Assembly: GCF_000337135.1 (NCBI RefSeq)
Contig: NZ_AOIN01000035.1
Location: forward strand, 1-64,000
Direction of reading: 5' to 3'
Source of the DNA: Natrialba chahannaoensis JCM 10990
Lineage (GTDB): Archaea > Halobacteriota > Halobacteria > Halobacteriales > Natrialbaceae
DNA length: 64,000 bases
Below the pieces are notes generated by a model. That model was given only the letters and a program-made list of their open reading frames with translations. It ran no database searches and was not told the origin of the DNA. Shown one piece after another: positions 1 through 64,000 of the stretch (position 1 is the stretch's first letter; each line of letters opens with the position of its first letter). Position numbers and translations under genes: made by a program.

Positions 1-62
1 AAGCTACTGCGGAAACCAGGGAGAGAAGCGCTCAAACACGCTATCAAAGCCACACTGTGAAA

Positions 63-461
63 TCAACAAAGTGCTACACAAGAGCGTTTTTGTTTATTTA
101 ATGCCAGCGGTACAGACCGTGTTTTCCGTCTTGTGTCACTTGTTGGCAATTCTAACAAATTCCTAAAATTCACCACTTCATCTGATTTTTTGACGACTCT
201 CACATCCTCTTTAGAGGCCATCGGTACAATCATTTCTTCATAATTCTCTGTAAATTCATAACTGGGGCCATAACATGCAACTGTGTTTGGAATTAGGTCG
301 CAATCAAATGTAATCCCCATCTCGCTATAATGTATTGTACCCAACTCTTCTGTTTCAATGTCTTTTTCGGCTGCACTCAGTCCTACACCAGCGATATTAG
401 ATACGCCGACTAATACAGTTGATTGCAGTATATCTCGCCTATCTATTTTGGCTCTCATCAT
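63..461 (-). CDS. Hypothetical protein with twin-arginine-like N-terminus
   Basis: Orphan 132-aa reading frame in AT-rich DNA. The N-terminus has an Arg-Arg pair followed by a moderately hydrophobic stretch ending near Ala-Ala (residues 8-31), which resembles a Tat export signal. No lipobox Cys follows. The rest is mildly acidic, with three Cys (residues 53, 63 and two near the C-terminus at 128 and 132). I do not recognise a family. Base composition is clearly poorer in GC than the core genes further right, and it sits beside a decayed transposase, so it may be acquired or decaying DNA. Whether it is expressed is uncertain. Confidence 0.4.
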   Translation of the reverse strand: MMRAKIDRRDILQSTVLVGVSNIAGVGLSAAEKDIETEELGTIHYSEMGITFDCDLIPNTVACYGPSYEFTENYEEMIVPMASKEDVRVVKKSDEVVNFRNLLELPTSDTRRKTRSVPLALNKQKRSCVALC

Positions 462-699
462 ACAAATGTAGCTACTATTAATCAGGTAATAATACTTTCG
501 GTATTGTTATGGTATCCTCAGAAGTAGATTATTTGTTGTTCAGAACTGCCGCTGTGAAGACGTAGCGACAGGAGTGATTCATCAACACCTCTCGGCTATA
601 TTCTCCCCAAACGATTTTAATATTGGAGACAGATATTCAAATCAAATAGCCGGGTCGCTAGTACGAGGACCTTTAATGTCTGAACTCCGGACTGAATCG
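462..699. other. AT-rich non-coding stretch
   Basis: No convincing reading frame. AT-rich sequence between the orphan hypothetical gene and the transposase relic. It may contain the promoter of the leftward gene, since AT-rich runs lie just right of position 470, but no single TATA box stands out. Confidence 0.5.
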
Positions 700-1343
700 T
701 AATCAAGTATGGTGGCTGTCGAGAGTGTTTGCGGTATCACCACAAGGATTGTGGGTGATGGTTCAACGACAAGCATAATATTAATGCTCGCGCACGCGGA
801 GATGAGCCCAGTAAGCTGTTATTCGTGTTCTACTTGTTACTCTGATTTGGCACGAGTATCTGCCAGTTAGAAGCTGGAATCGATGCTTCGTACAAACGCT
901 GCAGCGGAGCGTTGAGCGGTTTGCCAGAACACTTGGCGCATCTCGAACTAATCATGTTAACCTGGTTGTGGTCAATGAGTTCCTCTGCGTTGGTAAGGCA
1001 GATTGCGAGTATAACTAATCGTTGGGTTCATATGTTCTTTCGAAACGTCGACGAAGGATTATGACGAAGACAAACCACCGCTGTTCATCCACGTCGAGCG
1101 AGGCAGCGATCGGTGACACATTGTTCCCTCAAAACCTGCTGGCAAATCAACCGTGCGGCTCTTCGTCGACAGCTACGGGGTGAAGTCGCTGACGGTCTAC
1201 CCCGAAGATTTCGTACTTACGATCTACTAAGAGAAAATACAGACCATCTGAAAGAAGCAGTTAGTTACGTGGAAGGCAAATGCGTCGACGGAACCGTACA
1301 CGTGAATACATACGAGAGTCGTATCGAGGAGTTTGAGAAATAA
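700..1343 (+). pseudogene. Decayed IS1595-family transposase
   Basis: Reading the three forward frames in turn gives ordered fragments of a haloarchaeal IS1595/ISXO2-type transposase. They are a zinc-ribbon-like end (KDCG, stop, WFNDK near 750-775), LLFVFYLLL-stop-FGTSICQLEAGIDASYK (about 815-890), LQRSVERFARTLGASR (about 900-945), YDEDKPPLFIHVERGSDR (about 1060-1112), KSTVRLFVDSYGVKSLTVY (about 1145-1200), and FRTYDLLRENTDHLKEAV through HVNTYES (1205-1325). The order matches the family, but the fragments need at least three frame changes and cross several stop codons. The usual C-terminal helices after HVNT are missing. No terminal inverted repeats were identified. The family assignment comes from remembered motif order, not a search. 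Confidence 0.72.
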
Positions 1344-1642
1344 ACTTACAGCTAGTCTTTGACTTTCCACTTTCACCGTAGAATCCTACGCAAGCCTGGC
1401 TAAGAATCTCTGAAAGGTTATGTTTGGGTTGTTCTCCCACTCAGTATCAGTACCTTTCACAAGAGTGTTGTTTCACAAGCAAGGAATAAAAAGATGCTAA
1501 TATGGCTTCTGAGATGGAAAACATAATCGTTTGAGTAATTTAAAAATCATGGGCATTAATCACAAACCATTCTGATAGAAATATTGGTGGTATTTATAAT
1601 GAGAAAGTATTTATAATCAAGGAAATTAATAATTTCTAGAAA
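1344..1642. other. AT-rich intergenic region
   Basis: No coding signal. Strongly AT-rich, with runs such as the TTTATAATGAG-like sequence near 1590-1620 that could hold the promoter for the membrane protein starting at 1643. The missing 3' end of the transposase relic is not found here. Confidence 0.5.
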
Positions 1643-2098
1643 ATGGATAATGAGAAGTCTCAACCCCTCGGTCAATCGGTCGCCCGATTTCACTTGATCC
1701 CCGTTTTAAAGACAATTTTATATTCAATCACCATTCCTAATGGGTTAATTGTTGGTGTTGTGGGCTTTTCATACATACTGAGTATGCTTGGTATCCAGAT
1801 TTTCGACCTATTTGCAGAAGGTGTCGCTGCTGGATTTCTTATGTTGTGGGTAGCCCTATTGATAGGTGGTCTCTGTGGATCGGCTGCCGCTGGATGGATC
1901 ACTGCAAAGCGATACGGAACTACGACTCCGCTTCTGCTAATTGTCCCCTTTGGATTGGTTGCATTTCCACTCTATTTTTTTCAACCGTGGGAGGGGATCC
2001 CACCGCTGGGAAGTATTGCGGTCACGCTAATCGTGCCGCTCTTCATTGGTACTGTCGGAGCAATCGCAGGAGTCCTCATTAGTGCTGCAATGAAGTAA
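1643..2098 (+). CDS. Hypothetical four-helix membrane protein
   Basis: A 151-aa protein with four hydrophobic segments, at about residues 25-50, 57-82, 92-112 and 120-149. Short charged loops include a conserved-looking AKRYG turn. No catalytic or ligand motif was seen and the family is not recognised. It lies at the right edge of the AT-rich accessory stretch. The stop codon is followed at once by a T-run (2104-2108) and a short perfect hairpin, TCTCCT-GT-AGGAGA (2116-2129), which could end transcription. Start is the ATG preceded by an AT-rich leader. Confidence 0.6.
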   Translation: MDNEKSQPLGQSVARFHLIPVLKTILYSITIPNGLIVGVVGFSYILSMLGIQIFDLFAEGVAAGFLMLWVALLIGGLCGSAAAGWITAKRYGTTTPLLLIVPFGLVAFPLYFFQPWEGIPPLGSIAVTLIVPLFIGTVGAIAGVLISAAMK

Positions 2099-2486
2099 GA
2101 ATCTTTTTCGTTCGCTCTCCTGTAGGAGATTGTTGATACTGTTCCGCTAGTCGTTATATCATCCACCTCCAAGTAGAACATACCTTCCAGTCGTATTGTG
2201 GTTGGTGAGCAATGGTGCTACCTATATATCGATTATTTGACCATTCTCGATGGGGGGATCTAGGATAGTCCTTGGTCTGGTATCAAGCCCGAGGTGGCGA
2301 TTCCAACGATACTGTTTGTCGGGGGCAATATAACAGAAATACCCTGTCCAACAATACCATCTATATCGTGTTACAATAGCAACACACTAAATCACACACC
2401 ACGCTGCCCAACCAACTTACGGACGTTCTCACAACGATAGACAGTCACGAGCAGTTATGGGTCCATCCGTGGTCGACGCCTACCAC
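2099..2486. other. Intergenic region with possible terminator and promoter
   Basis: Holds the T-run and hairpin (2104-2129) behind the upstream membrane protein. Near its right end is a TATA-like ttatggg (2455-2461), 26-32 nt before the preferred start of the next lipoprotein. No other coding or structural signal was seen. Confidence 0.5.
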
Positions 2487-3431
2487 ATGAGCAACTCGAG
2501 TTCGACGACGAGGACGATCACGCGCCGTGGCGCTATCGGTACGCTTGCGGTCGGCCTGGCGGGACTGGCCGGCTGTATGAGCAGCGGGGACACGGACGAG
2601 CCGTCGGGCAACGGGTCTGACGACGGCGATTCGAACGGTCACGACGGCAACGGTGAGGCTAACGGCGAGGAAGGCTTCGAGCGCGAAATTCCTGACCGTG
2701 ACATCGAGGCTGACTGGGACGAGGCCGCCGCCTTCCGGACCTGGCTCACCGACGCGGACCCGTTCAACGGTGGCAACCGCCGCTTCGACTACACCGAGGC
2801 GTTCCCCGAGGGAACCGACTTCGAGGGCATCTTCCCCGACTACTTCGAGGTCTCGTCGGAGACCGTCGATGCGCACCTGATCCAGTCGCTCACGCAGGTC
2901 TTTTTCGGTTCGTTCGATCAGGACGCCATCCTCGCGGGCGTCGAGGACGACGACGAGTACGAGTTCGTCGAGGAGTACGAGGGGTTCGCGGTCATCGACG
3001 CACCGATCCCGAACACCGCTGGCCGGCGCGACATCGCCGTCGGCGAGTCGGCTATCGTCATCGGCCCGGATTACGAGGAGCGGATCGATGCCCACCGTGG
3101 CAGCCACGACCGCCTGGAGGACATCGACCAGGAGTTCACCCACCTCTTCCGGCAGTTCCCCCACAGGACGACGCTCACCGGGGAGTACAACGCACCCGAA
3201 GGGAGCGACGTCTCGCTCGACGAGATCTACATCTGGGGCGTCTCGAGTGAGTCGCCGATGGCGGACACCATGACCTGGGTGTTCATCCTGGAGGAAGGTA
3301 CCGAGCCGACCGATGAAATCGTGGCCGAACTCGAGGGCATCTCGGATGACGTCCACGACACCGAGGTTGAGGGGCGGACGGTGACGATTACCGGCGGTGC
3401 ACCGAACGTCTCGCCCGGGTCCGACGAGTAG
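2487..3431 (+). CDS. Tat lipoprotein, hypothetical
   Basis: Predicted 314-aa exported lipoprotein. A twin-arginine signal (RR near residues 14-15) runs through a hydrophobic core to the lipobox LAGC, with the lipidated Cys at about residue 30. A Gly/Asn/Asp/Glu-rich linker follows (about residues 33-65), then a mixed alpha/beta domain with no recognised catalytic motif. An in-frame upstream ATG at 2457 would add ten residues that do not fit a signal peptide. The ATG at 2487 also has a TATA-like element at the leaderless distance. It is monocistronic and converges with serA. The binding role is unknown. Confidence 0.75.
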   Translation: MSNSSSTTRTITRRGAIGTLAVGLAGLAGCMSSGDTDEPSGNGSDDGDSNGHDGNGEANGEEGFEREIPDRDIEADWDEAAAFRTWLTDADPFNGGNRRFDYTEAFPEGTDFEGIFPDYFEVSSETVDAHLIQSLTQVFFGSFDQDAILAGVEDDDEYEFVEEYEGFAVIDAPIPNTAGRRDIAVGESAIVIGPDYEERIDAHRGSHDRLEDIDQEFTHLFRQFPHRTTLTGEYNAPEGSDVSLDEIYIWGVSSESPMADTMTWVFILEEGTEPTDEIVAELEGISDDVHDTEVEGRTVTITGGAPNVSPGSDE

Positions 3432-3506
3432 GCGCTCAGACTGACGGGGACACGTTCAGCGGAGTCGCGTGAGTGTGGAGAAAAGACGGCTTTCTGGTTT
3501 CGGGCT

Positions 3507-5093
3507 TCAGTGCTGGCCGTTCAGCGTGATGTAATCGACGCCGATGATCCGCTCATCATCGTTGAGTTCGTCTTTCGCTGCGTCGGGGACCTGGCTGTCA
3601 ACGTTGTACACCGTCAGCGCTTCGCCGCCGATCGTTTCGCGAGCGTTGAACATCCCAGCGATGTTGACACCGTGTTTGCCCATTACGGTCCCGATGAGGC
3701 CGATAACGCCCGGCTCGTCCGTGTTGCGCGTGACGACCATCTTCCCGTGTGGGATCGCATCGACACGGTAGCCGTCGACGCGGACGATACGTGGGTCGTC
3801 GCCCGCGAAGAGCGTTCCGTCGACGGTGATCGAATCGTCGTCGTTGCTGACAGTCACCGAGATCAGGCTCTGGAAGTCCGCAGCCTGGCGGGTCTTCGAC
3901 TCCGTTACGTCGACGCCGCGGTCTTCGGCGATCTGTGGCGCGTTGACCGCGTTGACCTGCCACTCGAGTGGCTCGAAGACCCCCTTCAGTGCCGAGGCAG
4001 TGACGAACTCGATGTCTTCGTCTGCGATGTCGCCCTCGTAGGTGACTTCGATGTTCTCGATGCGGCCATTGAGGAGTTGGGCGGCGACCTTGCCGCCGGT
4101 CTCGGCGATTTCGATGTACGGCTCGAGACGCGGGAAGGCACTCTCGTCGATCGAGGGCGCGTTGAGCGCGTTCGCGACCGGCTCTTCGGCGAGTGCGGCG
4201 TTGACCTGCTCGGCCGTCGAGGTCGCGACGTTCTCCTGGGCTGCTTCCGTCGAGGCACCGAGGTGGGGCGTGACGATGATGTCGTCGTGTTCGAGCAGCG
4301 GCGAGTCGGCGGCGAGCGGTTCCTCGGCGAAAACGTCGAGTGCCGCACCGGAGACGGTGCCGTCCTCGACTTTGGCGGCGAGTGCGTCCTCCTGAATGAT
4401 GCCGCCGCGGCCGACGTTGACCACGTAGCCGCCTTCCAGCAGGTCGAGTTCGTCGGGACCAATCATCCCCTCCGTTTCGGGGGTCAGCGGCGTGTGGATA
4501 GTGAGGAAGTCGGCACGGGCGAGACAGTCCTCGAAGTCGACGAGTTCGGCACCGAGGCGGTCGGCACGCTCCTCGGAGATGTAGGGGTCGAAGGCGACGA
4601 TGTCCATGCCGAGCGAATCGAGCTTTTTGGCGACCTCCTGGCCGACACGGCCGAGGCCGACGACGCCCAGCGTCTTGCTGTCGAGTTCGGCACCGAGATA
4701 CTCGCTTTTGGCCCACTCGCCGTCCTTCAGACGGATGTGGGCCTGTGGAATCGAGCGCGCGGCGGCGAACGTCATTGCGACGGTGTGCTCTGCGGCCGCG
4801 CGAACGTTTCCTTCCGGTGCGTTGGCGACGATCACGCCGTTGTCGGTTGCAGCCTCGATGTCGATGTTGTCGACGCCGATCCCAGCACGGCCGACGATGA
4901 CCAGGTCTTCGGCGGCTTCGAGTACGTCGTCGGTGACCTCCGTCCCGGAGCGGACGATAAGCCCGTTGGCGGTAGACACTGCCTCAAGGAGATCCTCGCC
5001 CTCAAGTTCGTAGCCCGTTTCGACGTCGTGGCCGGCGTCTCTGAGTACGTCAAGACCCGCGTCCGCGATGGGGTCCGTGACGAGCACGTTCAT
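3507..5093 (-). CDS. serA: D-3-phosphoglycerate dehydrogenase
   Basis: Catalyses the first step of phosphorylated serine synthesis, oxidising 3-phosphoglycerate to 3-phosphohydroxypyruvate with NAD. The 528-aa protein has the long (type I) architecture: a catalytic and NAD domain with GLGRVG at about residues 146-151, the active-site Arg in NVGRGG (about 229) and His in TPHLGAS (about 277), then an intervening domain and a C-terminal ACT domain (about 450-528) containing DEPGVIG, a usual serine-sensing module. The open frame extends upstream, but homology begins at MNVLVTDPI. That ATG has a TATA-like box 25-33 nt upstream and a hairpin in between. It lies downstream of the dpp operon on the same strand, with its own promoter. 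Confidence 0.95.
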   Translation of the reverse strand: MNVLVTDPIADAGLDVLRDAGHDVETGYELEGEDLLEAVSTANGLIVRSGTEVTDDVLEAAEDLVIVGRAGIGVDNIDIEAATDNGVIVANAPEGNVRAAAEHTVAMTFAAARSIPQAHIRLKDGEWAKSEYLGAELDSKTLGVVGLGRVGQEVAKKLDSLGMDIVAFDPYISEERADRLGAELVDFEDCLARADFLTIHTPLTPETEGMIGPDELDLLEGGYVVNVGRGGIIQEDALAAKVEDGTVSGAALDVFAEEPLAADSPLLEHDDIIVTPHLGASTEAAQENVATSTAEQVNAALAEEPVANALNAPSIDESAFPRLEPYIEIAETGGKVAAQLLNGRIENIEVTYEGDIADEDIEFVTASALKGVFEPLEWQVNAVNAPQIAEDRGVDVTESKTRQAADFQSLISVTVSNDDDSITVDGTLFAGDDPRIVRVDGYRVDAIPHGKMVVTRNTDEPGVIGLIGTVMGKHGVNIAGMFNARETIGGEALTVYNVDSQVPDAAKDELNDDERIIGVDYITLNGQH

Positions 5094-5126
5094 GCGCGAG
5101 ACAATCGCGCGCAGCAGGTAAACCCT
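5094..5126 (-). promoter_or_regulatory. serA promoter with a palindrome next to the start codon
   Basis: Read on the minus strand, GGGTTTACC (5126-5118) is a TATA-like box centred about 29 nt before the serA ATG. Between it and the ATG is a perfect inverted repeat, GCGCGA-gacaa-TCGCGC (5094-5110). If the mRNA is leaderless, this palindrome lies across the -1 to -17 region, a good place for repressor binding. Function is inferred. Confidence 0.55.
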
Positions 5127-5227
5127 TCCGTTGTCGCCACGGGTGGCAAAAACTACCTTGTCGGCGCTGGCTGGCGATTTTGCGGTTCCATCGCGCACCC
5201 GCCTTCCAACTCATCCTCTTCGTTCCA

Positions 5228-7246
5228 CTACTGTGAACTGTGTTCGAGCCGCGGCACTGCCTCAACCAGCGCGGCTGTCTCGGGATGACTCGGATCCACG
5301 AGTACCCGTTCGGTCGGCCCCGCCTCGACCACCTCGCCGTTCGAAAGGACGACGACCCGATCCGAGACGTGCTCGACCACGTCCAGATCGTGAGAGATCA
5401 ACAGGTACGTCAACTCGAGTTCCCGCTGCAGTTCCAACAACAGGTTGAGAATCCGCGCCTGCACCGAGACGTCGAGCGCCGAGACGGGCTCGTCGAGAAC
5501 GACCAGGCGCGGATCGAGTGCGATTGCCCGTGCAATCGCAACGCGCTGGAGCTGCCCGCCCGAGAGCTCGTGGGGATACCGCTCGGCGTGGCGCTCCGAG
5601 AGCCCGACCGACTCGAGTAACTCGCTGACGCGGTCGCGCCGTCGCTGTTCGTCCCAGCCGTTCGCGTGCAAGGGTTCGGCGATCACTTGCGCGACCGGCA
5701 GCCGTGGGTTGAGACTCGAACGGGGGTTCTGGAAGACGACGCCCACGTCGCGGAGGGTGGCTGCCGTGCGTGTTTCGGCTGCGCCGACGAGGGTGCCGTC
5801 GAACCGAACTGCACCGCTCGTGGGTGTTTCGAGCCCCGTCACCAGATTCGCGAGGGTGGACTTGCCGCTCCCGCTCTCGCCGACGAGCCCCAGCGTTTCG
5901 CCAGCCGCAATCTCGAGTGTCACGTCGTCGACGGCCTGCAGGTTCCGGTCGGTTCCGAGAAGACGCCTGAGCAGCCCGCCCGCCTGCTGGTACCGTTTGG
6001 AGACGCCCTCGAGAGAGACGAGCGAGTCAGTGCCGGCGTTCGTTCTCGGCGGCGGGTTCGCTGTTCTGGCGCTAGCTGTGGCCGAGGCGGTACTCGAGTC
6101 ACCCCCGCCGCACTGGGTCTCTCCGTTCCCGTACACCAGACCTGATCCACCATCGTCGTCGGACTCACCGAACACGACGCCCTCGCGACACCGAACCGTT
6201 CCGTCGTCGCGTTCGAACGTCGGCGGCTCTCCCTCTTGACAGGTGTCGACCGCCGCCGGACACCGCGGCGCGAACGGACAGCCCGGCTGCTCGCCGAGGC
6301 GCTCCGGCACCGTCCCCTCAATTGTCGGCACTCGTCGCTTTCTCGCCGCCTGACTGGTCCGGCACTCGAGTAGCGCTCTCGTGTAGGGGTGGTGTGGCTC
6401 TGCGAGCACGCGGTCGGTCGGGCCGGTTTCCATCACCTGGCCGGCGTAGAGTACGACGACGCGGTCGCAGATGTCGGCGACGACGCCGAGGTCGTGGGTG
6501 ATGAGCAGGGTGGCCATGTTGCGCTCGTCGGTGAGCCGTCGGAGGCGATCCAGCAGTTGCGCTTGCGTCGTCGTATCGAGCGCGGTCGTGGGTTCGTCGG
6601 CGATCAGCAGGTCGGGGTCGGAGGCGAGCGCGATAGCCAGGCCGGCGCGCTGGCGCATTCCGCCGGAGAATTCGTGGGGATAGTCGTCGACACGGTCGGC
6701 GGGATCGTCGATACCGACCTGGTCCATCAGTTCGACGGCGCGCTCGCGGTGGTCTCGCCAGTCCGATCGGCTGGCGAACAGCGGCGCGTGCAGGTAGTCG
6801 AGCAGGCGTTGTTGCTCCGGCTGGTCGTGGACCTTGAGCGATTCAGCGATCTGTTCGCCGACATCGAACGCGGGGTTCAGCGTCTGATCGGGGTCCTGAA
6901 ACACCATCGAGACGGTGTCACCGCGTAGCTGTCTGCGGGCTCGATCGTCCGCCTCGTGGACGTTCACGCCGTCGATATGGACGGTGCCGCCGACGACCTC
7001 GCCGGGTTCCTGCAGCCCGATGATCGAGCGGGCCGTGACGGACTTACCACAGCCGCTCTCGCCGACGATCCCGACGGTTTCGCCCGGTTCGACGCTGAAC
7101 GAGACACCGTCGACCGCGCGGACGGGGCCGTCGTGCGTTCCGAACTGTACCTGCAGATTCTCGACGGCGAGGAGGCTCGTCACCTCGTCGTCGGGGGTGG
7201 CTGCGTCGTCAGGACCGTACTCGAGTGTGGGTGGTGTCGTGGTCAT
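5228..7246 (-). CDS. Fused dipeptide/oligopeptide ABC transporter ATPase (DppD-DppF)
   Basis: One 672-aa polypeptide with two complete nucleotide-binding domains. The first (about residues 25-345) has Walker A GESGCGKS, signature SGGMRQR and Walker B LLIADEP, then the Cys-rich oligopeptide-transporter extension CPFAPRCP. A Ser/Thr/Gly-rich linker (about 365-410) leads to the second domain, with [16 protein letters not shown] and LVVLDEP. In most bacteria these are separate DppD and DppF proteins. It powers uptake of dipeptides, oligopeptides or nickel-type substrates through the adjacent permeases. It is the last gene of the operon, 24 nt after dppC. Confidence 0.93.
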
Positions 7247-7270
7247 CTGGGTCTGTGGGTGGTGTGGTAG

Positions 7271-8179
7271 TCACGTCGGTTTCTCAAGCGTTGTCTCGTG
7301 ATTCGGGTCAAGCATGTCGCGCAGGCCGTCGCCGAGCAGGGTAAACCCGAGCACGGTGCACATGATGACGACGCCGGGAACGTTCGCGATCCACCAGGCG
7401 GTACGGAGGTGGTGACGGCCGTCGGCGAGCATCGTCCCCCACTCGGGGGTCGGTGGCTGTGCGCCGAGGCCGATGAACGAGAGGCCGGCGGTGCCGAGGA
7501 TGACCGTCCCCATGTTCAGCGTTGCGAGGACGACTACCGGGCCGGCGACGTTCGGCAGGAGGTGTCGCGTCGCGATCCGAAACCGGGAGACGTTCATCAG
7601 CCGTGCGGCGCGCACGAAGTCACGCTCTTTCGTCGCGAGCACAGTCCCACGGACGAGCCGCGCGTAGGAAGCCCAGCCGACGACGGCGAGTGCGAGCATC
7701 ACGTTCCGCAGACTCGGGCCGAGGATGCCGGCGATCACGAGCGCGAGGACGAGTCCGGGGAAGGCGAGCTGGATATCGACGAGCCGCATCAGCGCCTCAT
7801 CGACCCAGCCACCGGCGTAGCCTGCGAGCAGGCCGATCGTCGTCCCCAGCACGAGCCGGATCCCAGTGACGGCGACGGCGATGCCGAGTGAAAGCCGCGC
7901 ACCGTAGAGGATCCGTGAGAGTATATCGCGGCCGAGCTGGTCGGTGCCGAAGGGATGGGCCAGCGAGGGCCCCTGCAGGCGATTCGCGAGATCTTGCGTC
8001 GCCGGATCGTATGGCGCAACGAGGGGCCCGATGATCGCGGCGATCGTGATCGCCGTCACGATACTCAGCCCCGCGACGTTGAGCGGGTTCGCACAGAACG
8101 TCGCCAGTGTTCGCGACGTTCGGAGGGCGCGATACCGGCGACCGATCGCGCCTGCGATGGACTCGAGTACGACGCTCAC
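7271..8179 (-). CDS. dppC: Dipeptide/oligopeptide ABC transporter permease (DppC type)
   Basis: A 302-aa inner permease. It has an N-terminal transmembrane segment (about residues 35-55), an OppC-type region with ATQDLANRLQGPS and FGTDQLGRDILSR, and five more membrane helices. The EAA-like cytoplasmic loop includes VRGTVLATKERDFVRAAR, which couples to the ATPase. It overlaps the end of dppB by 4 nt (ATGA), so translation is probably coupled. It forms the channel with DppB. Confidence 0.93.
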   Translation of the reverse strand: MSVVLESIAGAIGRRYRALRTSRTLATFCANPLNVAGLSIVTAITIAAIIGPLVAPYDPATQDLANRLQGPSLAHPFGTDQLGRDILSRILYGARLSLGIAVAVTGIRLVLGTTIGLLAGYAGGWVDEALMRLVDIQLAFPGLVLALVIAGILGPSLRNVMLALAVVGWASYARLVRGTVLATKERDFVRAARLMNVSRFRIATRHLLPNVAGPVVVLATLNMGTVILGTAGLSFIGLGAQPPTPEWGTMLADGRHHLRTAWWIANVPGVVIMCTVLGFTLLGDGLRDMLDPNHETTLEKPT

Positions 8180-9126
8180 GCGGGGTCACCTCCGAGCTCG
8201 ACGCGGGGGTCGAGGTAGCGGTAGCTCAGGTCGACGAGCAGGTTCGTTACGACGAAGGCGACCGCGGTGAAGAGGGTGATCCCCTGCACGACCGGGTAGT
8301 TGCGCTCGAAGACGGCGTCGACGAGCAGCATGCCGAGTCCGGGGCGCTGGAAGACGATCTCGATCACGACCGCGCCGTTGAGCAGCGCGCCGAGCTGGAC
8401 GCCGAGGATGGTCACGACGGGGACGAGCGCGTTTCGCAGCGCGTGTTTGTAGATGACAATCCGCTCGCGCAGCCCCTTCGAGCGCGCGGTGTCGAGGTAG
8501 CCCTCGTCGAGGACTTCGAGCATTGAACTCCTGACGAGCCGGGTTAGCACGGCGGCCATGCCGGTGCCGAGCGTGATTGCAGGGAGGACGAGCTGGCTGT
8601 AGCTCCCCGCGCCGGCGACCGGGAGGACGCCGAGTGTCAGCGCGAAGACGAGGATTAGCAGGTAGCCGAGCCAGAAGTTCGGCATCGAGACGCCGATCAG
8701 TGCACCGAGTTGGCTCGCGCGGTCGATTGCTGTCCCGCGATGAACGGCGCTCAGGACGCCGGTCGGAATCGCGAGCGCGAGCGCGACGACCACCGAAGCG
8801 GCGGCGAGTTCGAGCGTTAGCGGGAGTGCGTCGAGGATGAGTCCTGTGACGGACGCGTCGCTGTAGTACGAGGTTCCCAGATCCCCGCGCAGCACGTCGG
8901 TGAGCCAGTCACCGTACTGGAGTGGCACCGGCTCGTCCATGCCCTGTTCCGCGCGGAACGCCTCGATTTCGGCCTCGGAGGGTTGGCGGTCGAGTTGCTG
9001 GCTGAGGATCACCTCGGCCGGATCGCCGGGCGTCAGAAAGAGCAACCCGTAGGTGATGATCGAGACGCCAGTGAGCACCACGAGCGATGTGCCGAACCGA
9101 TGGACGAGGTAGGATGCCGTATCCAT
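8176..9126 (-). CDS. dppB: Dipeptide/oligopeptide ABC transporter permease (DppB type)
   Basis: A 316-aa permease with the DppB/OppB layout: an N-terminal helix (about residues 10-30), the periplasmic-side stretch LTPGDPAEV, then five helices. The EAA loop is LVRSSMLEVLDEGYLDTARS, followed by KGL. It begins one base after the stop of dppA and overlaps dppC by 4 nt, so the three genes form one transcript. Substrate class (peptide or nickel) cannot be decided from the permease. Confidence 0.93.
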   Translation of the reverse strand: MDTASYLVHRFGTSLVVLTGVSIITYGLLFLTPGDPAEVILSQQLDRQPSEAEIEAFRAEQGMDEPVPLQYGDWLTDVLRGDLGTSYYSDASVTGLILDALPLTLELAAASVVVALALAIPTGVLSAVHRGTAIDRASQLGALIGVSMPNFWLGYLLILVFALTLGVLPVAGAGSYSQLVLPAITLGTGMAAVLTRLVRSSMLEVLDEGYLDTARSKGLRERIVIYKHALRNALVPVVTILGVQLGALLNGAVVIEIVFQRPGLGMLLVDAVFERNYPVVQGITLFTAVAFVVTNLLVDLSYRYLDPRVELGGDPA

Positions 9127-9127
9127 G

Positions 9128-10681
9128 CTACGTCGTTCGCGTCAGCTCGCCCCACTGGGCGAACTTGTCGATCGGGTGGAGGTCGAAGCCCTCGAGTTCG
9201 GCGTCCGCGGCGACGACATACTCCCGGTAGAACAGTGGGATGACGACGCCTGCATCCATAATCTCACGCTGGGCGGCGACGTACGCCTCGCGTTTCTCGT
9301 CTGGGTCGTGTGACTGGAAGCCGGTCTCGATTAGCTCGTCGACCTCGCCACCAAGGTTGTGCAGTCCCGTCCCATCGGCCTCGTACAGGTCCTTGTTCGA
9401 AATCCCCATCGTGTGGAAGTTTTCCCACATGATGTAGTCCGCCGCCGGACTGTTCGACTGCGACGTGCCGAGCTCGAGGTGGAACTCGCCGCGGTCGGTC
9501 CGGTCCCGGAGCGAGGGTCCCTCGAGTACTTCTACGTCCAGGTTCACGTTGATCTTCCCGAACTCCTCCTGGAGGATCTGGACGAGCGTGCGGCCGTCGT
9601 CCATGTCGTTCTCGACGAGGCAGCTGATTTCCTCGCCGTCGTAGGACGACTGCGAGACGAGGTCACGTGCTCGGTCACGGTCGCGCTCATAGGCCGGTAG
9701 TTCCTCGTCGGCCGCCCAGTCGATGACTGTCGAAAGCGGGCCGCGAGCGGGCTGGCCGATGTTTTCGAGAACAGTGTTGACGATTTCCTCCTGTGAGATC
9801 GCGTAGTTGAGCGCCCGTCGAAGGTCGGCATCGTCGGTCGGTTCTCGATGGATGTTGATCGAGACGAATACCGAGCCGGAGGACTGCTGGGTTTCGATAC
9901 GTACGTCGTCGCGCTCGCGCAGTCCACTGATCCGGCTCGTTGCGGGCTCGTGTATGAGGTCGACCTCGCCGGCAACGAGCAGGTCGGTCCGTGTCGTCGC
10001 GTCCTCGGCGGCACGGAACGTGAGTTCAGTGGGTTCGGGAGCGCCGCCCCAGTAGTCCTCAAAGCGTTCGACGCGAAGCTGTTGGCCCTGCTCAATCTCG
10101 GCCAGCGTGAACGGGCCAGTACCGATGATTTCGGCGTCGCGGCGGTCGGCCTCGGGTGGCTGGATGTCGATCATGTTGTGTGCGATCGTTCCGGGAAATC
10201 CGGGGAACGGCTCCGTCGTCTCGAAGGAGACGGTGTAGTCGTCGATCCGATCGACGCTCCCGGGTTCGAGGTGGAGCCAGCCGTGGACGAAATCGCCGCG
10301 GTCAGTGAGGATATCCTCCTCGAAGGAGTGGACGACGTCGTCCGCGGTCATCTCCTCACCGTTGTGGAAGGTGACGCCCTCACGGAGATCGAACACCCAG
10401 GTGGTGTCGTCTGTCGCAGTCCAGTCGGTCGCCAGCCACGGCTGTGGTTGCATGCCGTCGGTCCCCCAGACCAGTGGCTCGATGACCCGCGTCCAGTACG
10501 GTGCCATCCCGCCCCAACTATCCCAGTCGTCGCCCGTTCCCGTCGGGTCCGCAGTAGGGACAATCGTAAACGTACCATCCGCTTCATCATCCAGACTGGT
10601 CTCCGCACAGCCGGCAAGCCCGGCGATTCCAGCGCCAACTCCGGCAGTAAGTAGTTGTCGACGTGTGGGTGCTGTGTCCAT
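9128..10681 (-). CDS. dppA: ABC transporter substrate-binding lipoprotein (DppA/OppA type)
   Basis: A 517-aa solute receptor of the family 5 extracellular binding proteins. The N-terminus RRQLLTAGVG through LAGC is a Tat signal with lipobox (Cys about residue 25), so it is anchored outside the membrane. Family 5 landmarks include WVFDLREGVTFHNGEEMTADD, TGPFTL and the ALNYAISQEEI segment. It is first in the operon dppA-B-C-DF. Its promoter has a TATA-like box 23-31 nt upstream and an inverted repeat further upstream. Confidence 0.93.
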   Translation of the reverse strand: MDTAPTRRQLLTAGVGAGIAGLAGCAETSLDDEADGTFTIVPTADPTGTGDDWDSWGGMAPYWTRVIEPLVWGTDGMQPQPWLATDWTATDDTTWVFDLREGVTFHNGEEMTADDVVHSFEEDILTDRGDFVHGWLHLEPGSVDRIDDYTVSFETTEPFPGFPGTIAHNMIDIQPPEADRRDAEIIGTGPFTLAEIEQGQQLRVERFEDYWGGAPEPTELTFRAAEDATTRTDLLVAGEVDLIHEPATSRISGLRERDDVRIETQQSSGSVFVSINIHREPTDDADLRRALNYAISQEEIVNTVLENIGQPARGPLSTVIDWAADEELPAYERDRDRARDLVSQSSYDGEEISCLVENDMDDGRTLVQILQEEFGKINVNLDVEVLEGPSLRDRTDRGEFHLELGTSQSNSPAADYIMWENFHTMGISNKDLYEADGTGLHNLGGEVDELIETGFQSHDPDEKREAYVAAQREIMDAGVVIPLFYREYVVAADAELEGFDLHPIDKFAQWGELTRTT

Positions 10682-11075
10682 TGTGTTGTTAATTAGAATT
10701 AGATTTTAATAACTCTTGTTAACTAAGGGTGATGGCTAACAAGAACTCTCGTATTCGTCAATTCCCAACCGCAACCGCCGCTGATCCGATCTATATCGAC
10801 TTCGTTGGTTCCCATCGTACAACCTGAGTTTATATAATGAAAATACACTTGTGAATGTTCTGGTTCACGCATCGATAGCTCCCGACGATCGTCGAGTCGA
10901 GTCGACCAGCCCCTCCCTATTCGAGTACAGCCCTTACAGACTCACATCACTCACCAGCCGGTGGCCGTCGTTGGTCGCTCCAACGTGACTGGGTCACACA
11001 CGGGGCGATTCGGTACCGTGTGAAACCTGCCGTGAACCTGAACTGGTTTATCCGGCCGCCCACAATCGGCGAGCG
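10682..11075. other. Divergent promoter region between dppA and serB
   Basis: Contains the dppA promoter on the left. A second AT-rich patch, tttatataatg (about 10831-10841), does not sit at a leaderless distance from any gene. The serB TATA-like ggtttatcc lies at 11045-11053. No reading frame was seen. Confidence 0.5.
10704..10744 (-). promoter_or_regulatory. dppA promoter and upstream inverted repeat
   Basis: The TATA-like ttttaataa (10704-10712, plus-strand spelling) is centred 27 nt from the dppA ATG. Directly upstream of it is a perfect 8-bp inverted repeat, TCTTGTTA (10714-10721) and TAACAAGA (10737-10744), centres about 23 bp apart, or about two helical turns. This suggests a dimeric regulator binding next to the TATA box. 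The regulator is unknown. Confidence 0.55.
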
Positions 11076-11714
11076 ATGACAGTCGTCGCTTTCGACTTCG
11101 ACGGGACCCTTTCGGACTCCGAGATGACGGTGTTACTCGGCGAGCGTTGCAGTGTCGCCGACGAGATGGCCGAAATCACCGACCGCGCGATGAACAACGA
11201 GATCGGCTACGCCGAGAGCCTCCGGGAACGAGCGGCTCTCCTCGAGGGCTTGCCGGAATCCGATGCGTCCGCTGCCTACGGTCAGGTGGAACTCCGACCG
11301 GACGCTGCGGACCTGATCGAGACGCTCAACACCGCTGGTGTCACGACCGCCATTCTGACGGGCGGCTTCGAACGCGGCGTCGCGGCCGCACTCGAGCGCG
11401 AGGGTGTCACCGTCGACCACATCGTGTCGAATCGTCTCCCACTGGCGGACGGCGAACTCACCGGCGATGTCAATGGCCCACTAATCGAGGGTACCAAGGA
11501 CGACGCACTCGAGTCGCTCGCCAACGACGTCGGTGCCGAGCTCGAGGAGACCGTCGCCATTGGTGACGGCGCAAACGACCTTCCGATGCTCGAGGTCGCC
11601 GGCCTCGCGATCGGTTTCGAGCCGAAACCAGCTGTTGAACCACACTGTGACGTCGTCGTTTCCTCGATGGCCGAGGCACGCGAGGTACTCGAGTCCAACG
11701 CCGTACTCGAGTAA
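11076..11714 (+). CDS. serB: Phosphoserine phosphatase
   Basis: Last step of serine synthesis: hydrolysis of phosphoserine. The 212-aa HAD-superfamily protein has motif I DFDGT (nucleophile D7, acid D9), motif II TGG (about 95-97), Lys in the GTKDDA region (about 141), and motif IV GDGAND (163-168). The family usually has DSTV or DFDST at motif I, so the Gly is a mild departure, but the length and the SerB-like cap region fit. A TATA-like ggtttatcc (11045-11053) lies about 27 nt before the ATG, consistent with a leaderless message. Another small-molecule HAD phosphatase cannot be excluded. Confidence 0.88.
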   Translation: MTVVAFDFDGTLSDSEMTVLLGERCSVADEMAEITDRAMNNEIGYAESLRERAALLEGLPESDASAAYGQVELRPDAADLIETLNTAGVTTAILTGGFERGVAAALEREGVTVDHIVSNRLPLADGELTGDVNGPLIEGTKDDALESLANDVGAELEETVAIGDGANDLPMLEVAGLAIGFEPKPAVEPHCDVVVSSMAEAREVLESNAVLE

Positions 11715-11839
11715 CTGACACGGACAGACTATTGGTGACCGAACGGAGCGTGTGACGTTCCCGTATTCCCGACTATCCAGCGTAGGAGGCTATTTCTCGA
11801 CCGAGCGAGTTTTAACTCACAATCGAGTAATCGGATTCG

Positions 11840-12241
11840 ATGATGTGGCAAGACTTCGTGTTCATGATTGGCAGCGGTCTCTCGGTGGTCTTTCTCGGCC
11901 CGACGCTGGCTAACGCGAGCGCTCGTGTGCCGCTCGGAACGAGTATCCCCTCGATGGCGATCGGCTACGTCTACACGTTCACGTTTCTGACGCTCGGAAT
12001 GACGTTTTCGGCGCTCGGTACGTTCACAGCCGGGACGATGTGGGCCCTGATTACGATGTTCCGCTCTCCGCCTGCCCGGCGGTTCATGCGTGCGACCGGC
12101 CTCGACCTGCTCGGTAGCGACCTCCGACGGTGGCTGGCGCGACGGCGACCGGGCCGCAGCGTTGCTGACCAGTACGTTCGATTCGATGGCGGACAGGACG
12201 GCCCGTCCTCGCGGCAGGGGCATGTGAACACGGCCGACTGA
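11840..12241 (+). CDS. Hypothetical membrane protein
   Basis: A 133-aa protein with two or three hydrophobic segments (about residues 7-25, 38-60 and 62-75) and a hydrophilic, Arg-rich C-terminal tail with a PPARRFMRATGLDLL stretch. No known domain is recognised. Two adjacent ATG codons (11840 and 11843) could start it. It stands alone between serB and a convergent lipoprotein gene. Confidence 0.6.
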   Translation: MMWQDFVFMIGSGLSVVFLGPTLANASARVPLGTSIPSMAIGYVYTFTFLTLGMTFSALGTFTAGTMWALITMFRSPPARRFMRATGLDLLGSDLRRWLARRRPGRSVADQYVRFDGGQDGPSSRQGHVNTAD

Positions 12242-12341
12242 CGCGTCGCTTTTGTTGACAATAGTAGTACGGTGGTACGTTTGCTCGACTCCACTGCTGT
12301 GTGCAAGAAACCGGATTCGAACTGGTGGTCGCTGTCAGCGC

Positions 12342-13373
12342 TTACGGTAGTCCGTTCTCGATCAACTGGGTGACATCGTCGATCTCGCCCCAGTAGGTCA
12401 CTTCGACGGTGTCTCCATCCTGTTCAACGTCGATTTTACGGAGTTCGGACTGTAGATCGTCGTCGGCCATCGATCCGCTCGCGATGGAAATCCCACCATC
12501 GATGACGTCTGCAACGTCAAGTGCCTCGTCCTCTCCCGTCGTGTGCAGAGTCGTCTCGAACCCGGCCTCGCCGTCGTCCGTGTCGTAGACGCTCGTCAGA
12601 ACCTCGACGTTGTAGAACGCCTCGAAGTCGATGTCGTCGGGCGCGCTTGGATCATCGGTCGGGACCGTCGACTTCGGAAGCGTCGTCGCCAGCGTCACGT
12701 GACCGTCGCGTGTCTCGTCATAGGCATCACGGATATCGCCGGAAAGCGCTTCTTCATCGCCGTACTCAACGGCGAGCGACGCTTCAACCGTATCCTGGCT
12801 GCCGAAGACGAACGTCCCATCGCCGAGCTCACCGATGTGCATCTCTGTGCTCTGTCTGGATTCTGATTCCGGCTCGTAGTGGACGGTCTCGCCGTCGAAC
12901 TCGCGTTCCTCGTACGGTGTTTCTTCAGTATCCTCTGCTGCGCTAACGACCTCGTCGGTGGTCCAGTCGCTCTGGACGATAATCCCGCTGTCATCCCACG
13001 GATTATCATCGAACGAGGTGAATAGCAAGAGTTCGTCTGCGTCTTCGAGCTCAAGTCCAGTCTCCGCCTCAAACTCAGAGACGATGTCCTCCTGGTCGTT
13101 CGTGTCGTCGCTCTCTCCGTCGGCCATCGAATCGACCAGTTGCTGATGATCGTCATCGGCCAGCATGGCCATGTCGATGTGAATGAGTGTGTCGGTGTCC
13201 GATGGCACGTATTCGGCTGGATCGGTCCCGTCACCGCTTAGCGCGCCGAGACAGCCCGCCATCAGCATGAGGGCGACAACGACGCCAACCAGTGCAAATT
13301 GTCTTGAGACGAGTCGTTCGGCGGTGCCGGATTCGTGTGTCTGTCTCCTGGTGTGTGTGTCCCTAGTAGTCAT
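12342..13373 (-). CDS. Lipoprotein, hypothetical
   Basis: A 343-aa exported protein. The N-terminal region lacks an RR motif close to the hydrophobic core. The core (about residues 26-42) ends in LMAGC, a lipobox, so it could be a Sec-type or atypical lipoprotein. The mature part is very acidic with repeated beta-type segments (SDTDTLIHIDM, GELGDGTFVFGS, HVTLATTLP) and no catalytic motif. It has an exceptionally clear TATA box (13398-13408) about 29 nt upstream, so it is likely transcribed as a single leaderless gene. Confidence 0.75.
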   Translation of the reverse strand: MTTRDTHTRRQTHESGTAERLVSRQFALVGVVVALMLMAGCLGALSGDGTDPAEYVPSDTDTLIHIDMAMLADDDHQQLVDSMADGESDDTNDQEDIVSEFEAETGLELEDADELLLFTSFDDNPWDDSGIIVQSDWTTDEVVSAAEDTEETPYEEREFDGETVHYEPESESRQSTEMHIGELGDGTFVFGSQDTVEASLAVEYGDEEALSGDIRDAYDETRDGHVTLATTLPKSTVPTDDPSAPDDIDFEAFYNVEVLTSVYDTDDGEAGFETTLHTTGEDEALDVADVIDGGISIASGSMADDDLQSELRKIDVEQDGDTVEVTYWGEIDDVTQLIENGLP

Positions 13374-13397
13374 CTACGACTACACGACCGAACATAA

Positions 13398-13408
13398 TAT
13401 ATAAAAAA
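13398..13408 (-). promoter_or_regulatory. Strong TATA box of the lipoprotein gene
   Basis: Plus-strand spelling tatataaaaaa, centred about 29 nt before the start codon at 13373. It is one of the best TATA matches in the window and stands out from GC-rich surroundings. Confidence 0.65.
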
Positions 13409-13448
13409 GTACGAGGTTCACGGCTTCTAACTGCTTGGTGGCGAACTC

Positions 13449-14663
13449 TCATTCGGAGAATAGACTCGTGTGAACTGGCGCGAACGACTCCGACTCGCCC
13501 ATCGTCTCGTCCCCATCCGCTGTGTCCGTGATCGTCCGACCGGAGAGCCCCTCCTCGAGTACGGTCGACAGCGGCGGACCGACCTTCTCCGGTTCGACGA
13601 GAAAGGCGTCGTGGCCGTGGTCGGATTCGACGACGTGGTGGGCGACGTCGACGCCAGCCTCGCGGCAGGCCTCGGCGACCGCTTCTGACTGTTCGACGGT
13701 GAAGTGCCAGTCGCCGGTGAACGACAGCAAGAGGAGTTCGCCCTCGAAGGCGGCGAGTGCGGCCGCGTCGGACTCGTATCCCGTCGAGAGATCGAAGTCG
13801 TCCATCGCGCGCGTGAGGTACAGGTAGCTGTTCGCGTCGAAGCGGTCGGTGAACTTCTCGGCCTGGTAGTCGAGGTAGGATTCGACTTCGCGGTAGGGGA
13901 AAAACGACGCTGCAGGGTCCGGTGATTCCTCGCGGATCGTCTCACGACCTGCCGAGCGCCGGCCGAACTTCTGGGCCATCGAGGCCTTCGAGAGGTACAT
14001 GATGTGGCCAATCTGGCGAGCGTGTGCGAGGCCGTCCTCGGGCTCCGGCCCGCCATAGTAGTGGCCGCCGTTCCAGTTCGGATCGCTCGTGATCGCCCGG
14101 CGGGCGACCGTATCCAGTGCGAGACACTGTGCATCGAGTCTCGCTGCCGTGGCGACGGCCGCCGCGCGCTCGACATCGTCGGGGTAGCGCGAGAGCCAGT
14201 CGAGGACGTTCATCCCGCCGACGCTGCCGCCGATGAGGGTGTGCAGTCGCCCGACGCCGAGTTCGTCGAGCAGTCGACGTTGTGCGCGCGTCCAGTCTCC
14301 GATCGTGACAGGCGGAAAGTCGGTGCCGTAGGGTTCGCCGGTTTCGGGATTCGTACTCGAGGGGCCCGTCGTCCCGTAGCAGGAGCCGGGAACGTTCGCG
14401 CAGACGACGTAGTACTCGGTGGTGTCGACCGCCTTTCCGGGACCGACGACGTCGCCCCACCAGGCGCGGGCCTGTCCCGCGGTGTCGTCGCCGGCGTCGG
14501 GGCGGCGGGCGACGTGTGCGCTGCCGGTCAGGGCGTGACAGACCAGCACGGCGTTATCGCCGGTGAACTCGCCGTACGTCTCGTAGGCTACCTCGAGATT
14601 CGGGATCGACTCGCCGCACTCGAAGGTGAACTCGCCGAGCGACTGCACGTCGGTCGTCGTCAT
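13449..14663 (-). CDS. metX: Homoserine O-acetyltransferase
   Basis: Transfers acetyl from acetyl-CoA to homoserine, the activating step of methionine synthesis. The 404-aa alpha/beta-hydrolase protein has the family signature GGSVGGMN with the nucleophilic Ser (about residue 148), the AYETYGE stretch near the start, the CHALTGSAH motif, and the catalytic Asp and His in the C-terminal part (SFTGDWHF and [10 protein letters not shown]). Its start overlaps the metY stop by 4 nt, so both are cotranscribed and probably translationally coupled. Some members use succinyl-CoA, and the sequence alone does not settle this. Confidence 0.93.
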
Positions 14664-16000
14664 GTGCGTTCGTCGCCCTCCGTTGCCGTCCGTGTCGCGG
14701 TTTCAATCGCCTGCTCCAGATCGGCCAGAATGTCCGCGGGATTCTCGATGCCGACCGACATGCGGATCAGATCCGGCGTGACGCCGGCCTCTTCCTGCTC
14801 TTCAGGAGTAAGCTGGCCGTGAGTCGTACTCGCGGGGTGGATCACCAGCGTCTTCGCGTCGCCGATGTTCGCTAAGAACTGGGCGACTTCGACACTCTCG
14901 CAGAACGTTTTCCCACCGGCGTAGCCGGTTTCGAGGCCGAACGCGACCATCCCGCTGTAGTCGTCCAGGTAACGCGCGGCGTTGTCGTGGGTTGGATGTG
15001 ACTCGAGTCCGGGTTGGGTGACCCAGGCCACATCTTCGTGCTCGGCCAGGTACTCCGCGACGATAGCCGCGTTCTCACAGTGTTTGTCCATCCGCAGCGG
15101 GAGGGACTCGAGTCCCTGTAGCGTCTGCCAGGCGTCGAACGGTGACTGCTGGTTGCCGAGGGTACGAAGCGAACGGAAGCGAGCGGCGGCGGCGAACGGT
15201 GCCTCGGGGAAGTCTTGCGAGAAGTCAACGTCGTGGTAGGCGTGGTTCTGTCCGGCAATTTCGTCGTAGCCGTGCTCGCCCCACGGGAACGTGCCGCCGT
15301 CGACGAGTACGCCGCCGACGGTCGTCCCCGAGCCGTGGAGCCACTTCGTCGTCGACTCCCAGACCACGTCGGCCCCGTGCTCGAGTGGCCGACAGAGCGC
15401 CGGTGTCGCGAACGTGTTGTCCACGACCAGCGGAACGCCGTGCTCGTGGGCGACCTCGGCCACGCGCTCGAAATCCGGCGTGACGAGCGAGGGGTTGCCG
15501 ATCGTCTCGACGTGGACGAAGGCGGTGTCCTCGTCGATGGCGTCCTCGTAGGCGTCGTACTCGAGTGTCGGCACGAATCTGGGTTCGATATCGCGTCGGG
15601 TTGCGGTCTTCGCAAAGTAGGCCGTCGTCCCGCCGTAGGTGTCGGTCGAGCAGACGACGTTGTCGCCCGCCTCGGCGAGGAGCAGGGTGGCCGAGTCGAG
15701 TGCGGCCATACCACTGCCCGTCGCGACCGCTCCTGCGCCGTTCTCGAGGGAGGTGAGTCGATTCTCGAGCATTTCGACGGTGGGATTGCTGATTCGAGAG
15801 TAGATGTAGCCGTCGTCCGCCAGCGCGTAGCGCTCGGCGGCGGTGTCCGCGTCGGGGAAGGTGTAGGATGTCGTCTGATAGATCGGCGGGGCGCGCGCAC
15901 CAGTAGCCGGATCGGCTCGCTGGCCGGCGTGAACGCTCCGTGTGCCGAATTCCGCCGTCTCGAACTCGGCGTTGGTCCCGTCGATCGCGTCGTCGCTCAT
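14660..16000 (-). CDS. metY: O-acetylhomoserine aminocarboxypropyltransferase (sulfhydrylase)
   Basis: PLP enzyme that makes homocysteine from O-acetylhomoserine and sulfide. The 446-aa protein matches the Cys/Met metabolism family: [20 protein letters not shown] at the start, [17 protein letters not shown], and the PLP-binding Lys in STTKWLHG. The open frame runs nine codons further upstream, but the ATG at 16000 (MSDDAIDG) better fits the family N-terminus. First gene of metY-metX. A TATA-like GTTATATGC (about 16018-16010) lies close to the ATG, so the exact transcription start and N-terminus stay open. Confidence 0.92.
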
Positions 16001-16166
16001 GTTCAGTACGCATATAACTCCAGGCACATATGCACCTCAGTAACGGCAAAAACCGCTGTCTGTGACTCGTGGTGACACACCTCTGGGTATACACTCATAG
16101 AAGTTGTTGCTTCTCAAACTCTCCCATCGAGCCGGCGGCTCGAGTCCCCAGTTCGGTTCAGTCTTC

Positions 16167-16832
16167 CTAATTCTCGTGGTTCACTCCCTCGAACAGGGTC
16201 CGAACTGAGGCCGACTCGAGTTCCATCCCGAGCAGTTGTGGGTAAACGGCGACACAGATCACGAAATCGTCACCGTGAGCGATCGGTTCGGTGATCTGGA
16301 GGTAGACTTCGAGCGTCGTGCCCGCGTCGATCAGCCGCGCCTGGGCCAGATAGCGGTCGACGGTGGTCTCCGTCCCGAGCACCGAGACGGTGGTCGCGTC
16401 ACGATGATCAACGTCCTCGAGTTCCTCGTAGCGATCCTGGATGAGTTCGATTAGTTCTGCAGTCGAGAGCTCGCCGACCGGGTTGAACGTGCGTCCGAGA
16501 AAGGAAATCTGTGGCGTCGTTAGTACCGAGGCAACCGCCGCTTGCGCGCGCCCCAATCCGAGTCCCAGGCCGTCGAGCGGGACTGCGCGGTCGTACTCGG
16601 CGTACCAGTTCGTCACCTCGATCGATCGGTCGATGCCGAAGCGCCCTACTGTGCGCTCGACGATGAGTTCCTCAACGGTGCGTTCGTCGTACCCAGTCTC
16701 CGAACGCACGGCCTCCGGCACAGTTGCCGGCCGCGAGGTGAGCGTCTCGTCGAGGATGCCGGCACAGCCAGCCAGCGCCGCAGTCGTACCCGTTGCCCCG
16801 GCCGCAAGGAGGTGTCTACGCGTGACGTTCAT
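16167..16832 (-). CDS. Tat lipoprotein resembling the DUF6517 group
   Basis: A 221-aa exported lipoprotein with RRHLLAAGATG and the lipobox LAGC (Cys about residue 23). The mature domain has a repeated pattern of short beta strands, with YDERTVEELIVERTV, VTNWYAEYDR and TPQISFLGRTFNPV segments. This looks like the haloarchaeal lipoprotein family usually listed as DUF6517, recalled from memory and not searched. No known activity. Single gene upstream of the divergent MFS transporter. Confidence 0.7.
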   Translation of the reverse strand: MNVTRRHLLAAGATGTTAALAGCAGILDETLTSRPATVPEAVRSETGYDERTVEELIVERTVGRFGIDRSIEVTNWYAEYDRAVPLDGLGLGLGRAQAAVASVLTTPQISFLGRTFNPVGELSTAELIELIQDRYEELEDVDHRDATTVSVLGTETTVDRYLAQARLIDAGTTLEVYLQITEPIAHGDDFVICVAVYPQLLGMELESASVRTLFEGVNHEN

Positions 16833-17083
16833 GTGTTTCGAGATGTCTGCAGGACTCTCATTGGCATCTGTATTCCGGTTTTTCTCGCCGGTCAGTCATT
16901 TCTCCGTTCATACATGTTGCCTATATTTCTCGACTAACCGTTCACTCCAACTCGACTCGCTTTCCGGAACCGCCCATTGATTCTTCACAGGTGAGTATAC
17001 CCTCAGCTGCAGTCACTGACACATGAGTTCCGAAGTGCACCGAGACGAACGCCTTCATATTCTCCTGGTTCGAACCACCGGTC

Positions 17084-18310
17084 GTGCACTCGAGTGATCG
17101 TGACCGACTGGTGCTCGCGGCGGTCGTGTTCGCCGTTCTCTTCTCGCAACTGCTGCTCTACCCGGGTATCGCGACCTTGGTCGACGCGCTGGGGGCTGAT
17201 GCGGCGAGTTCGCCCGTCGCGTCGACGACGCTCGATGCCAGCATGTGGTTCCTCGTGAGCGAGTTCGGAGCCTACGTCGTCTTCGTCGGCGTCTGGGGTG
17301 CGATAAGCGATGTTACGGGTCGACGGACGCCGTTTATCGTGCTGAGCGCGATTGGTGGGGCCGCAAGCTACGCCGCGCTGGCGGCAGTTCCCTCGCTTGG
17401 CACCATTCCGTTCGAGGGTGTCCTCCTGTTGCGCGTCCTGCAAGGTGCGATGACGATCGGCGCGTTCTCGCTGACGATGACGATGCTGATGGATCTCGAG
17501 GGCGGCCACGGGCGCAACATGGGCGCGGCCGGCATTGCTATCGGACTCGGTGCCGCGATGGGTGCACCGATCGGCGGCCAGCTAACCGAACTCGATCCAG
17601 TTGCGCCGCTGGTCGCTGCGGCGATCCTGCTCGTCTGTGTTGGGCTCCTGGTCTCTCGGCTGGAGGATCGAACGCCGGCATCTCGTCGGACCGTCCGTGC
17701 GCTAGTCGAAGGGGTGCGCCAGCGACCCACACTGTCGTTGCCCTACGCGTTCGGCTTCGTTGACCGAATGACTGCCGGCTTCTTTGCCCTGGTTGGGACC
17801 CTGTACTTTCAGGAAACGTTCAACCTCGCGCCCGGTGCGACCGGACTGTTGCTCGCGTGTTTCTTCGCGCCCTTTGCCCTCCTGCAGTACCCGCTCGGGA
17901 CGCTCTCCGATCGGATTGGCCGCACGATTCCGGTCGTGGTCGGCTCTGCCTGTTACGGCATCGGTATTCTCGGTGTTGGTGTCGCTCCGTCCGTCGGTGC
18001 TGCTGCCGGGGCGATGATCGTCGTCGGCATCCTCGGCGCACTTGTCTCGCCCGCGACGATGGCGCTCGTCACGGATCTCGCCGACGAACGCGAACGCGGG
18101 ACCGCGATGGCTGGCTTCAACGTCGCCGGCAGCCTCGGCTTCCTCGGCGGCTTTCTCATCGGCGGCTCTGTCGCCGGCTCCTACGGCTACGACTTCGCGT
18201 TCCTCGTCGTCGGTGGACTCGAAATCGCCATCGCACTCGTCACGATCCCGATCTTTCTTCGGCTGTCACTCGAGTCCGGAACGCAATCGTCACCACAGGT
18301 TGACCAGTAG
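17084..18310 (+). CDS. MFS transporter
   Basis: A 408-aa protein with about twelve hydrophobic segments. The MFS loop 2-3 signature is visible as WGAISDVTGRRTPF (about residues 67-80), and its counterpart in the second half as LGTLSDRIGRTIPV. This places it among drug/H+ antiporter-like or metabolite transporters, but the substrate is unknown. The start is GTG. No in-frame ATG gives a better N-terminus, and the first helix begins right after residue 8. Nothing in the neighbourhood indicates the substrate. Confidence 0.87.
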   Translation: MHSSDRDRLVLAAVVFAVLFSQLLLYPGIATLVDALGADAASSPVASTTLDASMWFLVSEFGAYVVFVGVWGAISDVTGRRTPFIVLSAIGGAASYAALAAVPSLGTIPFEGVLLLRVLQGAMTIGAFSLTMTMLMDLEGGHGRNMGAAGIAIGLGAAMGAPIGGQLTELDPVAPLVAAAILLVCVGLLVSRLEDRTPASRRTVRALVEGVRQRPTLSLPYAFGFVDRMTAGFFALVGTLYFQETFNLAPGATGLLLACFFAPFALLQYPLGTLSDRIGRTIPVVVGSACYGIGILGVGVAPSVGAAAGAMIVVGILGALVSPATMALVTDLADERERGTAMAGFNVAGSLGFLGGFLIGGSVAGSYGYDFAFLVVGGLEIAIALVTIPIFLRLSLESGTQSSPQVDQ

Positions 18311-18446
18311 GGTTGCGACTCGTCACTGCTCCCATTATACCTACACTTCAGGACGTAATTTGGTTTTTCTGCGTAGTAAACAATTGTTACTGGTCAGTGC
18401 TGCTATGGTATGGAATCGCATAACGGAACGCCGGTAGAGGAGGGCC

Positions 18447-18456
18447 ATTTTTATGC
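18447..18456 (+). promoter_or_regulatory. TATA box of the cupredoxin lipoprotein
   Basis: The sequence atttttatgc is centred about 27 nt before the ATG at 18479. It favours that start over the in-frame ATG at 18410 and predicts a leaderless message. Confidence 0.55.
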
Positions 18457-18478
18457 ACTGATTTCTAATGCGCTATTG

Positions 18479-19051
18479 ATGAGTCGAAACAACCCTATCT
18501 CCCGACGTACGGCAATGAAGCTCACGGGTGCGGCGGCCGCGACCGCACTCGTCGCAGGATGTAGCGACGACGACACGGACGAGGAGAACGGCGGCGAAAA
18601 CGGCGGCGAAAATGGCGGCGAGGACATCGATGTCGAAGCGTGGGAAGGCGTCGACACGATCGAACTCAACGGCGCGCTCGGCGGCTGGGAAGGCGTCGCT
18701 CCCGACATGATCGCCGGCGAGGAGAACCCAACGATCGTCCTCTTCGAGGACCAGGAGTACGACTTCACCTGGTACAACGCAGACAGCGGTACCCACAACA
18801 TCGAGATCTGGGATGAGGACGAAGAGGTCGTCGAGGACTACCAGACCGATCAGGTCAACGACGACGAGCAGACCCTCGAGGGTGTCGTCGCCTCCGAGGA
18901 CATGGCCTACTATCGCTGTTACCCACACGACCAGATGCAGGCACCGATTCAGGTCGAACCACCGCTCGACGATGACGAGAACGGTGAGGAAGACGAAGAA
19001 GCAAACGGCGAGGAAGACGACAACGGCAACGGCGACGAAGACGACGAGTAA
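18479..19051 (+). CDS. Cupredoxin (halocyanin-like) Tat lipoprotein
   Basis: Blue-copper electron carrier anchored outside the membrane. The 190-aa protein has a Tat signal (SRRTAMKLTG), lipobox Cys 28 and an acidic Asn/Gly/Glu linker. The cupredoxin fold has a likely copper site of His106 (THNIEIW), Cys147 (YYRC), His150 and Met153 (PHDQM). The C-terminus is an Asp/Glu/Asn-rich tail of about 30 residues, so the copper domain is flanked by acidic segments on both sides. ATG 18479 is preferred to ATG 18410 because of the signal peptide and the TATA box. Partners are unknown, and redox role is inferred from the fold. Confidence 0.88.
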   Translation: MSRNNPISRRTAMKLTGAAAATALVAGCSDDDTDEENGGENGGENGGEDIDVEAWEGVDTIELNGALGGWEGVAPDMIAGEENPTIVLFEDQEYDFTWYNADSGTHNIEIWDEDEEVVEDYQTDQVNDDEQTLEGVVASEDMAYYRCYPHDQMQAPIQVEPPLDDDENGEEDEEANGEEDDNGNGDEDDE

Positions 19052-19504
19052 CGCCGTCTGCAGTTCTTTTGATCTGACTTCTTTCGTGTGCGCTCGTCCG
19101 TGAGTGACATCGGTTTGCCGTTCACTCTTCGCGCTGTTTCCCTCTCATCCTTCCTCGTCTCTCGTTTACCAACCAGCGTACAACGCCGTTCTCCCGCCTG
19201 ACCCTCGGGGCCGCCCCACACCATCTCCACTCGACCCAGTAGCAGTCGTGATTCCGACTCGAGTGTCCCGGCTCAAGAACCACTCTCCGCCAACTCGTCT
19301 TTCGTCCCACACAATCAGCGATTGGCTCGCAGCCAATCGTCGATATCAACGTCTTGTACTGTGCGCTTGCTTGTCGGAATTCGGAAACTACCACGGTCTT
19401 TCATCACTGATGTTTGTTAGCATGTGTCGGCGAATTCCACGCCCTCAGGCTCTGAGGATACAAAATCAAAATACAAAAGTACCTCCGGACCATTGTATCT
19501 GAAA
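19052..19504. other. Intergenic region with a perfect 9-bp palindrome
   Basis: No coding frame was seen. A T-rich stretch (about 19065-19080) follows the cupredoxin stop and may terminate it. A perfect inverted repeat, CGATTGGCT-cgc-AGCCAATCG, lies at 19319-19339. An AT-rich, TATA-like region (about 19460-19483) precedes the transporter start at 19505. Confidence 0.55.
19319..19339. repeat. Perfect 9-bp inverted repeat with 3-nt loop
   Basis: CGATTGGCT-cgc-AGCCAATCG. Both arms match without a mismatch. It could be a protein-binding palindrome or an RNA hairpin. No second copy was noticed in the window. Confidence 0.6.
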
Positions 19505-20596
19505 ATGATTTCACACAGAGACATCCTGCTCTTTGTCGCCCTCGCGTTCGTCTGGGGGACCGCCTTCAGCGCGATCGAGGTCGGACTCGCGACGATCCCG
19601 CCGATCCTCTTTGCGGCGCTTCGCTTCGATATCGCCGCGCTGATCTTCGTCGGCCTCGTCGCGCTCCGGGAACTCGAGTGGCGACCACGGACCCGGACGG
19701 ATTGGTACGCAATCACCGTCGCCGGCGGCCTGCTCGTCGGTGGCCACTTCGCGTTCCTCTTTCTGGGACAGTCGTACGTCTCGAGTGCCGTCTCTGCGAT
19801 CGTGTTGAGTCTGACACCGATCGTGACGCCGCCACTTGCACTTGCACTCCTGCCGAACCAGCGGATCCGCGCGCCTGCGGTCCTTGGACTACTCGTCGGA
19901 TTGGCGGGCATCGTCGTCATCGCGGTTCCCGGTGGCTCGCTCGACGGGCAGATTCTCGGCGTCGCATTGCTGTTCGTCTCAGCGACGTTGTTTGCGCTCG
20001 GCTCCGTACTCATGGAGGGGATCGACGAGTCGCTGCCGGTCATCTCGCTGCAGGCGTGGGCGATGGTCGTCGGTGCTGTCGTCTTGCACGCACTGAGCGT
20101 CGCCCACCCCGGCGAACGGATCTCGTCGGCGTCGCTGACGCTCCCCTCGGCGAGCGCGCTGCTCTATCTCGGCGTGGCCTCGACGGCTGGTGGCTTCCTC
20201 ATCTACTTCATCCTGTTAGAGCGCGTTGGGGCGGCCGAACTCAGTCTGGTCAACTACGCGACGCCGGTCGTCGCTGCTGTCTTTGGCTGGGCGCTGCTCG
20301 GCGAGTCGATCACCGTGTTGACGATCCTCGGCTTCGCGCTGATCATCGCCGGTTTCGCACTCTGTAAGCTCGACACGCTCTGGCAGGTCGGCGGCCCGAT
20401 CGTGGGCTATGGCCCGCAGCGGTCGACGTTCACGGACGGCAGCGTTGTCGTTTCCGGGAACTCCTATCTGAGTGACTGCGACCTCGGTGCCAACAACGCC
20501 ACAACCGATTCACCGACGACCACCAAAGCGACACCGAACACGCACGGTACGAACGCGACTGGAGGCTCCGCGTCGGTGTCTCCACACGGCGACTGA
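19505..20596 (+). CDS. EamA/DMT-family transporter
   Basis: A 363-aa membrane protein with ten hydrophobic segments in two EamA repeats, the pattern of drug/metabolite or amino-acid exporters. Motifs include FVWGTAFSAIEVGL at the first helix and LVNYATPVVAAVFGW in the second repeat. The C-terminal 60 residues are a hydrophilic Thr/Asn/Ser-rich tail outside the membrane domain. The open frame starts at 19424, but the ATG at 19505 begins immediately before the first helix and has an AT-rich box 22-34 nt upstream. Substrate unknown. Confidence 0.88.
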   Translation: MISHRDILLFVALAFVWGTAFSAIEVGLATIPPILFAALRFDIAALIFVGLVALRELEWRPRTRTDWYAITVAGGLLVGGHFAFLFLGQSYVSSAVSAIVLSLTPIVTPPLALALLPNQRIRAPAVLGLLVGLAGIVVIAVPGGSLDGQILGVALLFVSATLFALGSVLMEGIDESLPVISLQAWAMVVGAVVLHALSVAHPGERISSASLTLPSASALLYLGVASTAGGFLIYFILLERVGAAELSLVNYATPVVAAVFGWALLGESITVLTILGFALIIAGFALCKLDTLWQVGGPIVGYGPQRSTFTDGSVVVSGNSYLSDCDLGANNATTDSPTTTKATPNTHGTNATGGSASVSPHGD

Positions 20597-20719
20597 GTCT
20601 TCCTGTCTCTCGCAGTTCACCGCTCGTTCACACCGCGTCTCACTCACGACGCCCCCTTCGTTTCCACTGCGCCATCCAAAACTACCATACCCTCTCGCCA
20701 CCCAGTAGGCGGTATTCAG

Positions 20720-21841
20720 GTGGCTTCCGTGACTGAAAAACGCGAATACAGAGACGACTACCCCGAGCAGACGCTGTACATCCCCGGTCCGACTGAGGTA
20801 CGCGAGGACGTCATCGAGGCCATGTGCGAGCCGATGTTCGGCCACCGCATGGACCGAATGACCGACCTCTACACGACCATCGTCGAGGACACCAAGCGCT
20901 TCCTCGGCACCGACAACGACGTCATCATCCTCACCGGCTCCGGCACCGAGTTCATGGAGAGCTCGATCCTCAACCTCGTCGACGACAACGTCCTCGTCAC
21001 GACCTGTGGCAGCTTCAGCGAACGCCAGGCCAACGTCGCCGAGCGAGTTGGCAAGACCGTGGACACACTCGAGTACGACTGGGGCCAGGCGGTCAAGCCC
21101 GAGGACGTCCGCGAGGCACTCGAGGAGAGCGACCGCGAGTACGACGCGGTCACGTGCGTGATGAACGAGTCCTCGACCGGTGTCCGAAACCCGGTCGAGG
21201 AGATCGGCGACGTGGTCGCGGAGTATCCAGACACCTACTTCATCGTCGATGCGGTCTCCTCGCTGGGCGGTGATTTCGTCGACATCGACGAGCACAACAT
21301 CGACGTCATCTTCACGTCGGTTCAGAAGGCGTTCGCCATGCCGCCGGGACTCGGTGTCTGTGTCGTCAGCGACGACGCCTACGAGCGCGAACTCGAGTCC
21401 GACTCGGCCTCGTGGTACGGCGGCTTCCAGCGCTCGCTCGATTACTACGACCGGAAGGGACAGACCCACTCCACGCCGGCGATTCCGATCATGCTCGCCT
21501 ACCGAAAGCAGATGAAGCACATGCTTGAGGAAGGCCACGATGCGCGCGACCAGCGCCACCGGGAGATGGCCGAGTACACGCGCGAGTGGGCGCGCGGGCA
21601 CTTCGATATGTTCCCTGAGGAGGGCTACGAGTCTCAAACGGTGAGCTGTATCGAGAACAGCCAGGGAATCGATGTCGCAGACACTATCGACGCCGTCAGC
21701 GAGGAGTATGACTTCGTCTTCTCGAACGGCTACGGCTCCGCGCTCGGCGAGAAGACGTTCCGCATCGGGCACATGGGCGAACACGACGTAGAGAGCATCC
21801 GCGCACTCACGGACGCCATCGAAGACGTTGCGAACCTGTAG
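20720..21841 (+). CDS. Class V PLP aminotransferase (candidate phosphoserine aminotransferase)
   Basis: A 373-aa aminotransferase of the alanine-glyoxylate/serine-pyruvate group. Landmarks are LYIPGPTEV near the start, LTGSGTEFME, the ESSTG segment, DAVSSLGG, and the PLP-binding Lys203 in SVQKAFAMPPG. Class V enzymes of this type act as phosphoserine aminotransferase in some archaea (the MJ0959-like enzyme of methanogens), and no classical serC is visible here. Since serA and serB lie within 18 kb, that role is plausible but not shown. The alternative is alanine- or serine-glyoxylate transamination. Start is GTG at 20720; another in-frame GTG lies 9 nt later. Confidence 0.85.
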   Translation: MASVTEKREYRDDYPEQTLYIPGPTEVREDVIEAMCEPMFGHRMDRMTDLYTTIVEDTKRFLGTDNDVIILTGSGTEFMESSILNLVDDNVLVTTCGSFSERQANVAERVGKTVDTLEYDWGQAVKPEDVREALEESDREYDAVTCVMNESSTGVRNPVEEIGDVVAEYPDTYFIVDAVSSLGGDFVDIDEHNIDVIFTSVQKAFAMPPGLGVCVVSDDAYERELESDSASWYGGFQRSLDYYDRKGQTHSTPAIPIMLAYRKQMKHMLEEGHDARDQRHREMAEYTREWARGHFDMFPEEGYESQTVSCIENSQGIDVADTIDAVSEEYDFVFSNGYGSALGEKTFRIGHMGEHDVESIRALTDAIEDVANL

Positions 21842-22186
21842 CGACCGGAACGGAACCCAGCGAGACAACCGTTAGGACTCTTTTACAGCTTCCTGTGTCC
21901 TGTTTGTTTTCCGTTCGCTTCGCGCTGCTCAGTCGTGACTGTCGTCATCGCTGAAACTGATAACGACCTCATTCATTTTCGAATGTATAATCGTTTGGAA
22001 ATATAGGTAAGGATTACCATGTCAGTAGTTGCAATGGCCTATACGGTCTATAACGGTTGTTTTCTATAATGGTGTATGATAGCATGCACCTATTCTTACC
22101 AGGAAAGTGAAATATTATATACGGGGGGACCGTATTTCGAATCGAGACCACCCGTCCCCCGTTCGGGGCGACGGTTGCTTCACACC
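21842..22186. other. AT-rich intergenic region
   Basis: No frame is supported. The right half is AT-rich, with short near-repeats of ctata (about 22035-22075) and a clear TATA-like tattatata (22112-22120). The latter could drive the small membrane protein starting at 22187, with a leader of about 40 nt. Confidence 0.5.
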
Positions 22187-22468
22187 ATGACACAATATCC
22201 ACACCTTCGCCCACGAAGCACAGATCCCAAACCACCATCGGTCACCAGCTCCCTCATCGGCGGGATCGCGTTCTTGCTCGGCACACTCTCGCTGCTCGTC
22301 GCTGTGAGCTACCCCGTCTACGCGGCAACTGTCGCCATCACGATCGGCCTCGCAGTCGTCGTCCTCCGACGCGCGCTGCCTGTCCTTGGTCGCCGCCTCC
22401 GCGGCTACATGACCGAACTCGACGTCCCCGGCTTCGGTACCGTCGAAATCCGCGTCAACAGCCAGTAA
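22187..22468 (+). CDS. Small two-helix membrane protein
   Basis: A 93-aa protein starting MTQYPHLRPR. It has two hydrophobic helices (about residues 20-45 and 46-65), separated by SYPVYA, and a short soluble C-terminal domain with GYMTELDVPGFGTVEIRV. The open frame can be extended to 22076, but the added segment is basic and lacks structure. No known family. Single gene with its own promoter. Confidence 0.65.
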   Translation: MTQYPHLRPRSTDPKPPSVTSSLIGGIAFLLGTLSLLVAVSYPVYAATVAITIGLAVVVLRRALPVLGRRLRGYMTELDVPGFGTVEIRVNSQ

Positions 22469-22593
22469 TCGATTTTTCGCGTCTCGGTGTCGTACAGCAC
22501 AACTACCTTGTAGTCACATCGTTGTCGGTACTCGAGTGCCGAGTCTCGACTCATCCGATCGACAAAAGGAGCGTGTTGTCTCGCTCGTTGAAG

Positions 22594-23982
22594 CTATCCG
22601 AACAGCCGTCCGAGCCGTTCGGCGATTGCTCCGACCAGATCAGTGACCCACTCGAACACTGACGAGACTCCCTCGCGGAGCGTGCCAACTGAGCCACTCT
22701 CGGACCAGCCTTCGTTACGCTCGGACCCGCCCGTCGCTCGGTCGTCGCCGACCGCCGCGCGGGCATCGACGAGGCCGTCTCCTTCAGCACAGGTCTCGAG
22801 CACCGGTTCTGCCGTCTCGGCGAGGATCGACCGGACTGCATCGTTGGTACCCGGCACCGGCCCCGACTCCTTGCGCGTCTCCCAGCACAGCGCCGCGACG
22901 CCGGCGACGAACGGCGTTGCGACGCTCGTTCCGCTGGCCTCGGCGTAGCGATTGTCGACGGTGCTCGAGGTGATGTCAGTGCCCGGCGCGAGCAGGTCGA
23001 CACCCTCACCGACGCTACTGTAGGTGGCGAGCGTGTCGTCCTCGTTCATCGCGGTGACGGCGATGACGTCGTCGTGTGTCGCCGGGTAGGTCATCGTCTC
23101 CTCGGTACAGGAGCTGCTTCCGTTGTTGCCCTCGTTGCCGGCTGCCGAAAGGAGGAGGTGACCTGCCGAGTGGGCGGTCTCGATCGCTTCGTCGACCGCG
23201 TCACTCTCGCTTTCCCCACCGAGACTCATCGAGATAATTTCTACGTCGTTCTCTATGCACCAGTCGATGCCGGCGATCAGATCGCTGTACCGTCCGTTGC
23301 CGTCGTCGTCGAGCACCTTCACGGCGTAGAGGTTCGCGTTCGGTGCCGTCCCCACCACGCCGCGGTCGTTGTCCAGCGCGCCGGCGACGCCGGCGACGTG
23401 CGTGCCGTGGCCGTGCTGATCCTCGTAGTCGTCGGGGAGCCCAGAGCCAGTGACGTTCCGCCCGCCAGCGACCGAGAGACTACAGTGGTCGGTCTGGATG
23501 CCAGTGTCGAGAATTCCGATATCGACGCCCGATCCGTCCGGCTCGACCGCAGTTGCACCGATGCGCTCGAGTCCCCACGAGGCCTGCTGGTCAGGGTGGG
23601 TATCACAGTCCGATCGGTCCGGCGGCAACAACGACTCGAGTAGCGACGGCGACCAGTCGTCCGGGATTCCGGTTTCGTCGTCCTCCTCGACGGAGGCGAC
23701 ACCGGTCGCGGCGAGTAACTCGTCCAGTCGGTTCGACGGCACTTCTGCGAGCACGAAGTCGAAGTTGTCGTACTCGCGAAGCGTCGTGCCGCCGACGGAG
23801 TCGACGACGTCGAGTAGCTCGCCGAGCAGTCCGTTTTGCGGGTGGATGAACACCCGTCGGGTGTCCGACGAGGGTGACGCTGCAGACGACTGCGACGCCG
23901 CTGCCGTCCCCGAAGACGTGACGAGACTGACGGAGACGGCTGCGCCGGCACCCTGCAGGAGCTGGCGACGAGTGAGTGTCAT
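22594..23982 (-). CDS. Subtilisin-like serine protease (halolysin type), Tat-exported
   Basis: Secreted S8 protease of 462 aa. Tat signal TRRQLLQGAG with cleavage probably near the AAAS segment. An inhibitor I9-like propeptide follows (about 40-105), then the catalytic domain with Asp159 (GILDTGI), His192 (HGHGTHVAG), oxyanion Asn283 (SAAGNEG) and Ser353 (GTSVATPF). The C-terminal extension is short compared with classical halolysins. ATG 23982 is preferred over an upstream in-frame start within a simple repeat, because the Tat signal begins there and a TATA-like box lies about 30 nt upstream. It probably degrades extracellular protein; regulation is unknown. Confidence 0.93.
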   Translation of the reverse strand: MTLTRRQLLQGAGAAVSVSLVTSSGTAAASQSSAASPSSDTRRVFIHPQNGLLGELLDVVDSVGGTTLREYDNFDFVLAEVPSNRLDELLAATGVASVEEDDETGIPDDWSPSLLESLLPPDRSDCDTHPDQQASWGLERIGATAVEPDGSGVDIGILDTGIQTDHCSLSVAGGRNVTGSGLPDDYEDQHGHGTHVAGVAGALDNDRGVVGTAPNANLYAVKVLDDDGNGRYSDLIAGIDWCIENDVEIISMSLGGESESDAVDEAIETAHSAGHLLLSAAGNEGNNGSSSCTEETMTYPATHDDVIAVTAMNEDDTLATYSSVGEGVDLLAPGTDITSSTVDNRYAEASGTSVATPFVAGVAALCWETRKESGPVPGTNDAVRSILAETAEPVLETCAEGDGLVDARAAVGDDRATGGSERNEGWSESGSVGTLREGVSSVFEWVTDLVGAIAERLGRLFG

Positions 23983-24004
23983 GGGGACTGAAAGGTAAAC
24001 CTGC

Positions 24005-24016
24005 CAGATAAGCTTT
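24005..24016 (-). promoter_or_regulatory. TATA-like box of the subtilase gene
   Basis: Minus-strand AAGCTTATCTGG (24016-24005) is centred about 28 nt before the ATG at 23982. A five-unit hexamer repeat (24046-24075) lies about 30 nt further upstream and may affect the activator region. Confidence 0.5.
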
Positions 24017-24045
24017 CTGTGGTGTCTGTTCACTTCGTTGGCAGG

Positions 24046-24075
24046 TATCACTATCACTATCACTATCACTATCAC
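24046..24075. repeat. (TATCAC)x5 simple sequence repeat
   Basis: Five perfect tandem hexamers in plus-strand spelling, followed by a partial unit. They lie 64-93 nt upstream of the protease start. Hexamer repeats can slip, so copy number may vary between strains and shift promoter spacing by six bases. Alternatively this could be neutral sequence. Confidence 0.8.
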
Positions 24076-24180
24076 TCATCGATGCACAGAGGCGGCTACC
24101 GCGTTGACACAACTGTCTCGATAGTGAAATTCCAGCCCCACCGACCGAACTGAACCAAACGAAAATGCCGTCTCGAGTCG

Positions 24181-24471
24181 CTACTGAATGTGCCCTTCGC
24201 GACGCAGCTGGTCTGCGTCGCTCTTCTCGTAGCGCCAGGTGATGTCGGCCTTCTCGTCCTGCCAATCCCACGGCTCGACGAGGACCACGTCGTCTTCGCG
24301 GATCCAGATGCGCTTTTGCATCTTGCCGGGAATGCGCGCAGTGCGCTCTTTCCCGTCTGCACAGCGTACTGTCACCCGATTCGCTCCGAGCATATTCGTG
24401 ACGGTCGCGAAGACCTCATCCTCCTCAGGCATTCGGAGGTTCTTCCGACCACCCTCGCCGTCGTCGCTCAT
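24181..24471 (-). CDS. eif1A: Translation initiation factor aIF-1A (eIF-1A)
   Basis: A 96-aa S1-like OB-fold protein that binds the small ribosomal subunit at the A site and helps recruit initiator tRNA. Family landmarks are [40 protein letters not shown] and [18 protein letters not shown]. Length fits the archaeal family. It is divergent from the 59-aa gene to its right. Confidence 0.96.
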
Positions 24472-24565
24472 GGGCCCCGGTTCGAGTTCGAACGGTTTAA
24501 CCCTTTATCGATTCCGTGGGGCGATCACACCCCGCGCTGGCGAGAACCGTCCCGCGAACCACGGC

Positions 24566-24573
24566 GTTTATTT
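24566..24573 (+). promoter_or_regulatory. TATA-like box of the 59-aa membrane protein
   Basis: The sequence gtttattt lies about 27 nt upstream of the ATG at 24597, consistent with a leaderless message. Confidence 0.5.
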
Positions 24574-24596
24574 CGGTTGACTGAGCATGCACGACT

Positions 24597-24776
24597 ATGC
24601 TGAAACAGCTCGGTCCTCTCGGAATCGTCGGTATCTTGATTCTCGTCGCCGGTATTGGCATCGTCGCCTACGCGAACTACGTCATCGCCGTCGGCATCGC
24701 ACTCGTGCTCGCCGGCCTCGGCCTCGTCGTCAAGGCACTCGTCTCGAGTGTCCTCCAGCAGTTCGGTATGTTCTAG
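24597..24776 (+). CDS. 59-aa two-helix membrane protein (DUF7470-like)
   Basis: A 59-aa protein, MLKQLGPLGIVGILILVAG to the end at QQFGMF. It has two hydrophobic helices (about residues 7-25 and 28-49) with only AYANYV between them. The LGPLGIVG start and the LALxLAGLGLVVKxLV pattern recall a haloarchaeal small-protein family I remember as DUF7470, unsearched. It sits between aIF-1A (divergent) and the convergent DUF460 gene. A TATA-like box lies at the leaderless distance. Function unknown. Confidence 0.75.
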   Translation: MLKQLGPLGIVGILILVAGIGIVAYANYVIAVGIALVLAGLGLVVKALVSSVLQQFGMF

Positions 24777-24805
24777 ATCTCGTTCTGCGTGCCGTCTCAG
24801 TTCTG

Positions 24806-26779
24806 TCAGACCTCGTTGTCGCCAGCCCGATGCTCGCTGATCAGCTGATCGACCATCGCTGCCTTCTGATCGCGTCGCCGCTCCTGGGCGCGGTCGTGCC
24901 AGTCGTCGATCACTGCCTCCACGTCCTCTTCCCGTGCGACGGCGAGTTCGTCCACCTCCTGCATCGCCACGTCACCCGCGGGTCCGACCGGAATCTCGTG
25001 CTCGAAGAGGAGTTCGTCGGCAACCTCCGACAGCCCGCCATCCTTCAGGATCACCCGCGGTTCGAACCCCGCGAGTAACTCCGCCGTCGAGCGCCCCGCA
25101 CCGCTCGCGTCGCGTACGTAGACTACGTCTCCCTCCGCGATTCCGTACTGGTCGTCGGCCTCGCGGATCGCCCCCTTCGTGAACTTCTCGACGACCTTGA
25201 CCGGCACCAGCCCCTCTTTCTTTGCAGAGACGTCGCTGAAGTTCGAGTGATCCAGCTTCCAGAGGGCCTTCATTCGTGCGACCTTGTCCTCTAACTCCTC
25301 GACGCGCTCGCGGGCCTCGTCGCGTTCGTACTCGAGTCGCTCCGCCGTGCGACGGTGGCGGGTCACCTCTCGATCCTGGCGCACCTCCTTGCGTTCCTGG
25401 CGGCGGGCCGACTCGAGTTCCCGTTCCAGGTCGTCGATGCGGTCGTCGCGATCTTCGATTCGTCCCTCAAGTGTTTTGACGTGCGACTGGAGGCGTTCGA
25501 CCTGTCGTTCCAGATCCTTGATCCGCCGTTCCTCCTCGCTGAGTTCGCGCGGTTCGTGCTCGGTCGTCTCCTCTTCGTCGCCGTCGTCGTCCGTGAGGTC
25601 TGTGAGGACGGCCTCGACACTCTCCTCGCCGGCGACGACGCGGGCGGTGACCTCGCCGCGGTCGATTCCCGGTGGGAGCTTCGCGGCGATGCGCTCGAAC
25701 TGGTCTTCGTGGGCGTCGACGGCGTACAGCGCGGCCGCCATCGCGTCGCGCTGGTGATCGTCGTCGTAGGGATGGTCGCGTGTCCGGTGTTGTTTCTCGT
25801 CGACCGGCAGGTCCGTCTCCGGAGTCCAGCCCGCTGCGTCGAAGCTCCGGCGGAACTTCTCGACCGTTTCGGGCATCGGCGTCACGTCCGCGGCGACGAT
25901 GATCGGCCGGCCGCGCTCGACGATCCACTCGATCACGTCGGCGGTGTCGCTGGTCCGTGAACTCCAGACGTCGAGCACGTCGCCCTCGAGAGAGACGATG
26001 GCAGCGGCGGTCGTCGTCCCCGGGTCGATCCCAACGACGACGTGGTCACGGCGCTTCACGAGCGGCCGGAACTCGATGCCGTCGCGGCGCTCGCGCTCGA
26101 TTTCGACGCGCACGTCACCCGAGCGGTTGCGCGAGACCGGAATATCCTGCGGGCGCGCCTCGACGGTGAACACTGCGTTCGCGTAGCCGCCGTAGGCTTC
26201 CCGGATGTCCGTCTCGTACGCGAGGTTGTCCTCCTCGAGTTCGGACTCGACTTCGCGGGCGCGCTTTTTTACCGAGCCATGGATACGGCGGGTGTAGCGG
26301 TCCTCGCTCCAGCCGCCGCTGCCGGTGGAGCGGCCCCGAGCGACCTTGACGGTCGTCGTATCGGTAAAGGCGGAGACCTCGTGGCCGACGTTGTGGGCGG
26401 CGAGGCGGGCGGCGGCCTCGGCCTCCTGCATCGGCTCCTTGCCGTAGGGGATCCCGTGGCGTTTCGCGACTCGAGAGAGTGGCTCGGGCTGTTCGGCACC
26501 CGTCACCTGCACCAGTTTCGTTCCCGCCGGGAGCGAGCCAAGCAGGTGGATGAGTTGGTCCTTGTCGGCGGCCAGCTCGTACATGTTATCCGTCGCGACG
26601 ATCGCCGGCTCCTCGTCGTCGATCAGCCGTCTGAGTTTTCGGTGTGAGACGACGTCCCGCGAGACCGTCTCGCCGTCGAACTCGACCAGCGCGTACGACG
26701 GTGCGTCACCGCGCACGTCACCGCTCTGGACGTCGACCCCGAAGACGACTGCATCAAGCGCACTCGTTCGCGTACTCAC
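24806..26779 (-). CDS. DUF460 domain protein, RNase H-like fold with coiled coil
   Basis: A 657-aa archaeal protein. The central VVVGIDPGTTTAAAIV (about residues 245-260) and ADVTPMPETVEKFRRSF resemble the RNase H-like YqgF/RuvC fold. A long charged coiled coil runs at about 410-510 (EERRIKDLERQVERLQ and following). The C-terminal region again looks globular, with GDVVYVRDASGAG and AMQEVDELAV. The family is conserved in archaea as DUF460 with no settled function; a role in RNA or DNA processing is inferred from the fold. It lies next to RNase Z on the same strand but is separately spaced by about 90 nt. Confidence 0.85.
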   Translation of the reverse strand: MSTRTSALDAVVFGVDVQSGDVRGDAPSYALVEFDGETVSRDVVSHRKLRRLIDDEEPAIVATDNMYELAADKDQLIHLLGSLPAGTKLVQVTGAEQPEPLSRVAKRHGIPYGKEPMQEAEAAARLAAHNVGHEVSAFTDTTTVKVARGRSTGSGGWSEDRYTRRIHGSVKKRAREVESELEEDNLAYETDIREAYGGYANAVFTVEARPQDIPVSRNRSGDVRVEIERERRDGIEFRPLVKRRDHVVVGIDPGTTTAAAIVSLEGDVLDVWSSRTSDTADVIEWIVERGRPIIVAADVTPMPETVEKFRRSFDAAGWTPETDLPVDEKQHRTRDHPYDDDHQRDAMAAALYAVDAHEDQFERIAAKLPPGIDRGEVTARVVAGEESVEAVLTDLTDDDGDEEETTEHEPRELSEEERRIKDLERQVERLQSHVKTLEGRIEDRDDRIDDLERELESARRQERKEVRQDREVTRHRRTAERLEYERDEARERVEELEDKVARMKALWKLDHSNFSDVSAKKEGLVPVKVVEKFTKGAIREADDQYGIAEGDVVYVRDASGAGRSTAELLAGFEPRVILKDGGLSEVADELLFEHEIPVGPAGDVAMQEVDELAVAREEDVEAVIDDWHDRAQERRRDQKAAMVDQLISEHRAGDNEV

Positions 26780-26869
26780 GGACGGTGGTAGGGGCGAAGT
26801 AAGTATAAATCCGGCGCGGGTGTGAGTCTGTGGTGGAGGTATCAGATCGCCGGCGGATTCCAGCCTAGG

Positions 26870-27805
26870 TTACGTTTCGTCCGCGTCCACGTACTCGAGT
26901 TCGATCACATCGCCGTCTTCGGGGACAATTACTTCGCTGTCGAACACGTCGCGCGCCTCGGCGAGGTGGTCACCAGTGTGGCCCGCGTAGCGCGAGGAGA
27001 TGTGCATCAGCGCCAGTCGATCTGCACCGGCGCGGTTCGCGATTTCGGCAGCCTGCTGAGCCGTCGAGTGGGCGGTCTTGGCTGCTCGATCTGCGCGGTC
27101 TTCGGCGAAGGTCGCGTCGTGGATCAGTAGGTCGGGCTCGTCCGCGGCCTCGATCGTCGCCACTGTTGGCCGCGTGTCGCCGGTATAGACGAGGCTGCGG
27201 CCGGGCCGGGGTTCACCGACGACCTGCTCGGGTTCGACGACGGTGCCGTCCTTGAGTTCGACTGGCTCGCCGTTGTGCAGTTTCGAGAATTTCGGGCCGA
27301 CGGGGACGCCGAGTTCTTCAGCGTGTTCGCGGTCGAAGCGGCCCTTGCGGTCGTCTTCGACGAGTGCATACCCGACCGACTGCGTATCGTGGTCCGTGCC
27401 GAACGCGCGCACCTCGAACTCGTCGGCACGGTAGGCAACGTCACCGTCGCCGACTTCGTTGATCCGCACCGGAAACGAGGGGCGGTTGCCGAGCGCGTTG
27501 ACGAGTCCCTTGAGCTGACGGCGCGTGCCGTATGGGGTGTGGACGGCAAGTGGCTCCTCGCGGTCGTTGAAGTCCATCGTCTGGAGCAGCCCCGGAATTC
27601 CGAGGACGTGGTCGCCGTGGAGGTGCGTGACGAACAGGTGCGAAATCGAAAAGCCGGTCCCGAAACGCATCATCTGACGCTGGGTTCCCTCGCCGGCGTC
27701 GAACAGCAGTTCCTCGCCCTCGCGGGCGACGTGGATTCCGCTCGGGTTCCGGTTGGTCGTCGGAACCGCGCCCGCCGTCCCCAGGAACGTCACGCGTAGT
27801 GGCAT
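26870..27805 (-). CDS. rnz: Ribonuclease Z (tRNA 3'-end endonuclease)
   Basis: Removes 3' trailers from tRNA precursors. The 311-aa metallo-beta-lactamase-fold protein has the zinc motif THLHGDHVLGIPGLL (about 60-74), the GTDHDTQSVGY stretch, VYTGDTRP (about 206-213), the AKTAHSTAQQAAEIA motif with a metal-binding His, and the SSRYAG ending. Length is typical for the short form. A TATA-like GGGTTTAGCC (about 27842-27833) lies 28-37 nt upstream. Confidence 0.96.
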   Translation of the reverse strand: MPLRVTFLGTAGAVPTTNRNPSGIHVAREGEELLFDAGEGTQRQMMRFGTGFSISHLFVTHLHGDHVLGIPGLLQTMDFNDREEPLAVHTPYGTRRQLKGLVNALGNRPSFPVRINEVGDGDVAYRADEFEVRAFGTDHDTQSVGYALVEDDRKGRFDREHAEELGVPVGPKFSKLHNGEPVELKDGTVVEPEQVVGEPRPGRSLVYTGDTRPTVATIEAADEPDLLIHDATFAEDRADRAAKTAHSTAQQAAEIANRAGADRLALMHISSRYAGHTGDHLAEARDVFDSEVIVPEDGDVIELEYVDADET

Positions 27806-27982
27806 CGGTAGTGATAGTGTGTTCGACGGTCCGGGGCTAAACCCGCTTCGAATGTTGGACCATCGGTACAGTAGCTTGCTGTGTCGCTGTCAGTCACAAC
27901 TTGTCTGACGAGTGTCGTGCAAACGGACGGCGCGTTTTACGTCACTCCAGTCCGTACCCCTGGTCATCCAGTCCAACCCCCA

Positions 27983-29185
27983 ATGAGTTCGAGACCGACT
28001 TTCGGCACGATCAAACGTGTCGTCGCCATCCTGATCGCCATCACGATCGTCCTCGCGGCGGGCATCGTCGTCGGTCAGGCACCCGCACTCTTCGGCATCG
28101 ACGACGACCCTGAGGCCACGATCGAGTTCGAAGACCAACAGCAGAACGGCTCTGTGGTCGTCATCGACGAGGTCACCCTCTCCGACGACGGCTACGTCGT
28201 CATCACCGACGGTACCGACGCGACCGAGCCCCTCGCCGTTTCGGAGCCACTCTCCGCGGGCACCCACGAGGAGCTCACCATCGACCGAGATGACGATTCA
28301 GAACAGGACCTGCTCGGTCGCCTCACCGCGACAGTCCACCAGAACACCGCAGACGAGGACGAGTTCGCCTACGCCCAGACCGACGGTGCCGAGGACCAGC
28401 CGTACCTCTCGGCTGGCTACCCCGTCAGCGACGTCGCCACCGTCACTGCCGAGGAGATCGACGACGCACTCGAGGACTCCTTCGCCGTCGAGGATCTCGA
28501 CGCGCCGAGCAGTGCCACGACGAACGAAACCATGGAAGTCACCGCCGAGATTCGTAACCCGACTGATCTCGACGCCCAACAGCCCGTCGAACTTCGTCTC
28601 GACGGCCGGCTACTCGAGTGGCAGACGCTCGACCTAGAAGGCGGCGAGTCGACGACCGTCACCTTCGAGGTTGACACTCGCGGGACGCCACCCGGTGAGC
28701 GCGTCCTCGGCGTCTACACCGACCGTGACGGCATCCACGAGACGATCGAACTCGAGTTCCACACGGAGCCAGCCGTTACAGTTACTGACGCGAGCGAGAG
28801 TCGCGTGATTACGGACGTGGCGATTCCGGTCGACGGATTCGTTGCGATCGTCGAAGGTGAGGATGAGGAGAATGCAACGGACGACGGTGACGGTGAAGGA
28901 GAAGACCAAGGCGACATCGACCCTGCCGACCGCGAGATGATCGGCGCGAGCGACCAACTCGAGCCGGGTGAACACGAGGAGGTGCGCGTCTCCTACGACG
29001 AGAACGTCTCGGTCGAAGACGGTGACGAACTCACGGCGGTCATCTACGAGGGAGATCCGGAGGACCGCGAGTCAGCCACACTGTACGAACCGGATGGCGA
29101 CGAGATTGTGGTCGACGACGAGGTGTTACCTGACTGGGTCGAAACGACGTTCATCGTCGGCGAGGAGTCGACTGACGCGGAGTGA
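27983..29185 (+). CDS. Secreted or anchored protein with two DUF7282-like repeats
   Basis: A 400-aa protein with an N-terminal hydrophobic signal or anchor (about residues 10-33). Two similar domains have the pattern VxxDxVxxxDGxVxIxxG: VVIDEVTLSDDGYVVITDG near residue 60, and VITDVAIPVDGFVAIVEG near residue 275. Between them is a beta-sandwich resembling CARDB (NPTDLDAQQPVELRLDGR to VDTRGTPPGERVLGVYTDR). This arrangement matches the haloarchaeal surface-protein domain I recall as DUF7282. The ATG 27983 is the only start with a signal-like N-terminus. Probably extracellular; ligand unknown. Confidence 0.75.
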   Translation: MSSRPTFGTIKRVVAILIAITIVLAAGIVVGQAPALFGIDDDPEATIEFEDQQQNGSVVVIDEVTLSDDGYVVITDGTDATEPLAVSEPLSAGTHEELTIDRDDDSEQDLLGRLTATVHQNTADEDEFAYAQTDGAEDQPYLSAGYPVSDVATVTAEEIDDALEDSFAVEDLDAPSSATTNETMEVTAEIRNPTDLDAQQPVELRLDGRLLEWQTLDLEGGESTTVTFEVDTRGTPPGERVLGVYTDRDGIHETIELEFHTEPAVTVTDASESRVITDVAIPVDGFVAIVEGEDEENATDDGDGEGEDQGDIDPADREMIGASDQLEPGEHEEVRVSYDENVSVEDGDELTAVIYEGDPEDRESATLYEPDGDEIVVDDEVLPDWVETTFIVGEESTDAE

Positions 29186-29282
29186 CCGTCGCTGGTCTCG
29201 CGCGTTGCCCGTCTCTCAGACGTCACGGTGCAACCGACTGTAACCGACCGATTCTTACCCGCCCCGTCCCTAGCATTCGCCG

Positions 29283-30287
29283 ATGGACGCGCCGCTGTGG
29301 ACCGACACGCACGCCCCCGAGTTGGCCGAGTTGCCACAGGACGACGCCCGTGAGTATCTGGAACGGGCTGTCGACGAACCGATTAATCTCCTCTTACAGG
29401 GGCCACCCGGCAGCGGCAAGACGGCGGCAGCGCGCGCACTCGCCCGCGAAGCGCACGCCGACCCCGACAACGACCTGATCGAGATCAACGTCGCCGACTT
29501 CTTCGGGCGGACGAAAACCGAGATCAAGAACGACCCGCGCTTCGCGCAGTTCCTCGTCGGTCGTTCCTCGTTGTCGAAGCGGGACATGATCAACCACGTC
29601 CTCAAAGAATCCGCGAGCTACGCCTCTGTCTCCGGCGACTACAAGACGATCTTGCTCGACAACGCCGAAGACGTCCGCGAGGACTTCCAGCAAGCCCTGC
29701 GCCGGATCATGGAGCAACACCACCGGACGACACAGTTTATCATCGCGACCCGTCAGCCAACGAAACTCATCCCGCCGATCCGCTCGCGCTGTTTCCCCGT
29801 CTCCTTTCGCTCGCCGAGCAGCGCGGAGACCGTCACCGTCCTCGAGCACATCGCCGAGGCCGAGGACGTCGACTACGAACCGGACGGACTCGAGTTCGTT
29901 GCGGGCTACGCGAACGGTAACCTTCGGCAGGCGATTCTCGCGGCCCAGACGACGGTCGAGGACGCGGGCGAACTCACGATGAGCGCGGCCTACGAGACGA
30001 TCGGTGAGGTCGGGCTGGACGACGAGATCGAGTCGATGCTCGATGACGCGGAGGCCGGCGAGTTCACTGACGCCCGAAAGACGTTAGACGACCTGCTCGT
30101 CGACGAAGGGCTAGACGGCGAGGAAGTCCTTGACTCGATTCTGCGGCTTTCGCGAAAGCGGTATCAGGGCGAGAAACTGGCGCGGATGCACCGACTCGCC
30201 GCAGATATCGAGTTCGAGATGCACGAGGGCTCGAGCGATCGGATTCACGTCTCGCACCTGCTGGCGGAGCTCGGTCGGGACGTCTGA
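29283..30287 (+). CDS. Replication factor C small-subunit paralogue (RfcC-like AAA ATPase)
   Basis: Clamp-loader ATPase of 334 aa. Walker A GPPGSGKTA (40-48), RFC-type arginine-finger SRC (168-170), sensor region IIATRQPT (154-160), and a C-terminal helical domain. Walker B reads ILLDNAED (123-130), where true RFC small subunits have LDEAD. The shift from DEAD to DNAE suggests altered ATP turnover, as in clamp-loader subunits that no longer hydrolyse fully. Haloarchaea have two small-subunit paralogues; this best matches the divergent one (RfcC or rfcS2). TATA-like sequence lies about 28 nt upstream. Confidence 0.85.
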   Translation: MDAPLWTDTHAPELAELPQDDAREYLERAVDEPINLLLQGPPGSGKTAAARALAREAHADPDNDLIEINVADFFGRTKTEIKNDPRFAQFLVGRSSLSKRDMINHVLKESASYASVSGDYKTILLDNAEDVREDFQQALRRIMEQHHRTTQFIIATRQPTKLIPPIRSRCFPVSFRSPSSAETVTVLEHIAEAEDVDYEPDGLEFVAGYANGNLRQAILAAQTTVEDAGELTMSAAYETIGEVGLDDEIESMLDDAEAGEFTDARKTLDDLLVDEGLDGEEVLDSILRLSRKRYQGEKLARMHRLAADIEFEMHEGSSDRIHVSHLLAELGRDV

Positions 30288-30345
30288 GCGCTTATCATTG
30301 CTCTCACAACGCCGAAAAGCGTCGAAAGTGCATTGGCGCAGGCGA

Positions 30346-30353
30346 GTTTTATT
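30346..30353 (+). promoter_or_regulatory. TATA-like box of the thioesterase gene
   Basis: The sequence gttttatt is about 28 nt before the GTG start at 30378. It argues against the longer in-frame start at 30333, which would lie upstream of the box. Confidence 0.5.
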
Positions 30354-30377
30354 GTTACCCTAGCGCATATCTGGCAC

Positions 30378-30812
30378 GTGCCAACAGTTATCGACACCCG
30401 GATTCAGAATCGGTTTCGCGTTCAACCGAACCACGCGAACAACAACGCGACGCTCCACGGCGGCAACCTGATGAAGTGGCTCGACGAGGTCAGTGCGATG
30501 TCGGCGATGCGATTTGCTGGTGAAACCTGCGTCACTGCTCGGGTGAACGAACTCGACTTCGAGCGTCCTATCCAGATCGGCGACACGGCGGTAGTCGAGG
30601 CCTACGTCTACGACGCAGGTCGGACAAGCGTCCACGTCGCGTTGCAGGCCTGGCGCGAGGAGCCCCGGACGGGCGAGATCGAGAAGACGACCGAATCCTC
30701 GTTCACGTTCGTCGCCATCGATGAGGACAACGCGCCGGTCCCGGTCCCCGACCTGACAGTCGACAGTGACGAGGGCCGGCAACTGCGCGAGCGGGCACTG
30801 CTCAGCGACTAA
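30378..30812 (+). CDS. Acyl-CoA thioesterase, hotdog fold
   Basis: Hydrolyses acyl-CoA to free acid and CoA. The 144-aa protein has the hotdog-fold pattern of the YciA/BACH group: HANNNATLHGGNLMKWLDEV (the GGxxxxWxDE region, about residues 19-38), VNELDFERPIQIGD and TESSFTFVAID. The open frame continues upstream to 30333, but the added residues precede the TATA-like box, so GTG 30378 is chosen. Substrate chain length is unknown. Single gene between rfc and the Bat-type regulator. Confidence 0.88.
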   Translation: MPTVIDTRIQNRFRVQPNHANNNATLHGGNLMKWLDEVSAMSAMRFAGETCVTARVNELDFERPIQIGDTAVVEAYVYDAGRTSVHVALQAWREEPRTGEIEKTTESSFTFVAIDEDNAPVPVPDLTVDSDEGRQLRERALLSD

Positions 30813-31134
30813 TCGGCAATCAGAAATCTGCCATTCTGACGACACCCACTGACATGAGCAGGGAGAGGATACAGCGTCTCTAGGAGTAATTTTGGTGTGC
30901 GAACGAGATGCTCCACGTCTCGTCAACGTCCCAGAACGGTTCGCCGTTCTGGTGTGCGCGAAAGGCTGCCAGTCTTGCGAACACTGCTTGTCCTTTATGT
31001 TCTGTCGCAGGCCCACAGCCCATGTAATCGGATGTCTTCCATGTGTGATATTCTCACCTTCTCCCGAAAGACTGGTTCAGAAACTGTTCCATTCGGAAAC
31101 GGGTTTATAAGCTTCGGCGTCCGACTCGAGAAGC
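30813..31134. other. Intergenic region upstream of the Bat-type regulator
   Basis: No reading frame is supported. The only clear signal is the TATA-like tttataag (31103-31110) for the next gene. Sequence is moderately GC-poor. Confidence 0.5.
31103..31110 (+). promoter_or_regulatory. TATA box of the Bat-type regulator
   Basis: The sequence tttataag is centred about 28 nt before the GTG at 31135 and predicts a leaderless message. Confidence 0.55.
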
Positions 31135-31785
31135 GTGTACGAAGCAACGTTTACGATTAGCGACTCGAGTGCGTACACCGAGCCGACCGACGGCGCAGAC
31201 TGTCGGATCGAACTCTGGTGTAACGAGCACTCGGATCTGCTCTACGTCGCCGGATCGTCGATCGACCCGCTACTCTCGCAGATCCGCACGGACATCGGCA
31301 TCGAGGAGCAACTCCGGCGGGACGGCGAGGCCGTCGTCATCACCAGTTCCTGTCTCAAACGGGAGGAGACGAGGTACATCGAGCGCTACCTTGCGGATCA
31401 CAACTGTCTGTTGTTACCGCCGTTACGATACGAAGACGGGAAGAAACACTGCCGGATTCTCGCGCTCGATTCAAAGAGTCTCACGGCACTGTACGGTGAT
31501 CTGGTCGAGGCCGGCTTCGAGATCGACGTCCGCACCAAACGCGAGATCGGCGCACCCACCCAGTCCTCGCCGTTGCTGACTCTCGACGATGTGTTGCCGG
31601 AACTGACCGCACGACAGCGAGACGTACTGACGCTCGCCGTCGATAGCGGCTATTACGATCTTCCGCGCGAGACCACGACCGCGGAATTGGCGGCCGAACT
31701 CGATGTCAGTCGGCGGACGGCCGAGGATCACCTTCGGCGAGCGGAACGGAAGCTGATTACGTCGCTCGTAGCGTATCTGTACTGA
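31135..31785 (+). CDS. Bacterio-opsin activator-type HTH regulator
   Basis: A 216-aa transcription regulator. The C-terminal HTH_10 domain (about residues 150-212) reads LTARQRDVLTLAVDSGYYDLPRET, then the recognition-helix region TTAELAAELDVSRRTAEDHLRRAE, typical of haloarchaeal Bat homologues. The N-terminal half is an uncharacterised sensing domain with several Cys residues. Start is GTG, supported by the TATA box about 28 nt upstream. Immediately downstream lies the hairpin-bounded mini-element. Targets unknown. Confidence 0.88.
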   Translation: MYEATFTISDSSAYTEPTDGADCRIELWCNEHSDLLYVAGSSIDPLLSQIRTDIGIEEQLRRDGEAVVITSSCLKREETRYIERYLADHNCLLLPPLRYEDGKKHCRILALDSKSLTALYGDLVEAGFEIDVRTKREIGAPTQSSPLLTLDDVLPELTARQRDVLTLAVDSGYYDLPRETTTAELAAELDVSRRTAEDHLRRAERKLITSLVAYLY

Positions 31786-31814
31786 CCGCCCGAGCGATAA
31801 CGTAGTTCACTACT

Positions 31815-32048
31815 TAACCTCCTCCCACGACTAAAGTCGTGGGATTCCCGAAGGGGAGTTCAAGGTTGCGCGTTTCCTCGGTGGTCCAATTCCCTTTCGG
31901 GAGCCACGTCACAGAGCGAAGCTCTGATGCCGTCGAAACGGTGTTTCTCGGCGCGGGAACTCCGGTAGTTCAGGTTACGTCAACCAGTTGAATGGAACTT
32001 ACGGGTTCATCCCACGGCTAAAGCCGTGGGCTTTCTCCTGTCTCTACT
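31815..32048. mobile_element. IS200/IS605-type mini-element (MITE/PATE-like)
   Basis: About 230 bp, bounded by two perfect hairpins with the same TAAA loop: CCCACGAC-TAAA-GTCGTGGG (31824-31843) and CCCACGGC-TAAA-GCCGTGGG (32011-32030). Arms differ at one base pair. These resemble the end hairpins of haloarchaeal IS200/IS605 and IS1341-type elements, including the acttaacctcctccc-like left flank and gggctttctcctgt right flank. Nothing long enough to encode TnpA or TnpB lies inside. Internally there are further hairpins: CAGAGC-gaa-GCTCTG (31912-31926), CCGT-cgaa-ACGG (about 31930-31941) and GAACT-ccggt-AGTTC (31957-31971). I infer a non-autonomous deletion derivative; the exact ends are uncertain by several bases. 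Confidence 0.78.
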
Positions 32049-32103
32049 GTAACACCCGTCCAAACCGGAACATACCGAAGTCGGGGACAGCGAGTGTCGA
32101 TCC

Positions 32104-33567
32104 TCAGAGCAGACCAACTGCCGCGAGGAGGTGTGTCATCGCGGCAATGATCGGAACGAGGATGACAGTCCGCATGACGAACAGGAGCACGAGGTCGCGA
32201 AACCGGATCGGAATATCGTTGAACATATCCATCATCATCGGTGCCGTCGCCGAGAAGAAGATCAACTGTGAGATCGAGAGGACCGCAATGAAGAACCGCG
32301 CCATCGCGTCGGCTTCGGCGACCAGCAACGCGGGGATGAACATCTCGGTGATCCCGATGATCGTCGCGGGGGCGACGACCTCGGCGTCAGGAATGCCGAG
32401 CAACTCGATGACCGGGATGAGTGGCTGGGAAATAACGTCGAACACCGGTGTGTGCTCGGCGACGACGACCGCAGCTAGGCCGATCGAGAGTATCGTCCCG
32501 AGGATGAGCACGGCAAGTTTGAGTCCGTCGACGAACCCACGAACCGACGCCCCAATGATCGAGTCACCCGTTTCGGCCTTCTTGACGGCCTCGGACAGGC
32601 CGAACCGGAAGTAATCGCCGACCGATCCACGGAACGGTGTTTCGGGGTTCGGTTCGGCCACGTACTCCTTTGGCACGTTGCTCAGTGGCGGAATGCGAAC
32701 CAGTATCGCGCTCGAAATGGCGATACAGACGAGATACGCGAGGAAGATGATCGGGAACAACTCGAGTAGGTCAACTGTTGCGGCGACGACTCCGACGAAG
32801 CCGATCGACACCGTCGCGAAACACGTACAGATGATGTAGACGTCCTGTTTGGAGTACTCGCCTCGATCGAAGACGTTTCGCGTGACGTAGAAGCCGACAC
32901 TGTAGGAACCGACCCAGGAGGCAACGCTGTCGAGTGCCGCGCGCCCGGGTATCTTGAACAGCGGTCGCATGATCGGCCGCGCCATCGTGCCGACGAACTC
33001 GAGGCCGCCCAGTTCGACGAAGAGGTTGATGAAAATGGCACCGATCGGAATGATCACCGCGACGCTCAGAATGAGTGTCCCCCAGACGAGTCCGCCGGTT
33101 CCGGGACCGGTCATCCAGTCAGGACCGATTCCGAGGAAGAGAAACGGTGCGAGGACGGCACCGGCGACCCGGAAGAACCAGAACGGCGTGGACGTTTCCC
33201 AGTAGGGCAGCGTCAGCCGTTCGGCGAGGCCGTCGTTGATCGTGAGCATGCCTCGCTTTCGGAACTCTGCAACCGTCGTGAGGATGCCACCGGCCACGAT
33301 GAGGAGCAATGCGTACACACCCGAAAGCGTGGGGAACGACCCGGTGATCCAGTTGATGACGATGTCGAACGGAACCGTCAGCTGTCCGTCCCAGGGGACC
33401 GGGACCAGAAAGAACACGAAGCCAACGAGGAACGCTAGGACGAACTTCGATACTGGTCCCCGCCGAATATCCGTGAGGTTGATGTCGTCGATCGTCTTCG
33501 GTTCGGGTTTCTGTTCGACGCGTTCCGTCTCTTGATCGTCACGAGACCAGATCGTTCCGTTGGGCAT
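32104..33567 (-). CDS. YjiH-family membrane protein with nucleoside-recognition (Gate) domains
   Basis: A 487-aa protein with about eleven hydrophobic segments. The stretches DSVASWVGSYSVGFYVTRNVFDRGEYSKQD and ATIIGITEMFIPALLVA fit the YjiH/SpmA-like Gate-domain family. Such proteins are thought to be transporters, but the substrate is unsettled. The open frame begins at 33612, but the ATG at 33567 (MPNGTIWSRDDQ) is preferred. A TATA-like TGATTTATACC (about 33632-33623) leaves a short leader of about 30 nt. The mini-element lies about 55 nt past its 3' end. Confidence 0.85.
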   Translation of the reverse strand: MPNGTIWSRDDQETERVEQKPEPKTIDDINLTDIRRGPVSKFVLAFLVGFVFFLVPVPWDGQLTVPFDIVINWITGSFPTLSGVYALLLIVAGGILTTVAEFRKRGMLTINDGLAERLTLPYWETSTPFWFFRVAGAVLAPFLFLGIGPDWMTGPGTGGLVWGTLILSVAVIIPIGAIFINLFVELGGLEFVGTMARPIMRPLFKIPGRAALDSVASWVGSYSVGFYVTRNVFDRGEYSKQDVYIICTCFATVSIGFVGVVAATVDLLELFPIIFLAYLVCIAISSAILVRIPPLSNVPKEYVAEPNPETPFRGSVGDYFRFGLSEAVKKAETGDSIIGASVRGFVDGLKLAVLILGTILSIGLAAVVVAEHTPVFDVISQPLIPVIELLGIPDAEVVAPATIIGITEMFIPALLVAEADAMARFFIAVLSISQLIFFSATAPMMMDMFNDIPIRFRDLVLLFVMRTVILVPIIAAMTHLLAAVGLL

Positions 33568-33753
33568 ACGATAGTAGTGTGGTAGCAACCAGCAAGACGA
33601 AGACAGTTCCATAGGGTGGGTGGTATAAATCAGAACGTAACGGACTCACATCTCTTGATTGGAAATAGCAATTGGTGTCCCTGGGCCGCTTACCGACGAT
33701 ATGGGGTCCTCGACAGTTTCGGCGGAACAGATAACGGCGGCGGAAAACGAGGG

Positions 33754-34869
33754 TTACTTCGAATCGTCCGAAAGTATCAGGACGTATCGCGTCAGCGAAC
33801 GATGCACCCGCCGTTCGAAGGTGGACTCGAGTTCCCAGCCTGCCTCACTCGCCTCGCGTTCCCACGAGCGGTCGGCGATGACGACGGCTCGCGAGGCGAC
33901 GCGGCGGGCTTCCGAGAGCGCGCCGGCCACTAGGTCCTCGAGTCGGTGGGTGTCGATCTTGGATTGACGACCGTAGGGTGCGTCGAAGACGACGCCGTCG
34001 ACGGCGTCGTCCGCGAGCGGGAGGCGGGTGCCGTCGCCGCGGCCGACGTGCCAGACACCGCGTTCGACGCCAGTTGGCGATGGTTCGTCTCGATCCAGGA
34101 AATGGCTCAGGTTTTTCTGAGCGCCCTCGACCATCTTTGCCTGCGCGTCGGTCCCGATCACGTCCGCGCCGACGAGGCCAGCCTCGACGAGGACGCCGCC
34201 GGTGCCACACATCGGGTCTAGAAGAGTGCGGCCGAGTCGTGCGCCGGCGATGTTCGCGACCGCGCGGGCGAGCAGTGGATCCATGCTGCCGGGCTGGAAG
34301 AAGGGTTTGTCCGTTGGTGCGCGGGTGCCGAAGTCACGGATGCTCTCGGCGGCGAGCCAGCCGAGAGCGCAGACGCCGTCGCCGGTGTCTGTGTTGGTGT
34401 CGCCGTTGTTGTCCTCGCTACGACCAACGCCTTCGCTCTGGGTTGTCGTTGCCTCGTCCGTTGCAGTTGATCCAGCTGAAAACACCGCCCGCAACACGCG
34501 GTCCGGGTCGTCGAGGTCGACCCCAAAGCCGCGGTCGACTAACACCTGTCCGAGTTCACGCTCTGTCTGCGCGGTGTCAATCCCGGTTGCGCCGTGGACA
34601 TCGGTCGCGCGGACGGCGACTGTCGTTTCGGATGGATCGCGCTCGAGTACCGCCGCTTCAAGGAGCGCCCGCGCACTGGCGAGGTCGGTACCGGTCCGTC
34701 CGAGCAACTCGCTCGCGCGGTGAGTGTAGGCCAGCCCGCGGACTCGTTTGGGTTTGATTCCACGCGCGACGGCAAGACCCGGCGCAATCCGGCGTACGTC
34801 GCTCGCGGCGCTCGCCGCTTCGCGGGCCGCGAACGCGTCGTCCTCGCCGCCGAGCTCGAGGAAGTACAT
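33754..34869 (-). CDS. tRNA (guanine(10)-N2)-dimethyltransferase
   Basis: Modifies G10 of tRNA to m2G and m22G (the archaeal Trm-G10 family). The 371-aa protein has an N-terminal THUMP-type region (VRGLAYTHRASELL, AVRATDVHGATGI), then the Rossmann methyltransferase domain with SAM motif LLDPMCGTGGVLVEA (about 216-230) and catalytic motif FDAPYGR (about 293-299). A Thr/Asn/Asp/Gly-rich insertion (about 138-163) separates the parts. Downstream of a divergent gap, single gene. Confidence 0.93.
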   Translation of the reverse strand: MYFLELGGEDDAFAAREAASAASDVRRIAPGLAVARGIKPKRVRGLAYTHRASELLGRTGTDLASARALLEAAVLERDPSETTVAVRATDVHGATGIDTAQTERELGQVLVDRGFGVDLDDPDRVLRAVFSAGSTATDEATTTQSEGVGRSEDNNGDTNTDTGDGVCALGWLAAESIRDFGTRAPTDKPFFQPGSMDPLLARAVANIAGARLGRTLLDPMCGTGGVLVEAGLVGADVIGTDAQAKMVEGAQKNLSHFLDRDEPSPTGVERGVWHVGRGDGTRLPLADDAVDGVVFDAPYGRQSKIDTHRLEDLVAGALSEARRVASRAVVIADRSWEREASEAGWELESTFERRVHRSLTRYVLILSDDSK

Positions 34870-35071
34870 GGTCGTTCGTCACCGCGGGGCCGGTATGAGC
34901 CTACCGCTTTGCGTGACAGATTGTGCCCCATCCCCGGACGCGTATTTCGGCGGCGTGGAATCAGTATTCTGCCCTCTACTCATGTGTAATCAAATAATAA
35001 TCGGGGATGATGTAGTAGAGATAACACGATATCATCCTGCACAGAAACCAATCTTACTTGCATTTAATTAA

Positions 35072-35081
35072 CTATATAATT
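35072..35081 (+). promoter_or_regulatory. TATA box of the beta-helix lipoprotein
   Basis: The sequence ctatataatt is centred about 26 nt before the ATG at 35102, inside a markedly AT-rich 120-bp stretch. A short inverted repeat, GATTC-atctac-GAATC, follows at about 35085-35101, between the TATA box and the ATG. Confidence 0.6.
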
Positions 35082-35101
35082 GTACGATTCATCTACGAAT
35101 C

Positions 35102-36865
35102 ATGCAATATCGACGGACCTTCGTTGCAGGCATCCCTCTTGTGATCGGTGCCGGCTGTATGTCGGGGAGCGATGAGTCTGGAAACGGGACGGACGATACC
35201 ACGACAGACGACCAACACGAGGATGGCGACAAGGCGGATGACGGAACCGATTCGAACTGGGAGGACGAACTTGAGCGTCCCGGCGAAACGGTTGCGCTTT
35301 CGGACGGTATCGAAACGGACGAAACACTTACTGCTGATGTTCTCTACCGCGTGACGAGTCCGCTCAATGTCGATGCAACACTGAGTATCGAGCCGGGGAC
35401 CATTCTCGAGTTCGAGGAAGGTGCCGGCCTTCGTGTGCGTGGGCTCCAAGGCGGAGCAATCGTTGCGACAGGCACTTCGGACGAACCGATCGTGTTCACC
35501 GGTACGCAGGCCATTCCGGGGTGGTGGAACGGTATCTACGTCTGGGGATCTGAGAGCCACAACAACCGACTTGAGCACGTTGTCGTCGAGTACGGCGGCC
35601 GCGAGAGTGACGGAGCCGTACATCTCCGTGGTTCTCGCTTCCCGATCACTAACAGCACGCTTGCACACAGTGACGGCTACGGACTGTACGTCGACGAGGA
35701 GTCGACAATCGAGGGGAGCGGAAACAACCAGTACAGCGGCAACGAAGCCGGTGGTGTACGCCTGAGTGCGAACAGCGTCCACGCCCTCGATACTGAATCT
35801 ACGTACGCGGGCAATGGCGTTGACGCGGTTGCCGTCGACGGCGAGGACATCAAGGGCGAAGACGTGACGTGGAACGCGCTGGATGTCCCATACCAACTGC
35901 GGGATCGGACGGCAGTCCGCGAAGCAACCATCACGATCGAGCCGGGAACCACCCTCGAGTTCAGAGAAGACGGGGAGTTCCGGGTTCGAGACGGTGGGAC
36001 GCTTATCGCGGATGGAACCGCAGACGACGAGATCGTGTTCACCGGTACGCAGAACATTCCCGGCTGGTGGAACGGCATCTACGTTTGGGGATCCGAGGCA
36101 CGAAACAGCGTGTTGAATCACGTCGTCGTTGAGTACGGTGGCCGTGAGAGCGACGGCAACGTCCACATTCGCCATGGGCGGATGCCGATCACCAACACCA
36201 CGCTGCGTCACAGTGATCGTTACGGGCTCTTTCTCGACCCTAACTCGACGATTCCCGAATCGGGGACAAACACGTACACGGAAAACGCTGCCGGCGCGGT
36301 GAAGCTGGACGCACACACGGCCCACTATCTTGATAGTAACTCCACGTACACGGGCAACGAGGAGGACGCCGTTGTCGTTGATGGAGCGGACGTCGAACAC
36401 GAGGATGTCACGTGGAACAAACTCGATGTCCCGTACCGACTACGGGGTCGAACCCAGGTTCGTGACATCGACCTCACGATCGAACCTGGTTCGACCTTGT
36501 TGTTCGAACAAGAGGGCGAATTTCGCCTTCGCGACGGCAGTGGGCTCATCGCGGTGGGGACTGAAGACGAGAAGATTGTCTTCTCTGCCACCGAGGAAGT
36601 CCCTGGCTGGTGGGACGGCATCTACGTCTGGGGGTCCGAGAGCCACAACAATCGACTCGAGCACGCCGTCGTCGAGTACGGTGGCCGCGAGAGTAACGGA
36701 ACCGTTCACCTTCGAACCGGTCGGTTCATGGTCGCCGATTGCACGCTCCGCCACAGCGACGCGTGGGGGCTCTGGGCTGAGTCAGATGTCGACGTCAACG
36801 ACGATGTCTGTGCGATCAACGAGTTCAGTGACAACGGCGATGGTGACTGTAAAATCGGGGGATAA
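35102..36865 (+). CDS. Lipoprotein with three tandem beta-helix repeats
   Basis: A 587-aa exported lipoprotein. A Tat-like RRTFVAGIPLVIG signal ends in the lipobox GAGC (Cys about residue 19), followed by an acidic linker. The rest is three tandem repeats of about 180 aa. Each carries IEPGT(or S)xLxFEExGxxRxRxG, then PGWWNGIYVWGS, an HVVVEYGGRESDG-type strand and a HSDxYGL turn. The PGWW motifs begin near residues 139, 320 and 500. The pattern fits a right-handed parallel beta-helix, as in surface adhesins or polysaccharide-active proteins. No catalytic triad was seen. The very regular period suggests internal duplication. Confidence 0.82.
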   Translation: MQYRRTFVAGIPLVIGAGCMSGSDESGNGTDDTTTDDQHEDGDKADDGTDSNWEDELERPGETVALSDGIETDETLTADVLYRVTSPLNVDATLSIEPGTILEFEEGAGLRVRGLQGGAIVATGTSDEPIVFTGTQAIPGWWNGIYVWGSESHNNRLEHVVVEYGGRESDGAVHLRGSRFPITNSTLAHSDGYGLYVDEESTIEGSGNNQYSGNEAGGVRLSANSVHALDTESTYAGNGVDAVAVDGEDIKGEDVTWNALDVPYQLRDRTAVREATITIEPGTTLEFREDGEFRVRDGGTLIADGTADDEIVFTGTQNIPGWWNGIYVWGSEARNSVLNHVVVEYGGRESDGNVHIRHGRMPITNTTLRHSDRYGLFLDPNSTIPESGTNTYTENAAGAVKLDAHTAHYLDSNSTYTGNEEDAVVVDGADVEHEDVTWNKLDVPYRLRGRTQVRDIDLTIEPGSTLLFEQEGEFRLRDGSGLIAVGTEDEKIVFSATEEVPGWWDGIYVWGSESHNNRLEHAVVEYGGRESNGTVHLRTGRFMVADCTLRHSDAWGLWAESDVDVNDDVCAINEFSDNGDGDCKIGG

Positions 36866-36949
36866 CGCGACGAAACCATCGGATTCGTCGTCGTCCCTTC
36901 AGTCGATACCACTGCGATAAACCGGATATATCAGGTGCCGGTACCAAGC

Positions 36950-36957
36950 TTTATAAA
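36950..36957 (+). promoter_or_regulatory. TATA box of tbp
   Basis: The sequence tttataaa (in the context agctttataaacc) lies about 31 nt before the tbp ATG, with a second AT-rich run (about 36959-36975) closer to the start. Strong promoter-like sequence. Confidence 0.6.
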
Positions 36958-36984
36958 CCTTAAATACGTCTTTTTAAGCGACTT

Positions 36985-37545
36985 ATGACGGATCCGAAGG
37001 ACACCATCAACATCGAAAACGTGGTGGCGTCGACCGGCATTGGACAGGAACTCGATCTCCAGAGCGTTGCGATGGACCTCGAAGGGGCCGACTACGACCC
37101 CGAGCAGTTCCCCGGTCTCGTCTACCGCACCCAGAATCCCAAGTCCGCAGCACTAATCTTCCGTTCGGGGAAGATCGTCTGCACCGGCGCAAAGAGCACT
37201 GACGATGTCCACGAGAGCCTCCGTATCGTCTTCGATAAGCTCCGTGAACTCCAGATTCAGGTCAACGAAGACCCTGAAATCGTCGTCCAGAACATCGTCA
37301 CCTCGGCCGACCTGGGGCGCAACCTCAACCTGAACGCCATCGCGATCGGGCTAGGACTGGAGAACATCGAGTACGAGCCAGAGCAGTTCCCTGGCCTCGT
37401 CTACCGCCTCGACGACCCCGAAGTCGTCGCACTACTGTTCGGTTCGGGCAAGCTCGTCATCACCGGCGGCAAAAAGCCCGAAGACGCCGAACACGCTGTC
37501 GACAAGATCGTCTCTCGACTCGAAGATCTCGGCCTTCTCGAGTAA
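36985..37545 (+). CDS. tbp: TATA-box-binding protein
   Basis: General archaeal transcription factor that binds TATA boxes and recruits TFB and RNA polymerase. The 186-aa protein is two imperfect direct repeats of about 90 aa. Each carries the family pattern: IENVVAST, FPGLVYRTQNPKSAALIFRSGK, then IVTSADLG, FPGLVYRLDDPEVVALLFGSGK. Its own promoter has a clear TATA box. Haloarchaea usually carry several tbp paralogues; this is one. Confidence 0.97.
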   Translation: MTDPKDTINIENVVASTGIGQELDLQSVAMDLEGADYDPEQFPGLVYRTQNPKSAALIFRSGKIVCTGAKSTDDVHESLRIVFDKLRELQIQVNEDPEIVVQNIVTSADLGRNLNLNAIAIGLGLENIEYEPEQFPGLVYRLDDPEVVALLFGSGKLVITGGKKPEDAEHAVDKIVSRLEDLGLLE

Positions 37546-37838
37546 CGGCTGGAACCGTTCCGGCTCGTGCTCACTGACGCTCTGCCGCTCTTCTCGCGGT
37601 ATCTGCGGTTTGCGTTCGCGGTTCGCGGTCTGCGGTCTGCGTTTGCGTTCGACACTCTCTAATCTCGGTTCTCCACCCGTCCTGTTTCCCAGAGATGCAT
37701 CTCTCTGTTTTCCGGATGCGTCCCGTCGTTCCCAAACGGCACGGTGCGTTCCGGTTGCAAGCGACGGGCACAAAACCGGGTCGTCCGTCGCCGGGCCATC
37801 GTTGACACCGCGGGGCGTCGTAGGCACTGCCCGAATCC
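37546..37838. other. Intergenic region with a degenerate GCGGTTTGCG-type repeat
   Basis: No coding frame. At about 37600-37655 the sequence repeats variants of gcggtttgcg, gcggttcgcg, gcggtctgcg and gcgtttgcg, roughly six units of 8-10 bp. This looks like a decayed short tandem repeat. No TATA box was found for the ion-channel gene that begins at 37839. Confidence 0.5.
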
Positions 37839-38948
37839 ATGCAACCGTTGTTTCTCGTCGTCGGAATTGTGGTGTTGACCGCGGTCATTATCGACCTCTT
37901 CTGGACGACCCTCTGGGTCGACGGCGGCTCCGGTCCGCTTTCGGGACGACTGACGACGGGTGTCTGGCGCGGCCTTCGCTTCGTCGCACGAGAGCGCTCC
38001 CGAACGCTCAGTATCGCCGGTCCGCTGATTCTCGCGCTCACGCTGGCCATGTGGATCGGGCTGCTCTGGCTTGGCTGGGCGTTCCTCTTTGCCGGCGGCT
38101 CAACTGCGCTTGTCAACACCCACACGGGCGACCCCGCGACCTGGCCGGGCCGGCTCTACTACGTCGCCTACACCATGTTCACCAGCGGCAACGGCGACTA
38201 CACGCCAACAAGTGCGACCTGGGAACTCGTCAGCGCCGCGACGACGGCGACGGGGATGGCGTTCGTCACGCTCGCGGTCTCCTACGTGCTCTCGGTGCTC
38301 GGTGCAGTCTCGGAAAAGCGCTCGTTCGCGAGCGATGTGACGGGTCTTGGCGACCGAAGCGAACGGCTCGTCAGAACTGGGTGGACCGGCAACTCGCCCG
38401 ACGGCAGCGGCCGTGGCGGCTCGACTGGTCCCAGTGGTCCGACCGGGACGGTCACTGACGGCGGCACCAATACGGACGCCCACCCCCACCCCAACGCTGA
38501 CGACCCCTTCGCCGGGCTGGACCTTCCACTCGAGTCCCTCGCCACACAGCTTAGCCTCCTCGCGGAGCAACACAAGTCCTACCCGATCTTGCACTACTAC
38601 CACAGCGAGCAGGCGGCCCAGGCCTCCGCGGTCGCCGTTCCGATTCTGGACGAGTCACTCACGCTCTTTCGACACGGGATTCCGGACGATCAACAGCCGA
38701 ATCCGACGCTGGTTGCAGACGCACGCTCGAGCGTCGACGGCTACCTCGAGACGTTAGAGACAGCGTTTATCGAGCCGGCAGCGCAAGCCCCGCCTGCGCC
38801 GGAACTCGACCGCCTGCGCGAGGACGACATCCCGACCGTTTCGGACGACGAATTCGAGGCGGCACTCGAGGACCACGCCGAGCGCCGGCGGCGGCTCCTC
38901 GGTGTCGTACGGGCCGACGCGTGGGAGTGGCCGCCGGTCGATAAGTGA
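37839..38948 (+). CDS. Ion-channel-like protein with pore loop (Ion_trans_2 type)
   Basis: A 369-aa protein with two hydrophobic helices at the N-terminus (about 5-23 and 55-85), a pore region, and another helix (about 130-155), then a long cytoplasmic C-terminal domain with a Gly/Ser/Thr/Pro-rich linker (about 180-225). The pore loop YYVAYTMFTSGNGDYTP (about residues 107-123) resembles the TVGYGD region of K+ channels but reads T115-S-G-N-G-D-Y121, with one extra residue before GD. Haloarchaeal proteins of this type are often named potassium-channel family. Ion selectivity is not decided by sequence. Confidence 0.75.
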   Translation: MQPLFLVVGIVVLTAVIIDLFWTTLWVDGGSGPLSGRLTTGVWRGLRFVARERSRTLSIAGPLILALTLAMWIGLLWLGWAFLFAGGSTALVNTHTGDPATWPGRLYYVAYTMFTSGNGDYTPTSATWELVSAATTATGMAFVTLAVSYVLSVLGAVSEKRSFASDVTGLGDRSERLVRTGWTGNSPDGSGRGGSTGPSGPTGTVTDGGTNTDAHPHPNADDPFAGLDLPLESLATQLSLLAEQHKSYPILHYYHSEQAAQASAVAVPILDESLTLFRHGIPDDQQPNPTLVADARSSVDGYLETLETAFIEPAAQAPPAPELDRLREDDIPTVSDDEFEAALEDHAERRRRLLGVVRADAWEWPPVDK

Positions 38949-39034
38949 CGTGATCGAACTGCCGTCCGCGGCTCATCTGCTGATCGGTGCCGGAATCAGC
39001 GACTGAGCTGCCCATCGCCACCGGTACCCGCAAC

Positions 39035-39466
39035 TCACCTGACGATGGTCACCGGCACCGGCGACCGGCGGGTCACTGTTTCGGCGACGCTGCCGATCAA
39101 CACGCGACTCACGCCGTGGCGGCCGTGGCTTCCCATGACGACGTGATCGACATTGTGGGTGTCGACGTACTCCGTAATCGTCCGCGCCGGCGAGCCCATT
39201 CTGAGCTCGGTCTCGATTTCGACGCCAGCGACGCGTTCCATCGCTCGTTTTCGATTCTCCTCGAGCAGTTCGCGACCGCGCTGGCGTAACTGATCGACGA
39301 AGTCGTCGCTGAAGAAGTAGCCCTCGTCGCCGTACTTCGTGAGGTTCCCGAGGTCGATGATGTGAAGCAACGTGATCGCCGCGTCCGGATATTCGTCGAC
39401 GGCGAACGCCAGCGCTGTCCGTGATTGTTCCGACCGATCGATTGGCACGAGTACGTGTTCTGACAT
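39035..39466 (-). CDS. Universal stress protein (UspA family)
   Basis: A 143-aa nucleotide-binding protein. Family landmarks are HVLVPIDRSEQSRTAL at the start and the ATP-binding loop GSHGRHGVSRVLIGSVAE (about 113-130), matching G-x2-G-x9-G-S/T. Length is typical for a single USP domain. A TATA-like box lies about 30 nt upstream. The partner or signal is unknown. Confidence 0.9.
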   Translation of the reverse strand: MSEHVLVPIDRSEQSRTALAFAVDEYPDAAITLLHIIDLGNLTKYGDEGYFFSDDFVDQLRQRGRELLEENRKRAMERVAGVEIETELRMGSPARTITEYVDTHNVDHVVMGSHGRHGVSRVLIGSVAETVTRRSPVPVTIVR

Positions 39467-39661
39467 GCGTATTGTTAGCTCCCAACAGCCATAGTGGTAT
39501 CGCTACGGTGTGCGTCGTTTGATTTAGCATCTGGTAACACACTAATCGCCCGCAGCCGGCACTCCTATCGGTTACAGCGGAGCTTCGTTTCCCCTGCTGA
39601 CGATACCACACCGTTCATTTATAATAACCAATTTTATCACTGTATTACCACTTCTAGGGGC

Positions 39662-40120
39662 ATGTCCGAATCGAACGAGCCACGTGACTCTCCGACGGCA
39701 GGTGTTGATACGCGACTGTATTTTCTAATCGGAATTGGAACGATCTTCGGAATCGGCCACCACCTCGATCACATCATTCGGGGAAATCACGTCGGCTGGC
39801 CACTGATTCCGGAGGTCACCGTATTCACGTACACGCTCCTGATTTACCCGGTCATCGCGATTGGCGTGTACTTAACAGTGACTGAACAGGTCGGGGTACG
39901 GTACTGGACTATCGTGCTTGGTGGCATACTCTTCGCGGTCGTCATCACACACTTTGGCCCGTGGGCCACGGAGCCGCCACAGGACGTGATCGACCCCTAC
40001 GAATCGGTGGCTCTCGGATACGCCGCCTTTGGCTGGCTACTTGGACTTGTTATCTCGCTGGCCGCGGCAACCACCTACTCCATTCATCGATGGATCGTCG
40101 TTCGACGACACTCTTCCTGA
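39662..40120 (+). CDS. Hypothetical four-helix membrane protein
   Basis: A 152-aa protein with four hydrophobic segments (about 18-37, 48-75, 82-103 and 118-143). Between helices 1 and 2 is the conspicuous GIGHHLDHIIRGNHVGWPL motif, with several His residues that might bind metal or haem. The open frame continues upstream to 39494, but the ATG 39662 has a TATA-like ttttatcac about 27 nt upstream. Family unknown. Convergent with the htpX-like gene. Confidence 0.65.
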   Translation: MSESNEPRDSPTAGVDTRLYFLIGIGTIFGIGHHLDHIIRGNHVGWPLIPEVTVFTYTLLIYPVIAIGVYLTVTEQVGVRYWTIVLGGILFAVVITHFGPWATEPPQDVIDPYESVALGYAAFGWLLGLVISLAAATTYSIHRWIVVRRHSS

Positions 40121-40145
40121 AACGCACGTCGACACCTCAAGAACG

Positions 40146-41164
40146 CTACTCGGCTGATTGCCGTCCTGATTGTTGCTCTCGCTCTTGCTTCCGTTCCTGG
40201 TTCGCCAGCGCTTCGAGTCGTGACTCCGTTGGCGGGTGCGTTCCAAACAACCGGCGCTCCATCCGGTGCAGCCGCTTCGTGAGTTCCCAGTAGGCCGGCT
40301 CCCGGTCGCCCTCTGGACCGAGCATGACCTTCTCGAGTTCCGCCGGCTCAAGCGGGACGATCGACAGCGACGAGACACCCGACACATCCCGGAGATCCGT
40401 CGTCGGCGTCTCCGCAACCTCCTGATCCAGTCGCCGGAGGGCGTTCGCAAGCGCGGCGGGCGACCCGGTTACCTCGGCAGCTGCCCGATCCGCCGCTCGC
40501 TCTCTGGCACGCGAGAGGTGACTCGTGATCGTCCGTCCGACGACCAGCACGCCCGCCGAGAGGAACCCGAGCGGCACCGTAAAAACCGCGAGCCAGCCAG
40601 GATCCTCGATCTTGGCGATCCGTGAGCTCAGGCCGTCGCGAGCACGACGGGGAGGGAGACGCCGGTCATGACCATTGCGTCCCGGTTTGCAACGTGGGCG
40701 AGTTCGTGGGCGATCACGGCCTCGAGTTCGTCGCTGTTCGCACCGCTGACCGACTCGATCGTCCCCAGTGAGAGTACGAGGTGCATGTTCTCCGGCCGGA
40801 AGCCGACGACCAGCGCCTCCGGCGCGTCGCGGTCCGAGACGGCGATCGTCGGGACAGGGACATCTAGCTGGGCCGCAACCCGGGTCGTCGTCTGATACAA
40901 CTCCGGGGCCGCCTCCTCGTCGACCGAGTGGGCGTCCGCCAGTCGCTCGATCGTCTCGAGTTGGGTGTACTCGAGAGACCCGATCGCTAGCAGCGTGATG
41001 ATGGTGATGCCGGCGGCGTACTGTGCCGCGAACACGATGTCGAAGACGGTGAAGATGCCGTAGAAGATGGCCCAGACGCCGGCGAGAAACGCCGCCGTGA
41101 CGAGTACTAGACCGGCGACGGCTGCGACCATCCGTGCCTTTAGACCGGCACGAACGGGGGACAT
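40146..41164 (-). pseudogene. HtpX-like M48 membrane metalloprotease, frameshifted
   Basis: Two overlapping-order fragments together make one M48 peptidase. The upstream part (41164 to 40628) has two membrane helices (about 12-58) and the zinc motif AHELAHVANRD, ending at a stop after VVLATA. The downstream part continues in another frame: DGLSSRIAKIEDPGWLAVF, then ARERAADRAA, which holds the third zinc ligand Glu, to 40146. A one-base change near 40630-40660, close to C runs, would rejoin them. It is annotated as a pseudogene, but sequencing error or a real truncated protein are alternatives. The start at 41164 (MSPVRAGLKAR) is preferred to the longer open frame. Confidence 0.82.
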
Positions 41165-41323
41165 ACGGGTGTTTTTGATCGGCCCCTGCAACAGTATTGA
41201 GATGCGTGAACGACGGCGTTCGTACTGTCTGGATTCATGTTCCACTGCTCGGCCTCGATGACGACCTGTGACGTGACACTGCAGACACGTGTTTTTATTT
41301 ATGTGAACGACGATACTGGTGGT

Positions 41324-41578
41324 ATGTCCCCAATCCTTGCGAGTGCCCTGACGGAAAAACCGGTGTGCAGTGCGGACGGTCGGCAGCTCGGCACCGTCCG
41401 GAATCTGACGATGAATACACAAACTGGCCGGTTAGAATCGGTTCTCGTCGACACGGACCGATCAGCTGGTGAGCTTCGACATATCCCGCGGACGCCGGAC
41501 GGCGAGCTTCGAATCGCTGCGGGCGCGATTGTCGGGGTCGACGACCAGTTGGTTGTGTCGCTGTCGGACGCCGACTGA
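41324..41578 (+). CDS. PRC-barrel domain protein
   Basis: An 84-aa single-domain protein of the PRC-barrel type, MSPILASALTEKPVCSADGR to the end. The beta-rich pattern includes GTVRNLTMNTQTGRLESVLVD. Such proteins are proposed RNA- or ribosome-associated factors in archaea. Start ATG 41324 has a TATA-like tttttattta (41292-41301) about 27 nt upstream. The longer frame from 41237 includes that box and is rejected. Confidence 0.82.
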   Translation: MSPILASALTEKPVCSADGRQLGTVRNLTMNTQTGRLESVLVDTDRSAGELRHIPRTPDGELRIAAGAIVGVDDQLVVSLSDAD

Positions 41579-41694
41579 CAGTTGCTCGCCGCTGATCGTT
41601 ACTTGCTGGACCATCCGCTCAGTGCTCCCGTTGAGCGGTTGCTTCGCACCGAATGACTCCGTAAAATCTCTGTTGGCCGTCGTCTGCCGGCCGC

Positions 41695-42549
41695 TCACTC
41701 GACCAACCGTTCGATCTCCGTCACCAGAATATCGCTCGCGCCGGCCTGTTTGACGTCCGTAATCGTCTCGAACACGTCTCCCTCGTCGACCACTACGTGA
41801 ACCGCAACTTTCTCGCCGCCGCCGTTTGCGATGTCCATCACCGTCGGGCCGCCCATGCCTGGAATCACGTCGCGCACGTCGTCGAGACGCTTCTCGGGTA
41901 CGTTCATCATCAGGTAGCGCTTGCCCTCGGCCTGTTTCACCGACGCCAGCGCGGTCCGGACCTCCTCGACTTTCGATTCCTCGCATACGTCTGCCCGGGC
42001 GAACAGGCGGACGGAACTCGAGAGCACCTCCTCAATAACTGCCAGGCGGTTCATCTTCAGTGTCGTGCCAGTGCTCGTGATGTCGACGATGGCGTCAGAA
42101 ATTTCGACGTGGGGAGTCAGTTCGGTCGCACCAGAGACTTCGACGACGGTCGGCTCGAGGCCGCGCTCGGCGAAGAACTCGCGGGTAATGCTGGGGAACT
42201 CCGTCGCAACGGTCTTGTCAGCGAGATCCTCGACAGTCTTGATTTCGTCGTCTTCCGGTGCGGCGAGGACGAGTCGACAGGTCCCAAACTCGAGATCGAG
42301 CAACTCTGCGACGTCCTCAACCTGCGCTTCCTGAACCTGGTCGTAGCCGGTGATTCCCATATCGGCCGCGCCGTCGGCGACGTACTCCGGAATGTCGGCG
42401 GCGCGGGCGAACAGCACCGAGACGTCGGGGTCGACGGTGTCGGCGTAGAGTTGCCGATCGGCACCGTTCTCGAGATGGAGCCCGGCCCGCTCGAGAAGGT
42501 CGATCGTCGGCTCGTGCAGGCGGCCCTTGTTGGGAACGGCGATTCGCAT
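41695..42549 (-). CDS. hisG: ATP phosphoribosyltransferase, long form
   Basis: First step of histidine synthesis, joining ATP and PRPP. The 284-aa protein is the long (homohexameric) form, with a catalytic bilobed domain and the C-terminal ACT-like HisG_C regulatory domain (about 205-284). Landmarks: [29 protein letters not shown] and the phosphate-loop region [14 protein letters not shown] (about 155-168). GMGGPTVMD marks the C-terminal domain. Feedback inhibition by histidine is expected from the domain. No other his genes lie in the window. Confidence 0.95.
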
Positions 42550-42849
42550 TTACGGCGTGTTGGTGCCCAGCGGGGAATTGTCTTTTCATCTCCGTCAGCC
42601 GCTGTTTTGCTTACTTCCCGCGGTAGATACTCGAGTCGCAAGTGTCCACTGCCAGTGTAACGAGGTGAGTTCCACTGACAACGAAGTCGGGACTCGAGTA
42701 CATGTTGGCCTCACACACTTGCTGGGGCCGCGTTGCTTTCGTATCTGAGTCCCGACTCGGATTCAGATTTACTTTCGAAAACGAGTGGCTGAACGAGTCG
42801 AACTTTCGAAGGCACAATCCGCTTGAAGGTGTAGCCCGTACGACTAGCC
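42550..42849. other. Divergent region between hisG and copA
   Basis: No coding frame. Holds a perfect 11-bp inverted repeat and a direct repeat near copA, described as a separate regulatory entry. No strong TATA box was found for copA. Confidence 0.5.
42685..42810 (+). promoter_or_regulatory. Inverted and direct repeats upstream of copA
   Basis: A perfect 11-bp inverted repeat, AGTCGGGACTC (42685-42695) and GAGTCCCGACT (42747-42757), spans 51 bp between arms. Closer to copA is a direct repeat of ACTTTCGAA (42771-42779 and 42802-42810), 31 bp start to start, or about three helical turns. The copA ATG is at 42850. A copper- or metal-sensing regulator is a reasonable guess for this site; nothing shows it directly. 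Confidence 0.5.
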
Positions 42850-45516
42850 ATGACTACCAGACGGACCCACCTCGAGATCACGGGCATGTCGTGTTCGACG
42901 TGCTCGGGAACTGTCGAGGACGCAGTCGCCGAACTCGACGGCGTGGACGCGGGCAACGCCAACTACGCGACGGACGAGGGAACCGTCGAGTACAACCCGA
43001 CCGAGACCTCGCTGGCTGATATCTACGAGGCCATCTCGGACGCTGGCTACGAGGCCGCCTCGGTTACTGAGACGCTCACCGTGATGGGCATGTCCTGCTC
43101 GACCTGTTCAGGAACGGTGAGCGACGCCGTTGCGGACCTCCCCGGCGTGATTCGTGCCGACGTGAACTTCGCCTCAGACGAGGCACGCGTCGAGTACAAC
43201 CCGAACGACATCTCATTGGCCGACATCCGTGACGCGATCGAAGACGCCGGCTACGACCCCGTCCGTGACGAGGTCGAAGAGACCCAGGGCGCGAGCCAGC
43301 GCGAGCGTGCTGTCGAGAAAGAGCTCCGCCGCCAACGCCGGCTAGTGATCGGCGGCGGCATCCTGACGCTGCCGTTCGTGCCGATCATGCTCGCGATGTT
43401 CGACCTCGTGGCGCTGCCCCACCTCGGGACCGTCGACCTCGCGATTGCGACGGTTCCGATCATGGGACTACTCGAGTTCGTGCTTGCGACGGCGTTGATG
43501 GCGACGTTGGGGAAGGAGTTCATCGCGGGCGCGTGGCGAGCGTTTTCCCACAACCGGCGGGCGAACATGGACACGCTAGTTGCGCTCGGCACGTCCGCAG
43601 GCTACGTCTACAGTACGGTGTTCCTCTTTGGGCTTATCGCCGGCGCGGGGCTCTACTTCGAGGCCGTCGCGTTCATCCTCTGGTTCATCACGCTCGGCAA
43701 CTGGCTTGAGGTCCGCTCGAAAGCCCGCGCGGGCAACGCGCTGCGCGAACTGCTGGAGATGGAGGCTGACGAAGCGACGGTCGTTGAAGACGGTGACGAG
43801 AAACAGGTCCCACTCGAGACCGTCGCCGTCGGCGACGTGATGAAGGTCCGGCCGGGCGAGCGGATTCCGACCGACGGCGAGGTCGTCGACGGCCAGAGTG
43901 CGGTCGACGAATCCATGCTAACCGGCGAGTCGGTTCCGGTCGAGAAGGCAGCCGGCGACGAGGTTGTCGGCTCGACAATCAACGAGAACGGCGTGCTCCT
44001 CGTGGAGGCGACGAAGGTCGGCTCCGAGACGGCGATCCAGCAACTCGTCGACCGAGTGAAGGAAGCCCAGTCACGCCAGCCCGAGATTCAGCGGCTGGTC
44101 GACAAGGTGAGCGCGTACTTCGTCCCTGCGGTGATCGTCAACGCGGTCGTCTGGGCGCTGCTCTGGGCTGCGTTCCCGGAACCGCTTGCGGCGTTCGTCG
44201 ACATGATCCCACTCTGGGGTCTCGTCCAGGGCGGCCCCGAGGTTGCCGCGGCCGGGGGCGCTGGCGTGCCGGTACTCGAGTTCTCCGTGATCGTGCTCGC
44301 CTCGTCGCTGCTGATCGCTTGCCCCTGTGCGCTCGGGCTGGCGACGCCGGCGGCGACGATGGTTGGCTCGACGCTCTCGGCGACGAACGGCGTCCTGTTC
44401 AAGGGTGGTGACGTGCTGGAGCAGGTTCGGGGCATCGACACGATCGTCTTCGACAAGACGGGGACGCTGACCCACGGCGAGATGACGCTAACGGACATCG
44501 AGGTCATCGACGCTGCTGAGTCGACGGCGACTGACGGCGGCGAACCTACACCCGACGGGGGCGCGCTCGCAGAGCAGGCGGAGACCGACGCTGACGTCTC
44601 TCCCGAAGCATTCCTCCTCGGTGCGGCGGCGACCGCCGAATCCGGTTCCGAACACCCGATCGCCCGAGCGGTGGTCGACGGCGCTGACGAGCGCGACATC
44701 GCGCTCGGTGAGGTCAGCGAGTTCGAGAACGTCCCCGGCCACGGCGTCAGCGCGGAGACGGACCGCGGGCGCGTTCTGATCGGCCGCCGGAAGCTGCTCG
44801 AGGACGAGGGGATCGACACCCAGCCAGCCGAGGAGACGCTGACCGAACTCGAGCGCGAGGGGAAGACGGCGATGGCGGTCGCGGTCGACGGGCAACTTCG
44901 CGGTGTGCTCGCGGTCGCAGACGAGGTCCGCGAGAGCGCGAAAGAGACAGTTGCAGCGCTGCACGACCGCGGAACCGAGGTTGTGATGCTCACCGGCGAC
45001 AACGAGCGCACGGCGCAGGCGGTTGCCGAACAGGTCGGTATTCCCTCGGAGAACGTCCGCGCGGAGGTCTTGCCGGAGGACAAGGCGGATCATGTCGAGG
45101 CGCTGCAGGACGATGGCAACCGCGTAATGATGGTTGGCGACGGCGTCAACGACGCACCTGCACTAACCACCGCACAGGTCGGCGTTGCCATCGGGTCGGG
45201 GACCGACGTGGCCATCGAATCGGCCGACGTGACGCTGATGCGAGACGACCCGGCCGACGTGCTCAAGGCCGTTCGCATCTCCGAGGCGACGATCTCGAAG
45301 GTTCGCCAGAACCTCTTCTGGGCGTTCATCTACAACACGACGCTCATTCCGATCGCCGCACTCGGGATGTTGAACCCCGCACTAGCCGGGCTCGCGATGG
45401 CGACCTCGAGCGTGAGTGTGATGGCCAACAGTCTCTCGTTTGCGACCTACGATCCGCACGAGGATTACCGGCTCGCAGTGTTGAAGCCGCTCGATGCGCT
45501 TCTGGGTCGAAACTGA
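42850..45516 (+). CDS. copA: Copper-translocating P-type ATPase
   Basis: Exports Cu(I) using ATP. The 888-aa P1B-type ATPase has two N-terminal heavy-metal-associated domains, each with GMSCSTC (about 12-18 and 78-84), then membrane helices with the copper-transfer motif ACPC (about 489-492), the phosphorylation motif DKTGTLT (Asp about 535) and the hinge [10 protein letters not shown] (about 763-772). The nucleotide-binding region has an HPIARAV motif. Single gene with unusual repeats upstream, suggesting metal control. Confidence 0.96.
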
Positions 45517-45690
45517 CGCCCCGCTTGCACCCCTTGATCGGTGATGCAAATCAGGAACCGTGCTGAATCCAGAGGGTGAAACTCGCAACCGCGGGCCACT
45601 CATTTCAGCGAGCGCATCAGCGCGAGTAGGGTGGGGTAGTTCACAAGGAACAGTTTATTAAAATGGAAGCGATAAGTAGTATAACATCAC

Positions 45691-47100
45691 ATGCCATTTT
45701 CGTTTGACACAACCTACAAAGACCTGGACTCTAAACTCTATTCGAAAGCGAAGCCCAAAGCCATCGACGATCCAGAGGTTTTGGTTCTAAATAACAGTCT
45801 ATGCGATGATCTTGGATTACATAAATCGGATTTAAATAGCCAAATTCTTTCAGGCCAAGAGCTTCTAGAAGAACCGATCGCTCAAGCATATGCAGGACAT
45901 CAATTTGGAAGTTATACTGTACTTGGCGACGGAAGAGCGATGCTACTAGGCGAACATGTACACGATGGTGGCAGATATGATATTCAGTTGAAAGGATCTG
46001 GTAGAAGCCCTTACTCAGGTAGCGGCGACGGAAATGCAACTGTTAGTTCAATGCTCAGGGAGTACATCTATTCATATGCGATGCAAAACCTTGGTGTAAA
46101 AACATCCCGGAGCTTAACAGTAATCGAAACCGGAGAATCAGTTAAAAGACGTAAAACAGAACCTGGAGCTGTCCTTGTAAGAGTGATGAAAAGCCACATC
46201 AGATACGGTACATTCCAATATGTTGCAACCCAAGCAACCGGAGAACTAGAGCGATTCACTGATTATGTAATCGACAGGCACTATCCGCATCTGCGTAATA
46301 AGGATGGGAAATACTTAGACTTCTTTGATGAGGTTATGCGGTCTTCTATAAATATGGTTGTTGACTGGATGCGTGTAGGATTCATACATGGGGTGATGAA
46401 TACAGACAACATGAGTATAGCTGGAGAAACATTTGATTACGGACCATGTGCGTTCATGAATTATTATGACGAGGATACTGTCTTCAGCTCTATAGATAGA
46501 ACAGGTAGATATTCTTTCGGGAGTCAAAGAAGCATTTTGAAATGGAATATCAAACGTTTCGCAGAATCCCTCAAACCGCTTTTTGAAGAATCGTCTCACG
46601 GTTTTGATGAACTAAAAGCCAAGTTAGACAATTTTGAGGAGATATTTGATGCGAAATATCACAAGATGATGAGGAAGAAACTAGGGATCAAATCAGACGG
46701 AGAGAAAGAAATAGTAAATAGATTTTTAGATTGGCTTCGTGAATCTAGAGCAGATTATACGAACACATTCATAGAATTAGAAAACCCTGGCTCCTTTGAT
46801 GACGTAGTCTATTCGTCTGAAGATTTCAAATATATCAGGAGTGAATTATCTACTATTGGTCTAGATAAGAAGGTCATGAATAAAACCAATCCTCGTTATA
46901 TCCCCCGCAACTACCTAGTAGAAGAGGCACTAGATAAATATCTAGAAAAAGGTGATCTATCTACATTCAAGAATTTACTGACTGTGTTAAGAATCCTTAT
47001 GAATCGAAAGTGTCGAATTCACAATTTCAACAACCCCCTCCAGAAGAATTCGATTCAAAGTATACAACTTACTGTAACACGTAGTAAGGGGAAGCGATGA
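45691..47100 (+). CDS. SelO/YdiU-family pseudokinase (protein adenylyltransferase), C-terminal frameshift
   Basis: SelO proteins transfer AMP to other proteins. The 469-aa frame shows AYAGHQFGSY, the Lys101 motif QLKGSG, MLREYIYSYAM, SHIRYGTFQY, and the catalytic MNTDNMSI with D239-N240 and D249 (DYGP). It departs from the usual YSRxGDGRA by reading YSGSGDGNA. From about 46990 the annotated frame ends in an unrelated tail. In the next frame lies RNPYESKVSNSQF, then PPPEEFDSKYTTYCNT and a stop at 47084, a normal SelO C-terminus. One A seems missing in aagaa(a)tcc. The gene is strikingly AT-rich with bacterial-like codon use, so recent transfer is likely. Confidence 0.88.
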   Translation: MPFSFDTTYKDLDSKLYSKAKPKAIDDPEVLVLNNSLCDDLGLHKSDLNSQILSGQELLEEPIAQAYAGHQFGSYTVLGDGRAMLLGEHVHDGGRYDIQLKGSGRSPYSGSGDGNATVSSMLREYIYSYAMQNLGVKTSRSLTVIETGESVKRRKTEPGAVLVRVMKSHIRYGTFQYVATQATGELERFTDYVIDRHYPHLRNKDGKYLDFFDEVMRSSINMVVDWMRVGFIHGVMNTDNMSIAGETFDYGPCAFMNYYDEDTVFSSIDRTGRYSFGSQRSILKWNIKRFAESLKPLFEESSHGFDELKAKLDNFEEIFDAKYHKMMRKKLGIKSDGEKEIVNRFLDWLRESRADYTNTFIELENPGSFDDVVYSSEDFKYIRSELSTIGLDKKVMNKTNPRYIPRNYLVEEALDKYLEKGDLSTFKNLLTVLRILMNRKCRIHNFNNPLQKNSIQSIQLTVTRSKGKR

Positions 47101-47197
47101 TCGCTGTCAACCCTACCAAATTTAAGCCCGCATGATAAGAGCCTACGTGTCGTAATTAACACACTATTCCTGGATTTTCTGCCACTTCTTAACAAAC

Positions 47198-47207
47198 CTT
47201 TTTATCC
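47198..47207 (+). promoter_or_regulatory. TATA box of the zinc-finger gene
   Basis: The sequence ctttttatcc is centred about 29 nt before the ATG at 47232, at the usual leaderless distance. Confidence 0.6.
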
Positions 47208-47231
47208 TATTCTACCCGAGTTAATAACCTG

Positions 47232-47384
47232 ATGGCGGTCAAATGCTCAACGTGCGACGAAGAGTTTGAATCGGCAGCAGGACTCACCCAACACCTTCCG
47301 CTTCACCACCACACCTGTGGAGTCTGCAGCGAGGAATTCGACGATACAGAGTCGCTGCGCGAGCACATCCACAAATCGCACTAA
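47232..47384 (+). CDS. 50-aa protein with two C2H2 zinc fingers
   Basis: A 50-aa protein made almost only of two classical C2H2 fingers. Finger 1: C5-x2-C8-x12-H21, then H25 to H27 nearby. Finger 2: C29-x2-C32-x12-H45-x4-H50. Between them is HLPLHHHT, with no longer linker. This could bind DNA, RNA or protein. Archaeal C2H2 miniature proteins are known but usually carry one CPxCG-type site, so this two-finger design is less common. The TATA box supports the start. It shares the AT-rich segment with the SelO gene. Confidence 0.8.
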   Translation: MAVKCSTCDEEFESAAGLTQHLPLHHHTCGVCSEEFDDTESLREHIHKSH

Positions 47385-47543
47385 CAGAACAGCCGTTTTA
47401 CTCTCTGTCCAATCCAGCCGCAGCGTTCCTGACAGAATCCACTTCCGTGCAAGATATGCGCTCTGTATTCAGCACGTATTCTCCGTCAGACAGCTGTCAT
47501 TCCAACAGAGCCAAACTGACGACATTGTCTAGACAGGGTCAAC

Positions 47544-48671
47544 TCAGGGCGTCACCGGCCCGTCCTCCGGCCCCTCGAGTAACTCCGCAAAGAGCACCTC
47601 GAGTAGTTCCGGCGTCACGTAGGCTTCGACGAACGCGGCGAGGACGAGCAACAGCCAGGCGAAGAGGACGAACACCGCAGTTCGGACCAGATACGGCCGG
47701 GTGAAAAACACGTCCCGTGAGCCGAGCACTCGCTGGCCAAACCGCGAGAGCAACCGAAAGCCGACGCCGGCAGCCAGAAACAGCGCCGGTAGTTCGAAGA
47801 TACCGTGCGGGACGAGTGCGGCGAGGATGAAGTCAACTCCAGCGATCTCCGCGGCAGCAGCGCTTACGTTGCCCACGATAATCCCGTTGAACACCATGAT
47901 GAAGGCCGTGAGCAGGCCAAGCGTGAGCGCACCGCCAATCGCCATCAGGAACGGCACCGAGTTGTTCTGGATGAAGAACGTTGCGGTGAACTCGAGTTCC
48001 CCGTTCGCCTGCTCGTCCTCGAGTTCGGGCAGCAGTTCCTCTTCGAGGAGTTCGGCGACGATTTCGAGCAGGTTGACGCCGGCGAGCAGGAGGGCGATGC
48101 CGATTGCGGTTCCAACCGCGAACATGCCGGTGGCGACCCAGACCGAGCGGCGGTGTTCAACCCACGCGGCACTCAGCACGTCGAAGAGCCACGGTGTGTT
48201 GGTTCGGGCGATGCCCGCCGCTGCTGCGAAGCCGACGCCGAGAGCCGTGACGCCAAGGACCGGCTCGATGGCGTCCTGCGTGAGGACCGTGACTGCAGCC
48301 GTGAGGAAGGCGGCGACCGAGAGGCCAACCAAGATACCGAACCAGTTTCGGTGCGCGTTCGCCCCCGGTGAGGGGCCGTCTCTCACTGGGTCTTGCCCTG
48401 GTGGACCACCGGTTGGATCGGTGTCGATGGCATGTGTCTCGTCTGCGTGCCGACTCGAGTCCCCCGCAGAATCAGCGCCCGTCAGTGACGGATCGACGGT
48501 GATCTGTTGGTTTTCACCCTCACCCTCACCCTCTCCCGCGCCATTGCTACCATGCTCACGCTCGCGCTCTTGCTCGAGCTTGCGCCTGTGTGGCGGATCC
48601 TCGTCTCGGACGTGTGGCTGCTCGTCCGCCGATGACTCGCCGCCCGTGCCGCCCTCGTCGGCACCGTTCAT
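47544..48671 (-). CDS. Stage II sporulation protein M-like membrane protein
   Basis: A 375-aa protein. An acidic, hydrophilic N-terminal part (about 1-105) precedes about six membrane helices in the SpoIIM/DUF95 pattern, with VFNGIIVGNVSAAAAEIAG and LAALVPHGIFELPALFLAAG. In bacteria SpoIIM helps membrane remodelling; in archaea the family function is unknown. The open frame extends upstream to 48932, but that extension overlaps the APH-type gene. ATG 48671 (MNGADEGG) is preferred. Confidence 0.83.
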   Translation of the reverse strand: MNGADEGGTGGESSADEQPHVRDEDPPHRRKLEQEREREHGSNGAGEGEGEGENQQITVDPSLTGADSAGDSSRHADETHAIDTDPTGGPPGQDPVRDGPSPGANAHRNWFGILVGLSVAAFLTAAVTVLTQDAIEPVLGVTALGVGFAAAAGIARTNTPWLFDVLSAAWVEHRRSVWVATGMFAVGTAIGIALLLAGVNLLEIVAELLEEELLPELEDEQANGELEFTATFFIQNNSVPFLMAIGGALTLGLLTAFIMVFNGIIVGNVSAAAAEIAGVDFILAALVPHGIFELPALFLAAGVGFRLLSRFGQRVLGSRDVFFTRPYLVRTAVFVLFAWLLLVLAAFVEAYVTPELLEVLFAELLEGPEDGPVTP

Positions 48672-48747
48672 AAACGGTAATTCGACAGAAGTCCGGATAA
48701 ACCCGCCGACTCCTCGACTCTCGCTGCAAGTCCGACAGGGGGGCTGA

Positions 48748-49827
48748 CTACGGGGTCGCCATCGCGTCCCGTCCGAGGAGCCGTTGACACTGTCGCCAGA
48801 GTTGCTGTCGACCACGAGCACTTCGTACGATTCGGGTGTAGTTCGCGCCGGACTGAAGCGCCCACAGCAGTTTGTAGCTCGGTGCCCGCTCGTCAAACTC
48901 GTCCGAGAGGGGCGCGTGAGCGGTGTACCCACGGCGGAACGCGGTCCGAAGCCGCTCGCGCTCGGCCCGCGAAAATCGGCGGGCGTGCAGGTCGACGAAC
49001 CGCACTTCGGCTCTGGCGAGCGCGTACTCGTCGTGCGTGACGTGGGCGTTTCCCCAGTCGAGAATCGCCGTGATATCGCCTGCCGGCGTCACGAGCAGAT
49101 TACTCGGCTGGAAATCGCCGTGCGTGAGCACCGGGCGACAGCCATCGTCCCCGGCCAGCGGAACCGGCAGCGCCGAACGGAGTCTGGCTGGGGGATCGAG
49201 CGCGTGCCAGCACTCGAGTTCGGTCAACTCGAGTGTCCCTGCGTTCTTCCTGGCTGTTCTCGTTTTCCTTCGTTGCGTTTCCGCCGTTTCCTCTGTCCCT
49301 GTGTCGCGTGCGAGCCCACCGACCCGATCGAATTCGAGTTCTGAGTCATCCTCGCCGAGGCTGTGGAGTTGGCCGAGGGCCGTGCCGGCCTGTGCGACCA
49401 GTCGTCGCCGGGCAGTGGCTCCGTGGGTGTGATAGCACTCGCCTGCGTTTTGCCCGTCGCGAAACTCGTAGAGTGCCCAGCGATCCCCACTCGCGAGTCC
49501 GTCGCCACTGTCGATCTCGATCGACCCGCTCGCAATCACAGCCGGCACGGGCAGCGACGACAACTCGCTGACCTGCCCGAGTACCAGCGGCTCGATCACG
49601 TCGCCGGTCCAGACGCTCGCGCCGCCGAGTTTGCAGACGACGCGCTCCGGGACAGCCGACGCGTGCTGCTTTCTATCACCACCCGTTTCGAGTGCAACCA
49701 CGAACGTCTCTGCCACCGACCCCGCGGCTGGTCGCCAACAGGAGCGGACTGTCGGCGGCGACTCGAGGTCGAGGGTGGACTCGAGTGCGGCCGCTGTAAT
49801 CTGTTCGGCGACAGTGCTCGGCTCCAT
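48748..49827 (-). CDS. Aminoglycoside phosphotransferase (APH)-family kinase
   Basis: Small-molecule kinase of 359 aa. The C-terminal lobe has the catalytic loop LTHGDFQPSNLL (HGDxxxxN) and the Mg-binding ILDWGN motif, and the N-terminal lobe has VVCKLGG with the likely ATP Lys. This is the APH/choline-kinase fold; natural substrates are usually unknown, and antibiotic resistance should not be assumed. The longer open frame from 50037 would overlap the divergent FkbM gene, so ATG 49827 (MEPSTVAEQ) is used. Divergent from FkbM. Confidence 0.85.
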   Translation of the reverse strand: MEPSTVAEQITAAALESTLDLESPPTVRSCWRPAAGSVAETFVVALETGGDRKQHASAVPERVVCKLGGASVWTGDVIEPLVLGQVSELSSLPVPAVIASGSIEIDSGDGLASGDRWALYEFRDGQNAGECYHTHGATARRRLVAQAGTALGQLHSLGEDDSELEFDRVGGLARDTGTEETAETQRRKTRTARKNAGTLELTELECWHALDPPARLRSALPVPLAGDDGCRPVLTHGDFQPSNLLVTPAGDITAILDWGNAHVTHDEYALARAEVRFVDLHARRFSRAERERLRTAFRRGYTAHAPLSDEFDERAPSYKLLWALQSGANYTRIVRSARGRQQLWRQCQRLLGRDAMATP

Positions 49828-49984
49828 TCGCAGGTGTGTACAACAGGGTGAGGGGTATCGGTTCCCCCGTGTTTCTGTGGCTGACACGTTCTCTTTCTCG
49901 GTTGCGTTCGTACCAGCACTCGCCCTCGCATACATCGAGACGCGTCCCGCAGGTACAACTCGCTGGCTCCCGTTTCCCCCGTCA

Positions 49985-50770
49985 ATGGCACTCGGCTCGC
50001 ATGCCTCTCCCTCTGTCACGACGCGAGCCGCAACCATCGCTCGCGAGGTCGCCGGGCGCGCCTACCACCGGCTGGCGCGGCTGAACTACGACCACCGGTG
50101 GGTTGCACGGACGAACCGAACGCCAGCCGGTGAGTTCCAGTGCTACGAACTCTGCAACCGCCACGGTTCAGACGCGATGCTCGCCGAACTCGACGCCGTC
50201 TGCGGGCCGTCCGCTGTCATCTACGACCTTGGCGCGAACGTCGGTATCTACACCCTCGCGCTCGCGACTGCCGCCCCGCAGCGAGAAATCGTTGCGGTCG
50301 AACCCTCACCTACGACTGCTGCGCGGCTGCGCGCGAACGTCGAACTGAACGACGTGGACGAGCAGGTAACGGTACTTGAGTACGGCCTCGGAGACGAACC
50401 AGCGCCAACCCCCAGTCCGTTCTACCGTTCGAGTAACCCGGAACTGTCGTCGTTCGACCGCGAGAGCGCCACGCGCTGGGGGGCGCGAGTCCATGAGGTG
50501 GATTCGGTTCCGGTGATGAGCCTCGACGACCTCGTACTCACCGACTCGTTGCCGGCTCCCGACGCGATCAAGGTCGATGTCGAAGGGATGGCCCCCGCCG
50601 TGATCCGCGGCGCACGCGAGACGCTCGCCAGACACGAGCCAACGGTCGTACTCGAGTACCATGAAGACGGCCTGTCAGGAAACGTTCCAGGCGAAACGAA
50701 GGGGGTTCTGCAGGATCTTTCGTACGGAATTCTGCCGCGCGAGGGCTATTGGCGTTGTGAACCCCGATGA
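49985..50770 (+). CDS. FkbM-family methyltransferase
   Basis: SAM-dependent methyltransferase, 261 aa. Motif I is VIYDLGANVGIYTLALA (about 78-94), an acidic turn VAVEPSP follows, and the FkbM C-terminal signature is IKVDVEGMAPAVIRGARETL (about 196-215). FkbM enzymes O-methylate sugars or polyketides; in archaea the acceptor is unknown. The longer frame from 49631 lies largely inside the APH gene on the other strand, so ATG 49985 is chosen. Next to the SAH-recycling deaminase, which may fit a methylation neighbourhood. Confidence 0.85.
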   Translation: MALGSHASPSVTTRAATIAREVAGRAYHRLARLNYDHRWVARTNRTPAGEFQCYELCNRHGSDAMLAELDAVCGPSAVIYDLGANVGIYTLALATAAPQREIVAVEPSPTTAARLRANVELNDVDEQVTVLEYGLGDEPAPTPSPFYRSSNPELSSFDRESATRWGARVHEVDSVPVMSLDDLVLTDSLPAPDAIKVDVEGMAPAVIRGARETLARHEPTVVLEYHEDGLSGNVPGETKGVLQDLSYGILPREGYWRCEPR

Positions 50771-50887
50771 CGGGTGGAGTTTCGCCGTGCAGGACACGAC
50801 GCAAGCGTGACGCAGACTGGCGACCTGGCCGTCCGCTCGCGACCGACAACCGACACCCTAACACGCTCGACCGCGAAACGGTCGGGC

Positions 50888-52186
50888 ATGGCGACGCTTG
50901 CGATCACAGACGGGCGGGTGCTCCTCCCGGATGCGACGGTGACGCGTGCGGACGTACTGATCGACCAGGATGCGGGCGAGATTCTTGAAGTCGGCGACGA
51001 CCTCGCGGGTGCTGGCGACGAGACGCTCGACGCCGCGAACGCGCTCGTGACGCCCGGGTTCGTCAACGGCCACTGTCACGTTGCGATGACGCTGCTGCGT
51101 GGCTACGCCGACGACAAGACGCTCGACGCCTGGCTGCAGGAGGATATCTGGCCTGCCGAGGCGGAACTGACGCTTGAGGACGTTCACGTCGGCGCGGAAC
51201 TGGGCCTTCTCGAGATGATTAAATCGGGAACCACCGCCTTTGCGGACATGTATTTTGACGTTCCCGAAATTGCAGATGCAGTCGAAACGGCAGGACTCCG
51301 CGCACGTCTCGGCCACGGTGTCGTTACCGTCGCAGCGGACGATGAGGCGGCTCGTGAGGATGCTCAGACGAGCATCGACGTTGCACGCGACCTCGACGGG
51401 ATGGCGGACGGCCGCATCTCGACGGCGTTCATGCCTCACTCGCTGACCACGGTCGGTGAGGAGTACTTAGACGAGTTCGTCCCGAAGGCGCGGGAAGCGG
51501 GCGTGCCGATCCACTACCACGCGAACGAAACGGCGGACGAGGTCGCGCCGATCGTCGAGGAACACGGAATGCGCCCGCTCGCCTACGCCGCGGAGAAGGG
51601 AATGCTTGAATCCGAGGACTTCGTCGCCCACGGGGTCCACGTCGACGAGAGCGAGATCAGCCTGCTCGCCGAGGCGGGAACGAGCGTCATCCACTGTCCG
51701 GCCTCGAACATGAAGCTGGCAAGCGGTATGGCTCCGGTTCAACGGATGCTCGACGCCGGTGTTTCGGTCGGACTCGGCACCGATGGTGCGGCCTCGAACA
51801 ACGACCTGTCGCTGCTGGACGAGGCCCGCGACGCAGCCATGATTGGCAAACTCGCAGCCGAGGACGCGAGTGCGGTCTCGGCCGAGTCGATCTCGGAACT
51901 GCTCACCCACGCGACCGCGGACGCGATCGGTATCGACACCGGCCGACTGGAAGCCGGCGCGCCCGCCGATCTTGCGGTGATCGATTTCGACAAGCCACAC
52001 CTGACACCGGCCCACGATCTGGTGAGTCATCTCGCCTACGCAGTTGCGGCGGCCGACGTTCGCCACACGATCTGTGACGGACAGGTGCTCATGCGCGACC
52101 GCGAGGTCACGACGCTCGACGAGGACGCAGTTCGCGAGCGAGCCAACGAGCACGCGACAGCGCTCATCGATCGCGCAGAGTCATGA
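50888..52186 (+). CDS. mtaD: 5'-methylthioadenosine/S-adenosylhomocysteine deaminase
   Basis: Amidohydrolase of 432 aa that deaminates MTA and SAH to inosyl forms, removing methylation by-products. Metal motif NGHCHV, with the typical ALTLLRGYADD-like MTLLRGYADDKTLDAWL and GTTAFADMYF stretches, and the later His (about 206, HANE), HGVHVDESE and DGAASNNDLS with the catalytic Asp. An upstream extension from 50774 has no homology. It lies upstream of the secreted repeat gene and ahcY. MTA/SAH versus other adenosine-like substrates cannot be separated fully. Confidence 0.9.
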   Translation: MATLAITDGRVLLPDATVTRADVLIDQDAGEILEVGDDLAGAGDETLDAANALVTPGFVNGHCHVAMTLLRGYADDKTLDAWLQEDIWPAEAELTLEDVHVGAELGLLEMIKSGTTAFADMYFDVPEIADAVETAGLRARLGHGVVTVAADDEAAREDAQTSIDVARDLDGMADGRISTAFMPHSLTTVGEEYLDEFVPKAREAGVPIHYHANETADEVAPIVEEHGMRPLAYAAEKGMLESEDFVAHGVHVDESEISLLAEAGTSVIHCPASNMKLASGMAPVQRMLDAGVSVGLGTDGAASNNDLSLLDEARDAAMIGKLAAEDASAVSAESISELLTHATADAIGIDTGRLEAGAPADLAVIDFDKPHLTPAHDLVSHLAYAVAAADVRHTICDGQVLMRDREVTTLDEDAVRERANEHATALIDRAES

Positions 52187-52339
52187 GTCGTCGCAAACTC
52201 TTACAAAACCTGAACACTCAGAGGTTCCGATAAACGTTATAAACGATTTTCGGACGGTTTTATGCCGTCCAAAATACTGCGAACGACCCAGAACTGCCGG
52301 CGGGGTTTATTCGTGTCTTCCTGAATATCTCGACTCGCA

Positions 52340-53122
52340 ATGAGTAGTCACCAATCTACCGCAGTGACGATGGCAGCCCTGTTGCTCTTGTCCGTCGTCG
52401 CCCTCCCAGGCGCGGTTATCGCAGCAGAACCGGCCGCCAACGACTCAGATGCGGCCCTCACGATCGATGTCTCGCAAAACGAGTCGGTGACCGTCACCGT
52501 TACTGAGAACGAGACGGCGGTCGACGAGATGAACCTGACCGTCACGCCCGTCGATGAGAACCAGTCGTACGCGGCTGCAGGCACGTACACGAACGTCAGC
52601 GGCGAGCAGACGTTCGATGCCCCCGCAGGTAACGAATCGATCGAGGTCGAGTTCGCCGCCGCAGTTGGCAACGAGTCAGTCTCGACGACCGAGACGCTCG
52701 TCGGCGACGAGGCCGGGGAGGAGACCGAACACAGCAACTTCGGCTCGCTCGTCTCGGCGTTCGTTGCAGAACACCAGAACGAGACTGACGGACCGCTTGG
52801 ACACGTCGTCTCGAGTTTTGTTACCGAGAACAATCCGGGCAACGCGCCTGACCACGCCGGTCCGCCAGCCCACGCGGGTCCAGGCGGTGACGACGAAAAC
52901 GGCAGTCAGGGCCCACCGGCACACGCTGGCCCTGACAAGGCCGACGACGATGGCGATGACGCCGACAGCGGTTCCCAGGGCCCACCAGCACACGCTGGCC
53001 CAGCCACTGACGACGACAGTGACGCCGATGAGGATGACGACAACAACGACAGCGACGACACCACTAACTCGAGTGGCGGGCCACCTGGCCACGCGAACGG
53101 GAATGGGAACGGTACCAACTAA
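52340..53122 (+). CDS. Secreted acidic protein with GPPAHAGP repeats
   Basis: A 260-aa protein with a Sec-type signal (about residues 8-29, ending AVIAA), then a domain rich in N-x-S/T sites (possible N-glycosylation) through about residue 130. The C-terminal half repeats GPPAHAGP three times (about 172, 190 and 213) plus a related GGPPGHANG, separated by Asp/Asn-rich spacers. No membrane anchor is seen at the end. Such repeats suggest a surface or matrix protein. A TATA-like ggtttattcg (52304-52313) lies about 31 nt upstream. No relation to the SAH genes on either side is evident. Confidence 0.78.
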   Translation: MSSHQSTAVTMAALLLLSVVALPGAVIAAEPAANDSDAALTIDVSQNESVTVTVTENETAVDEMNLTVTPVDENQSYAAAGTYTNVSGEQTFDAPAGNESIEVEFAAAVGNESVSTTETLVGDEAGEETEHSNFGSLVSAFVAEHQNETDGPLGHVVSSFVTENNPGNAPDHAGPPAHAGPGGDDENGSQGPPAHAGPDKADDDGDDADSGSQGPPAHAGPATDDDSDADEDDDNNDSDDTTNSSGGPPGHANGNGNGTN

Positions 53123-53505
53123 CGCCCGCTCCACACCCGAGTATTGACTAACTGACTGACGATCTGACGCCACCATCCACACCATTCGGAGCCTGCCACC
53201 GGCCGACGGCACCTACACGGTGTTTCAGAGGCACCCCAACCAATCCACCACTCGCCCCTCGCCGTCGCCGGGCGCAGGACCGGTCGCAGCGGTCATCGTC
53301 GCTGCCGTCACAGCAATCCACGGCAGCACAACCACACTACCACCACCGACGAACCACTGCGCCCGACTCCAACTCGTTTTCGCTGCTTTCCGTCGTATAC
53401 CCACTGACAGGAACGAGCTCTTGAGGGCTCCGATCAGCCCACTTCCAGTCCAACCCTCGTTCTCGCTTCGGTAGGGTTTTGGCCCCTGTCGCACTCAGTC
53501 AAGGT
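53123..53505. other. Intergenic region before ahcY
   Basis: No convincing reading frame in 383 bp. GC-rich, with a T-tract gggttttggccc (about 53475-53485) that may be the weak TATA region of ahcY. No hairpin or repeat stands out. Confidence 0.5.
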
Positions 53506-54789
53506 ATGAGCGACTATCCGCCGATCAGCGAACAGCTGGACGACGCCGACGAGGCCCGCGAGGACGGCCGTCGGAAGATGGACTGGGCAACCCAACACAT
53601 GCCCATCCTCGAGTCCGTCCGCGAGGAGTTCGTCGCCGACAAACCGTTCGACGGCGAGCGCATCGCGATGGCGATGCATGTCGAAGCGAAAACGGCGATT
53701 CTCGTCGAAACGCTCGCCGAGGGCGGTGCTGAGGTCGCAGTAACCGGCTGCAACCCTCTGTCAACCCACGACGACGTCTCGGCAGCGCTCGACGCCCACG
53801 ACAACATCACGAGCTACGCCAAACGCGGCGTCGACGACGAGGAGTACTACGACGCCATCGAGGCCGTCATCGCCCACGAGCCAACCATCACCGTCGACGA
53901 CGGCATGGACCTCGTCGCCGCCATCCACGAGGACTACCCCGAACTCATCGACGGCATCATCGGCGGTGCCGAGGAGACCACCACTGGCGTTCACCGTCTG
54001 CGCGCGATGGACGACGACGGCGCACTCGAGTACCCTGTCTTCGCAGTCAACGACACGCCGATGAAGCGTCTGTTCGACAACGTCCACGGCACCGGTGAGT
54101 CTTCCCTCGCGTCGATTGCGATGACCACGAACCTCTCGTGGGCCGGCAAGACCGTCGTTGTCGCGGGCTACGGCTACTGTGGCAAGGGCGTCGCGAAGAA
54201 GGCCGCGGGCCAGAACGCGAACGTTGTCGTCACCGAGGTTGAGCCACGCCGTGCACTCGAGGCCCACATGGAGGGCTACGAGGTCATGCCAATGGCCGAG
54301 GCCGCCGAGGTCGGCGATGTCTTCCTGACAACGACGGGTAACCGCGATATCATCGTTGAGGAGCACTTCGAGAAGATGCAAGACGGCGTCCTGCTCGCCA
54401 ACGCGGGCCACTTCGACATTGAGATTGACCTCGACGCACTCGACGATCTTGCGGCTGACCGCTACGAGGCCCGTGACGGCGTCGAAGCCTACGAGATGGA
54501 CGACGGTCGTCGCCTCAACGTCATCGCCGAGGGTCGACTCGTCAACCTCGCCGCGCCGGTCTCGCTCGGCCACCCAGTCGAGGTCATGGACCAGTCGTTC
54601 GGCGTGCAGGCGGCCTGTGTGCGCGAACTCGTCGACAACGGCGACGCCTACGACGCTGGCGTCCATGACGTGCCCGACGAACTTGACAAGGAGATCGCCG
54701 AGATCAAACTCGCAGCTGACGGCGTCGAGTTCGACTCGCTGACGGACACCCAGCACGAGTACATGGACTCCTGGGACCACGGGACATAA
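53506..54789 (+). CDS. ahcY: S-adenosylhomocysteine hydrolase
   Basis: Splits SAH into adenosine and homocysteine, keeping methylation going and returning homocysteine to methionine synthesis. The 427-aa protein has the family landmarks: GCNPLSTHDDVSAAL, VHGTGESS, the NAD-binding GYGYCGKGVAKK (about 224-235), NAGHFDIEID and the C-terminal DTQHEYMDSW. Start is the ATG at 53506, not the longer frame from 53479. The deaminase about 1.4 kb upstream acts on the same substrate. Confidence 0.96.
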   Translation: MSDYPPISEQLDDADEAREDGRRKMDWATQHMPILESVREEFVADKPFDGERIAMAMHVEAKTAILVETLAEGGAEVAVTGCNPLSTHDDVSAALDAHDNITSYAKRGVDDEEYYDAIEAVIAHEPTITVDDGMDLVAAIHEDYPELIDGIIGGAEETTTGVHRLRAMDDDGALEYPVFAVNDTPMKRLFDNVHGTGESSLASIAMTTNLSWAGKTVVVAGYGYCGKGVAKKAAGQNANVVVTEVEPRRALEAHMEGYEVMPMAEAAEVGDVFLTTTGNRDIIVEEHFEKMQDGVLLANAGHFDIEIDLDALDDLAADRYEARDGVEAYEMDDGRRLNVIAEGRLVNLAAPVSLGHPVEVMDQSFGVQAACVRELVDNGDAYDAGVHDVPDELDKEIAEIKLAADGVEFDSLTDTQHEYMDSWDHGT

Positions 54790-54964
54790 GCGAGACCCGT
54801 TCTGCTGGCAGCGAATCGTTCTCTCTGTTTTTCTCTTCGCTCGTTCGGCGGAGAGGCGGTTACCGTTGACGCCTGGCGAGACGGAACTGGTACAACAGTC
54901 GGTTGCTCGGCTGTTTGAGCGGCCACCACGCTGAAAGTGGTTGGGCGTGATCGTCACGTATCGA

Positions 54965-55813
54965 ATGCCCGAGTCGTCGCCCGAAACCGGTGGTGTGAGC
55001 GCGTCGGATGCCGCGGAGGCTGTCGAGGAGTCCGTAGCCGAGGAGGTTGTCGAGAAGGCTGCAGATACTGAAACTGGTGAAACCACTGCAACTGCCGATA
55101 ACGACGACGAATCGACAGCACACACATTCCCGCCGGAACCGGACCCTGGCTCGTACTCGATTGGACCACTCCTCACCCGCTCGCAGATCGACGCGGACGG
55201 GCCACTCGAGATCAGCCTCGCTATCGAGGGCGCTGGCTCGCTCGACGACCCCGACCTCGATGTCTTTCTCAGGTGTGAACGGATCAACCCGGGCGACCAG
55301 ATCGAACTCGGCGTGTTCGTTTCGGGTTGTGGCACCGTTTCTGCGGACGCGCTCAGCGTCTTTCACGGCCACGATGGCGTTCTCGACCTCCAGCAGCCGG
55401 GAACGATTCGTCGTAACGCCGCCGGTCGCGGCGGTGATCGCTCGCAGGCGGATGCTGATGCTCGCTCATCCACGTCAGAGTCACCGGACTCGTCCGTGTT
55501 CCAGTCAGATGTCGACGCCGCTGGCGACAGCGAGCACACCCTTCGACAGAAGCCACTCGACGGCAACCGGCGCGAGGAGCCAGCCTACATACTCGAGTTC
55601 AATACGCGGTCGGATGCGCCGCCGGGACGGTATTCGGTGCCGGTGGTGCTCACTTATCGCACCGAAGCTGGAATCAAGCAAGTGAAACACGTCCAGACGG
55701 TGCGGGTGAACACCGTACGTGAGCGCTTGGAGCCGTGGGTAACCCGGAGTGCGCTCGTGCTCGGTGTCGCCGGCGTTGTCAGTTTTGTCTACGCGCTCGG
55801 GCCGAGTTTCTGA
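54965..55813 (+). CDS. Membrane-anchored hypothetical protein
   Basis: A 282-aa protein with a hydrophilic, acidic N-terminal part (about 1-65), a beta-rich domain of about 180 aa (SIGPLLTRSQIDADG to QVKHVQTVRVNTV), a disordered Ser/Asp-rich insertion (about 150-190) and one C-terminal membrane helix (about 258-280). There is no signal peptide, so it is likely a tail-anchored protein. Family not recognised. Start chosen at MPESSPETG; the frame from 54941 has no support. Confidence 0.65.
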   Translation: MPESSPETGGVSASDAAEAVEESVAEEVVEKAADTETGETTATADNDDESTAHTFPPEPDPGSYSIGPLLTRSQIDADGPLEISLAIEGAGSLDDPDLDVFLRCERINPGDQIELGVFVSGCGTVSADALSVFHGHDGVLDLQQPGTIRRNAAGRGGDRSQADADARSSTSESPDSSVFQSDVDAAGDSEHTLRQKPLDGNRREEPAYILEFNTRSDAPPGRYSVPVVLTYRTEAGIKQVKHVQTVRVNTVRERLEPWVTRSALVLGVAGVVSFVYALGPSF

Positions 55814-56001
55814 TCTGGTTTCATCTGGTTGTCTGCCCACAGAAAACCAGCTGTCCGATGTGGGGGTTTCTAGCCGCCTGGGAACACCCATCCTGATACA
55901 GCCTGAGAGATGAAGTGTGGGGCCAACGTTTCTCTGTAGGGTGATTCACAATGGAAACTACTTCGATGAGCACTCTTGCAGCAGATTCGTGGCTGCCGAT
56001 C

Positions 56002-57051
56002 TCAGTCCCAGGAAATTCCTTGCGGATCGGCAGGGGGTGTGAGTGGACTCGAGGGGAGGTCGCCGCTGGGGTCAGGATCGTTGTACGCCTTCGGCGCAAC
56101 GTCATTCGGGGCGGTCGGGTAGAACAGCGATGCGATCGCGTGGAGGTGTTCGCGGCCGACATCGAGTTCGAACTGTCCGCCGCCGAACAGCTGTATCTCG
56201 TGGTTGAGACAGTACTCGATCGTCTCGAAGAGTGACTGCACCGAGCCGAACCGGGACGGCTTGATGTTGAGCCACTCTGGCTCCCAGGGGAGGTCTTCGA
56301 CCGTCTCGACACCGCGGATTGGGTAATCCCAGGTCACGCGCGTTTCATGGCCCTCGAACAACGGTCGCGTCTCGTCGTTCAATTCTGGATCTTCGATGAG
56401 TGCCGCAGGAAAGCCCTTGATAACCCGTTCGTAAAGTGCCGGGTCAGCAGGTTGATCGACCGTCGTGCCGTGGTACTGGCCCTTGAGGTCGAGGGTCTGC
56501 ACCGCGTCGGTTGCCGCCAGCCGCTGGACGACATCGTCGGTCCACTCGGATGTCGGGTCGAGTTTGAACTCCAGGTCGGGGTTACGGTCGAGCCAGTCGA
56601 GTACTCGGTCGCCGGTCGGTGGCTCTTCCAGGCGCGTACTGACGACGAATCGAACGGAATCGTACGTGCGATCAAGCTGGTCAGCGAGGTTCGTCTCGGC
56701 CTGTCTCAGCGCGAGGTCGAGCGCGGCGCTCTCGAAGGCCCACTGCCGATAGTTACGAAAGATCGACTGATTCGGTTCGTTGCCGAGGAAGAAGTCGATC
56801 TCGGATACGTGGTCCGAAAACTCATCGAGCGTGTACTCGCCGGTGATGGGAAAGTCCGCTGCAGCAGCGCGAAGAGTGTCGTGTGCGTCGTTATCGTATG
56901 TCACGTCCTCGCCACGGCCGGTTTCGCCGTCGCCGTGTAACGAGACGATGGTCGTCGCTCGAGTGAAGCCACTCGATGTGTCTCGTTCGCGCTGTTCGAG
57001 CTTGTAGTCCTCGATTTCGAGTTCGAGATCGGCGACCTGTTCGTACAACAT
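56002..57051 (-). CDS. Enolase-superfamily protein
   Basis: A 349-aa protein with the barrel pattern of the enolase/mandelate racemase superfamily. Candidate metal ligands are in TLDLKGQY, LIEDPE (Glu) and TWDYPIRG (Asp); candidate Lys residues are in EFKLDP and LNIKPSR. All the usual positions are filled, so it may be active, but the substrate cannot be read from sequence. The N-terminus starts MLYEQVADLEL. A TATA-like sequence is not obvious. No neighbouring pathway genes point to a role. Confidence 0.78.
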   Translation of the reverse strand: MLYEQVADLELEIEDYKLEQRERDTSSGFTRATTIVSLHGDGETGRGEDVTYDNDAHDTLRAAAADFPITGEYTLDEFSDHVSEIDFFLGNEPNQSIFRNYRQWAFESAALDLALRQAETNLADQLDRTYDSVRFVVSTRLEEPPTGDRVLDWLDRNPDLEFKLDPTSEWTDDVVQRLAATDAVQTLDLKGQYHGTTVDQPADPALYERVIKGFPAALIEDPELNDETRPLFEGHETRVTWDYPIRGVETVEDLPWEPEWLNIKPSRFGSVQSLFETIEYCLNHEIQLFGGGQFELDVGREHLHAIASLFYPTAPNDVAPKAYNDPDPSGDLPSSPLTPPADPQGISWD

Positions 57052-57390
57052 GTGGCTCTTCCTTTGTGCCGACGTCAGTAATAAGTGAGAGTGACAAGCA
57101 GTGAACCTGGTAACACTCGTGTCGCCCGCTTAGCAGTTCGGAGTCAGGACCGCCGCCAGAAGCCAGCGTTTTTCGTCCGATCGACGACCAGAGCACGCTT
57201 GATCCCACTCGGAGGCTCAGACAACCGTGCAAAAACAGTTTCTGCTGTGAGTTTGACCGATAGCGACCGGCGACAATCCACTGTGGCCGCCGGAAGTCGG
57301 TTCCATTGCGGTGCTGATATCGGTGTTGCCTGATATTGTTCTGGCCCGCAAGCACTTATTCAGGCTGAGAACGAACCTAGATCGGTTGCC
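57052..57390. other. Divergent intergenic region
   Basis: No coding frame. Near the right end a TATA-like cttattc (about 57354-57360) lies 30-37 nt before the isochorismatase-family start. No other structure was seen. Confidence 0.45.
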
Positions 57391-58022
57391 ATGGAAAACG
57401 TAACTGCCGCGCCGAGCGATCGGCTACTCACGCCCGAGAACTGCGCAGTAACGTTCATCGATCATCAACCCGAGATGGTACTCGGCGTCAATACCATCGA
57501 AACGGGGAAGCTTCGGAACAACGTCGCTGGGCTGGCAAAGACAGTCGACGCGTACGATATCCCGACTGTTCTCACGACCATCGGTAGGGAGTACAACGGC
57601 CCCTCTTCGAGGAGATCAGGGTGACGTTTCCTGACGAGGAGGTGATCGACCGAACGACGATGAACTCGTGGGAAGATGAGGCATTCGTCGACGCTATCGA
57701 AGCGACCGGTCGTGACCGGCTGGTCATTGCCGGCCTCTGGACCGAGGTTTGCGTTTGCTTCGCCGCTCTCTCCGCCCTTGAGGTGGGATACGACGTCTAC
57801 GTTGTCGCAGATGCCAGTGGCGGACAGACGACTGCAGATCACGAACGTGCGATGGAGCGGATGATCGAAGCTGGTGTGACCCCAGTTACGTGGTCTCAAG
57901 TACTCTACGAACTGCAGCGGGACTGGGCAGCTGACGGCGCTGAACAAGCCCACCAGATTGCGATCGACCACGGTGGCGACTTCGGGATGGCCGTCGAATT
58001 CGCTGACTTCCTCTCCGAGTAA
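57391..58022 (+). pseudogene. Isochorismatase-family hydrolase, frameshifted
   Basis: Two frames together form one cysteine hydrolase of the isochorismatase fold. The first (57391 to 57624) has FIDHQPEMVLGV with the catalytic Asp and ends after NGPSSRRSG. In the next frame the expected NGPLFEEIRVTFPDEEVIDRT follows, continuing with NSWEDEAF, VIAGLWTEVCV (the nucleophile Cys is in this region) and GGQTTADHERAM. A missing C in the run at about 57600-57603 explains it. It is labelled a pseudogene, but sequencing error is equally possible. Confidence 0.83.
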
Positions 58023-58037
58023 GACGCCCGGAGCGGC

Positions 58038-58379
58038 TCAGGGGACCTTGATATACTGGTATCCTTCTTCCTGGCGCTGTGTGAGCTCTCCGACGGACGT
58101 CGGTGCGGTCTCGACGGCCTCGAGAATGTCATCGTCCGTCAGTCCGGCTGCTTCCATAGATTTTCGACACGCGACGAATTGAACGGCGTCTTCGGATAGC
58201 TCGGCGATCTCGTCGGCGTACTCGGAGTTCGACTGCACGAGTTCGATCCCGGAGGCGTTCACGACGACTGCCACGGCATCCATCTCCACGGACTCGTCAT
58301 CGAAGATACCGTTGGCGTACCGAATCGCTGCGTCTTGAACGTCGGTCGCTCCATCAGCTACGTGAAATACGGTCTTCAT
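58038..58379 (-). CDS. DsrE-family protein
   Basis: A 113-aa single-domain protein of the DsrE/DsrF-like fold, starting MKTVFHVADGATDV. Cys70 in QFVACRKSME is at the position where family members carry sulfur. Likely small sulfur-handling or redox role. It is on the same strand as, and 44 nt after, the CDGSH iron-sulfur gene, so a shared transcript is likely. Confidence 0.82.
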   Translation of the reverse strand: MKTVFHVADGATDVQDAAIRYANGIFDDESVEMDAVAVVVNASGIELVQSNSEYADEIAELSEDAVQFVACRKSMEAAGLTDDDILEAVETAPTSVGELTQRQEEGYQYIKVP

Positions 58380-58423
58380 ACCAGTCTGTTGAACGGGTGC
58401 CGGTAAGCGTTTTCGCTGCCGAA

Positions 58424-59092
58424 CTAGTCGGGAGACACGTCACTCGAGAACCCGATCTTTCCGTGCGTACCGTCGCATACTGGTTTTCCCTGTGAACTCC
58501 CGCACCGACACAGTGACGCGCCACTCTCGCACGATTCCGACCCGCCGTCCTGCCCCTGCATTTCGAATCGCCCGTCGACACGGAGTGGTCCATCGGGTAC
58601 CGGTGTCACCCGTACGGTCCCATCTGCGTCAGGATTGTCTGCAGTCGATTCGTCGGTCGAGATCGTTCCAGATGCTTCAAATTCGGCTTCCTCGTGGCTA
58701 TTGTCACAGAGCGGTTTGTTCGAGGATGCGCCACATCGACAGAGTGCAACTCGTGTATCCTCAAGTAGAACCGTCTCATCGGAAGCGGTAATCTCGACAT
58801 CGCCTGAGAGGTACAGCGGTCCGTCCGGAACGACCGTGACTGTGTTTCGTTCCGGTACCGGTTCCTCGTACTCGGCGTCAGGTTGCTCGAACTGCAGCGC
58901 ACCGGTCGGACATTCCATGATCACGGACGCGAGCTCCTCGACAGCAGCCTCGCCGGGCTCGATCCACGGTCGCTTGTCAGGATCGAACACCGCCGGCAGT
59001 CCGTGTACACACTCTTTCGCGTGAATGCAGCGATTTACGTCGTACTCGACGACGATGTCCTCGCCGGCGTATTGATGAATGTCTTCCTCCAT
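58424..59092 (-). CDS. Iron-sulfur protein with a 4Fe-4S-like domain and two CDGSH fingers
   Basis: A 222-aa protein. The N-terminal part (about 1-75) has C-x5-C (RCIHAKEC) and CPTGAL, fitting the divergent mono-cluster ferredoxin domain. Two CDGSH-type motifs follow: LCRCGASSNKPLCDNSH (about 121-137) and LCRCGSSQGKPVCDGTH (about 195-211), each with three Cys and one His for a 2Fe-2S centre. Probable electron or cluster transfer in the cytoplasm. The start MEEDIHQY (59092) is preferred over the open frame from 59173. Confidence 0.88.
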   Translation of the reverse strand: MEEDIHQYAGEDIVVEYDVNRCIHAKECVHGLPAVFDPDKRPWIEPGEAAVEELASVIMECPTGALQFEQPDAEYEEPVPERNTVTVVPDGPLYLSGDVEITASDETVLLEDTRVALCRCGASSNKPLCDNSHEEAEFEASGTISTDESTADNPDADGTVRVTPVPDGPLRVDGRFEMQGQDGGSESCESGASLCRCGSSQGKPVCDGTHGKIGFSSDVSPD

Positions 59093-59279
59093 TTCGTCCT
59101 CTACTGGGACCAATGTAATCACGGGATACAATTCTTGGGGTATGTTAACAACTAAGGGGTGCTTTCGTATCACTCTTTCAACTCAACCGATACAGCGTCG
59201 TCTGCACAACAATTGATAACACGTCAATCGGAATACGAGAGAGGAACGCCCAAGAGGCCAGCGACCCAATCGCCACGAT

Positions 59280-60104
59280 ATGGAAACGTCCTCACCGCAA
59301 CGGACGGACGGGCCGCTCCGGTCGACCCTCGTCGGTTTCGGCCTCGCACTCCTCGGCTTAGTCGCCGCTGAATTCGTGACGTTACCGGCGTTCTTGCTCG
59401 ACCCGACGCTGCTCGAGTCGCCGGGTGACGCCTCGAACGCTGCGATCTTTGTCCTCCTCACCCTGAACTTCGTCGGCTTCTTCCTCGTTGGCGGGTTGTA
59501 CCTCCGCTATACGGGTCGAGGCTGGGACTGGCTCGATCTCGAGTGGCCCTCGCGCCAGGGGTGGATCTACGTCGGTATCGGAATCATTGGCAGCATCGCG
59601 TTCGTGATGGTCGTCAATCTCGTTGCGACGGCGCTTCAGTTGCCGTCCTCCGAGAATCAGGTGATGACGCTGATCGGAGACGATCCGAACATGGTGTTGC
59701 TCATGATTGTCATCGTGTTCCTATTTAACGCACCTGCGGAGGAGTTCCTCTTCCGGAACGTAATCCAGAAGCGGCTGTACGCCGGCTTCTCCCGGATCGG
59801 TGCGGTCGTTGTCACCAGCGCAATCTTCGCGCTGGTTCACATCCCGGCCTACGCGCTGGCAGCCGATGGATCGTTTGCCCCACTCGGCGCGATCGGCGTC
59901 TCGCTCGCTGTCGTCTTCGGTGGCTCGCTGATCTTCGGCTACCTCTACGCGCGGACCGACAACCTGCTCGTCCCGACGGCCGCCCACGCTGCGTTCAACG
60001 CGATCCAGTTCGCGATCCTCTATCTCGTGCTTCGGTTCGCACCGGAGGAACTCGAAATGGCGATGGCGCTCGGTGGCGGACTCGTTGCTGCGCTTCCACT
60101 GTAA
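59280..60104 (+). CDS. CPBP-family intramembrane metalloprotease
   Basis: A 274-aa protein with about eight hydrophobic segments. CPBP (Abi) motifs: [13 protein letters not shown] (EExxxR, motif 1), FALVHIP (FxxxH, motif 2) and HAAFNAIQF (motif 3). These are the likely metal-binding and catalytic residues. Members cleave CaaX-processed or other membrane substrates; in archaea targets are unknown. Single gene. Confidence 0.9.
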
Positions 60105-60158
60105 CGTCACGGCCAGCCCCTGACCACTTTTGTAGCGCTCCGGGCTGGCGCTTCGCCC

Positions 60159-60167
60159 GGTTTATTA
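60159..60167 (+). promoter_or_regulatory. TATA box of hjc
   Basis: The sequence ggtttatta is centred about 28 nt before the ATG at 60191 and fits a leaderless message. Confidence 0.55.
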
Positions 60168-60190
60168 CCACCCCTCGACGAACTACCCGT

Positions 60191-60712
60191 ATGTCTCAGG
60201 CGAAGGGCGACCGCCGCGAACGTGAACTCGTCAACGAACTCGACGAGGCCGGCTTCGCGGTGATGCGCGCGCCCGCAAGCGGCTCGGCGACCGAACGCGA
60301 ACTCCCCGACGTACTCGCCGGCGACGGCGAGCAGTTCTACGCGATCGAAGCCAAATCAAGCGCTGGCGACCCGATCTATCTCACTGGCGAGGAGGTCGAG
60401 GCGCTCATCTACTTCGCACAGAACTTCGGCGCGAAACCCCGCATCGGTGTCCGGTTCGACCGCGAGGACTGGTACTTCTTTCACCCCGCAGACCTGCACG
60501 TCACCGACGGCGGCAACTACCGCGTAAAGAAGGAAACCGCACTCGCCGACGGCACCGACTTCGCGGAGTTCGTCGGTGCCTCCGAGAAGGTCACGCTGGA
60601 TGAACTCGGTGATACAGACGACGACGGTCCCGATGAAGGCATTCTCCGGGTACTCAACGCAGTCGAACAGGGCGTGATGGACGTCGAGGAAGCAGCGCGG
60701 ACACTCGAGTAG
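60191..60712 (+). CDS. hjc: Holliday-junction resolvase
   Basis: Archaeal endonuclease that cuts four-way DNA junctions during recombination and repair. The 173-aa protein begins [18 protein letters not shown] with the catalytic Glu. The PD-(D/E)xK core follows: ELPDVLAGD with Asp and FYAIEAKSS with Glu-x-Lys. The C-terminal extension (about 120-173) is acidic and helical. Length is at the long end for Hjc. Confidence 0.93.
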
Positions 60713-60764
60713 CGTCTGTATTTTCACACCCCGACTCCCGTTTGCTGCGTGCTGTCCCGTCCGC

Positions 60765-62618
60765 TTATGTTGAGTCCGTCACAATTCCGTGCACCTCGTC
60801 GGTGCTGACTGGCCCGTAGCGGACGATCGAATCGTACGCCTCGAGTGCGAATCGACCCCCGCTCGTGATCCCACGCGCAGCTCGGTCCGCAAGTTCCCGC
60901 GAGACGAACCGGTTTGCGACGAGTACCAGTCGACCGTTCTCATCCTCCTCCAGGTTGCGCTGTGCGCGCTCGAGCAACAACGCAGCAGTGAAAACGTCGA
61001 AGACGTAGTGTGCAAGGCGCTTTGCGGACAGTTGCGCGTACTCGGTGTCCTCACCGGCGAGCGTCGCGAGCGCCCCCATCAGGTCGTGGAACTCGGCTTC
61101 GACCGTCGCGGCGGCGTCTGCCAACGCTGGATGTGAGATGTACTCGAGTCGCTCGCTGATTGCGGCCTGCAGCGGTTCGTGAGCGTCCTCGCGTTCGAGC
61201 GCCCGAAGGACGTCTAACGAGAGGATGTTCTCGGTCCCCTCCCAGATCGGGAGGACCTGCGCGTCTCGGAGCAGGCGGTTGGTGACAAAATCGTTCACGT
61301 AGCCGTTGCCGCCGTGGATCTCCATCCCGTAGGAGGCGGTGTCGACGGCCATGCGGGCGGTGCGGGCCTTGGCGATGGGGATCAGTAGCCGCATGAGCCG
61401 GTAGGCGTCATCTGCCGTTTCGCCGGCTCTTGCTGCCCGTTCACGCTCCGAGAGCAGGCGTGCTGCCTCGAAGGTGTACGTCGTCGCGGCCTCGTGGGTG
61501 ACGGCCATGTCGACGAGATCCGCGCGCATGAGTGGGTACTGGTCGATAGTCTCGCCGAAGGCCTCGCGGTTCGCGGCGTAGATTTTGCTCTCGAGGAGGA
61601 CACGGCCGATGATGCCACAGGAGGCGGCCGCGTTCGAGAGGCGTTCGAGGTTGAGCATCTCGGCCATCTGCCGGAAGCCGTGTTCTTCCTCGCCGACGAG
61701 GTACGCCTTCGCGCCGGTGAACTCGACCTCGCCGGTGGGGACCGAAATCGTCCCGAGTTTGTCCTTGAGCCGACGATAGAACTGGTCGTTGGTTTCCGCA
61801 GGTGCGAGCGGCCCGTCTTCTTGCCGCTCTCCCTTGGTGTAGGGTCCGTCTCCGTCTGTGTCGTCGGGATCTGCGTGCGGGACAAGGAACATCGAGAGGC
61901 CCGCGGTTCCCGCCGGCGCGTCCTCGGTTCGGGCGAGCGCGAGCGTTCCTTCGGCGTCGATGTTCGAACAGAACCACTTTTCGCCGGTGAGTCGCCAGTA
62001 GCCTGCGCTCTCGTCCCACTCGGCGCGGGTCTCGTTCGAGCCGACGTCGCTGCCGCCTTGCTTTTCGGTAAGGAACATCGCGCCCTCGATCAGGTCTTCG
62101 TAGTCGCGGTTCGTGAGGGCATCGTAGTACTCACACAGCACGTCGTCCTCGCGACCGAACTTCTCGAGGACGAGCGCTGCGCCGGCGGTCATCGCAACTG
62201 GGCAGTCGAAGCCCGGGTCCGAGTAGGAGAGCAGGTACTGCATCGCGAGGTTGTGCGAGAGCGGCATCGGTTCGTCGCGACCTGGCGGCGCTTCGAAGGA
62301 ATCCGCGACGATGCCCTGTTCGTAGGTGAGGCGTTCGTTCTCGTACTGTGCCTCCGGATATCGAACCCAGTTCTGTACCTCGCCGTACTTGTCGTAGGGC
62401 TCGAGTTCGGGACCGTGGCCGTCGATGTCGTCGGCGTTGTCCGCGATGGTGTTACCAACGGTTTCGCCGAACGCCGAGAGTCGCGATTCGGCCCAGTCGA
62501 ACTCGTCGTCGGTGTAGCCGCGCCGAAGCTCGCGCTGGAGCGTCTGATCGAGTTCCCAGTAGTTGACGTGCCGGCCGTCCTCAAACGTGCCGTAGTCGAT
62601 TCCGGCGTCCGTGTCCAT
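60765..62618 (-). CDS. Acyl-CoA dehydrogenase, AidB-like long form
   Basis: A 617-aa flavoprotein, longer than the usual 380-aa acyl-CoA dehydrogenases. Middle-domain motifs FLTEKQGGSDVGSNET and WRLTGEKWFCSN, the C-terminal FAD-binding and helical region RMAVDTASYGMEIHGGNGYVN and PIWEGTENILSLDVLRAL all fit. A C-terminal extension of about 150 residues resembles AidB-type members linked to alkylation response. Substrate unknown: fatty-acid oxidation or a protective role are both possible. Single gene. Confidence 0.87.
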   Translation of the reverse strand: MDTDAGIDYGTFEDGRHVNYWELDQTLQRELRRGYTDDEFDWAESRLSAFGETVGNTIADNADDIDGHGPELEPYDKYGEVQNWVRYPEAQYENERLTYEQGIVADSFEAPPGRDEPMPLSHNLAMQYLLSYSDPGFDCPVAMTAGAALVLEKFGREDDVLCEYYDALTNRDYEDLIEGAMFLTEKQGGSDVGSNETRAEWDESAGYWRLTGEKWFCSNIDAEGTLALARTEDAPAGTAGLSMFLVPHADPDDTDGDGPYTKGERQEDGPLAPAETNDQFYRRLKDKLGTISVPTGEVEFTGAKAYLVGEEEHGFRQMAEMLNLERLSNAAASCGIIGRVLLESKIYAANREAFGETIDQYPLMRADLVDMAVTHEAATTYTFEAARLLSERERAARAGETADDAYRLMRLLIPIAKARTARMAVDTASYGMEIHGGNGYVNDFVTNRLLRDAQVLPIWEGTENILSLDVLRALEREDAHEPLQAAISERLEYISHPALADAAATVEAEFHDLMGALATLAGEDTEYAQLSAKRLAHYVFDVFTAALLLERAQRNLEEDENGRLVLVANRFVSRELADRAARGITSGGRFALEAYDSIVRYGPVSTDEVHGIVTDST

Positions 62619-62720
62619 GTACGTAATTGTTACCGTATCTCAATAAAACGGGAGTAACGAAACAGTTTCTCGGTTGGGTACTGTTTCCGTTCGGTCCAGA
62701 ACGTGTGCTCGGACGGCGTC

Positions 62721-63416
62721 TCAGGCGCGCTTCTCGAGTCGCGTCCGCGGGAAGACGTACACCCGAAGCGAGTTGGGGACGACGCCGTTCGGCCGCACGG
62801 TTGCGTGCGGGTAGACGACGCCGTTCGGCCGCACGGTTGCGTGCGGGTAGACGACGCCGACGACGGGTACGTCGGGGTCGTATGCCGAGTTCGTGCCGTA
62901 CTCCGCGACGGTGCAGTCCGCCGCATCAATCCGGACCGCGTCCGCCCGCAGGTCCGACACGTCGACGACGGTGAGCCGGTCGCTCGTCTCGCGGTCGACC
63001 ACTGTGTCGCCCGGCCAGAGCGTGTGTGCCTCGCAGTAGACGGGCTGTCCGGACTCCTCGTCGCCGGTGCTACTGCCATCATCCTCCTCGTCGACGAAAA
63101 CCGACTCGTGGCAGTCAGTGTTCCGGCACTCTACGGCAAGCTGTCCCGGTGGCGGGGTGCGGCCGTCGGTGATCTCGATGGCGACGCGGCGGCTGTGCTT
63201 GCAGCGGACGTTACGGAAGATGTGGTCCGGGCAGGTACACCGGCCCGCGACGAGGTCGACGAGGTAGGTGTGGTCGCTTGCGGATTCGACCTCGTAGAGG
63301 CCGTCGCCGAGCGGGAGGACTGACATTGGTTCAGTCCGCGCCCGTCGCGATCGCTCCTCGAGCTGGTTCGGTGTCTGTACTGGTAGCGGTGCTTTCGGTG
63401 ACGCTATTGTTTTCAT
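62721..63416 (-). CDS. SWIM zinc-finger protein
   Basis: A 231-aa protein with the SWIM motif RCTCPDHIFRNVRCKHSRRV (CxC-x-CxH, about 58-77), expected to bind zinc and nucleic acid or protein. A second Cys cluster (CRNTDCHES, then YCEAH) lies further on. The C-terminal part contains two perfect copies of a 12-residue block, VVYPHATVRPNG, from a 36-bp tandem DNA duplication. Start ATG 63416 (MKTIASP) is preferred to 63326 because LEERSRRARTEPMSVLPLGDGLYEV is continuous with the domain in similar proteins. The 63488 extension is unlikely. Confidence 0.8.
   Translation of the reverse strand: MKTIASPKAPLPVQTPNQLEERSRRARTEPMSVLPLGDGLYEVESASDHTYLVDLVAGRCTCPDHIFRNVRCKHSRRVAIEITDGRTPPPGQLAVECRNTDCHESVFVDEEDDGSSTGDEESGQPVYCEAHTLWPGDTVVDRETSDRLTVVDVSDLRADAVRIDAADCTVAEYGTNSAYDPDVPVVGVVYPHATVRPNGVVYPHATVRPNGVVPNSLRVYVFPRTRLEKRA
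62779..62850. repeat. Perfect 36-bp tandem duplication inside the SWIM gene
   Basis: Two identical 36-bp units (62779-62814 and 62815-62850), followed by a short partial third copy. The unit is a multiple of three, so the frame is kept and two copies of a 12-residue block are encoded. Copy-number change by slippage is possible. Confidence 0.85.
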
Positions 63417-63672
63417 GGGTGCGTCGGGTGAGACTGTCGCGGAACTGGTCGGGTAACTATTCATCAGAGATACGTGCTGGAGGGGCATAACGGCCCTGTC
63501 CCTCGGAATTCTTGACTACTGGTGTGGGTTGACCGTCGGGTTGTGTGACAGTCTCGATGCGCTCGAAGCAGTCCGATCATGATGTGGTGACGAACCGGTT
63601 CGATTACAGCGTGATGCTCACTCCTGGTCCACAATAGGTGAGTTCTAAGAGGATGGCTCCGTTCTCCCCGAT
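63417..63672. other. Intergenic region before the PspAB-like gene
   Basis: No supported reading frame. The left part can be read as a short extension of the SWIM gene, rejected above. Sequence before the next start has gttctaag (about 63641-63648), a weak TATA-like element 25-32 nt upstream. Confidence 0.45.
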
Positions 63673-64000
63673 ATGGGACTGCTGGACGGACTCCGTGCCG
63701 CGCTCGGCCTGCGCGCCGAGACTGACGCCAGACGCGACGCCGACCCCGAGGACCTCTTCGGGATGAGCACCGCCTATCTGACGATGGAGGCGGAGTTAGG
63801 GTACCAATCACTCGATATCGGCGCGCTCTGTTTCTCCGGCGTCGACTCCCACAGCTTCCGCGACGCGGTCGCCGAAGTCGAGTCGATCCTCGAAGCCGGA
63901 CAGGAAGACACCGGCACCGAGTTCACCGTCACCGACGACGACCACGGTTACCACTGGGTTGTCCTCGAGGACAGCGATCCGGAGGACCTGATCACGAGCA
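63673..64000 (+). CDS. PspA-associated protein PspAB-like, truncated by window end
   Basis: Starts MGLLDGLRAALGLRAE and runs off the window after about 109 codons. The stretch DADPEDLFGMSTAYLTMEAELG and the later DDDHGYHWVVLEDSDPEDL match what I recall of haloarchaeal PspAB, a companion of the membrane-stress protein PspA. The assignment is from memory. No stop is seen inside the window. Confidence 0.72.
   Translation, partial: MGLLDGLRAALGLRAETDARRDADPEDLFGMSTAYLTMEAELGYQSLDIGALCFSGVDSHSFRDAVAEVESILEAGQEDTGTEFTVTDDDHGYHWVVLEDSDPEDLITS

Follow-up and report, generated by a model that had tools for sequence, protein, structure and literature searches.

A hairpin-rich segment between two convergent genes of Natrialba chahannaoensis JCM 10990 raised the question of what kind of element it represents, and whether it still provides a guide RNA that could act in trans. 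It lies within the 64,000-nucleotide stretch analysed here (the window), between the genes for an HTH_10 regulator (HVO_A0563_N; 31135–31785, plus strand) and a Gate-domain membrane protein (32104–33612, minus strand), both of which converge on it. An initial annotation had assigned positions 31815–32048 to a non-autonomous IS200/IS605-like element with two near-identical end hairpins and neither transposase nor TnpB inside. Indeed, the hairpins CCCACGACTAAAGTCGTGGG (31824–31843) and CCCACGGCTAAAGCCGTGGG (32011–32030) are 85% identical over 27 nt and spaced by ~167 bp, and no ORF of the element showed likeness to TnpA or TnpB. Alignment of its termini to the left and right ends of relatives set the limits to 31814–32048 on the minus strand (235 bp), within one base of those proposed, and both the ends and the homology to a full element agreed with the proposed class.

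In full-length relatives, tnpB is encoded on the minus strand; this makes the hairpin on the right in the window the left end (LE) and that on the left the right end (RE), and a plus-strand reading was ruled out. Both ends align with those of tnpB-bearing elements. In IS608 (ISHp608) from Helicobacter pylori, TTAC serves as target and left cleavage site C_L, AAAG as G_L, GAAT as G_R and TCAA as C_R, the latter pairing with G_R (PMC5934647). The window element exhibited the first three of these motifs. TTAC flanks it at 32049–32052 (minus strand) and is conserved 5′ of the left ends of relatives as well; the left end (32011–32034, minus strand) comprises AAAG (32031–32034) and the hairpin CCCACGGC-TTTA-GCCGTGGG (32011–32030), as assigned from relatives and IS608; and the right end (31823–31847, minus strand) comprises GAAT (31844–31847) and the hairpin CCCACGAC-TTTA-GTCGTGGG, which corresponds to stem 4 of an ωRNA. 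The 3′ end reads GTTAA (31814–31818, minus strand), where relatives have GTCAA. This changes both the right cleavage site and a pseudoknot strand: C_R (31814–31817) is TTAA instead of TCAA. Among 56 right ends surveyed, 50 carried TCAA, and TTAA was found in the window copy alone. The flank GTAGTGAACTACGTTA (31798–31813, minus strand) occupies, by homology, the position of a guide. The element is a non-autonomous IS200/IS605 (IS608-like) palindrome-associated transposable element (PATE), apparently inserted 3′ of TTAC. Its expected empty site, the junction of GGGTGTTAC and GTAGTGAACTACG on the minus strand, was not found via the neighbouring genes across the genus, where relatives retain a membrane protein of just ~53% identity and lack the regulator next to it.

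The element might be a live minimal PATE, mobilised by TnpA in trans, with an irrelevant ωRNA remnant. The two hairpins are intact, as are G_L, G_R and TTAC, the genome contains two TnpA genes, one of them (at C34) inside an element whose RE likewise ends GGAGGTCAA, and very short PATEs of Haloquadratum appear mobile (PMC3119063). We nevertheless regard a live element as unlikely: it is a single copy in its own genome, the other match being at contig C21 only (77% over 98 bp), and its C_R is shared by no other right end surveyed. Excision of the window copy is probably impaired, given the pairing between C_R and G_R in IS608.

We favour the reading of a decayed copy, on which the interior of the element also bears. 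The 98 nt at 31814–31911 (minus strand) represent the 3′ portion of an ωRNA scaffold of ~170 nt. They are 76–80% identical to the interval from tnpB stop codon to RE in elements that carry tnpB, among them the C21 element of the same genome, and a covariance model trained on other loci only recovered them on the minus strand with 98.2 bits and an E-value of 3.5e-29, demonstrating that the match is not due to chance. The suspected origin of the right end from an ωRNA was thus borne out. Many intact copies scored ~200 bits, compared to 98 for the window copy; Rfam at its gathering score returned nothing in the window and nothing for five related loci over their ωRNA portions. The sequence next to the left end (31912–32010, minus strand) was identified by alignment to the tnpB-less relative L086 as part of a non-coding middle segment common to tnpB-less relatives. 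In a local alignment, the window element matched L086 at 15–155 and then at 423–520, so that ~267 bp, namely the rest of the middle segment and the 5′ part of the ωRNA, are gone at about 31911/31912. MAFFT had placed the block 31912–31967 beside the ωRNA owing to this deletion, a placement corrected by the local alignment. Scaffold columns 1–71 are missing, which removes stem 1, the TTGAC pseudoknot loop, helix 4 and, of stem 2, the 5′ strand. What remains are helices 5–8: helices 5 and 6, a GTGG/CCAC stem and a GAAA-looped TCCC/GGGA hairpin (31881–31907, minus strand), show compensated changes, the likewise covarying helix 7 (31846–31857, minus strand) is one base short, and the right-end hairpin (31823–31844), which covaries in the family, is retained, with the flank in guide position.

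The complete scaffold was examined in an alignment of ~170 nt containing nine tnpB-linked sequences, nine tnpB-less sequences and one from a contig edge. An eight-helix structure, including a pseudoknot between the TTGAC loop and the terminal GTCAA, was paired in 97.4% of cells, with compensated changes at 17 pairs and a covariation score of 0.327 (0.110 in shuffles, ≤0.058 in slid controls); this structure was written by hand from the same sequences, and its pseudoknot varies on one side only. RNAalifold predicted the nested helices independently. In the tnpB-less subset alone, pairing reached 95.7% of cells, compared with a mean of 87.2% and a maximum of 90.0% in shuffles, and compensated changes occurred at 13 pairs, indicating that the structure is maintained without tnpB, with the proviso that kinship among sequences can push pairing and covariation above shuffles. 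The layout agrees with the published ωRNAs of Halobacterium salinarum, with an RE hairpin and a pseudoknot (PMC12558985), and of ISDra2, with stem 1, a pseudoknot and a UUUA-looped stem 4 (PMC10097598).

Most of the tnpB-less relatives (L086, L088–L095, L119, L092, L023) measure ~460–520 bp and share one layout, consisting of LE, a non-coding middle of ~230–290 nt and a complete ωRNA. The middle segment is common to tnpB-less elements of several genera but did not turn up next to any of the tnpB genes examined, which argues for a common lineage of these elements and against separate deletions. For the same two reasons, we discarded the idea that the window copy arose independently from a tnpB element through deletion. 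A survey with the covariance model gave a match at E ≤ 1e-6 in 65 of the 71 genomes sampled from the family, many of these matches being weaker and belonging to RNAs of other TnpB groups. Among 56 loci with stronger covariance matches or fetched earlier, 36 had nothing homologous to TnpB in the 1.9 kb upstream, although contig ends cut four of these 36. The initial annotation had tied its reading to the existence of a full-length relative and of similar copies in related genomes; full-length relatives and many similar copies were found.

The clearest case was Natrarchaeobaculum sulfurireducens AArc1 (G037; L195–L208; plasmid NZ_CP024046), where 13 of 14 strong copies lack tnpB, have complete ωRNA scaffolds and show 13 different 16-nt flanks at the guide position. 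One strong copy contains an open 367-codon tnpB, and several copies are 98–99% identical over 508 bp. For the tnpB-less copy L198 (1128–1688), an exact empty site was found in the sister-strain plasmid pAArc-Mg-01 (L235:736–737). On the element strand it reads CACGCCTTAC joined to TTCTTGAACC, and the flank 3′ of the RE is TTCTTGAACCTTATCT. Insertion 3′ of TTAC without duplication is thereby demonstrated for a tnpB-less member, whose empty site corresponds to TTAC plus guide. We tentatively propose, as a possibility somewhat short of probable, that the intact relatives constitute a dedicated haloarchaeal selfish lineage, consisting of ends and a complete ωRNA and relying on one genomic TnpB (and TnpA) in trans, with the window copy as a dead member. 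On this view, each new insertion would create a new guide re-cutting empty sites. As a separate observation, the LE hairpin of L198 is split by additional sequence, which may be another small insertion.

The search for full copies in the genome of the window, which had been suggested earlier, led to the related element at C21. Its tnpB is an open frame of 367 codons with GVDIG, EDLEGI and RHADLN motifs, two CxxC motifs and a match to the TNB domain, indicating that an apparently intact cognate TnpB is encoded in the same genome. Just upstream of this element, two matches to CRISPR-DR24 repeats were noted (L002:32–74 and 113–142; G000 C21), as if the element had been inserted at or beside a CRISPR array. 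Further ωRNA-like matches in this genome were recorded: tandem matches downstream of one tnpB (G000:C80:8866–8963 and 8969–9115; L164, L007), a match whose TnpB is reduced to a C-terminal remnant (L151; G000 C44:51438–51554) and one without TnpB homology (L160; G000 C38:5122–5241).

With a cognate TnpB at hand, the relic could be imagined to yield a guide-like RNA acting in trans with the C21 protein, as the initial annotation had suggested. Helices 5, 6 and 8, helix 7 minus one base, and the flank at the guide position would fit such a role. Yet stem 1, the pseudoknot loop and a strand of stem 2 are deleted, while the dispensable 5′ region of the ISDra2 ωRNA lies upstream of a core scaffold to which stem 1 and the pseudoknot belong (PMC10097598); moreover, the element's own genome offered no second site matching TTAC and the initial 12 nt of the guide with ≤2 mismatches. 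Since parts of the core scaffold are deleted here, we consider it very unlikely that the window copy yields a working guide RNA, even if binding of its truncated ωRNA to TnpB is conceivable. The C-to-U substitution in the 3′ end was counted against excision alone, because a G–U pair in the pseudoknot would still be possible. The trans-guide idea fits the intact tnpB-less relatives with their complete scaffold, but not the relic, for which a usable guide RNA was not supported. Marginally less likely still is a role of the hairpins as bidirectional terminators, or as an RNA element retained to serve the convergent gene pair: the position between these genes and the high folding potential, correctly noted before (z −4.7 on the plus and −3.6 on the minus strand relative to dinucleotide shuffles), would suit it, but no T-run follows either hairpin, and homology to a mobile family occurring in many contexts explains the sequence.

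The window element is thus, with high probability, a decayed non-autonomous IS608-like PATE derived from a ~480-bp ancestor with a complete ωRNA. Such an ancestor would have comprised a left end, a non-coding middle and the ωRNA with the right end. By analogy to IS608, intact members would be excised as single strands by TnpA supplied in trans and inserted 3′ of TTAC without target duplication. Their ωRNA may use the adjacent 16 nt as a guide, and TnpB encoded elsewhere may then cut resealed or empty TTAC-plus-guide sites, favouring recopying of the element. In the window copy, ~267 bp have been lost, among them stem 1 of the ωRNA, its 3′-end-pairing loop and a strand of stem 2, and C_R has turned from TCAA into TTAA. 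Because of this loss and the altered C_R, it is probably immobile and without guide function.

As such, the relic is unremarkable, and the interest lies with its relatives. Through these it can be tested directly whether a selfish element may carry nothing but a guide RNA as cargo and borrow its nuclease, and one genome holds the material for it: many near-identical tnpB-less copies that differ in their guides, a single cognate TnpB and, as a natural empty site, TTAC plus the 16-nt guide. In bacteria, PATEs and protein-less ωRNA loci, in which a guide RNA or transposon ends occur without a nuclease gene, were reportedly described by Meers (2023) and Altae-Tran (2021); those cases concern different organisms, and IscB is a different nuclease. 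Compared with IS608, the window element has the same TTAC target and C_L, AAAG, GAAT and end hairpins, but lacks tnpA and tnpB and carries TTAA in place of TCAA as C_R. With the ωRNAs of H. salinarum, also termed sotRNAs (PMC12558985), and of ISDra2 (PMC10097598) it shares the RE hairpin and the 3′ end. Stem 1 and the pseudoknot between loop and 3′ end are present in its intact relatives too, whereas the window copy has neither stem 1 nor the pseudoknot loop, nor an adjacent tnpB. The closest counterparts are the PATEs of Haloquadratum walsbyi, transposase-free elements with IS605-type near-terminal palindromes, no target duplication and core deletions (PMC3119063). The window element is likewise transposase-free, with near-terminal IS605-type palindromes and a deleted core. 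PATEs are already known from Haloquadratum, and the window element is a decayed further member. However, haloarchaeal PATEs were described before TnpB guide RNAs were known, and the complete ωRNA of the family's intact members, of which the window copy keeps a deleted remnant, would have been unrecognisable to the 2011 paper. The ωRNA-bearing, tnpB-less haloarchaeal lineage may be new as a variant, and the comparison points to guide-RNA elements among at least some of the PATEs.
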